Positions 1 to 31,137 of a DNA stretch of 31,137 nucleotides are shown one piece after another (the first letter of the stretch is position 1; the number at the start of each line of letters is the position of its first letter). This DNA comes from a virus. Made by a program: the position numbers and the translations under genes. The notes under the pieces were generated by a model that was given only the letters and a program-made list of their open reading frames with translations, did no database searches and was not told where the DNA came from. Where the stretch lies: positions 1 to 31,137 of the IMG/VR virus record IMGVR_UViG_3300017751_000116; one strand, given 5' to 3'.

Positions 1-247
1 GTAAATCCATGTGAGGGTTCACCGAACCGACAGGCCATGAGTATTTAGTCTCAAGGAATGCGGGTGTCATTTCACCACGATGGATTTTAACTTCCACTTC
101 CCTACGATTAGGTAGTAAACATACAGGGCAGTTAGGGGTTTGGAGAACCCATTGTAGCGCATTAACAGAAGCAATTTGCGTGTCGCTCGCATGGGGGCTT
201 TCGGGGTACTCATTTATCCGATTTTGTATTTCAACCTTAGTTCTCAT
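1..247 (-). CDS. Partial zinc-knuckle/HTH-like protein (C-terminus outside window)
   Basis: An open frame of 82 codons starts at the ATG at 247 and runs off the left edge without a stop. Its ATG overlaps the TAA of the preceding minus-strand gene. The protein carries a CPVC pair followed by PNRREVE, a spacer, EMTPAFLETKY and a late PHMD. This spacing (CxxC, then R-x-E, then a short helix and a terminal His) resembles the small zinc-knuckle plus helix-turn-helix proteins found in phages, where a sequence such as CxxCxxPxRxEIE precedes an HTH. That family similarity is from memory, and a DNA-binding role is an inference. The end is missing, so length and domain content are unknown. Confidence 0.55.
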   Translation of the reverse strand, partial: MRTKVEIQNRINEYPESPHASDTQIASVNALQWVLQTPNCPVCLLPNRREVEVKIHRGEMTPAFLETKYSWPVGSVNPHMDL

Positions 248-518
248 CTACAACACTCCATATCATTACTCTAAACCTTTCACCAGTTCGTGTGCTTTCA
301 CCGAAGTAATCCTTCTCATCTTCCCTAGCCCTCCTACATAAGAACCTATCGTCCTTAAGTAGTGTTTGAGTGGCGGAGTTCACATTGACGGGAGCGAAGC
401 GGAAATAACCTATATTATGTAATAGGCTATCCATATCCATTTCACCCTGCTCCTTCAATACCTTATGTGCCTTTGTTCTCCATCGTGCGTAGTTCAGTTT
501 ATTGTTCATTTTTTTCAT
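237..518 (-). CDS. Small winged-helix-like protein
   Basis: A 93-residue basic protein with a good ribosome site (GGAGGTATCACA before ATG). Residues about 18-60 look like a winged-helix fold: a helix (KAHKVLKEQG), then MDMDSLLHNI and a recognition-helix-like VNSATQTLLKDDRFLCR, the pattern of short HTH domains that end in a beta-hairpin. It lies directly downstream of the MCM-like helicase, overlapping that gene's stop by 4 nt, so it belongs to the same replication operon. A nucleic-acid-binding role is inferred from fold impression only; no catalytic motif is visible. Confidence 0.6.
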   Translation of the reverse strand: MKKMNNKLNYARWRTKAHKVLKEQGEMDMDSLLHNIGYFRFAPVNVNSATQTLLKDDRFLCRRAREDEKDYFGESTRTGERFRVMIWSVVDEN

Positions 519-1834
519 TGTGATACCTCCTTTTGTTCGGCTTTTATTTTACGGGGAGAGTAGCCTATCAAGACCTGTACTCCCTTTCTACCACGCCCAC
601 CGCCGGATGAGCGTTCTTCCTTGTACCATCCTTGATGGAGTAGGTTGTCCTCTATCCACCGCTTCGATGCTTGGTAGTCACCGTTAGTAATCATACGGGC
701 TACCTCTTTGATAATGTTAGACCTACTCATTTGAGTGTTCCAAAACGCCGTCTTGATTAGTTTCAAGTCAGCATCCATGACAGTTCTTCTCATCTCCAAA
801 CATCGGTCAAGAATAGTTCTCAATTGGTCGGTCATTTCTATGTACAGTATATCGCCACCCTCATATTCGGGTGACATTATTGCATGTCCTAGAGCCAGTC
901 GGCGGAACAAGTCGGCCTCATGGCTTCTTACTTCGGGTCTAAACAACCACTCATTGAAAGCATCATCGAAGAACAATCCCTTCGGAGGGTTCATTATAAC
1001 TTCCATAGCCCTCTCAGTAAAGAACTCTCGAATCTTTAGATTCAGTTCAACCAGTGCAGCCCTCTCGGAACTCGGCATCGACGCTTGCTTTGCTTGAGCC
1101 TTCTTGAATAACATCTCCTTTTCGGGATTCATTTCAATGTCGATGATAAAGAACCTGCGGTCAAGCCCCGACTCCAATTCAAACCGAGCAGGTTGTGTTC
1201 CCGCCCATAGAGTAAACTTGGTAGTGTATTCGACCCATCCAGCCTTCATAACTTTCTTGACTCGACCATTATCAGTTGATGTGAGAAGTTGGTCTGTAAT
1301 GTCGGCGGAGTGGTCTTTTCTACCTGCATTAACCAAGGCTGAAAATTCCTCGAAGCCTAAGAATCCACCGCACATTTCCCTTGCCAGTGGACGACCCATA
1401 ACTTCGCCTTCTTCATTTACAGAACCAAACATACCTGCCTCGGTAATCGAGTTTGCTCCAATGTCAGTTCTAAAGCCCATGCCTATTTCAGCATTGGCAG
1501 GGTTGGATAGTAGCCCAGTATTGGGTGATAAGAATAGGTTGATTAGTACAGACTTACCCGAACCCTTCATACCACGCATCAAGATGTGTAGTCTTGTATC
1601 GGCTACATGGCTCATAGGAGTATAGATAGGTCGCTTGTCATGCCGTAGTATGCAAGCATCAATAGCAAATGTCTCGTTCTCGTCACCAGTAGGTATGAAA
1701 GGACAAGTACCGCACTTGTTCAATCCGTTGAATATGTGAGTGCCAATAGAGCATATGAATACCGGAACTTTATCGGCAACATCAACATAATAGTTGCGCT
1801 CTACATACTCATTTACCGTGTCAAATATATTCAT
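515..1834 (-). CDS. MCM-like AAA+ ATPase, probable replicative helicase
   Basis: About 439 residues from the ATG at 1834, which lies just after the upstream stop; an alternative ATG at 1864 would overlap that gene. Counting from 1834: Walker A GMKGSGKS near 88-95, Walker B-like FLGFEE near 158-163, then TDNGRVKKVMKAGW, a sensor-1 region LWAGTQP near 209-215 and SGLDRRF near 222-228 with a candidate arginine finger. The order Walker A, AGM/GEVM insert, Walker B, KAG strand, sensor 1, GLxxRF follows MCM-family helicases. Before it sits a KCGTCPF motif plus a later Cys, possibly a zinc site. The C-terminal 80 residues look like a winged helix, as in archaeal MCM. It is shorter than cellular MCM (about 650 aa), so it would be a minimal form. 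Another AAA+ class is possible. Confidence 0.6.
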   Translation of the reverse strand: MNIFDTVNEYVERNYYVDVADKVPVFICSIGTHIFNGLNKCGTCPFIPTGDENETFAIDACILRHDKRPIYTPMSHVADTRLHILMRGMKGSGKSVLINLFLSPNTGLLSNPANAEIGMGFRTDIGANSITEAGMFGSVNEEGEVMGRPLAREMCGGFLGFEEFSALVNAGRKDHSADITDQLLTSTDNGRVKKVMKAGWVEYTTKFTLWAGTQPARFELESGLDRRFFIIDIEMNPEKEMLFKKAQAKQASMPSSERAALVELNLKIREFFTERAMEVIMNPPKGLFFDDAFNEWLFRPEVRSHEADLFRRLALGHAIMSPEYEGGDILYIEMTDQLRTILDRCLEMRRTVMDADLKLIKTAFWNTQMSRSNIIKEVARMITNGDYQASKRWIEDNLLHQGWYKEERSSGGGRGRKGVQVLIGYSPRKIKAEQKEVSQ

Positions 1835-1838
1835 CTCT

Positions 1839-2645
1839 TCAACCCCACATATGATTCGGCACACTCGCCGGTTTATTAACTAATCCTTCAATCTCGCCCA
1901 TCAATTTATCGCTTCTATCAAATATTTCTTCGAGTTCTTGCTTGAGGTCTAATGAAGCACCTTCAATCAGTGGTAGGTCAAACATACTTAGTAATCTATT
2001 CTGTAATGTCATTCCTGCATCCCAATCCATGCGCTCATCGGGGTTATGTCCACTCACAATAGCCATGCAGGTTTCATAGCCCATCAGTTTACCCATGTGA
2101 GGGAACAACCAAGTAGGGGGGCTAAAGAAAAGTTTTACATCGTTTGGGATAGATTGATGGAAGTCGTATTCTATGATTTCCGTTGAGTCGTGAATCTTAA
2201 AGACATTGTTATCAAGAGCGTCGTGTATAGTAGTAGATGATGCGAAGTAAATATGATTATGCTCGTTTTGTTTAGCGACTTCTAATAAGTCACGAACTGG
2301 CGGGTAGGCATGAATCCATGTAGTCATAGATTGTTCCGGCGGAATCAAAGAAGTTTGAGGCCATCGAGTTACATTGAGTACAGTGTAACCCGAACTAAAG
2401 TACAAATCCCAACCAATGTCCTCATAGTCTTCTGTTTGATTGAAGACATTGTTATTGATTAAGTGGCTCAATACTTTGGCCTGTGGCTTATCCAGTTCTA
2501 CCAGCCCACTTATTGCTAGATGCGAAGCGCATCCATATTCATGTTCGGTGAATATGATTAGTCCTTTGTTATGTGTACTTAGCATGGTGTTAATATCGCT
2601 ACCATCCATTGTGTATATGTCTATGCTATCGTGTTTTGTTCTCAT
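1839..2645 (-). CDS. PAC2-like protein (proteasome-assembly-chaperone-like fold)
   Basis: About 268 residues from the ATG at 2645; a GTG at 2654 is in frame. A TATA-like TATTAAATA lies about 30 nt before the ATG, which fits a leaderless start. The pattern recalls the archaeal/eukaryotic PAC2 family: GLIIFTEHEYGCASHLAISGL near the N-terminus, a central SLIPPEQSMTTW followed by a long helix and NHIYFASS, then FSPPTWLFPHMGKLMGYE and the MAIVSGHNPDERMDWDAG stretch with LQNRLLSMFDLPL, like the 'D-x-x-A...L...L.L.id' end of PAC2 proteins. The final 35 residues form an acidic helix. The family assignment is by motif memory and needs a profile search. Known PAC2 proteins act in proteasome assembly; a viral one could alter host proteolysis, which is inference. 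Confidence 0.4.
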   Translation of the reverse strand: MRTKHDSIDIYTMDGSDINTMLSTHNKGLIIFTEHEYGCASHLAISGLVELDKPQAKVLSHLINNNVFNQTEDYEDIGWDLYFSSGYTVLNVTRWPQTSLIPPEQSMTTWIHAYPPVRDLLEVAKQNEHNHIYFASSTTIHDALDNNVFKIHDSTEIIEYDFHQSIPNDVKLFFSPPTWLFPHMGKLMGYETCMAIVSGHNPDERMDWDAGMTLQNRLLSMFDLPLIEGASLDLKQELEEIFDRSDKLMGEIEGLVNKPASVPNHMWG

Positions 2646-2654
2646 ATTATTCAC

Positions 2655-2932
2655 TACCCCGTCGTCAGTATTTAATACTACCGGAATTAATTTTGTTTAA
2701 GTTTATTTCTCAAAATTAAATAAACGATTTACTGGAAGCCGGAATCGCTAATTAAGTTAATTCCCTAAAGAGATATTAAAGAAATAATAGTATATACTAT
2801 AATAGTAGTAATAGTAAGTAGCCATTATGTTAAAACCCTATAACGAATAAACTTAATTCGGTGTTTAGCCTCGCAGTTAAGCGTTTAATTAATTTTAAAA
2901 AACAGAATTAAACAAACTTAATTACGGAAGTA
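2655..2932. other. AT-rich intergenic region, candidate replication origin
   Basis: No gene is visible in this 278-nt gap, which is far richer in A+T than its surroundings. It holds repeated versions of AAACTTAATT: TTTAAGTTTATTT (2697-2709), ATTAAGTTAATTCC (2751-2764), AATAAACTTAATTCGG (2846-2861) and AACAAACTTAATTACGG (2911-2927). The two left copies follow CCGGAAT while the two right copies end in TTCGG or TTACGG, so the whole is loosely inverted around a TATA-rich centre (TAGTATATACTATAATAG near 2789-2806). Iteron-like repeats with an AT-rich core beside a helicase gene suggest an origin, but a complex promoter or regulator-binding region is equally possible. Confidence 0.4.
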
Positions 2933-3697
2933 TTATATACGCACCCCCAATCGTTGATGCAAAAGAATATCATACTCCCTCGTAGTGAACCATTTATGGT
3001 TAACACCTTTCTTTAGAGAGGTGGTTGTAAGATGTTTAACACAAAGTTCAACAGTATCTTTGACTTTCATAGCAAGTCCTACCGAATCTTTCTTTTTGAT
3101 TAGCATAGGTTCACATAATCCTACCTGCATTTTGGCACTACAAACGCCCCTAACGGCGAAGTAATAACTATGCCCTATGTCATACACCACTATAACGCAA
3201 TCCTTGACCGCATGGACTAACGCAGGGCGTATATGATTACCCGATTTTGTACGATATATGAGTGGTTGGTAAACTAAGAGGCCACTGGAAGCAGTACTTA
3301 GCATATTACCTACTATCCGTATGTCGTCAAAGTTCTTAGACTTATCATCTAAGTTAGCAAACATTCTTACCGTACCATCTTTGTCATGCTCCACCTGTAT
3401 GTATCTATTACCATTCTCTATGGCTTCAACAGTGAACTCCTGTAATAATGATAGTAGCGACGGGCTATTTACAGTCGGCGCAAATATATCATCCTCAACC
3501 GGAGGTCTTGGAAGTGGGTCTTGGTAGAAGATGGCATCGAAATACGACCACATCACATCTTTACCTGTGAGAGAATATACTTCATCTCCTTCTTCAATCT
3601 GTATGAAAGGTGTCTGTATCAGCAAACCTTTCTTGTTGCGTGTGAGTGGTTTAGTCGTAATGTAGTTAATGGCTTTCAAATCAATTAATGATTTCAT
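2933..3697 (-). CDS. Hypothetical protein, 254 aa
   Basis: I do not recognise this protein. It starts at an ATG preceded by GGAGGTATGACAG and overlaps the end of the upstream winged-helix-like gene by 4 nt, so the two are translationally coupled. The chain is soluble with mixed alpha/beta character, hydrophobic strands such as DCVIVVYDIGHSYYFAV, and a basic C-terminal third (KKKDS, KKGVNHKWFTTREYD). No Walker, nuclease or zinc motif is visible. The following non-coding region with origin-like repeats makes a replication or regulatory job possible, but that is only positional. Confidence 0.75.
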   Translation of the reverse strand: MKSLIDLKAINYITTKPLTRNKKGLLIQTPFIQIEEGDEVYSLTGKDVMWSYFDAIFYQDPLPRPPVEDDIFAPTVNSPSLLSLLQEFTVEAIENGNRYIQVEHDKDGTVRMFANLDDKSKNFDDIRIVGNMLSTASSGLLVYQPLIYRTKSGNHIRPALVHAVKDCVIVVYDIGHSYYFAVRGVCSAKMQVGLCEPMLIKKKDSVGLAMKVKDTVELCVKHLTTTSLKKGVNHKWFTTREYDILLHQRLGVRI

Positions 3698-3960
3698 CTG
3701 TCATACCTCCACCTATTGAACTTCTCCACATCGAGAACCCAAACCACGACCTTTCGACTAGTCATAGCCGAGTAGCCTGTCGCACTACCTTTCTTCTGTA
3801 CGCCTCCAATAGCCTTTAGTTTAGAGCCGATACTATTCCGTGTCGGTAGCCATCTAGGTGTCTTGGTGTCAGCCAGTAAATTGAATATGTCGTATGATGA
3901 TAGCCCATCAGGGTTGTCCTCTAGCAATTTCATTACGCTATCCGCAAATGTAAAATTCAT
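3694..3960 (-). CDS. Small winged-helix-like DNA-binding protein
   Basis: An 88-residue protein with the ribosome site AGGTGATAGG before its ATG. Residues 1-60 have the layout of a winged helix: FADSVMKLLEDNPDGLSSYDIFNLL, then WLPTRNSIGSKLKAIGGVQKKG as the recognition helix and wing start, and a strand KVVVWVLD at the end. The 'DGLSSYDI...PTRNSIGSKL' pattern resembles HARE-HTH/wHTH domains. It is the first gene of a short unit with the 254-aa protein. A transcription-regulator role is inferred. It is similar in size and layout to the small protein at 237-518, though the sequences are not obviously related. Confidence 0.65.
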   Translation of the reverse strand: MNFTFADSVMKLLEDNPDGLSSYDIFNLLADTKTPRWLPTRNSIGSKLKAIGGVQKKGSATGYSAMTSRKVVVWVLDVEKFNRWRYDR

Positions 3961-4090
3961 CCTATCACCTTTAAAAAATTGGTGGGCGGAGAATCCGAAT
4001 GGAGGAATGTCGAACCAAATATGAAACTACAAAAGAAGAAAGGTTGAGAACTCCCCGCCCAATTAATAATGTAGTCACGCCAGTACTTAA
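3961..4090 (-). terminator. Intergenic hairpin between minus-strand units
   Basis: This 130-nt gap follows the stop of the gene at 4091. On the minus strand it reads GGGCGGGGAG, a pyrimidine-rich CTTTCTTCTTTT stretch, and later CTCCGCCC, so the two GC-rich arms can pair across about 60 nt. It probably ends the upstream transcript and may hold the promoter of the 3694-3960 gene. No coding frame is convincing here. Confidence 0.4.
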
Positions 4091-4354
4091 TCATTCCTTC
4101 ACCTTCTTTGGTTTGTTGTCGGGGTACATGCTACGGTCTATGCATTTTAAGCATAGTGGGTCGTATCTGTTGCCATGTATATCACACTTATGTATGATAC
4201 TCTTTAGGTCTTTTAATTTACCTAACTTGAAACTTGCTTTAGCAGTATCGGATTGGTGAATCTCTTCGGGGTCATAGCCCCCGCACCTACAATATCCACA
4301 TAGAGCCATAGGAAAAACATATCTTTTACCCTTGTGTGTCGCTTCGGCAATCAT
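4091..4354 (-). CDS. Small zinc-finger protein, 87 aa
   Basis: The start has a full ribosome site (GGAGGTGAACGA before ATG) located inside the end of the upstream gene. Cysteines are arranged as CGYCRC near residues 19-24 and KCDIHGNRYDPLCLKC near 56-71, enough for one or two zinc sites. The middle is basic (FKLGKLKDLKS). Such compact zinc ribbons are common in viral early regions. Target and function are unknown. Confidence 0.7.
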   Translation of the reverse strand: MIAEATHKGKRYVFPMALCGYCRCGGYDPEEIHQSDTAKASFKLGKLKDLKSIIHKCDIHGNRYDPLCLKCIDRSMYPDNKPKKVKE

Positions 4355-4590
4355 TCGTTCACCTCCAATGCGAGAGCGACTATATCTTGGTCACTCCAAT
4401 GTTCATCAACAAACAGATACTCGACTAAATCATCCACCAGTCGCCTCTTATTCTCTTTGGTAAGATAGGTTACTAACCATTCAAGGATAGTTTTCTTATC
4501 ATATAGACTGTCAATCATGTCGTGCATACTATTGTAGCCGCACTTCTCGGCATCTTCGTGCATATCCCAATGCGCCGTGAATTTACTCAT
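4351..4590 (-). CDS. Hypothetical acidic protein, 79 aa
   Basis: The reading frame overlaps the genes on both sides by 4-8 nt, typical of the operon. The protein is helical and acidic (DDLVEYLFVDEHWSDQDIVALALEVNE at its end, given here in overlapping description only as D/E-rich). No family is recognised. It may be a small regulator or anti-host protein by context, but nothing in the sequence shows this. Confidence 0.65.
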   Translation of the reverse strand: MSKFTAHWDMHEDAEKCGYNSMHDMIDSLYDKKTILEWLVTYLTKENKRRLVDDLVEYLFVDEHWSDQDIVALALEVNE

Positions 4591-4759
4591 TGGTATATCC
4601 CTCTTCTATCATAATCAGTTTCAGTCTATCTAACAGAATATTTACTGTATTGTTCAGCATCCAATGTTCGGGAACTATCATCACAAGTTTATTCAATATC
4701 TGTATCGCATCCAAAGCGACATGAATACTTGTGTCTTTATTTCTTACTTCTTCGCTCAT
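4583..4759 (-). CDS. Hypothetical protein, 58 aa
   Basis: The start at 4759 (MSEEVRNK) is chosen because the preceding GGAGATGAATAAG is a ribosome site of the same type seen before other genes here; an in-frame ATG lies 15 nt upstream, inside that site. The product is a short amphipathic helical protein (IQILNKLVMIVPEHWMLN, then LLDRLKLIMIEEG). No family is recognised. Confidence 0.6.
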   Translation of the reverse strand: MSEEVRNKDTSIHVALDAIQILNKLVMIVPEHWMLNNTVNILLDRLKLIMIEEGYTNE

Positions 4760-4760
4760 C

Positions 4761-4967
4761 TTATTCATCTCCATATATTATGTTCATCATTTCTAAATGG
4801 TTAGCCTGTCCGTCATGGTATAGGTCTTCCATTATCTGTTCTTTTTCTTCCAGTGTTAGAACCGTCACATCATCAATCAATTCAACAGGTACTACCCCTT
4901 CATTGTTAATTACTACATATCTAAGTATGTTCTGTGCTGATTCTAACAGTATTCTATTATTACTCAT
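4761..4967 (-). CDS. Hypothetical acidic protein, 68 aa, first gene of its unit
   Basis: A TATA box (GTATATATCC on the minus strand, 5003-5012) and a ribosome site GGAGG lie upstream, so this gene starts a transcription unit that continues leftward. The protein is acidic and helical (LLESAQNILRYVVINNEG, LEEKEQIMEDLYHDG). Its general layout, a helix bundle with 'ELIDDVTVLTLEEKEQIMEDL', could be a small HTH, but I would not name it. Confidence 0.65.
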   Translation of the reverse strand: MSNNRILLESAQNILRYVVINNEGVVPVELIDDVTVLTLEEKEQIMEDLYHDGQANHLEMMNIIYGDE

Positions 4968-5002
4968 TTGTCGTCGCCTCCATGTTAAGCCATGAAGCCA
5001 TA

Positions 5003-5012
5003 GGATATATAC
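5003..5012 (-). promoter_or_regulatory. Archaeal TATA box for the 4967-leftward unit
   Basis: The minus strand reads GTTAAGTATATATCCTATGG. The TATATATCCTATG core recurs before the gene at 11967 and, as TTTATATCCTATGAC, at 17060 on the + strand, so it is a real promoter consensus of this virus. A start of transcription about 26 nt downstream leaves a short leader containing GGAGG before the ATG at 4967. Confidence 0.65.
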
Positions 5013-5021
5013 TTAACCCAT

Positions 5022-5354
5022 TCACGCTACCAACTCCACACTACTAAATCCGATTACTATGTCGCCTTCCCACTCATTAGGTACGCCGAACCCCTGTTGT
5101 AATCCTGCCGTCGCTCTCATGTTTAGTGGTAGCCTACCATCTTGTCCTAAGTGATAGACGACGACTTCCAGTACATCATTGTATTCATGTGAGCATTCAG
5201 TCATTAGTGTTAGAGGTACGCCCAAAATCTCCTTAGCCATCATACCCATACCTTCCTTATTCATCCCGTTGGTGATTAGGTGATTCTCAATCTCCATAGT
5301 CGTATCAGCAGGTATGTACATCAAAGCGCATTCATGTTCGTCAAAACTAATCAT
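5022..5354 (-). CDS. Hypothetical protein, 110 aa
   Basis: The start at 5354 (MISFDEHE) gives the usual 4-nt ATGA overlap with the upstream gene; an ATG at 5369 would overlap more. The protein is acidic with Met-rich helices (MNKEGMGMMAKEIL) and strands at the ends (ECALMYIPA, GDIVIGFSSVELV). No family is recognised. It is last in the unit that begins at the 8421 promoter, just before a new promoter. Confidence 0.65.
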   Translation of the reverse strand: MISFDEHECALMYIPADTTMEIENHLITNGMNKEGMGMMAKEILGVPLTLMTECSHEYNDVLEVVVYHLGQDGRLPLNMRATAGLQQGFGVPNEWEGDIVIGFSSVELVA

Positions 5355-5851
5355 GCTACCGACCACCACGCAGGGGCTTTGCGACCCTTAGCCCACTTAG
5401 CGAAGCGAGCCTTGTCATTCTTGTAGTAAGTTCTGTATGCTTTGACCGCATTGGGGTCACGGTACTCATCGGGCATAGCCTGTGCAAACGGTGTCAAGTC
5501 GCCATCGGGAATTAAGTTCCGCATGTGAAACATTTGCTCGATAGCATCTACACAGAAATGACTCTTGCCGAATCTACTCTCGTACTCTTCGCATAGCATA
5601 GCACCATGAAATGATGCCCAAATAAAGTTCTCCCTTGAGTCACCAGTCCACAGTGTACAAGGGTGCTTGTGATAGCCACCCTTAAGCGGTGTACCCGACT
5701 TAGTAAGTGGCATAATATCATCCACCGCACCATGCCTACGCAGGGCTGAACCCATCATTTGATACAGTTCAACAACCATCTTAGGTACATGCTTATCGCA
5801 GTACATCTTGGCTGATTCAGTCGGGCTTTCGTCTAGGATAAATATGTTCAT
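5351..5851 (-). CDS. Conserved phage protein (MNIF-LDxxP...CDKH family)
   Basis: The N-terminus MNIFILDESPTESAKMYCDKHVPKMVVE, given here by its key residues (M-N-I-F, LD, P, A, C-D-K-H, K-M), is the signature of a family I have often seen in marine phages, continuing with HPCTLW, SRENFIW, LCEEYESRFGKSH, LTPFAQAMPDEY and AYRTYYKNDKARFAKW. Several invariant His, Cys, Trp and Arg residues suggest an enzyme, possibly acting on nucleic acid or nucleotides, but I know no proven activity. Length (166 aa) is typical. It sits in the middle of the early operon with ATGA overlaps on both sides. Confidence 0.8.
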   Translation of the reverse strand: MNIFILDESPTESAKMYCDKHVPKMVVELYQMMGSALRRHGAVDDIMPLTKSGTPLKGGYHKHPCTLWTGDSRENFIWASFHGAMLCEEYESRFGKSHFCVDAIEQMFHMRNLIPDGDLTPFAQAMPDEYRDPNAVKAYRTYYKNDKARFAKWAKGRKAPAWWSVA

Positions 5852-6105
5852 AGGTCGGCCTCCCGATTCTCCTTATTAATTCTTGTGGCTTCTTTCATCA
5901 AGGAAGTATAGGTTTTGTTGATTTGTGATTGAGTAGCCTTGCGACCAATCCACATATACGCTTCGCCCATCAAGCGTCGTAGGTATATGACTTCATCATA
6001 TAACTTCTGTTCGATGGGGTTCTGTATAACTTTGCCGACTTTCTTTATTTCGTCAGCCGTCAATGGCTGATATATTTCTTCTAAGTATTCTGTATATTTT
6101 TTCAT
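5848..6105 (-). CDS. Hypothetical helical protein, 85 aa
   Basis: Its ATG follows GGAGGAATAAAAA, a strong ribosome site formed by the end of the tiny upstream gene. The protein is all-helical with basic and acidic patches (YLEEIYQPLTADEIKKVGKV, ATQSQINKTYTSLMKEATR). No family recognised. Its last codons overlap the start of the conserved CDKH protein. Confidence 0.65.
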   Translation of the reverse strand: MKKYTEYLEEIYQPLTADEIKKVGKVIQNPIEQKLYDEVIYLRRLMGEAYMWIGRKATQSQINKTYTSLMKEATRINKENREADL

Positions 6106-6108
6106 TTT

Positions 6109-6222
6109 TTATTCCTCCTTCTCGCAATCACATAACTTAAACAGTTTAGTGACTCCACTTTCCAGTACCCGCACGACCATTGGTTCATAGCAGGTTGGAC
6201 ATTGTTCTATTCTTTTTATCAT
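6109..6222 (-). CDS. Tiny zinc-ribbon-like protein, 37 aa
   Basis: This gene starts at the ATG at 6222, which overlaps the stop of the upstream gene as ATGA, and ends with a GGAGGAATAA that supplies the ribosome site for the next gene. It encodes MIKRIEQCPTCYEPM, a short linker and a C-terminal LCDCEKEE, so two CxxC/CxC pairs 20 residues apart can bind one zinc. Perfect coupling to both neighbours makes it a genuine gene despite its size. Confidence 0.7.
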   Translation of the reverse strand: MIKRIEQCPTCYEPMVVRVLESGVTKLFKLCDCEKEE

Positions 6223-6515
6223 TCGTCATACCCCCTTGATTTAAAGGCGACCATGTAAGGCTCGTTTGTATGCTTCATCAGCAATACAGTATGCTCTACA
6301 TTCTTTTCAGTCTTGACCCACGCTGATACCTCCTTGTATAATTCTCCTATCTTAGTTAGACCACTTGGTAGTCCATCGGGTGATAGATGAATCACTACTT
6401 CGGGTGTACCGTTAGGTGATACTCGACTTTCCGTTCTTGCATGTCCGTTCTTGAATCTGTATTCCATATTGTTCATCTCCATTTGTAAATAGGGGCTTTC
6501 GGTATTTAATATCAT
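6219..6515 (-). CDS. Hypothetical protein, about 98 aa
   Basis: Two starts are plausible: the ATG at 6515, which overlaps the upstream stop as ATGA, and the ATG at 6467 (MEYRFKNG), preceded by GGAGATGAACAAT, a ribosome site seen before other genes here. The shorter product of about 82 aa may be the main one. It is a small alpha/beta protein (PEVVIHLSPDG, VEHTVLLMKHTNEPYMVAF). No family recognised. Confidence 0.6.
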   Translation of the reverse strand: MILNTESPYLQMEMNNMEYRFKNGHARTESRVSPNGTPEVVIHLSPDGLPSGLTKIGELYKEVSAWVKTEKNVEHTVLLMKHTNEPYMVAFKSRGYDE

Positions 6516-6703
6516 CGTAGTGGTTCGTCGCCACCAAAGGCAGCCCACTCTAATGATTTGATTACGCCTCGCAAAGCATTGTAGTTCCTTATGCACTCGG
6601 CTCTATCGCTACGGCTTGTCGCCTCACGCATGGCCTTGTACCACATCTCCTTGTCATGCTTGGCAAGCGCAATCATACCTGCAATTTCCCTATCCGACTT
6701 CAT
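6512..6703 (-). CDS. Hypothetical protein, 63 aa
   Basis: The start is preceded by AGGTGATATATGG and overlaps the upstream gene by 4 nt. It encodes a small helical, highly charged protein (MKSDREIAGMIALAKHDKEMW, then REATSRSDRAECIRNYNAL). Function unknown. Confidence 0.65.
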   Translation of the reverse strand: MKSDREIAGMIALAKHDKEMWYKAMREATSRSDRAECIRNYNALRGVIKSLEWAAFGGDEPLR

Positions 6704-7110
6704 CCATATATCACCTTGCCAAACAATGAGTACTGCAAGAGTACATCAGCCGTGATTGAGTCGCCTCCCTCATCAACCAAATCGTTGAAGTGTCGTGGGC
6801 TATTCATAGCCATTAGCATGATACCGTTCTCGATATTCATTCGATTTAGTGGGTGAATTGTGCCTTCGTAAGTCACGATATTAACTGCCCCATTTTCAAG
6901 GAATGGTATTTGATGTGTCCAGTTGTAGATATTCTTCTCTTGGCAATCCGACAAGTCCTCGCATAACATCTTGCTACGCTTGTATCTATCGCATACCGCT
7001 TGAGGTATCTCGGCATGGTCTATCCAGTAGTTAGAACCACCTTCAAAGGCCATGCTCAACCAAGTCCATACATGGTTGTCGCTTAACTCCCTTGTGTATT
7101 GGAAACTCAT
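6700..7110 (-). CDS. Conserved phage protein (FEGGSNYW family)
   Basis: A 136-residue protein with the blocks AFEGGSNYWIDHAE, IHPLNRMNIENGIMLMA, SPRHFNDLVDE and DSITADVLLQYSLFGKVIYG. I recognise this arrangement from phage proteins of unknown function in which an aromatic 'EGGSxYW' loop precedes a helical C-terminus containing 'PxHFxD...TADVxLQ...FGEVxYG'. The strong retention of Trp, Tyr and acidic residues suggests a binding or catalytic role that is not established. The start overlaps the upstream stop and has AGGTGATGAAGA before it. Confidence 0.75.
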   Translation of the reverse strand: MSFQYTRELSDNHVWTWLSMAFEGGSNYWIDHAEIPQAVCDRYKRSKMLCEDLSDCQEKNIYNWTHQIPFLENGAVNIVTYEGTIHPLNRMNIENGIMLMAMNSPRHFNDLVDEGGDSITADVLLQYSLFGKVIYG

Positions 7111-8351
7111 TCTTCATCACCTACTACATCATCGTGTACTGCAAAGAACTCTTCGACGGTCATACAACCATTGAGGTTATCCTTGCTTGCCATTGCCTCA
7201 TTAATTTTAGCCTCGCCACCAAGAGGGGCAAGACGCTTAATCTTGTTAGCATTTTCAATTATAAGTTTCTTACAGTTAAGCAAATCTCGTACTAAGTTAT
7301 CGAATGATTTTTGAGGGCAATTCCACTTGAGGTTGAAAGTCCACTTGCTAATATCGTTGTAGGTTGCTGAAATCAATCCACTGTCTGTGCTTAATGACCT
7401 CTCGCTTCTCGGTATCTTATAGAAATTCTCGATTTCTTCGACGGTCATATCCAATCCCTTGAACGCTATGATTGCATCAGCAACCACTCGACCCTTAGCC
7501 AAAGTATCTTCATGCTCTAAGATTTTAGAAGCAAGTTCAAATTTTCCAGCGATGACCTTACTTCTAAGCGATATGTAATTTTTCATAGAAGCCGTAATAT
7601 TAGAAGTGAAGTACTCAATATCATTTAGTGTCTTCTGTGTCTGTGCTGCAACCTTCATCCCATTGATAACCTTCTTAGCACCTTCAACCCAAGCAAAGAA
7701 CTCTTCGGCATGAGCAGGTGTCAATTTGACATTGTATCTTATTCCCTTTGGCAAAAACAATTTCGCCTTGTGAAGACTTACATTAATACTAGGAATTTTT
7801 TTCTTCTCACCGCTTGGGTGATAGAGTACTCTACTACTGTGTGATATTACGAAGCCCTCCACATCTTTTACATCTTCCTTAGTGACTACAAATTTTCTAA
7901 TGTGTCCGTCGCTATGTGGTGATTGAACAGTCGAACCAAAGACGACCGCACCATTATATTTAACCGTCCTCATAATCGGACTTAGTACCTTGATATGGTT
8001 CTCCAATTTTTCCAAGTACCATAGGGTCGGCTTCTGTGGCAATCCATCGGCTCTCGGCGTTGGTATGTAGTATTGTCCGTGTATTGTATTACCCTTCTCA
8101 TCTCTAACTGGTCGTCCTTCGGCATCGTAGTAAGCATTGTTTACCCATGTCTTGAGTAATGGTTGCTTTCCGTGTGCTTGTTGGTATTGGTATAAATTGT
8201 CCTTCATCATACTCCAATGTTCTGTGTCAGTCCAGTTCCCTGTTTCATCTGCAACATACCTTGTCCTCTTGCTTATCCATTTCGATACTGCCACCCATTG
8301 TGTGTATGTTCCTTCGCCTCTTTCTGCTTTTAATTTTTTCCTTTCTTGCAT
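7107..8351 (-). CDS. Hypothetical protein, about 414 aa
   Basis: The ATG at 8351 (MQERKKLK) follows GGAGATGAAAAA and is preferred; an in-frame GTG at 8396 lies 30 nt past the TATA box and could be a leaderless alternative. I do not recognise the family. The N-terminal half is rich in aromatic residues and short strands (QWVAVSKWISKRTRYVADE, GQYYIPTPRAD, AVVFGSTVQSPHSD), the C-terminal half is helical with DNA-binding-like features (MTVEEIENFYKIPRSERSL and a basic CKKLIIENANKIKR). A structural or replication accessory role cannot be decided. Confidence 0.7.
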   Translation of the reverse strand: MQERKKLKAERGEGTYTQWVAVSKWISKRTRYVADETGNWTDTEHWSMMKDNLYQYQQAHGKQPLLKTWVNNAYYDAEGRPVRDEKGNTIHGQYYIPTPRADGLPQKPTLWYLEKLENHIKVLSPIMRTVKYNGAVVFGSTVQSPHSDGHIRKFVVTKEDVKDVEGFVISHSSRVLYHPSGEKKKIPSINVSLHKAKLFLPKGIRYNVKLTPAHAEEFFAWVEGAKKVINGMKVAAQTQKTLNDIEYFTSNITASMKNYISLRSKVIAGKFELASKILEHEDTLAKGRVVADAIIAFKGLDMTVEEIENFYKIPRSERSLSTDSGLISATYNDISKWTFNLKWNCPQKSFDNLVRDLLNCKKLIIENANKIKRLAPLGGEAKINEAMASKDNLNGCMTVEEFFAVHDDVVGDEE

Positions 8352-8418
8352 TTTTTCATCTCCTTGTTTTGTTTCTTGTCGGCCTGTCTCGGCCACATTC
8401 TAAATTAGGGGTCTCCCC

Positions 8419-8427
8419 CATATATAC
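8419..8427 (-). promoter_or_regulatory. TATA box for the 8351-leftward operon
   Basis: The minus strand reads AGGGTATATATGGGGG. The expected start of transcription is near 8398, leaving a leader of about 45 nt with the ribosome site GGAGATGA. The box sits just before the stop of the upstream gene, a compact arrangement repeated at 9211 and 9801. Confidence 0.6.
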
Positions 8428-8436
8428 CCTTCGGTA

Positions 8437-8718
8437 TTAGCCCTCCATAATCATGCCATCCCAAACCCATGTGCGGCCATCCTTCTCAATCATTAAGAAC
8501 GCTTGACCCGCTTCGAGCGCACCCACATATTGTAGGTTGTCAATTGGTATTTTCAGTACTGGTCTATGACCTACTATCTCGACACCTTGCTTGTCGTGTT
8601 GAAAGTTCTTCGCAGTACTTTTCTTGCAGTAGCAAGGCACAATAGTATGCCCAACGGCTACGCCATTTTGATTAAAGGTACATGCCTCAAATTCAAATCC
8701 ACACTTACTGCAATTCAT
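8437..8718 (-). CDS. Small zinc-binding protein, 93 aa
   Basis: The start at 8718 (MNCSKCGFEFE) gives the standard ATGA overlap with the upstream gene; a longer frame from 8754 is less likely. Cys pairs CSKC and CYCKK, near residues 3-6 and 28-30, form a probable zinc ribbon. The C-terminal half is a small beta domain (PVLKIPIDNLQYVGAL, GQAFLMIEKDGRTWVWDG). Function unknown. Confidence 0.7.
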   Translation of the reverse strand: MNCSKCGFEFEACTFNQNGVAVGHTIVPCYCKKSTAKNFQHDKQGVEIVGHRPVLKIPIDNLQYVGALEAGQAFLMIEKDGRTWVWDGMIMEG

Positions 8719-9164
8719 ACAATCAACCCCTGTCCGTATTGCTTGTTCAACCATGCATTCTCGGCAGGTAAAGTGAATCTCATCCCCTTACGCATATTAC
8801 TTTGGCACTTGTAGCAAAAGTCATCATCTGCATTCTTCTCGCCAGTACAAACACCGTTGTAGTGCCACCACGATGAACCATTACTACCCTTGGTTGTTCT
8901 TCTCGGTTTGTTATCCCCGTCAATCTCGATTTCATTGACTGGTATTTCCGACCATGCTCGACCCTTGTTAGGGCATTGGTTGAATGTTTCTATGTGGCTT
9001 ACTTTGGCCTTGAAGGTATCGACACCGTACATGCCGTCGTAGCCTACTTCGTTGTCATCCACCAACATTAGGGCTTCTTTCTTCGTGGCAGCATCCACCG
9101 CAAAGGTGTATACTACTGTTTCTTTTCTTTCTATATGATATGTCTTTCTTGTTATTTTATTCAT
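8715..9164 (-). CDS. Hypothetical protein with zinc-finger C-terminus, 149 aa
   Basis: The start at 9164 follows GGAGATGAACAAG and a TATA box at 9211-9220. The N-terminal part is a beta-rich domain (TYHIERKETVVYTFAVDAATKKEAL) like small phage proteins that read '...V.A.s.eeAl'. The C-terminal part has SSWWHYNGVC and FCYKCQSNM, which would make a single zinc site with a Trp-rich edge. It is cotranscribed with the smaller zinc protein that overlaps it. Function unknown. Confidence 0.7.
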   Translation of the reverse strand: MNKITRKTYHIERKETVVYTFAVDAATKKEALMLVDDNEVGYDGMYGVDTFKAKVSHIETFNQCPNKGRAWSEIPVNEIEIDGDNKPRRTTKGSNGSSWWHYNGVCTGEKNADDDFCYKCQSNMRKGMRFTLPAENAWLNKQYGQGLIV

Positions 9165-9210
9165 CTTGTTCATCTCCTGTGTGTCTCACTCAAACTTTCC
9201 ACTACTCGGT

Positions 9211-9220
9211 AGTATATAGT
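9211..9220 (-). promoter_or_regulatory. TATA box for the 9164-leftward unit
   Basis: The minus strand reads AGACTATATACTACCG. It overlaps the stop region of the upstream gene, and a start of transcription about 26 nt downstream leaves a short leader with AGGAGATGA before the ATG at 9164. Confidence 0.55.
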
Positions 9221-9221
9221 C

Positions 9222-9440
9222 TTATTGTCCTCCAAATTCTTCCATTTCGTCTTCTGTCAAGTAGAACCATGCGTAATCCGGCTTGTTCGCCAGTATTTTC
9301 AGCACATCTTCTTTCTTTTCTTGGACTAATTCATTATCAAAAAGCGTACCATAGGTATGCTCTTGCGCTTCTTCGACTTGGCGCATAAATGTCACCATCG
9401 CTTCAATCATTGTGTCTATTTCTGTTTCTGTAAATTTCAT
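9222..9440 (-). CDS. Hypothetical acidic protein, 72 aa
   Basis: The start is preceded by AGGAGGAATGAAGA, which also ends the upstream gene. The protein is strongly acidic and helical (FTETEIDTMIEAMVTFMRQ, then ENELVQEKKEDVL-like stretch and YLTEDEMEEFGG). No family recognised; DNA-mimic or anti-host roles are possible for such charge but not shown. Confidence 0.65.
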   Translation of the reverse strand: MKFTETEIDTMIEAMVTFMRQVEEAQEHTYGTLFDNELVQEKKEDVLKILANKPDYAWFYLTEDEMEEFGGQ

Positions 9441-9443
9441 TCT

Positions 9444-9614
9444 TCATTCCTCCTGTATGTCTATGTCTATTGCATCAGCCGTGACCGATTGGCCGGTGGC
9501 TAATTTTGCTATCTCAAATTCACCTACCCATACGCCTTCTTCGATTTCGTCGGCACTTAGGGTAGTCGTTATTTCTGCTTCGTATGTTACTGTTATTCTG
9601 TATGTTTTTTCCAT
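9444..9614 (-). CDS. Hypothetical small beta protein, 56 aa
   Basis: ATG at 9614 is preceded by GGAGAGGAATAAAT. The product begins MEKTYRITVTYEAEITTTLSA and is an acidic beta-strand-rich protein of the 'Y.v.v....e..veA.s.eEA' type often seen in phage early regions. It ends in IDIDIQEE with a TGA that follows the ribosome site of the next gene. Coupled spacing on both sides supports it. Confidence 0.7.
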   Translation of the reverse strand: MEKTYRITVTYEAEITTTLSADEIEEGVWVGEFEIAKLATGQSVTADAIDIDIQEE

Positions 9615-9616
9615 AT

Positions 9617-9760
9617 TTATTCCTCTCCTTTTCTTGCTTCTAATTTTTCTTCCAGTATTTCGGTAGCCGTTGATATGATAGCCATAAGCCAGTATGGTTC
9701 TTCATTCTCAAGGTACTCGAATATCTTATTGTCAATCATTTTCTTTGTTCTTGGATTCAT
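9617..9760 (-). CDS. Hypothetical helical protein, 47 aa
   Basis: ATG at 9760 follows GGAGTGAGAAGA, and a TATA box lies at 9801-9810, so this is the first gene of a three-gene unit. It encodes MNPRTKKMIDNKIFEYLENE, an EPYWLMAIISTATEIL helix and a charged tail. Function unknown. Confidence 0.65.
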   Translation of the reverse strand: MNPRTKKMIDNKIFEYLENEEPYWLMAIISTATEILEEKLEARKGEE

Positions 9761-9800
9761 TCTTCTCACTCCGCTTCAAACCTTCCCATGTGTAACTAGC

Positions 9801-9810
9801 ATATATACTT
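9801..9810 (-). promoter_or_regulatory. TATA box for the 9760-leftward unit
   Basis: The minus strand reads AAAGTATATATGCTAG right after the stop of the 432-aa gene. The predicted start of transcription near 9780 leaves a 20-nt leader with GGAGTGA. Confidence 0.6.
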
Positions 9811-11108
9811 TACTCGATTTTACCTCTTGTTAGTACAGTTTGCTTGCGTCCATTGTAGGCATCGTGCTTCTTTACCTTGCCCGATAGTTTGATTGATTGC
9901 CCTTGTACTAGGTCGGTCTTGTTTCCACTTCTAAACCATACCAAAAGGTCGCCTTCCTGCGTCAAGAACTTGGTCAAGGTAGTAGTACCGTAGTAACCCT
10001 CAATAGTCCTCACAAAGTCCACTACAACGCTTCCAAAGTCATGCTTCTCACCAACAGTACCTAGATGCCTGTTGTTCTCAAGAGAATCAACTTTCTTAGC
10101 CTGTACTGCTTGTCTTGCTAACTTGCTACGATTCTTCAAGAATGATGCAAGAAGTCCACCTGCCATGCTTGCAGTTTTGGTTGATACAACACCGGATTTC
10201 CAGATTTGACGGCAGTTAAATTCAAAGGAATTTGACCCGCTAAGATTGTGTGCATAATCAATAATCTCATTGGCTAAATCAATGACTACATCATCTACTT
10301 CGGCACTGTTAGATGCCTCATTAGACCAATTACAATCTCCTACACCTACACCATCGAGAGGGTGTATGCATGTGTATTTTGGAGGTAGTCCTTGCATCTC
10401 ACAAAACCCAATGAATTTAGGGTCGTAACTGTCTCCTGTCTTGCTTGCCTTTCCAATGTGTCCATACTGCAATAGAGTCCTACCTAGTCCACTTCTGTAC
10501 GGCTTGTTGTTGTGTACCCATAGAGCGCACTTGATAGCGAAATCAGCGATGTTTTGGGTATAGTGACCGCCCTTTGCACCTGTGTCGTAATCGTGGGTTG
10601 TAGCCTTGCCTCTAAACGCCATGATTGATTCAACCAGTTTAGGGTCAATAGCGGTGTATTCAAACAGACATGAGTTACCTACTGTCTTGATTTCCCCGTT
10701 GTCCTTGTGGCGTACTGTGACGGTCTTCAATCGTCCTCTTTTAGAGCCTGTACAATGGTCGCAGGTGTCCAAGAAATGTACACGGTCTGTGAGGTCAAAT
10801 TCTTCTTCCAGTGCAGGATTCATCATGTGAACTCCGAGTGACATATGAGCATCATTTGGGTTAGCAGGTACAGTTGAGAATAGTACTTCCCAGTCGTCCG
10901 ATAACTCGCTCATTGTGATAGTTAAATCTTGCATTTGAACTAGAACATACTTACCACTACGGCCAATATGCTTCTTGACTGTGTACTGGTCGCCAAATGA
11001 ATGAGCAAACAGATGCCCACGACGGACAAATGCTCGCTCGATTCGCTTTAGCATTTTTTCAATTCTGGCTTGTGCTTCAATCTTCGTTTTTACTGTAAAA
11101 TTTTCCAT
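9810..11108 (-). CDS. Probable zinc-ribbon/OB-type nucleic-acid-binding phage protein
   Basis: A 432-residue protein with a CDHC pair at 116-119, a basic GSKRGRLKTVTVRH strand and VGNSC at 143-147, forming the zinc ribbon of a conserved phage family that usually reads 'CxHCxxxRxRxxTxxxxxxxxGxxxxVGxxC'. The C-terminus (GQSIKLSGKVKKHDAYNGRK followed by QTVLTR) matches the last strands of that family and resembles an OB fold, 'G.vkkH..y.G.kqT.LtR'. Single-stranded DNA or RNA binding in replication or repair is a reasonable inference but is not demonstrated. The start follows GGAGGAATAAAT; the gene is last in the unit that begins at 11967. Confidence 0.7.
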   Translation of the reverse strand: MENFTVKTKIEAQARIEKMLKRIERAFVRRGHLFAHSFGDQYTVKKHIGRSGKYVLVQMQDLTITMSELSDDWEVLFSTVPANPNDAHMSLGVHMMNPALEEEFDLTDRVHFLDTCDHCTGSKRGRLKTVTVRHKDNGEIKTVGNSCLFEYTAIDPKLVESIMAFRGKATTHDYDTGAKGGHYTQNIADFAIKCALWVHNNKPYRSGLGRTLLQYGHIGKASKTGDSYDPKFIGFCEMQGLPPKYTCIHPLDGVGVGDCNWSNEASNSAEVDDVVIDLANEIIDYAHNLSGSNSFEFNCRQIWKSGVVSTKTASMAGGLLASFLKNRSKLARQAVQAKKVDSLENNRHLGTVGEKHDFGSVVVDFVRTIEGYYGTTTLTKFLTQEGDLLVWFRSGNKTDLVQGQSIKLSGKVKKHDAYNGRKQTVLTRGKIE

Positions 11109-11110
11109 AT

Positions 11111-11341
11111 TTATTCCTCCTTCATTTCTAGTTCTTCTATCAGCGTATCTAGTATCGCTTGCATGTCTCGTCTTGCTTGAGCGACTACCGCACTTCTTCG
11201 TTCAAGTGAATCCATGCTCATATCATCTTCGGGCATTCGTCTCGCACCACGATTCAATGCTTGCCATCTATAATCGAGGCCATTTTCAGCCCCGTACCCT
11301 GCGCTTATTGCTTCTTTCAAATTTCTAATTATTGCTTCCAT
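11111..11341 (-). CDS. Hypothetical helical protein, 76 aa
   Basis: The ATG at 11341 with GGAGGAATAAAT before it is preferred to an upstream in-frame start. The protein is helical and charged (MEAIIRNLKEAISAGYG, then a basic RRMPEDD and a long C-terminal helix ending EELEMKEE). Function unknown. The 5' 18 bases GGAGGAATAAATATGGAA are identical before three consecutive genes here. Confidence 0.65.
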   Translation of the reverse strand: MEAIIRNLKEAISAGYGAENGLDYRWQALNRGARRMPEDDMSMDSLERRSAVVAQARRDMQAILDTLIEELEMKEE

Positions 11342-11343
11342 AT

Positions 11344-11583
11344 TTATTCCTCCTTGTTCAAGTGGTATTTTGCGTCTAACGCTATTTCGTGGTACACTTC
11401 TTGCAGTGTGTTGAATCCCCACTCATCCCTAACAGTCATGCCAGTTTTAGCATCTGTTATTTGGTACTGGTAGTATTCCGACCACCACTTGCCGTATAGT
11501 GTCACTTGTGCAGGTACAAGTTGTATTGCTACTGTGTACTGCTTATTGTATATCCATTTTGTATAATCTCGTATTTTTTCCAT
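11344..11583 (-). CDS. Hypothetical protein, 79 aa
   Basis: Start at 11583 (MEKIRDYTKW) after GGAGGAATAAAT. The product is rich in aromatic residues (YTKWIYNKQYTVAIQ, GKWWSEYYQYQITDA) and ends in AKYHLNKEE. A small beta protein is likely; no family recognised. Confidence 0.65.
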   Translation of the reverse strand: MEKIRDYTKWIYNKQYTVAIQLVPAQVTLYGKWWSEYYQYQITDAKTGMTVRDEWGFNTLQEVYHEIALDAKYHLNKEE

Positions 11584-11596
11584 ATTTATTCCTCCT

Positions 11597-11806
11597 TCAA
11601 TCAAACAATCCCGCACTTGGCTCATCCACATAACAGGTTACACAGTAACCTGCATGGTGGGCATAGTCATAATGCACATTACCACCGCAGTTCTTACACT
11701 TGCGGGGTACTGCCAGTATGTGAGAAACACAAGGGCAGTTATTCGCCTTGCATTTCTTGGGGTTCATGTATCTTTCAGCGCAGTAATTTGGGTCTTTATT
11801 TTTCAT
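11597..11806 (-). CDS. Small zinc-ribbon protein, 69 aa
   Basis: Eight cysteines in MNPKKCKANNCPCVS, KCKNCGGNVHY and YCVTCYVDE can hold two zinc ions; the second set (CKNC...YCVTC) is a classical zinc ribbon. The start overlaps the stop of the leaderless 54-aa gene as ATGA, with GGAGG before it. It may bind nucleic acid or a host RNA-polymerase partner, but this is only class-level inference. Confidence 0.75.
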   Translation of the reverse strand: MKNKDPNYCAERYMNPKKCKANNCPCVSHILAVPRKCKNCGGNVHYDYAHHAGYCVTCYVDEPSAGLFD

Positions 11807-11967
11807 ATTTTTTCCTCCGTATATAGGGTATATTTCATGGCGAGGTAGGTCGGTGTAGTGGGTACAATTTTTCTCGTATCAGTGCGTTGTAGGTTGTGGT
11901 CGTTGATGTAACGATGCATAACGCCTGTCAAATTGTGCCGATAAATCCGCCGACTCTTCTCCGCCAT
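11803..11967 (-). CDS. Small basic protein, 54 aa, leaderless
   Basis: The frame begins at the ATG at 11967 (MAEKSRRIYRHNLTGVMHRY) and ends at a TGA that overlaps the ATG of the zinc-ribbon gene. A TATA box (GTATATATCCTATGAC) lies so that its first TATATA base is 29 nt before the ATG, the distance expected for a leaderless archaeal mRNA. The product is basic and first in the operon. No family is recognised. Confidence 0.65.
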   Translation of the reverse strand: MAEKSRRIYRHNLTGVMHRYINDHNLQRTDTRKIVPTTPTYLAMKYTLYTEEKI

Positions 11968-11987
11968 GACTGGTGCTGGTAGTCATA

Positions 11988-11997
11988 GGATATATAC
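11988..11997 (-). promoter_or_regulatory. TATA box, leaderless promoter, possibly bidirectional
   Basis: The minus strand reads GAGTATATATCCTATGACT, matching the promoters at 5003 and 17060. Because TATATA is symmetric, the same box could drive a + strand transcript starting near 12018. Confidence 0.65.
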
Positions 11998-12056
11998 TCG
12001 ACGGCAGGAGTTCGGTATTTCAAGGGCGATTCAGTGGCCTGTTTCGACGGGGCAAC

Positions 12057-12070
12057 CCGATTATGATAGG
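12057..12070 (-). promoter_or_regulatory. Operator-like palindrome (one mismatch)
   Basis: The minus strand reads CCTATCATAATCGG, 13 of 14 bases identical to the palindrome found at 12430, 19043 and 19060. Confidence 0.4.
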
Positions 12071-12429
12071 TTCGAGTCGCCTATGATTGCGTAGGTGGTG
12101 AAATCGACTGGCCGAGGGCAATTTGGAGAGCGATATTTCAAGGTAGCAGGAGAATGATATAAAGAAAGTATTGAAAATGACAAGAAAAACCTCCCATCGG
12201 TCATTCTTTCGGCATTCTTCTTGCTATTCTTGCAGTTATCCGGCGATTTGTTTCCGGTTTCCGGTAGTTTGCTCGGATTATGGAGATTTGACTTGGATTT
12301 TTTGCCAGTAAAATGTACTCTCTCACATCAAAATTGATGCCCAGTTTGAGTCTTAAGACTATGGTTTATATTCTCTCTCTCACATGGGGATTTGACCTGC
12401 AAAATTTAGCCCCGAAATTTATCTCTCTC

Positions 12430-12443
12430 CCTATCATAATAGG
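12430..12443 (+). promoter_or_regulatory. Operator-like palindrome CCTATCATAATAGG
   Basis: A 14-bp sequence with inverted arms CCTAT/ATAGG, identical to the tandem copies at 19043 and 19060. It lies among CT tracts in the gene-free region. A virus-encoded repressor such as one of the winged-helix proteins is a candidate binder, by inference. Confidence 0.5.
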
Positions 12444-12599
12444 CTTGGACTTTTCTCTCTCTCAAAATCTCTCTCACTATGCGTGGTGGGGTAGTCTTAA
12501 GTCTTAAGACTATAAGGTGGCGATTGACTCTCTCCCATTGACTCTCTCTCTCTAACTCTCTCTCTCCCAATACATAGTACTAGACTACTATATAAATAT

Positions 12600-12690
12600 A
12601 TCTTAAAAAAAAATAAAAATAAAAAAAGGGGCGACTCCTACCCCCGCAGGGGTAGAAGCCGCATTGATACCTAGTACGCATACTAGATTT
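12600..12690 (-). terminator. Compound terminator after the 12751 zinc gene (TGCG hairpin, GC hairpin, T-run)
   Basis: Read on the minus strand, the stop codon overlaps a small hairpin (AACACT...AGTGTT, 12738-12752). Then come CTAGTA-TGCG-TACTAG (12671-12686), the GC hairpin CTACCCC-TGCG-GGGGTAG (12638-12655) and a T-rich run (12604-12627). The order is the same as at 13186-13256. Confidence 0.65.
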
Positions 12691-12750
12691 GCTCATTATA
12701 CGCTAGCAATCCAAAAAGAAATCCAATGAAAAATACTAACACTATCAGTG

Positions 12751-13074
12751 TTAACATTCCTTGCACCAAATTGCTTCGTAGTATCGCTTTAGTTTAGCCG
12801 ACAATGCCGGTGACTTGTACCACATCGAAGTTTCGTCACGATAGACTTGCTTCAATATGTGTGCTAGGTCACTAGCGGCCTCAACGACTTCATCAACCTC
12901 GTAGGCAGGTAATACCTTGAAGCCGTAATGCTTGGCTTCTAGGTACTTAGCGTGGCATGACATGCACCTTGTAAGTACATCGCCATACCATCCACAATGT
13001 CGGTCACAATGAATGTGTTCCGCACTATGGTAATTTACCCTACTGTTCGTGTTGTTTCGGTTTGCGTTTTCCAT
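12751..13074 (-). CDS. Small zinc-finger protein, 107 aa
   Basis: The start at 13074 (MENANRNN) follows GGAGATAAAACAAAT. A much longer in-frame extension exists but would run through the terminator of the upstream gene, so it is rejected. Residues 15-40 hold HSAEHIHCDRHCGWYGDVLT and RCMSCHAKY, a C/H-rich zinc site; the remainder is helical with a terminal WCKEC. It is downstream of the amidoligase/amidotransferase gene in the same direction but after a terminator, so it has its own mRNA. A role with that enzyme is possible by proximity only. Confidence 0.65.
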   Translation of the reverse strand: MENANRNNTNSRVNYHSAEHIHCDRHCGWYGDVLTRCMSCHAKYLEAKHYGFKVLPAYEVDEVVEAASDLAHILKQVYRDETSMWYKSPALSAKLKRYYEAIWCKEC

Positions 13075-13185
13075 ATTTGTTTTATCTCCTGTCCAGTGGA
13101 CTATGATTGTGACTCTAATTTGTACCCCGCACATAGAGTCAATGCGGTCAGTTGGAAGTGAACCAACTAGTGAATGTGAATAAGT

Positions 13186-13256
13186 GAAAAAAAAGAACAA
13201 TGAGAGGAAGCGACCGCCCCTAAAGACGGTCACTCCCAGTACTAACGCATTAGTAC
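13186..13256 (-). terminator. Compound terminator of the amidoligase gene (TGCG hairpin, GC hairpin, T-run)
   Basis: On the minus strand the transcript meets GTACTAA-TGCG-TTAGTAC (13239-13256, seven perfect pairs), then GACCG...CGGTC (13212-13231), then a pyrimidine stretch ending in eight T (about 13187-13210). Confidence 0.7.
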
Positions 13257-13289
13257 CTTTTATCATAATTTAAGCATTCAAGACAGAAC

Positions 13290-15800
13290 TTAAAACCCAG
13301 TATTCCAGTACTCATCGAAGTTAGGTTCACAAGTCATTTCAACATCTTCCGAGTAATACTCGCCAAGAAGAATCGAATCTTCATCCTCTTGGTATTGCAT
13401 TGGATTTAACCAAGTTGGCAATCTGTACCGATATTGTTTGACTGTAACGCCTTCCTGCGATAAGCCATCGAATCCATGAAACTCAATGCCATCAATGACA
13501 GTGGCTCGCCATCCACCGAAGCCGTCCATATTCCTCAAGACATATCGCCTTGCTTTTTCAAGCAGGTTCTTGTCCTGTGGAGTTGGTTGGCTAGTGGTTT
13601 TTGGAGCAGGTGTTGACCATCCACCAGTGTAGCCACTTCGCCAGTCTATGACATAGCGAGGCTCGGTGTCCTTAGTTCCCTCAATGTCACGCTTACTCAT
13701 CGTGCCATCGGGGTGAATTGTGTACTCCCTACCTACATAGGCTTGCCAGTCAGTTACTAACCTCTTACCGAATGAATCGGTCAAGTGCTTCTTAGTTGAG
13801 GCAATTACTACCGCTCCTGTCTCCTTGTTGTCAAGACGACCCATGTGTAGTGGGTTTAGTCCATTAGTCCAACACTTGAGAGTTCCAGCAGGTTCACGGT
13901 TATCACTCCAAATCAAGGACATGCTACCTTTACAGTGTTTGACCACTGTTTCGATACCTGTCGCAAGACATTGGGCTACTGCCATTGAATCTACATCACC
14001 TGTCGGCTTCATTCCAAGTTCAGTCCATACGGTATCGTGATTATTTACTACACCATTATGCACCATTGTAATTTGCCTGTCCTTGTCAAAGTGAGGATGA
14101 GCATTAGTATCGTTATTGATACCATGAGTAGCAAATCTAGTGTGGCACATTCCCCATTTGGTCTGCTTGCCGATATAGCGGTTCATATTGTGACTTAGTG
14201 CCACTGAACTATGAGGTGCTTTGACATATTTCACGCCAGTACCAGCCTCATAAGCAAAACCGGCGGCTTGGCCGCCTCTATCAGCGAGTTTTCGCCAAAG
14301 GGTCTTGAACTTGTTTTTAGCATTGAATTTTCGACCTGCACTGTGTATTGCACCAATTCCACAACCGACTATGAGTAAACTCATAGCAACTTGAGGCATG
14401 ATGACAAACAGACTCATAATCAGTCCACCAAAGAAGCCGTATTGTGGAAATTCTTCACTTCCACACTTCGGACAACATTGGCTATATTTCCATACCAAAG
14501 TATCTACTGATTCACCATTAAAATTTTGATGATTCAGTATTCGTGTGTCCTTGAACTTCAAGTCCACAACACCATCGTAACCATCATCAGCATACCATGT
14601 TTCAGTTGTGTTAGCAAATTCCTCACATTCAGTACATGTGATTTTGATTTCCTCAAACTTCTGTGCCAAGCGACTGTCAAATTCCGACCAATCAAAAGAT
14701 TGGTTTTCAGTACCTTTGTCACAGTAGTTATCATCCATACAAAAATGACTCCCACAAGTTGAACAAGCGTTAGCCAAAGCACCGCCGCTAAGCAGGGTTT
14801 GCCTTTGATTCCAATACTTGTACAATGGGTCGCTACTAGTTATTGCCATGAAATTCATCATGCCTTCAAATGACCTGTCGAACTTGCGAATTATGCTGAT
14901 ACTTGGAGCATCAGCACAACGGTTCACAAACTCATAGCACAAATCAGTCCACATTCTAGCCTTTTTGGGGTTTGATGAGATGCACTGATGTTGTCTAAAT
15001 TCAATTGTTCCATGTTTCCTAAGCGATTGAGTGTTGAGTTTTTGGTATCGTTCACAACTGCTCATATCGAAGATTTTGATAGACTCGGATTGATGGTCAT
15101 GCTTAATTGCATAATCATATTCCTGCGAATCATCATTCCAAGTGCTTTTGACTACGGGAGTATTAATCCCGTCACGCCAAGCCTCGACTAAGTAGTCTAG
15201 TGAACCCATACCTACTGACATTCCATGACCGTCACGGCGGCTAGGACTGACTAAACAATCCCAACCCGACTCAAACCATCCATAGGCAAACGCAGTTCGC
15301 CCAGTGATAGCCTTAGCCTCTCGCCATTCCATAGTGCCATCCACGCCCCACCTAGAAAGATAATGTTTCAATCCTACATGGGTGTGAAAACCTGCCGACA
15401 CACTAGAGGCCGTCATTCCTTTGATTGCCCTAAATACTTGAGTTAGCCAAGAGACATGCTCTTGACCTTCCATCGGCGGCGACACTATTTCCATTCCATA
15501 ACTGCCAATCGAGCCATCGGGCTGAATTTTAGTTTCAGCACAATTACTTGACCCATAATCAGCAGGTTTCGCTTCCATCTCCATTAACCGGAGGTAGTTA
15601 GCGATAGAATGGTGGTTTCCACTTGCCCTTCTGTCTTTCAACATCAGTTCAATTTCAACACCAGTTCGCTTTTGGGTTTTTTGTTCTATCTTCTTCCCCA
15701 CTATTGAAACAAGGACGGCTACCATGAGTCCAAAGACCCATAGCATACCGACCATCGCTTCCAAGTGGCCTATGCTTTGTGTTTCGTTTGCGTATTGCAT
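13290..15800 (-). CDS. Membrane-anchored amidoligase / class II glutamine amidotransferase fusion, 836 aa
   Basis: Residues 13-35 are a membrane segment. Residues 46-300 match the putative amidoligase (Amidoligase_2) family: TGVEIEL, PDGSIGSYGMEIVSPPM, SAGFHTHVGLKH and HGTIEFRQHQ, with the family's metal/ATP-binding Glu, Asp and His. Residues 345-450 hold three Cys clusters (CSTCGSHFC, CTEC, CCPKC). Residues 457-478 are a second membrane segment ending at Cys480-GIGAI. From there GATase-II motifs follow in order: ADRGGQAAGFA (506-516), CHTRFATHG (552-560), AHPHF (567-571), HNGVVNN (581-587), TGDVDSMA (600-607). Amidoligases join amine and carboxyl groups with ATP, and the GATase would supply ammonia from glutamine. 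Separate genes for these two activities are known in phage operons; the fusion with membrane segments is unusual. The last 90 residues are unassigned. Ribosome site GGAAGTGA. Confidence 0.75.
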   Translation of the reverse strand: MQYANETQSIGHLEAMVGMLWVFGLMVAVLVSIVGKKIEQKTQKRTGVEIELMLKDRRASGNHHSIANYLRLMEMEAKPADYGSSNCAETKIQPDGSIGSYGMEIVSPPMEGQEHVSWLTQVFRAIKGMTASSVSAGFHTHVGLKHYLSRWGVDGTMEWREAKAITGRTAFAYGWFESGWDCLVSPSRRDGHGMSVGMGSLDYLVEAWRDGINTPVVKSTWNDDSQEYDYAIKHDHQSESIKIFDMSSCERYQKLNTQSLRKHGTIEFRQHQCISSNPKKARMWTDLCYEFVNRCADAPSISIIRKFDRSFEGMMNFMAITSSDPLYKYWNQRQTLLSGGALANACSTCGSHFCMDDNYCDKGTENQSFDWSEFDSRLAQKFEEIKITCTECEEFANTTETWYADDGYDGVVDLKFKDTRILNHQNFNGESVDTLVWKYSQCCPKCGSEEFPQYGFFGGLIMSLFVIMPQVAMSLLIVGCGIGAIHSAGRKFNAKNKFKTLWRKLADRGGQAAGFAYEAGTGVKYVKAPHSSVALSHNMNRYIGKQTKWGMCHTRFATHGINNDTNAHPHFDKDRQITMVHNGVVNNHDTVWTELGMKPTGDVDSMAVAQCLATGIETVVKHCKGSMSLIWSDNREPAGTLKCWTNGLNPLHMGRLDNKETGAVVIASTKKHLTDSFGKRLVTDWQAYVGREYTIHPDGTMSKRDIEGTKDTEPRYVIDWRSGYTGGWSTPAPKTTSQPTPQDKNLLEKARRYVLRNMDGFGGWRATVIDGIEFHGFDGLSQEGVTVKQYRYRLPTWLNPMQYQEDEDSILLGEYYSEDVEMTCEPNFDEYWNTGF

Positions 15801-16144
15801 TTTTTTTCACTTCCTTTGTTTTGTGTTGGTCTATTTCCAATTGATGCTCTAATTGGCTTGTACGCTGACCTCCCTAAGCGATTTACGGTAGCCTAACGCC
15901 GACTTACTCGGCTACTACCTATGGAGTGTGAAACAGGCTCATATGAGCCTTAGAATAGGTGGAGATAGAAACACACACTAGGTCATTGACTTGAATCCTC
16001 TATTGCTATCTATTTCATCAAATCTCGCATCATTGTGTGTGCTGATTGGGTCGGGTACGAAACCGCCCAATCGGGTCACTGTTAGTGTTTGTAATGTAAG
16101 TGGTGTGACCCACCAAACGCCTCATTGGGGCGATTGGTAACGCA
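15801..16144 (-). promoter_or_regulatory. Leader/spacer between the fusion gene and a small upstream unit
   Basis: No gene is convincing here. The region holds a 16-bp perfect palindrome AGGCTCATATGAGCCT (15935-15950) and several hairpins: GATTGGG/CCCAATC (16041-16069), GGGTCAC/GTGACCC (16074-16110) and CGCC/GGCG just before the TGCG hairpin at 16137. The promoter of the 836-aa gene must lie here, but I see no clear TATA box; the palindrome centre CATATG is the best candidate regulatory site. Confidence 0.4.
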
Positions 16145-16148
16145 TTAC
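16137..16148 (-). terminator. TGCG-loop hairpin at the end of the small 16145 gene
   Basis: The minus strand reads GTAA-TGCG-TTAC, four pairs, overlapping the stop codon, followed by the GC hairpin CGCC...GGCG. This is the shortest member of the TGCG hairpin set. Confidence 0.4.
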
Positions 16149-16261
16149 AAGCCGATAAACGACCCATAATCCTCCCGCCGACTAGTGACCATAGGCTTTT
16201 GGTCTGTCGGTTTTCGTAATTTACTTCGGTAATTCGGAGGTTGCCTTGTGTTCCGATACAT
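16145..16261 (-). CDS. Candidate leaderless basic protein, 38 aa
   Basis: The frame starts at the ATG at 16261 (MYRNTRQPPNYRSKLRKP) and ends at 16145. A TATA-like GATATAC starts 26 nt upstream and a TGCG hairpin closes the unit, so both ends look like a short transcription unit. The protein is strongly basic. A larger frame with a TTG start in another register (16030-16305) is less likely. Reality rests on the flanking signals only. Confidence 0.35.
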   Translation of the reverse strand: MYRNTRQPPNYRSKLRKPTDQKPMVTSRREDYGSFIGL

Positions 16262-16540
16262 GCTACGCACCCCCTACCTAGTATATCAATTGTTATCGCT
16301 TTCAAGTCAAAAAAATGGCGATTATTGGAGTAAATTGGTATGGTCGAATAAGTAAAAATGACTTGAACTTTTCAGCATTGAAATCGACTCTCTCCACAAA
16401 ATTTCGGCGGAGTTCAGTCTTCCTAAGACTATAACTTGAACTTATTGGCCGGTATTTTCTCTCTCTCCCACTAGCACATATATGACACTGGTGGGGGGCA
16501 ACGATAGACTAAATGATGCACTGTGAGCCTATCGCTACTA
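16262..16540. promoter_or_regulatory. Divergent intergenic region with CT tracts and AGTCTT palindrome
   Basis: No gene. It contains ACTTGAACTT twice (near 16361 and 16433), GACTCTCTCC (16386), AGTCTTCCTAAGACTATAA (16416-16434) and TCTCTCTCTCCC (16460). These are the same phrases as in 12290-12570, so the two non-coding blocks either side of the 12751-16261 minus-strand cassette are related. It separates the leftward and rightward genes. Confidence 0.5.
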
Positions 16541-16546
16541 TTATAA
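16541..16546 (+). promoter_or_regulatory. TATA box, leaderless promoter of the 16571 gene
   Basis: TTATAA begins 30 nt before the ATG, with no ribosome site between, so the mRNA probably starts at or next to the ATG. Confidence 0.6.
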
Positions 16547-16570
16547 GGTGTGGCCTCTTAGGTCGGTTCA

Positions 16571-16903
16571 ATGGAAGAAATTTTGCCCAACGGCACTTAT
16601 ACCCTAGAAGCGAATACATTGAAGCCGGTTCAAATTGAACTAGGCTACTATGTAGGATTACATGAAGGCACATACCTAAAAATGAGCCGACCACCAACCG
16701 AAGAAGTTGTTAAGTTGTATGCCAAACTATTCAAACAACAATACGCCTCATATGTTGGCGTATGGACTGATGAAAACGGCGACACGCACATAGACCCGTC
16801 AGTATGGCTTCGACACCTTGAGGACGCTATATTGACGGCTGAAAAAAATAACCAATTGGCGATATGGGATATTAAAAACATGGTGAGCATTTATCTTGAT
16901 TAA
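16571..16903 (+). CDS. Conserved-looking viral protein, 110 aa
   Basis: First gene of the rightward block and apparently leaderless. The product reads MEEILPNGTYTLEANT at the start, GYYVGLHEGTYLKM in the middle, and ends with DPSVWLRHLEDAILTAEKNN and QLAIWDIKNM. The C-terminal 'SVWL...A...A...Q.AIWD' helix pair recalls small phage proteins of unknown role that I have met elsewhere. The stop is followed by a CT-tract terminator, so it is monocistronic. Confidence 0.7.
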   Translation: MEEILPNGTYTLEANTLKPVQIELGYYVGLHEGTYLKMSRPPTEEVVKLYAKLFKQQYASYVGVWTDENGDTHIDPSVWLRHLEDAILTAEKNNQLAIWDIKNMVSIYLD

Positions 16904-16937
16904 ATAAATACTTCATAACCTCCGAAAAAATGAGGGG

Positions 16938-16998
16938 GGTCGGCTCAAGAGTTGGGTCGGCTCTCTCTCTCTTTTTTGTTTCTCTCTCTCTCTTTTGA
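16938..16998 (+). terminator. Weak hairpin plus CT/T tract terminator
   Basis: After the 16571 gene, GGTCGGCTC...GGTCGGCTC repeats are followed by CTCTCTCTCTC, a T-run and another TCTCTCTCTCTC tract. The hairpin is poorer than in the later units, but the pyrimidine tract is the longest. Confidence 0.5.
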
Positions 16999-17012
16999 CG
17001 AAAAGACTATAT

Positions 17013-17064
17013 AACTTACTTAATACAATACTATATTATAATGAAAATCACTCAATAGGGGGGT
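17013..17064 (+). promoter_or_regulatory. Shared upstream element and TATA box, unit 1
   Basis: ACTTACTTAATACAATACTA followed by TATTATA (17013-17040), then GAAAATCACTCAATAG and the TATA box TTTATATCCTATGAC (17050-17064). The CTTAATACAATA core occurs upstream of five consecutive units. Confidence 0.65.
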
Positions 17065-17107
17065 TTATATCCTATGACTAAGTGGCTTGTATTGGAGGTA
17101 ACCGAAA

Positions 17108-17239
17108 ATGATGAAGTGTATCATGTGCGAAGGTGAAGCAGAAATGCGTCGCCATCATAAGCACTGTAGGGCATGTGTTGTTTGTAAGGAGTGCGGTTGG
17201 AGTAACACCCATAATGCACCATATACAGGCGACAAATGA
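17108..17239 (+). CDS. Small zinc-finger protein, 43 aa
   Basis: ATG at 17108 is preceded by GGAGGTAACCGAAA. The product is MMKCIMCEGEAEMRR, then HHKHCRACVVCKECGW and a short tail, so CxxC, C, CxxC and CxxC groups can bind one or two zinc ions. It is preceded by a promoter and followed by a TGCG hairpin and terminator, a self-contained transcription unit. Confidence 0.75.
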   Translation: MMKCIMCEGEAEMRRHHKHCRACVVCKECGWSNTHNAPYTGDK

Positions 17240-17265
17240 AGCCCGTCGCTTATAATTAATGCTAA

Positions 17266-17356
17266 TATAGTATGCGTACTATAAATGAACTTTGGAGGGG
17301 TTCGCCCCTCCTTAGTTCCCAACTTTCTCTCTCTCCCTTTTCTCTCTTTCTTTTTT
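17266..17356 (+). terminator. TGCG hairpin, GC hairpin and CT tract
   Basis: TATAGTA-TGCG-TACTATA (17266-17283, seven pairs), then GGAGGGG-TTCG-CCCCTCC (17294-17311, seven pairs), then CTTTCTCTCTCTCCCTTTTC and a T-rich end (17323-17356). Confidence 0.75.
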
Positions 17357-17374
17357 AAAGCGAAGACTAATATA

Positions 17375-17428
17375 ACTTACTTAATACAATAATATATTAA
17401 TAATTATTCAATCGGCGGGTTTATATCC
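17375..17428 (+). promoter_or_regulatory. Shared upstream element and TATA box, unit 2 (leaderless)
   Basis: ACTTACTTAATACAATAATA (17375-17394), TTATTCAATCGG, then the TATA box TTTATATCC (17420-17428), whose TATATCC is 27 nt before the ATG at 17449, with no ribosome site. Confidence 0.65.
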
Positions 17429-17448
17429 TCAATCGCTATGCGTTAACC

Positions 17449-17916
17449 ATGACCGGAGATATGGACACCCGATTTATGCAATACCTAAAGATTAACCGAG
17501 AACTACGAGGGGTTCACAATCAAGCGTTTAATGATGGCTCACTACTTGACTATGTGTTAGTTGATGAAGACCCAACGCCGGAAGGAATTATTCAAGATTA
17601 TCAAGAAGGTCGACCTATTAGAATTTATACGGGATTTAGTGCCGGTTCAATATGGGGTACAGAATCAAACAATTATTTGTTTAGAGCCTTGCATGACTCA
17701 TTTCACTTAAAGAATGGCTACCCTTTCACCTTAGAGGGTGAAATACGAGTCGCTAATTCATTGAAGGCTTATGCTGACTTACACGGTTTCAAATTATTCG
17801 GATGGCTTCAATACTTGGACACCGTACTACCGGCAATATACTATGAGATAAATGGCGAGTTCCCAAGTCAAGAATACATCAAGAATCAAATCAAAGAATA
17901 CATGAAGGAGGAATAA
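17449..17916 (+). CDS. Conserved viral protein with HDSFH motif, 155 aa
   Basis: Leaderless start. The protein has a central LFRALHDSFHLKNGYPFTLE followed by GEIRVANSL and a C-terminal AIYYEINGEF...QIKEYMKEE. The layout 'R.lHD.fHl..g..F...gE' is one I recall from phage proteins of unknown function; the two His and the Glu could bind a metal, but no activity is established. The next gene follows after 3 nt with its ribosome site in the end of this one. Confidence 0.7.
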   Translation: MTGDMDTRFMQYLKINRELRGVHNQAFNDGSLLDYVLVDEDPTPEGIIQDYQEGRPIRIYTGFSAGSIWGTESNNYLFRALHDSFHLKNGYPFTLEGEIRVANSLKAYADLHGFKLFGWLQYLDTVLPAIYYEINGEFPSQEYIKNQIKEYMKEE

Positions 17917-17919
17917 AAA

Positions 17920-18105
17920 ATGAAAGATATAATAAAACAAATAAAAAGAAAAATAGACGAATTAAAAACATTGGCTCATTTGGCCGATATAGAGTTACAA
18001 GAAAAGACCGGCGAATCTTATTATGAGTGCGAGTTAGGCATAGTATTGGGGTGTTATATGGCATCATGTTTGGGTGAATTAGAACTCTATGATGAGGATT
18101 ATTAA
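17920..18105 (+). CDS. Hypothetical helical protein, 61 aa
   Basis: ATG preceded by GGAGGAATAAAAA. It encodes a basic N-terminal helix (MKDIIKQIKRKIDELKTLAH) and an acidic second half with C-x15-C spacing. It is the second gene of the 17449 unit. Function unknown. Confidence 0.65.
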   Translation: MKDIIKQIKRKIDELKTLAHLADIELQEKTGESYYECELGIVLGCYMASCLGELELYDEDY

Positions 18106-18130
18106 AATAAATAAAAAAAAGAAAAAATGA

Positions 18131-18168
18131 GGGGCTGGCCGAAAGGCCGGTTCTCTCTCTCTCTCTCC
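18131..18168 (+). terminator. GC hairpin with GAAA loop plus CT tract
   Basis: CTGGCC-GAAA-GGCCGG (18135-18150) followed at once by TTCTCTCTCTCTCTCTCC. No TGCG hairpin precedes this one. Confidence 0.65.
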
Positions 18169-18190
18169 TAATACGGGAGTTTTGAGTATA

Positions 18191-18248
18191 CCTCTTAATA
18201 CAATATACTATTTATATCAAAATCACTCAATCCATCATACTATATACT
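18191..18248 (+). promoter_or_regulatory. Shared upstream element and TATA box, unit 3
   Basis: CCTCTTAATACAATATACTA (18191-18210), TTTATATCAAAATCACTCAA, then the TATA box ACTATATACTGC (about 18239-18250). Transcription should start near 18267, right before GGAGGTGA. Confidence 0.6.
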
Positions 18249-18281
18249 GCAACCTGCTCCCCTTACATGGAGGTGAGAAGA

Positions 18282-18467
18282 ATGAGTCCACTTGAAGAAC
18301 TGGAAGAACTGTTGAGAGACAGGGAAGATTTGGTATGTGATTCAGCGTTATATTATGCGTTGAGGGAAGCGGTTGAAGGTAGAGATACCGAAGACGGCGA
18401 CAACTGGTTGTCAGCACATGTATTACTTGACAGTATCAAGGAATGGCTAATAGCAGCAGATGATTGA
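18282..18467 (+). CDS. Hypothetical acidic protein, 61 aa
   Basis: The start at 18282 follows GGAGGTGAGAAGA, a full match to the expected anti-Shine-Dalgarno; an upstream in-frame ATG at 18267 coincides with the predicted transcript start. The protein is acidic and helical (MSPLEELEELLRDREDL, then ALREAVEGRDTEDGDN and a Trp-rich tail). Function unknown. Confidence 0.65.
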   Translation: MSPLEELEELLRDREDLVCDSALYYALREAVEGRDTEDGDNWLSAHVLLDSIKEWLIAADD

Positions 18468-18492
18468 GTCTGTACCAGTAATTAATGATTAA

Positions 18493-18568
18493 TATGTGAT
18501 GCGTCACATAACTGCCTCCCTCCGTCCTTCGGGGCGGGGGGAAGCCCCAACTTTCTCTCTCTCTCTCT
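18493..18568 (+). terminator. TGCG hairpin, GC hairpin and CT tract
   Basis: TATGTGA-TGCG-TCACATA (18493-18510, seven pairs), then a GC-rich hairpin CCTCCGTCC-TTCG-GGGCGGGGGG (about 18518-18541), then CTTTCTCTCTCTCTCTCT. Confidence 0.7.
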
Positions 18569-18585
18569 AATACGAGCGTTTGGGG

Positions 18586-18648
18586 TATATTACTTAATAC
18601 AATACTATATTATACTGAAAATCATTCAATCGGCACATATATATACTA
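18586..18648 (+). promoter_or_regulatory. Shared upstream element and TATA box, unit 4
   Basis: TATATTACTTAATACAATAC and CTATATTATA, then GAAAATCATTCAATCGG and the TATA box ACATATATATAC (18635-18646). The leader carries AGGAGGTGA before the ATG at 18691. Confidence 0.65.
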
Positions 18649-18690
18649 CCACCTACTCCGTTAAATTGCGAGAGTAGGAGGTGAAAAAAA

Positions 18691-18858
18691 ATGCACAGAC
18701 CATTAACTAACAATGAACAAATACTACTGGATAAATACTGTACCTGTAAAAAGGTGCGATATAGTCCTAACTTCTCCATCATATACAGTTGTGACTACGA
18801 ACTATGCCAACTAACAACTTTTGCTGTAAATGGTACTAAATTGATACTAGATGAGTGA
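18691..18858 (+). CDS. Small cysteine-rich protein, 55 aa
   Basis: ATG preceded by GGAGGTGAAAAAAA. The product has CTC at 17-19, then CDYELC at 34-39, enough for one zinc, with a hydrophobic FSIIYS between. It is a single-gene unit with its own promoter and terminator. Function unknown. Confidence 0.7.
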   Translation: MHRPLTNNEQILLDKYCTCKKVRYSPNFSIIYSCDYELCQLTTFAVNGTKLILDE

Positions 18859-18878
18859 AATGCTCTGAAAGTAAGCAC

Positions 18879-18970
18879 ACTAATTATGCGTAATTAGTAT
18901 TAATGCCCCGTTGGAAGTTTCGGCTTCCTTCGGGGCTTTTTTTTTTCTCTTTCTCTCTCTCTCTCTCTCC
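18879..18970 (+). terminator. TGCG hairpin, intrinsic-type GC hairpin, T-run and CT tract
   Basis: ACTAATTA-TGCG-TAATTAGT (18879-18898, eight pairs), then GCCCC...GGGGC with inner GGAAG/CTTCC (18905-18936), ten T (18937-18946), then CTCTTTCTCTCTCTCTCTCT. Confidence 0.75.
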
Positions 18971-18987
18971 TAATATATGGGGCGGGG

Positions 18988-19029
18988 TATATTACTTAAT
19001 ACATATACTATTTATATCAAAAAATCAAA
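18988..19029 (+). promoter_or_regulatory. Shared upstream element, unit 5
   Basis: TATATTACTTAATACATATA followed by CTATTTATATCAAAAAATCA. This copy is followed not by a TATA box at the usual place but by two operator palindromes; the TATA-like TTCATATAC (19136) comes more than 100 nt later. Confidence 0.55.
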
Positions 19030-19041
19030 TAACTGGTATGA

Positions 19042-19074
19042 CCCTATCATAATAGGCTACCTATCATAATAGGG
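19042..19074 (+). promoter_or_regulatory. Tandem operator palindromes
   Basis: Two copies of CCTATCATAATAGG (19043-19056 and 19060-19073) separated by CTA, with centres 17 bp apart. The outer flanks GACCC and GGGTC make the whole site symmetric. It lies in the promoter region of the 19199 gene, so it is a likely repressor or activator site. Confidence 0.65.
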
Positions 19075-19198
19075 TCGTCCGTGCATCAGATTATTGACAA
19101 AATAGGCCAAAAATAGGGGCAAAATCGAGATTAATTCATATACTATGGACTCCCCCCTTCGGAATAACCGAAGTAAAAACCCGAAGGAGATTGATGAT

Positions 19199-19591
19199 AT
19201 GAATAATAATGAATTAGAATGTGAAGCATGCCGAGAGAACAAAGTTGAACAATTATTTGGTGATATGTGCGCTTATTGTAATGCACACCTATGCCAAGAA
19301 TGCAAAGAGTACCAACTGTACGAAATGCCGAATTGTATTAAGTGCGCCGATGATGACTTAGATTTAGTAGAGCCACATGAAGAAGAATACAAGCCATATC
19401 AAAACCCGACATGCACACAACCAAAGACCAAAATAATGCCGTCGGGTGCTAAAATAACATATCATACAATCAAGGACACATGTGAAGACGACTGTTGTTA
19501 TTGCCATGATTGTGAATATGATAATGATAATTATTGTGTGATATGTGGCGAGCATTATGAGTATGACCATAATGAGCCTGTAAGAGATTGA
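19199..19591 (+). CDS. Cysteine-rich multi-zinc protein, 130 aa
   Basis: The start at 19199 follows GGAGATTGATGAT; an ATG at 19145 lies next to the TATA-like box and is unlikely. Cys clusters: CEACRENK, CAYCNAHLCQEC, NCIKC, then CEDDCCYCHDC and YCVICGEHY, enough for three or four zinc ions. The first part looks like a B-box/RING-like or zinc-ribbon tandem, the second like a zinc ribbon. The chain is acidic between. A regulatory or protein-binding role is likely. It is the only unit with tandem operators upstream. Confidence 0.7.
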   Translation: MNNNELECEACRENKVEQLFGDMCAYCNAHLCQECKEYQLYEMPNCIKCADDDLDLVEPHEEEYKPYQNPTCTQPKTKIMPSGAKITYHTIKDTCEDDCCYCHDCEYDNDNYCVICGEHYEYDHNEPVRD

Positions 19592-19631
19592 TACAAGTCC
19601 AATGAGACAAACAAAAAAGGAGATAAAAAAT

Positions 19632-20105
19632 ATGAAAGAATGGAATAAGAAAGACCAAAGCGCAGTAGGTGAAGCGTTAACGAAAATGATTGAGAACCTA
19701 ATCATTACTATGTTACAACCTATGAAGGATATGATGAATGAATTGAAGAGTGATGTTGATTCAATCAAAGAGTGGTGTGCTGAATACATCAGCGTAGAGA
19801 AGTTCAACGAATTGGTAATATCAATACAAGATATGAAGAGTAATGTCGAACTATCAATCAATGAAGCGATTAACTCACTAGGTATGCCAACACTACCGCA
19901 ACTTGATGTTATGTTTAGTGACATTGAAGGAAAGGTGAGTGACTTAGATGATAAAATTGATGATAAAATCAACGACCTAGATTATAGAATTGATGAGGTT
20001 AATGATTCAAGAATAAACAATGAATCAAAGATTGAGGATATTGAAACCAATGTGGAAGAAATAGTATCAAAACTAGGGCTAATCGGTGACATATTGAACG
20101 ACTAG
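19632..20105 (+). CDS. Coiled-coil protein, 157 aa
   Basis: The start at 19632 follows AGGAGATAAAAAAT. The protein is helical throughout: an N-terminal amphipathic part with MIENLIITMLQPMKDMMNEL, then heptad-like repeats with D at regular places (DLDDKIDDKINDLDYRIDEV) and a final SKLGLIGDIL. Such a long coiled coil may be a scaffold, chaperone or fibre-trimer element. It is the last gene before the packaging operon, with its own terminator after it. Confidence 0.7.
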   Translation: MKEWNKKDQSAVGEALTKMIENLIITMLQPMKDMMNELKSDVDSIKEWCAEYISVEKFNELVISIQDMKSNVELSINEAINSLGMPTLPQLDVMFSDIEGKVSDLDDKIDDKINDLDYRIDEVNDSRINNESKIEDIETNVEEIVSKLGLIGDILND

Positions 20106-20134
20106 TACCCAAGCCCCTAAACTACAAACGACTC

Positions 20135-20180
20135 GATTCTAGCCCCCTTCGGGGGGCTGGAATCACTACTTCTTCTCTCT
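20135..20180 (+). terminator. Strong GC hairpin plus pyrimidine stretch
   Basis: GATTCTAGCCCCC-TTC-GGGGGGCTGGAATC (20135-20164) forms a long stem, followed by ACTACTTCTTCTCTCT. It closes the small-gene block before the packaging operon. Confidence 0.7.
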
Positions 20181-20287
20181 ATGCGTAAGCCTTAGCCGCC
20201 AAAAATAATAACTCTCTTTCAGTCAGCAACAGGCTACCTTCGCACGAATTTTGAAAATTTTTTTTTAGAAAACATTCATAAAGTGGC

Positions 20288-21679
20288 GTGAGTACCGTTA
20301 ACACAATGGAAGCAGACGAAATCCTATCGAAGCACGACATAAACGACCACCCCTCCCGAATCGCATTTGCCCGATTCCTCAACAAGCACTATCCCCAAAA
20401 AACAGTGAAGGGGTGGGAGATGTACCTTATCCGTAGCGCACATGAAAGCAACGCCGATACTAACACCTACTATTACGATGAGGAACTAGACCACTATACA
20501 ACCCAACTCTCGTCGGGTGAAATTCAAATGTCCGGTACTGAACACCGAGAACTTCTACTTGACTATGCAGCACCAATCAGTATGCCTATCGCCACAATCT
20601 GTACCAAGTATGACTTGCCACGAGCGCATTTCGACCAGTACCGACGCATACACAAATTCACACGCAATACTATCCCCATGACTAATGAGCAAATCATGGA
20701 AGATGAAGAGGATTGGGTCATAAATGAACTAGTGGAGGCTCGTCGTCATACAATGACTGGCAAATTAGCCCGTAAGGAACAACTGCAACTTGTCAAGGAT
20801 GCTACTAACTGGCGTGAACTAGAGATTAACTTCCTAAATCACTTGCCCGAACTAAAAAAAGCCCAAAGCAAAGTTGCTAAACTAAAGTTCCCCGAAGCAA
20901 CTAGTCCATACGCTCTCGTAGTATGCCCGACTGATTTCCACTGGGGTAAAGGTGGATGGGCTGATGAAGTAGGGGAGACATACAACTTCGAGGAAGCAAA
21001 GCACCGCTTATTCACCAAGACACAAGAACTAATATCTCGTATTCCATCAACACCGGAAAAGATATTTGTTGGCGCAGGTAGTGACTGGTTTCACATAGAT
21101 AACGACGCAGGAACAACTACCAAAGGTACACCCCAAGATATGTGCGGTTCACCTGCTGAAATCCTAATCACCGGATGCAAACTGGCTCGTGAACATATTG
21201 ACTTGTTGCGACAGATAGCACCAGTTGAAATAGTAATGATGGCAGGTAATCACGACAGACACTCATCCTTAGCACTAATGATGTATTTATCCGCAGCGTA
21301 TGAGGACTGTGAAGATGTTGATATTTTAATTACCCCTAACAACCGACGCTACATCACCTACGGTAATAACCTTCTAGGTTTTACTCACGGCGATGGCATG
21401 AGTAAGAAAATTAGTATGGGTAGTCTAATGGCAGTTGAAGCAAGAAGAGAATGGGGTCTTTGTGAACACAAGGTATGGTTTCACGGACACCTTCACCATC
21501 AAAGGCTACATGAAAAAGATGGCGTATTAATTATGCAGATGCCATCTCTAGCAGGTCACGATAGATACCACGCTCGCTCCGGCTACACTATGGCTAAGGC
21601 AGGTTTGGCTGCATACTTCATTGATATGGAACAAGGTTACATCGGCTCACTATTCGCTCCAATCACGGAGAGTGATTGA
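20288..21679 (+). CDS. HTH-containing calcineurin-like metallophosphoesterase
   Basis: A 463-residue protein from a GTG at 20288; an ATG at 20306 is an alternative, about 30 nt past TTCATAAAG. Residues 95-125 look like a helix-turn-helix (ISMPIATICTKYDLPRAHFD). Residues 207-440 hold the five metallophosphoesterase blocks: TDFHWG (215-220), GAGSDWFH (262-269), GNHDRH (320-325), HGDG (367-370) and HGHLHH (399-404). The enzymes hydrolyse phosphoester bonds with two metals; phage versions are often DNA nucleases or phosphatases. Directly before the terminase, it may act in packaging or DNA end processing, and the HTH could make it the small-terminase-like partner. Substrate not shown. Confidence 0.75.
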   Translation: MSTVNTMEADEILSKHDINDHPSRIAFARFLNKHYPQKTVKGWEMYLIRSAHESNADTNTYYYDEELDHYTTQLSSGEIQMSGTEHRELLLDYAAPISMPIATICTKYDLPRAHFDQYRRIHKFTRNTIPMTNEQIMEDEEDWVINELVEARRHTMTGKLARKEQLQLVKDATNWRELEINFLNHLPELKKAQSKVAKLKFPEATSPYALVVCPTDFHWGKGGWADEVGETYNFEEAKHRLFTKTQELISRIPSTPEKIFVGAGSDWFHIDNDAGTTTKGTPQDMCGSPAEILITGCKLAREHIDLLRQIAPVEIVMMAGNHDRHSSLALMMYLSAAYEDCEDVDILITPNNRRYITYGNNLLGFTHGDGMSKKISMGSLMAVEARREWGLCEHKVWFHGHLHHQRLHEKDGVLIMQMPSLAGHDRYHARSGYTMAKAGLAAYFIDMEQGYIGSLFAPITESD

Positions 21680-21823
21680 TTGTCACAACTTCTTTATCGC
21701 AATCGTAGAAAATGCACGAACTGTGGTCGAGAAACAGACGCTTGTTATACATCATGCAAAGTATGGTGCAAGAAAGAAAAGCGCATGGTCTATTGTGGCT
21801 ACCTGCGAATAATAAGAGAGTGA
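21680..21823 (+). CDS. Small zinc-finger protein with TTG start, 47 aa
   Basis: The frame starts at TTG at 21680, immediately after the TGA of the phosphoesterase gene, and ends at 21823, 4 nt before the terminase start. It encodes a basic N-terminus, CTNCGRETDACYTSC (12-26), then VWC and CGY. A compact zinc ribbon is likely. The TTG and tight packing leave translation unproven, but the Cys spacing is not random. Confidence 0.5.
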   Translation: MSQLLYRNRRKCTNCGRETDACYTSCKVWCKKEKRMVYCGYLRIIRE

Positions 21824-21827
21824 TAAC

Positions 21828-23354
21828 ATGGTAATCCCCAACTTCCACCTACAAAGGTCAAAGCATGACATTAAGCATTTCTATGAATGGTTATCTCCCG
21901 AATATGAGTGGGCTGACCACATAGGAGAATGGATGGATATGTACGGTGATAGAAAAGGTGCATCAGTTCACCGTGTCTGTATTATTGCTCCCCGTTCTCA
22001 TAGTAAATCCGCTACTCTCCGAGTTAAACTACTACACATGTGTTTATTTGAGAAGCGTAATGGTAACCCTATGGAAGTATGGTTGTTCTCCGCCTCTATC
22101 CGACAGGCAACAAATCGCCTTGAGGAAATAAAGACTGATATGCGCCGCCATCCCGAATTACGAAAGTATCTCGATGAGCGCAAGTCTAACAAACAAAGAA
22201 TCTCGTTTACTAATGGTGCTTGGATTCAAGCAACTGGCGTAGGTTCAGCGATTAGAGGTGAACACCCCGCAGTAGTAGCACTTGACGATGTACTAGCCGA
22301 AATGGGGGATATGACTATGGACTCCGTTAGAGAGTGGTTCAAGAAAGTAGTTACACCAATGCTAGACCCGAACACATCATGCTATGTTGTAGGTACACCT
22401 ATGTCACATACTGACCTATACACTACCGAGATGTTATCGGAAAAAGCAAAACAAGTATGGAAATCCGGCGTTTGGTCGGCATTCCCCAATTGGGATGAAT
22501 GGCGGGCTGACCCCGATACTGTTTCACTCATACCCCTTTGGCCGGAATTTAGACCTGTCGAATTTCTCTTGGAACAAAAAATCAGCATGGACGACGACCT
22601 CGCCTTCGCCCAAGAGTATCTGTGTAAGGTCGTGGACGATGATGCCCAAGTCTTCAACAGGCATCTCATCCGAAAAAACATAGACATAGATTCCGTTGGA
22701 GGTTTTAATGTTCAACTCGATGGTAGTTCCCGATTCATAATAGGTTTCGACCCTGCTCATGGTATAGGCAAAGATTACTCCGTCTTAATATGCTTACGCC
22801 AAGATGAGCAAGGTTATATCCATTTTGTTGATATGTGGCGCAAGAATGACTTTCCGCCGGACAAGCAAGCCGATGTAATTATCGAGTGGGCTAAACACTT
22901 CAAAGCACCTGTGGCTGCGGAAGATGTAGGTTTCCAAAGATTATACGAAACTGTTATAGAGCAAAAGGGCGGCCACATAGATTATCGCCAGTCCAAAGCA
23001 TCCAACAAAGGATTGAAGCAAGGACTGATGAATCGCTTAAGAGTGTGGTTCGAGAGAGAGTTAATAGTATTCCCCTTCGGAAGTGATGACATAAGAAAGA
23101 AAGTAGGTATCATACTAGACGAATTAGAAAACCATGTATGGAAGAATGGGGATATTATTGATGTTGGCAAGCATAACGATACAGTTATGGCACTGGCTCA
23201 CGCAATAGACCAGTTCAAACCTAAGACAAATGCAGCACTACCTATGGCTACTGGTATTACTGGTGGGTGGGATAAGAGCAAAACTAATTCCAAACCAAAA
23301 GGCATTAGGCGTAATAGAAGACCTAACAATAGTAAGTATGTGGGCTTTTTGTGA
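21828..23354 (+). CDS. terL: Terminase large subunit
   Basis: A 508-residue packaging motor. ATPase part: Walker A-like APRSHSKS (54-61), an adenine/aromatic VWLFSAS strand, Walker B VVALDD (149-154) and the coupling motif VVGTP (187-191). Nuclease part: GFDPAHGIGKD (307-316) with catalytic Asp308, AAEDVG (363-368) and KHNDTVMALAHA (448-459), the three acidic clusters of the RNase H-like nuclease. Terminase cuts concatemeric DNA and pumps it through the portal. Length is normal. It has GAGAGTGATAAC before the ATG. Confidence 0.93.
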   Translation: MVIPNFHLQRSKHDIKHFYEWLSPEYEWADHIGEWMDMYGDRKGASVHRVCIIAPRSHSKSATLRVKLLHMCLFEKRNGNPMEVWLFSASIRQATNRLEEIKTDMRRHPELRKYLDERKSNKQRISFTNGAWIQATGVGSAIRGEHPAVVALDDVLAEMGDMTMDSVREWFKKVVTPMLDPNTSCYVVGTPMSHTDLYTTEMLSEKAKQVWKSGVWSAFPNWDEWRADPDTVSLIPLWPEFRPVEFLLEQKISMDDDLAFAQEYLCKVVDDDAQVFNRHLIRKNIDIDSVGGFNVQLDGSSRFIIGFDPAHGIGKDYSVLICLRQDEQGYIHFVDMWRKNDFPPDKQADVIIEWAKHFKAPVAAEDVGFQRLYETVIEQKGGHIDYRQSKASNKGLKQGLMNRLRVWFERELIVFPFGSDDIRKKVGIILDELENHVWKNGDIIDVGKHNDTVMALAHAIDQFKPKTNAALPMATGITGGWDKSKTNSKPKGIRRNRRPNNSKYVGFL

Positions 23355-23396
23355 TAACAATAATACATCATTAGAGCCGATAATTGCTTGAGAACA

Positions 23397-23540
23397 ATGA
23401 GCCAAAAATTCGACATTGATGAGTTAATCAGCCCACTTAAGGGTATTTCGATAACTTTATTGGTGCTAGAAGTACTTTTTTGGTCTTTTACTGGATTTTT
23501 GGTATATAAGAAATATAAAAAGCGCAGAATATTAAAGTAG
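23397..23540 (+). CDS. Small single-membrane-segment protein, 47 aa
   Basis: ATG at 23397, with a weak GAGAAC upstream. Residues about 17-37 (ISITLLVLEVLFWSFTGFLV) form one membrane helix, followed by a very basic tail (YKKYKKRRILK). The N-terminus is charged. It lies between terminase and portal. By type it could be a small holin-like or membrane-docking protein, but this is inference. Confidence 0.55.
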   Translation: MSQKFDIDELISPLKGISITLLVLEVLFWSFTGFLVYKKYKKRRILK

Positions 23541-23562
23541 CGAATCGCAAATAGCGCAACAC

Positions 23563-24984
23563 ATGGCGTGGTGGAATCCATTTTCTCGAATTGTGACCGC
23601 AAAGGAATCACATAATATACACATACCTACTCGTGCTACCGCTAGTAAGCAAAGCAGCACACCATTTAACTTTATTGCGGCAGGTATAGATGACATAGTT
23701 AAGAACACCGAAGGGCTTAGGGCTAATCAAGATTACACAAACAAGTTTGATTTGTTTGACAGTATGCTCAACTACGACCCCGAACTCAACGGCGCAGTAA
23801 GAACAATCTCCTTAACTGCTAACAAATACAAGTTAGTAGGTGGTAGAAATGCTTCAATACGAAATGCAATAAAATCCTTAGCCGAAGAAATCATTGATTT
23901 TGACGATTTACTAATAAATGGCATGAGAAATTTGATGGTTTACGGTAATGATGTATCAAAACTAGTAGGTAAATCGGGAGTTGGTATAACACAGATTCAA
24001 TCCCTACCTATTGCCCAAATCACTATCCTCGATGATAGACCGGCAAATACACAAACTGATAAAGACAACGCTATTATGGAAGCGAAGACATATGTTCTAC
24101 GAGAACAAGGTCGAGATGTTATGAAGTTTAAGGCATCGGAAATATTACACATAAGAATAGATTACCGTTCCTACTGGTTTAGAGACAGACTTGGCCGATG
24201 GACTTACGGTGTATGGGGTGCATCTCGCTTTGAATCACTACAACAGGCTATCCGAGCAAAGTATAACAGTATGAATAACCGTATAGCATTAGAGGACAGT
24301 CTAACAAAGCAATACATTACTATTGATGCGAGCGCAGTTGAGAATATTACAGACCCCGACGAACAACAGGAGAGGCTTAACTATATCATGGATTCGGTAG
24401 GTTCACTTCTTGACGGTCTAAGAGCCGACCAAGTTCCTATCCTACCCCACTATGTTAACATGGAGTTTGTGGACTTAAAGAATACTATCCCCGATAACTC
24501 CGGCTTCTTAGATTCAGTTAACGCTGATATATCATCAGTGCTTCATGTACCAAGAGTATCTATGGGTCAAGAAAGAGGCTCTACCTTCGCTGCAACATAC
24601 AATGCTAGTCAATGGTCTGTACAGGCAATCCGTAGATTACAGACTATCCTAGCACAGTCTATACGCATGTTATTTTCAAAGCATCTTGAATTACTAGGCA
24701 TCGCTCATACTATGGCCGACTTACCTAAGTTAGTATTCGACCCTATGGATGAAGAATCTCCATTCGAGCATACAAGAAGAGTCACTATGGCTTACGATGC
24801 AGGGTTAACCACATTGAATGAGGCTCGTGAAGATTTAGGTTTACCTGCTGAAAAGGGCGAACTAGGAAAACATAGAAATAACGCAACGACTAACGATAAA
24901 TCAACGGGCGAGTTGCCTCGTGAGAACGAGAATAAAGACCCCGAAGAAGCACAACCGGATGAAAGCGAGATGATGGAGGAATGA
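23563..24984 (+). CDS. Portal protein
   Basis: A 473-residue protein in the expected place after terminase. Features: MAWWNPF N-terminus, DSMLNYDPELNGAVRTISL (portal stem start), GNDVSKLVGK, long helix QAIRAKYNSMNNRIALED and the RVSMGQERGSTFAATYNASQ loop like the portal tunnel/crown part, ending with an acidic disordered tail (DKSTGELPRENENKDPEE...). The portal forms the dodecameric ring that feeds DNA and nucleates head assembly. The start lacks a strong ribosome site; a TATA-like GGTATATAAG at 23502 suggests its own promoter. The next gene overlaps as ATGA. Confidence 0.85.
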   Translation: MAWWNPFSRIVTAKESHNIHIPTRATASKQSSTPFNFIAAGIDDIVKNTEGLRANQDYTNKFDLFDSMLNYDPELNGAVRTISLTANKYKLVGGRNASIRNAIKSLAEEIIDFDDLLINGMRNLMVYGNDVSKLVGKSGVGITQIQSLPIAQITILDDRPANTQTDKDNAIMEAKTYVLREQGRDVMKFKASEILHIRIDYRSYWFRDRLGRWTYGVWGASRFESLQQAIRAKYNSMNNRIALEDSLTKQYITIDASAVENITDPDEQQERLNYIMDSVGSLLDGLRADQVPILPHYVNMEFVDLKNTIPDNSGFLDSVNADISSVLHVPRVSMGQERGSTFAATYNASQWSVQAIRRLQTILAQSIRMLFSKHLELLGIAHTMADLPKLVFDPMDEESPFEHTRRVTMAYDAGLTTLNEAREDLGLPAEKGELGKHRNNATTNDKSTGELPRENENKDPEEAQPDESEMMEE

Positions 24985-25418
24985 AAGTGGGAAAGAACGG
25001 CAATAGTTTTAACGACAAAATGGTTTCAAGTACTGTGAAACCTGCAATTTATTTATGGCTTCTAGCATGTGGAGCAGTAGTAGGTATGGGTATATGGAAA
25101 CCCGAAGTAGTTCTTGAAAACTTAGATGGTTTCATAGCACTTATCGCCATTATCGGTGGTGTCGCCGCACCTGCTCTTTCAACAGTTCTCCGTATGTGGG
25201 AGTCCGAACAAACTCAAGAAGTTGATAATATCCCGACTGAACTAAAGCATAACCGAGAACTTAAGTCGGCTATGGATGACCATACAATTGCTTTAGAAAA
25301 AGCATCTCAACAACATGAAAATGAAATTAAAAAGTCGGCTCAATTGCATGAACAAGAAATTGAAAAGATTAAACTTAATATGACTACTGAATTAAAACCA
25401 ATTCTAAAGAAAAAGTGA
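24981..25418 (+). CDS. Two-segment membrane protein with coiled coil
   Basis: 145 residues. Two hydrophobic helices: 20-40 (KPAIYLWLLACGAVVGMGIW) and 49-70 (GFIALIAIIGGVAAPALSTV), then a long charged coiled coil with alternating K and E (HENEIKKSAQLHEQEIEKIK). It overlaps the portal gene by 4 nt. A holin/membrane-anchoring or head-docking role is plausible; the combination of a short membrane hairpin and cytoplasmic coiled coil fits a scaffold or lysis helper. Not assigned to a family. Confidence 0.6.
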   Translation: MKVGKNGNSFNDKMVSSTVKPAIYLWLLACGAVVGMGIWKPEVVLENLDGFIALIAIIGGVAAPALSTVLRMWESEQTQEVDNIPTELKHNRELKSAMDDHTIALEKASQQHENEIKKSAQLHEQEIEKIKLNMTTELKPILKKK

Positions 25419-25422
25419 TACT

Positions 25423-25875
25423 ATGTATGTAGTATGCGGATTAACTCATATTGATTTAGAAATAGTTTGGGGAAGTAAAGTTCCTACCGCAAGCGATAAA
25501 GGCTATCCTCCTATATTCGATAGAATGTCCTTTTGGGTATTATACCATGAGGATAAGGCGATAGCATATACTGGTTCTCTTAGGGTGACTGATGATATAG
25601 TATTAGTAGGTAATACTTACATTAGAAAGGAACATAGAAATAAAGGCTTACATTCATTCTTATTAGAAAAAAGAAATAACTCTCGTCTGTTAAAAGATAG
25701 TATCAAGGTCACGGTTATTAACCCAATAGAGGATAGTAAAAAAGAAAATTTAATTAAAGTTGTGGAAAAGTTAGGCTATAAGAAAGTTCAAAAGATAGAC
25801 GATATATCCTTAAACATGCCCGAAGATATTTTTGAGGGTATTACGAGTCACAACAAAGAAATTTGGAGATGTTAA
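25423..25875 (+). CDS. GNAT-like acetyltransferase-fold protein, 150 aa
   Basis: The region DDIVLVGNTYIRKEHRNKG followed by LHSFLLEKRN fits the GNAT motif A: strand, then R/Q-x-x-G/A-like loop (here RNKGLH), then the pantetheine-binding helix. VTVINPIED and a final KVVEKLGYKKVQKI match motif B and the terminal strand of the fold. GNAT proteins acetylate amines with acetyl-CoA. It sits inside the head operon between a membrane protein and the protease, 4 nt after one and overlapping nothing, so it may modify a capsid or host protein. Substrate unknown. Confidence 0.6.
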   Translation: MYVVCGLTHIDLEIVWGSKVPTASDKGYPPIFDRMSFWVLYHEDKAIAYTGSLRVTDDIVLVGNTYIRKEHRNKGLHSFLLEKRNNSRLLKDSIKVTVINPIEDSKKENLIKVVEKLGYKKVQKIDDISLNMPEDIFEGITSHNKEIWRC

Positions 25876-25876
25876 T

Positions 25877-27682
25877 ATGAGCGAAGAATACGAAGATTGG
25901 GGCATTGAAGCCACCGCAGCCGAATACAAGGGGCGTAAAGTCACACTTAATAAACCATTCCGAACAAAGGGCGGTGCTAAGAAATTCGCAGTATATGTAA
26001 AGAATAGTAGTGGTAATGTAGTTATCGTGCGCTTTGGTGACCCTAATATGGAAATCAAGCGTGACGACCCAAAACGACGCAAAGCATTCCGTGACCGCCA
26101 CAACTGTTCCGAGAAAAAGGATAAAACAAAAGCCGGTTATTGGTCTTGTAAGATGTGGAGCAGTACACCTGTAAACAAAATGAGCAGCGAGATTGGTGAC
26201 TGTGGCGACAAAAAAGAGGACTGTGGTTGCGGTTGTACTGGGCATGAAGCCAAAGACAAGGATGACCCATGTACCGAAGGTTATGAGCAATACGGTATGA
26301 AAAAGAAAAACGGTAGAGAAGTACCTAACTGTGTACCTATCTCTAAAGAGGCTGCTGAACCTTCTCCTAAAGATGATGAGACACACGGCGAGTATATGTC
26401 AAGGTGTCAAGAAGCCGGATATTCCGAAGAGGAATGTATGGCTGCTCACGAAGGCCACAAGTTCAAAGACCAAGACGAAGCCCATGACGATACAGACCAT
26501 GAGGCGGATTATGATAAGGAAAAGAAATATGCTTATGAAGATGGGAAGGGGTGTAAAGACGGATATGAGCGACAAGGCGGTATGTGCGTTAGAGTAGCGG
26601 TTACTTGTAGTATCGAGATAGACGATATTAATACAGTAGTAGAAGCATCCACTGGTAGAAGTTACATTAGAATTAGCGGAATAGCATTCCATGATGGTGT
26701 CAATAAGAATAATTGGGCTATCGCACCGGAACTAGCATCCACCCTAGCAAATAGAATGATAGGTGCTGATGTAACACTAAACCATCCTAAGTCCGAGATG
26801 GGTAGGTTCACTCGTAATATGGAAGGCGGAGTTGACGAAGCCGTTGTAGGTACTGTCACTGAAACTATGTACATAGCAAAGCCGGATGGATATGTAGTTA
26901 GATATGTAGCCGAAGTCCACAGGGCGGAATTGTTCGAGGCTCTTGAATCGGGTCTATGGATGAAGCCGGAATACGGAGTATCTATCGGCGGCACTGGAAT
27001 ACCTTCGGAGATAATAGAATCCGATGAAGAAGGGGGTCGCCCGACTATGTGGTTCGCTGACGATTTCCAGTTCGACCACCTAGCAATTGTGCATAAACCG
27101 GCGTACCAAGAGGCTAATATCGAATCAGCAGTAAAAGTTGAGGCAAATGAAACTTTTAAGTATCAACCCGATGGTAGCACTGATTACTCGAAGGTGAATA
27201 AAATGACCGAAGAACAGATTATTGAAACAGAATCAATCGTCGCTTCCGAAGAGATGGAAGCATTGAAGGCAGAATTGGCTCTTAAGGAAGCAAAGATAGC
27301 AGAATTTGAAGCAAGCGAAGTAGCAAGAGCCGAAGACGCTCGTGTTGCTCTAGTTAGCAAGGCAAGCGAACTTGGAATTAAAGGACACGATGAGTTCTCA
27401 TCCGAGACTTTGACTTCCATGATTGCATCTTGGGAATCCTCCCGACCTGCACCAGTAGTCGAGCCAGTGGTCGAAATGACCCCTGCTGAACCGGCAAGCA
27501 CCCCTGCGGTTGCTTCCGAACAAACTTCCGAGCCAGTTGTAGCAAGTTATTTCAACGGTAAGAAAGTCGAAGTATCCGAATCCCTCTACGCAAGATGTTA
27601 TAATTCTTGGGTCAATGCTTACAACGGTGTAATGACCGGAGCAGATGACTCAAGAGCAAGATTGTACGAGGAACTTAACTAA
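25877..27682 (+). CDS. Prohead maturation protease fused to scaffold and to N-terminal Cys-rich domain
   Basis: Start at 25877 after GGAGATGTTAAT; a longer frame would run into the GNAT gene. Domain order (601 aa): 30-95 has GGAKKFAVYVKN, RFGDPNMEIKRDDP and RHNC...YWSCKMW, a block I recall from other phage head proteins; 109-236 is Cys-rich and charged (CGDKKEDCGCGC and repeats); 245-420 is the protease, with GIAFHDGVNKNNW, NHPKSEMGR (His303) and GVSIGG (Ser369), the usual His/Ser pair of prohead proteases; 445-500 is coiled coil; 520-555 is Pro/Ala-rich; 557-601 a small terminal domain. The protease cleaves scaffold so the head can expand. Scaffold and protease in one chain is known in some tailed viruses. 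Confidence 0.75.
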   Translation: MSEEYEDWGIEATAAEYKGRKVTLNKPFRTKGGAKKFAVYVKNSSGNVVIVRFGDPNMEIKRDDPKRRKAFRDRHNCSEKKDKTKAGYWSCKMWSSTPVNKMSSEIGDCGDKKEDCGCGCTGHEAKDKDDPCTEGYEQYGMKKKNGREVPNCVPISKEAAEPSPKDDETHGEYMSRCQEAGYSEEECMAAHEGHKFKDQDEAHDDTDHEADYDKEKKYAYEDGKGCKDGYERQGGMCVRVAVTCSIEIDDINTVVEASTGRSYIRISGIAFHDGVNKNNWAIAPELASTLANRMIGADVTLNHPKSEMGRFTRNMEGGVDEAVVGTVTETMYIAKPDGYVVRYVAEVHRAELFEALESGLWMKPEYGVSIGGTGIPSEIIESDEEGGRPTMWFADDFQFDHLAIVHKPAYQEANIESAVKVEANETFKYQPDGSTDYSKVNKMTEEQIIETESIVASEEMEALKAELALKEAKIAEFEASEVARAEDARVALVSKASELGIKGHDEFSSETLTSMIASWESSRPAPVVEPVVEMTPAEPASTPAVASEQTSEPVVASYFNGKKVEVSESLYARCYNSWVNAYNGVMTGADDSRARLYEELN

Positions 27683-27698
27683 AATAGGAGATGATGAA

Positions 27699-28118
27699 AT
27701 GACAACATATAGCGGATTAACCCCAGTAAATAGCAGCAGTTTAAGAAGTGTATTCCCACAAAAAGGACTGTTAGTAAAAAGAAACGGCGCAAACATAGAA
27801 GCAACGGCTGACAAGGCCGATATTCCAGTCGGTGTCACAATTGATGAATCAAGTCGTGACGCAGCCGGAAACTTAGAGGCTGCTGCTGACGCATCAGTAT
27901 CAATTCTCCCTCTAGCCGGAGTTCAATATATTGTAGTTCACACCGCAGGTCTTTTGACAATCGGAGAATCCCTCTATGTCCACACCGCAGGTGCGAGTGG
28001 CGAAGAAGGAAGAGTTTCAACTACTTCCACAGGTGCGAAATTTGTAGGATATTACATGGGTGAGTCCTATACCGCAGTAAGTGGAGACTTAATTCCAGTA
28101 CTTTGTAGGAGTGCTTGA
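27699..28118 (+). CDS. Probable capsid decoration/accessory protein
   Basis: 139 residues from the ATG at 27699 after GGAGATGATGAA. Small, soluble, beta-rich and Ala/Gly/Thr-rich; blocks KADIPVGVTIDES and AGLLTIGESLYV resemble decoration (head-stabilising) proteins of the DUF2190 type that sit directly before the major capsid gene. The position between protease and capsid is where such proteins normally lie. It would bind the outside of expanded heads. Confidence 0.65.
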   Translation: MTTYSGLTPVNSSSLRSVFPQKGLLVKRNGANIEATADKADIPVGVTIDESSRDAAGNLEAAADASVSILPLAGVQYIVVHTAGLLTIGESLYVHTAGASGEEGRVSTTSTGAKFVGYYMGESYTAVSGDLIPVLCRSA

Positions 28119-28151
28119 GGCAATAATAAATAAAAACAGGAGATGATTAAG

Positions 28152-29090
28152 ATGGCAAACGAAACATTAGAACAAATAGTACAAGCAGACGCTCTAGTAG
28201 CACCTAAACTTAGCCCATTCGGTAAAGCGGATTCAGTGTTAGAGCAAACATTAAGAGACTTTATTCAACTACAATCAACAACTATCGCAATAGGTACACA
28301 ACTTGTTGGCGTTAGAACTGTTGGATGGTTATCATTCACATGGTACACAGGTAGTGAAGGAACTTTCAAATACCCATTGGACGACAACGCAGTAGTTGAC
28401 CCGACCATGATTGGAACTTCCAACTACTCGGTTAAACTAGAAAAGGGTCAAGGCCGATGTGTCTTCCTAGACTCCACTCTACTTAGAGGCGAAACTTGGG
28501 AAAACATGAACCGTCAACAGATGGCTATTATCCAAGCAAGAGCCGACCTAATTGACAACCACATTCTATCGAAGTTGGTTGCAGGTGCAGGTCAAGCACA
28601 AGCCGCTACTGCTCTTTGGGCAGCCGGTGGTGCAGACCCCGAAGCAGATATTCTAAACGCTATGGACTTGATTTTCAAGAACGCAAGAGTTTCCGGCAAC
28701 GAAAGACTAGCACTAGTCCTACCTGCTGAACTAAGAGCCGACATGATGAACACTCGTCTATACACCAATGTATTAATGTCTCTACAAGAGAGATTGAACT
28801 CAATGGTTAGCCTAGATGTTTACTACACTCGTGACTACGGCGCAGGTAAGGCTATTCCTACCGGCGGTGCAGGTACAGTCGGTGCAATCCTTATGATTGC
28901 CGGTTCGGAGACAGGAGAGTTCTTTACTTACAACGGTGACGGATTCCAAGAGACTGAACTAACTCGTATCGAGGGTGTCGGTTTCTCATGGCTACTTACC
29001 TCTTACATGGGAACAGTTATTCACGAATCCCAAGACGGAGCAGCAGCCGGTAAAACAAACCGTATCTGTACAATCACAGGTTGTCTGTGA
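28152..29090 (+). CDS. HK97-fold major capsid protein
   Basis: 312 residues from the ATG at 28152, ribosome site GGAGATGATTAAG. A helical N-terminal arm, then an alpha/beta core with VGVRTVGWLSFTWYTG, long spine-like helices (RQQMAIIQARADLIDNHIL) and an A-domain-like end (TLTRIEGVGFSWLL type). It follows the protease and decoration protein, the standard order of head operons. Several hundred copies form the shell. The assignment is by position and profile, with sequence similarity not directly checked. Confidence 0.8.
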   Translation: MANETLEQIVQADALVAPKLSPFGKADSVLEQTLRDFIQLQSTTIAIGTQLVGVRTVGWLSFTWYTGSEGTFKYPLDDNAVVDPTMIGTSNYSVKLEKGQGRCVFLDSTLLRGETWENMNRQQMAIIQARADLIDNHILSKLVAGAGQAQAATALWAAGGADPEADILNAMDLIFKNARVSGNERLALVLPAELRADMMNTRLYTNVLMSLQERLNSMVSLDVYYTRDYGAGKAIPTGGAGTVGAILMIAGSETGEFFTYNGDGFQETELTRIEGVGFSWLLTSYMGTVIHESQDGAAAGKTNRICTITGCL

Positions 29091-29099
29091 GGTCTTTAA

Positions 29100-29456
29100 G
29101 TGACTAAAGCAACTTTAATAAAGAAGTTAAAGCAAAAGGGAATATCCATTCCCAAGAATGCTAGTGTGGCTGAACTTGAACACAGACTCAAGTACTGGAT
29201 TGACGGTAATGGGTATATGTTTAGACTGGCTCTACCTTCAAGTAGGGTCGGCAAAGGTCATCCTGTACAACTACTTGAGAGTGGTCATATCTATTGGATT
29301 CCTAACAGTGAGTTCGCTCATGTTATAGCCAACACTAAATTAGTTTACTTGATGGGTAGAAGCCAAGAGCCACCTAAAGAATGTATTGTCTTAGATGTAC
29401 CAAAAGATTTTAACGACAAATGGTGTGTAGGTGATACTGATGGCGGTCACAACTGA
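29100..29456 (+). CDS. SAP/HeH-domain protein, 118 aa
   Basis: GTG start at 29100, with GAGGT upstream. Residues 1-33 (TKATLIKKLKQKGISIPKN followed by ASVAELEHRLKYW) have the helix-extended-loop-helix signature of SAP/HeH domains, which bind nucleic acid or act in head proteins. The rest is a small beta domain (MFRLALPSSRVG, GHIYWIPNSEFAHVI). It sits between capsid and connector genes, so a structural head role is likely. Overlaps the next gene by 17 nt. Confidence 0.6.
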   Translation: MTKATLIKKLKQKGISIPKNASVAELEHRLKYWIDGNGYMFRLALPSSRVGKGHPVQLLESGHIYWIPNSEFAHVIANTKLVYLMGRSQEPPKECIVLDVPKDFNDKWCVGDTDGGHN

Positions 29457-29823
29457 TAACATACGGGATTTGCTCAACAGGCCGAGAGGACTGAATGAAG
29501 CAACTATAACGGAGTTAATCACGATTAGAACTGCCCAAGTAAATAAGATGGCTAGAGGCTCTTTGTATGGAGTCGGAAGTGCAGCCGTTGATACTACCCT
29601 TAAAGAGAGTGCAATTAAATTCTTAGTGTGCCTCGACTCCCTTAATATTCTTGTTGATACTGTACCGTCATATTATAGTGAAGATATGCAAAGTGTTTAT
29701 GACCGCAGGTTTCAGCAACAAATCATCACTTATCAGCAACGGGCTGATGAGGCGGTGGCTTTGATTGCCGAAGCATCGGGTTCAGCCTTTGCTACTGGTA
29801 AAACAAAGACACGCCTAGCATGA
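29440..29823 (+). CDS. Head-tail connector-like protein, 127 aa
   Basis: Start at 29440 (MAVTTDNIRDLLNRPRG) after AGGTGATACTG, overlapping the previous gene. The protein is helical (ATITELITIRTAQVNKMARG, KESAIKFLVCLDSLNIL, QQQIITYQQRADEAVALI), the typical size and layout of connector/adaptor proteins that follow the capsid gene. Assigned by position and helix content; the fold is not proven. Confidence 0.6.
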   Translation: MAVTTDNIRDLLNRPRGLNEATITELITIRTAQVNKMARGSLYGVGSAAVDTTLKESAIKFLVCLDSLNILVDTVPSYYSEDMQSVYDRRFQQQIITYQQRADEAVALIAEASGSAFATGKTKTRLA

Positions 29824-29834
29824 GTTGATGATTA

Positions 29835-31137
29835 ATGGCTGATAGATACTGGATTGCTAATTTGGAAGCAAATCAACTTTGGACTACTGCTACTAATTGG
29901 GCTGATAACGCCGATGGTACAGGGGCTAATACTGTACCCGTCGCTAATGATAATGTCCACTTCGGACATGCTACTACTCTCGCTGCCGGTAAAGGGTTTG
30001 GTTTATGTGAATTAGCAGGTGCTACTGCCGCATTAGCAAAGTTTACTTCTTATGAAGGCTACAACCAAGTACAAGTTATAAATAATTTTACAATAAATGT
30101 AAGTGGTAAGTTTATACCTAATCCCGCCACAGGATTTAGTCTTGAGCAGTTAGGGTTTAGAGTTGGTATGGTTATCACCGTAAGTGGAGCAGCCACCGCA
30201 GGTAATAACTCGACATTTGAAATAAGTTCATTAGGTAGCAACGAAATAACAGTTACGAGTGCAACTGGTATGGCGACAGAACTTACGCCAGTAGAACTAA
30301 CTATAACATATGACCCTTCACTTGATTTGAAAGGCCAAGTACTTAATATGACCGGAACGGGTGGAACTTTAATGTATGTGGATTCAAAGATAATAAACAG
30401 TGTCGGTAGTACTAGTACAATTAATCTTACTGGCTCGTTCGCAAGCGGTTCTAGTAATAGGTATTTCTTATGTGGGAGCAATCAAACATTTGTAGGTAGA
30501 AGTAAGATAGTTATGCATATTACGAACAGTAATAGCAAAGGCGTATTATATTTTGACGATGGAGTATACCCAATAGTTGAGTTGGACGGTGGGAAATTTT
30601 CTTGTGACTATGTACCCCCTACTTCCAGTATACATGGGTCAGTTAAATTTTACCGATTTAAAGAAATCGTCTTAAACACATGGGATAGTGGGTTAAATAG
30701 TAAAAGAGATAATAGCAAAAAGATATTTCAAATAGATAGCACTACTTCATTTGCTTTACTAAGTGTTGATTTTGACACCGGACAGTCAACTTGGTCTTTC
30801 GACACCGACACAAGTTTTATTATTCCGACTTCGGGCGATTACATAGATTACCCTACTGGGTTTACTGTAAGATGGTATAATCTTATTATCAAAAACTCCG
30901 GTGGTAATACCGCACATAAGGCTTTAGTTCCGGCACGAAGAAATTTACAAGTTAATTCTTTGACTATTGAAAGTGGAGGTCAAGTAATTGGTGAGTTGAC
31001 AGAATCACTATCGGGTACTATTTACAAAGGCTCAAGCACAATTACTTCTGTAAATAGACCTACCGTTAAAGGAGCATGGAACTTTTCACAAGTTGCCGAT
31101 GGTGTTTACGCATCCCTCCTTACTGAATCATATTCAA
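29835..31137 (+). CDS. Beta-rich structural protein, tail or fibre, C-terminus outside window
   Basis: An open frame starts at the ATG at 29835 (MADRYWIANLEANQLWTTAT) and stays open to the edge (434 codons). The N-terminus with 'RYWIAN...W....NWADNADGTGANTVPVANDNVHF' character is a short W/N-rich motif seen at the start of beta-solenoid or LamG-type surface proteins. The rest is Thr/Ser/Gly/Asn-rich with strands throughout (TINVSGKFIPNPA, ITVTSATGMA, VKGAWNFSQVADG). Such proteins form tail fibres, spikes or head fibres that touch the host. The end is missing. Confidence 0.7.
   Translation, partial: MADRYWIANLEANQLWTTATNWADNADGTGANTVPVANDNVHFGHATTLAAGKGFGLCELAGATAALAKFTSYEGYNQVQVINNFTINVSGKFIPNPATGFSLEQLGFRVGMVITVSGAATAGNNSTFEISSLGSNEITVTSATGMATELTPVELTITYDPSLDLKGQVLNMTGTGGTLMYVDSKIINSVGSTSTINLTGSFASGSSNRYFLCGSNQTFVGRSKIVMHITNSNSKGVLYFDDGVYPIVELDGGKFSCDYVPPTSSIHGSVKFYRFKEIVLNTWDSGLNSKRDNSKKIFQIDSTTSFALLSVDFDTGQSTWSFDTDTSFIIPTSGDYIDYPTGFTVRWYNLIIKNSGGNTAHKALVPARRNLQVNSLTIESGGQVIGELTESLSGTIYKGSSTITSVNRPTVKGAWNFSQVADGVYASLLTESYS

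Follow-up and report, generated by a model that had tools for sequence, protein, structure and literature searches.

A cassette of amidoligase, class II glutamine amidotransferase (GATase) and GGCT genes is widespread in bacteriophages, and the usual explanation, a putative one, is the modification of peptidoglycan or of the cell wall. In Arthrobacter phage Kovu, the GGCT, amidoligase and GATase are three successive genes (96-98), and longer versions of the cassette are carried by BroderSalsa and UFV-P2, the latter described as having a cassette of the amidoligase/GATase/GGCT type (PMC3890496). In PSA-HP1 and related podoviruses, the cassette was assigned to peptidoglycan modification and hypothesised to prevent superinfection, and the bacteriophage amidoligase beside GGCT and GATase was termed a gamma-glutamyl amidoligase (PMC5498523). 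A similar idea on superinfection and the cell wall is cited for OM43 phages (PMC10580990). Among the tailed viruses of archaea, the haloviruses phiCh1 and ChaoS9 also have a GATase-like gene (PMC8651126). However, the phiCh1 protein (ORF40) is unfused, has only 191 aa and reached 24 bits with GATase_6, just below the cut-off of 27; its neighbour (355 aa) was discarded as an amidoligase candidate, as it gave no amidoligase signal. The MurT-GatD lipid II amidotransferase is a functional analogue only: it carries out the glutamine-dependent amidation of a membrane-linked precursor, but with other folds on both sides (a Mur ligase and a class I GATase) and as two subunits.

The gene analysed here has in common with the phage cassettes (Kovu; UFV-P2/LUZ24-like; Pseudoalteromonas phage PSA-HP1; phiEco32) the same enzyme families and a GGACT/GGCT partner in one genome. 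In contrast to those cassettes, which consist of separate genes for soluble proteins with a GATase starting M-C-G, we found one chain with two membrane segments, encoded in archaeal viruses and with the GGACT gene not adjacent to the fusion. The enzyme logic is that of the phage cassette. What appears to be new is that the two enzymes are fused, that the chain has membrane segments and an internal nucleophile, and that it occurs in archaeal viruses: none of this is mentioned in the literature compared here, which does not extend to the founding study (Iyer et al. 2009) or to the principal papers on viruses of Poseidoniales. Relative to that literature, a known viral cassette has given rise to a domain architecture that is real, conserved and not listed before.

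A one-frame fusion and its relatives

The fusion gene is encoded whole inside the window, by which we mean the whole stretch of 31,137 bases from the virus record that was analysed. It is a single open frame of 836 aa running from ATG to stop on the minus strand (13290-15800). The order of domains along the chain is TM1, amidoligase, Cys clusters, TM2, class II GATase and a C-terminal extension (aa 721-836; 13293-13640, minus strand), the last being poorly conserved (25-36% identity over partial stretches, close pair excluded). A purine-rich, SD-like AAGGA stretch (15812-15816, minus strand) is located upstream of the ATG, and GGAGG, AGGAG or AAGGA stretches precede the start in 15/16 other family members, the exception being L001. 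A simple pattern search upstream of the gene revealed no canonical TATA-like box.

A search for the fusion in other viral genomes had been suggested with the original prediction, and in IMG/VR it yielded 16 further contigs that encode the same architecture in full-length proteins of 764 to about 940 aa (32-71% identity). L001 and L007 were 71% and 39% identical to the window protein, respectively, and the other 14 contigs matched over most of the chain. In the extracted frames, an N-terminal hydrophobic segment, the amidoligase, a second hydrophobic segment and the GATase follow one another with no intervening stop, and all 17 fused members matched Amidoligase_2, GATase_6 and GATase_7 in Pfam (Amidoligase_2 at E up to 0.01). 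Since the one-frame fusion recurs in 16 other contigs, a frame error or an assembly chimera is ruled out; neither of the weaknesses foreseen for the original prediction, a frame error joining two genes or the lack of a profile match, was found. A repeat scan with a profile of the 17 members disclosed no additional fused member, and in INPHARED none of the 190 matching records covered 80% of the query. In one scan of cellular genomes, only the GATase domain was matched (residues 480-654), and the match that we examined (L015) was GlmS. In a tree of GATase sequences, a branch with 97/99 support separated the fused proteins from the unfused phage proteins and the two GlmS that were included, a topology consistent with a single origin of the fusion, though several outside branches were long.

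The statement that the two activities come elsewhere as separate neighbouring genes holds for Kovu and for a separate virus group (L032, L033, L034, L035, L036 and L037), in which unfused amidoligase and GATase genes adjoin, the GATase starts MCGLIG and there are no membrane segments. The GATase gene of the unfused homologues starts M-C-G and is free of a membrane segment. Among the fused members outside the close pair, the amidoligase halves were 25-32% identical and the GATase halves 54-62%. We dropped the idea that this faster divergence of the amidoligase reflects a host conflict specific to the fusion, as the unfused pairs are equally imbalanced (39-65% for the amidoligase and 70-88% for the GATase). 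A more variable amidoligase half would be expected if the acceptor differed among hosts, but because the unfused pairs show the same pattern this is weak evidence for a host-varying acceptor.

The two enzyme domains and a likely GGACT partner

Both domains were matched by Pfam within the same 836-aa frame, as expected for one chain with amidoligase and GATase parts. The Amidoligase_2 (PF12224) match had an E value of 6.2e-11 (43.1 bits, cut-off 22) and places the domain at aa about 45-342 (14775-15668, minus strand). This domain is present in 17/17 members, and its invariant motifs are GxExE, D95/S97, E104-V106-S107, HxH (139/141), R251-Y252 and GTxExRxH (264-271), with residues including E49, E51, E104, H139, H141, E267 and R269 invariant in 17/17. 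A separate AlphaFold model of the domain had a pTM of 0.85, and its top Foldseek hits, among those listed, were glutamine synthetase, GmaS, a GS-like naphthylamine synthetase or YbdK, with a best E of 2.1e-4 and modest TM-scores of about 0.3-0.47. The amidoligase half is thus identified by a profile score above the curated cut-off and by a model that matches the glutamine synthetase/YbdK (GS/GCS-like) fold. While this predicted fold is common to glutamine synthetase, gamma-glutamylmethylamide synthetase and the YbdK carboxylate-amine ligases, the domain is unlike them in sequence: no match with PDB sequences was obtained even at E 1, and a YbdK-family match in L018 was weak (E 0.0032, below cut-off).

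The class II GATase domain (aa 480-720; 13641-14363, minus strand) matched GATase_6 with an E value of 2.3e-13 (50.7 bits, cut-off 27) and GATase_7 with 8.8e-10. Foldseek placed its model with the GFAT/GlmS and PurF glutaminases (TMt 0.73 for the GlmS glutaminase 1xff_A). The HTRFATHG motif (aa 553-560; 14121-14144, minus strand) was aligned to HTRWATHG of GlmS, and VHNG (aa 580-583; 14052-14063, minus strand), which contains the oxyanion-hole Asn-Gly, to VHNG of GlmS. The catalytic residues C480, R555, N582, G583 and D604 were invariant in 17/17 members. The profile, the catalytic set and the structural match all agree with the class II identity first proposed, and a catalytic set that is complete and invariant suggests that the domain is probably active. 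The fold and the catalytic Cys, Arg, Asn-Gly and Asp are common to this half and to the GlmS/GFAT and PurF glutaminases, but the fusion protein has no sugar isomerase or PRTase domain; a full GlmS or PurF was rejected for this reason, and because the scores fell well short of the equivalog cut-offs.

A GGACT (gamma-glutamyl cyclotransferase-like) gene was found in all six relatives of ~60 kb and in G008, and is likely to be the partner of the fusion. This GGACT/AIG2-like gene is at L056:11470-11826 and in G003-G008; it was not found in G000 and G001, both of which are partial records. The phage cassettes also include COOH-NH2 ligase and ATP-grasp genes; no counterparts of these were seen among the proteins scanned, in a scan that was not exhaustive. 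In view of the GGACT partner and of the unfused cassettes, the amine that is joined may be glutamate or another one instead of ammonia. According to this alternative, the amidoligase would ligate an amino acid such as glutamate through a gamma-glutamyl-type link, the GATase would supply glutamate or edit the product, and GGACT would remove the modification. The presence of GGACT in 6/6 of the larger relatives, the term gamma-glutamyl amidoligase applied to the phage enzyme beside GGCT and GATase (PMC5498523), and the gamma-glutamylmethylamide synthetase among the GS-fold matches are all in line with it. However, in G002 some 15 kb separate GGACT and the fusion gene. Moreover, a class II GATase beside a ligase usually serves as an ammonia supply, and we consider the ligation of an amino acid or peptide rather unlikely, and the transfer of ammonia the preferred reading.

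Cys480 and the hydrophobic segments

Class II GATases are Ntn enzymes, whose catalytic Cys is N-terminal and uses its own amino group as base. GlmS exposes this Cys by removal of Met, and the PurF of some bacteria by loss of a short propeptide. Here, in contrast, about 479 residues (the ligase domain plus two hydrophobic segments) precede the Cys, which is encoded mid-chain, directly after TM2, and is aligned with position 2 (after Met) in the glmS model, position 1 in the purF model and position 2 in the phage GATase PHROGs. This internal position behind a membrane segment was overlooked in the original prediction. Because the nucleophile of a class II GATase needs a free N-terminus and Cys480 is internal, the chain is probably cut at the Gly479/Cys480 junction (14361-14366, minus strand), and such a cleavage is likely to be needed for an active GATase. 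The VGCGIG motif at this candidate site, with Gly at -1, was invariant in 17/17 members, though TM2 as a whole was only 47% identical pairwise. In self-cleaving Ntn hydrolases, among them the proteasome beta subunits, the nucleophile is commonly preceded by a Gly, and by this analogy self-cleavage is the leading idea for the cut. If true, processing at Gly479/Cys480 would represent an unusual maturation route for a class II GATase.

The earlier suggestion that the fusion lets ammonia pass directly from one half to the other inside one chain fares poorly, as the chain is probably cut between the halves. To maintain it, the fusion would have to stay uncut, with Cys480 active despite the lack of a free amino group, and with ammonia channelled within one polypeptide. 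The fusion is kept in 17/17 members and the GATase has the complete, invariant catalytic set of a probably active domain, both of which agree with an intact enzyme. Nevertheless, the residue at which the mature GlmS/PurF glutaminase begins is the one aligned to Cys480, class II GATases employ the free N-terminal amino group of the Cys, and in an uncut chain the invariant Gly-Cys junction would lack a reason to persist, so that we judge the intact fusion improbable and favour a processed chain.

The hydrophobic segments themselves, MVGMLWVFGLMVAVLVSIV (aa 16) and LIMSLFVIMPQVAMSLLIV (aa 460), had mean KD values of 2.57 and 2.36. Both occupy equivalent positions in 17/17 members, with a mean hydropathy of 2.0-2.9 over 19 residues, whereas only 592 of 20,000 shuffles of the window protein (3%) contained any 19-mer with a mean of at least 2.0. 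This supports the two membrane segments originally noticed. TM1 (aa about 13-35; 15696-15764, minus strand) has no K/R before it and five after it in the window protein (means over the 17 members of 0 before and 4.9 in the 20 residues after), and this charge pattern is the classic one that predicts an N-out, C-in orientation. TM2 (aa about 456-479; 14364-14435, minus strand) ends right before the GATase nucleophile, and the 17-member means were 0.6 K/R before it and 7.0 in the first 30 GATase residues; the corresponding D/E means, for the same four stretches in order, were 1.6, 2.5, 3.1 and 0.4. In unfused GATases, these 30 residues contain 3-6 K/R and 0-3 D/E. The K/R-rich N-terminus of the GATase argues for the cytoplasmic side, and the flanking charges would put both enzyme domains in the cytoplasm, a location in keeping with their use of ATP and glutamine. 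By these charges, however, an N-out/C-in orientation is preferred for both segments, and this is hard to reconcile with a simple two-pass membrane protein, a conflict that the original prediction had also overlooked. The conflict would disappear with a re-entrant hairpin around the central Pro (Pro469, near the centre of TM2 in 16/17 members), or if cleavage released the GATase, and TM2 may be a hairpin or may not be membrane-embedded. In the full-chain AlphaFold model, both enzyme domains were good but the linker and TM2 were poor (aa 395-478 mostly below 50), and domain docking, topology and processing are not readable from such low-confidence parts.

The preceding linker (aa 346-446; 14463-14765, minus strand) contains CxxC pairs and is a possible zinc-binding region. 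Its three Cys clusters, at 346/349/354/360, 389/392 and 442-443/446, agree with the original description, and Cys346, 349, 354, 389, 392, 443 and 446 are at least 90% conserved in the family; the clusters are partly variable, the later pairs being absent from L031 and the first from L028.

It could also be argued that the hydrophobic segments are not anchors, and that TM2 is a hydrophobic propeptide or a linker buried between the domains. Such a role would account for flanking charges at odds with two simple spanning helices, and it is compatible with the central Pro in 16/17 members and with the low-confidence helix of the AlphaFold model. On the other hand, the hydropathy at both places in 17/17 members, rare in shuffled sequences, and the classic charges around TM1 (0 K/R before, 5 after) speak against it, and we find it as improbable as an uncut chain. 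Very improbable is the production of two proteins from this gene, with the GATase also made alone from an internal start near TM2, since, although the TM2 flanks alone resemble an N-out/C-in anchor and in several members an in-frame ATG occurs 7-27 codons ahead of Cys480, the positions of these codons are not conserved, no conserved SD-preceded start was found in the 17 members (few have an SD-like stretch), and in none is there a Met directly before the Cys, so that cleavage would be needed anyway.

Virus, host and proposed activity

The window carries TerL and portal genes, and its large terminase (21828-23354, plus strand) shared 76-92% identity with those of the contigs that bear the fusion. 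Because the window is a partial record, the archaeal-type replication genes were read from its relatives. These code for an RFC small subunit (1.5e-33 with archaeal RFCS vs 2e-11 with T4 gp44), present in 6/6 of the ~60-kb records, a family B polymerase (PolB) whose best-ranked matches were haloviruses (about 24% identity), and an ERCC4-HhH nuclease. Because of these three genes, the archaeal host of the original prediction is well supported for this tailed virus of the Caudoviricetes type, and marine Poseidoniales are a plausible guess. The portal and putative MCP of the window had no match in the phage collection.

Most archaea are devoid of peptidoglycan. In this archaeal setting, a peptidoglycan target is unlikely, and the existence of a fused, membrane-tethered form in archaeal viruses argues that the acceptor is other than peptidoglycan or varies by host; the fusion provides a single gene on which the acceptor question can be examined. 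We give about even chances to the proposal that a clade of archaeal tailed viruses makes, as a proenzyme, a membrane-anchored, glutamine-dependent, amide-forming enzyme. With ATP, the amidoligase half would activate a carboxylate of a host or viral acceptor associated with the membrane, and the ammonia would come from glutamine hydrolysed by the GATase half. The chain would be cut at Gly479/Cys480, most likely through a self-cleavage of the kind known from other Ntn hydrolases, to leave an amidoligase held in the membrane by TM1 and TM2 and, docked on it at the cytoplasmic side, the GATase. Slightly more tentative is the specific scheme in which the internal Gly-Cys cut at the end of the membrane segment generates a membrane-bound amidoligase and a matured, ammonia-supplying GATase in a fixed 1:1 ratio, acting on an acceptor at an archaeal membrane.

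As to the substrate, the amidation of a membrane-linked host acceptor is our best guess, and this acceptor might be a lipid-linked or surface glycan, or a protein carboxylate. The purpose may be a change of the host surface, perhaps for superinfection exclusion; this last suggestion of the original prediction matches the published guess for phage cassettes of separate genes (PMC5498523, PMC10580990), but for the same reason it is not a new idea. A defence system was also considered and rejected, as PADLOC gave no match. The fusion is on the strand opposite the terminase in both the window and G002, and early expression is therefore plausible.

Several other genes were observed in the window and its relatives. 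A 315-aa protein (28143-29090, plus strand), located between the 25832-27682 gene and 29100, is a putative MCP by position only; it was 75-85% identical in two relatives and had no PHROGs or INPHARED match. A 449-aa protein (515-1864, minus strand) with a Walker A-like GMKGSGKS stretch had no Pfam, PHROG or INPHARED match and was 78-79% identical in two relatives; it is possibly a conserved replication ATPase. In G002, an archaeal virus relative, there is a pyrimidine dimer DNA glycosylase-like gene (L056:3726-4298; Pyr_excise, 9.9e-9). A 432-aa protein of the window (9810-11108, minus strand) matched PHROG 2319, of unknown function, at 2.2e-43 and was 78% identical in L001, and a 148-aa protein (19145-19591, plus strand) is very rich in CxxC pairs.
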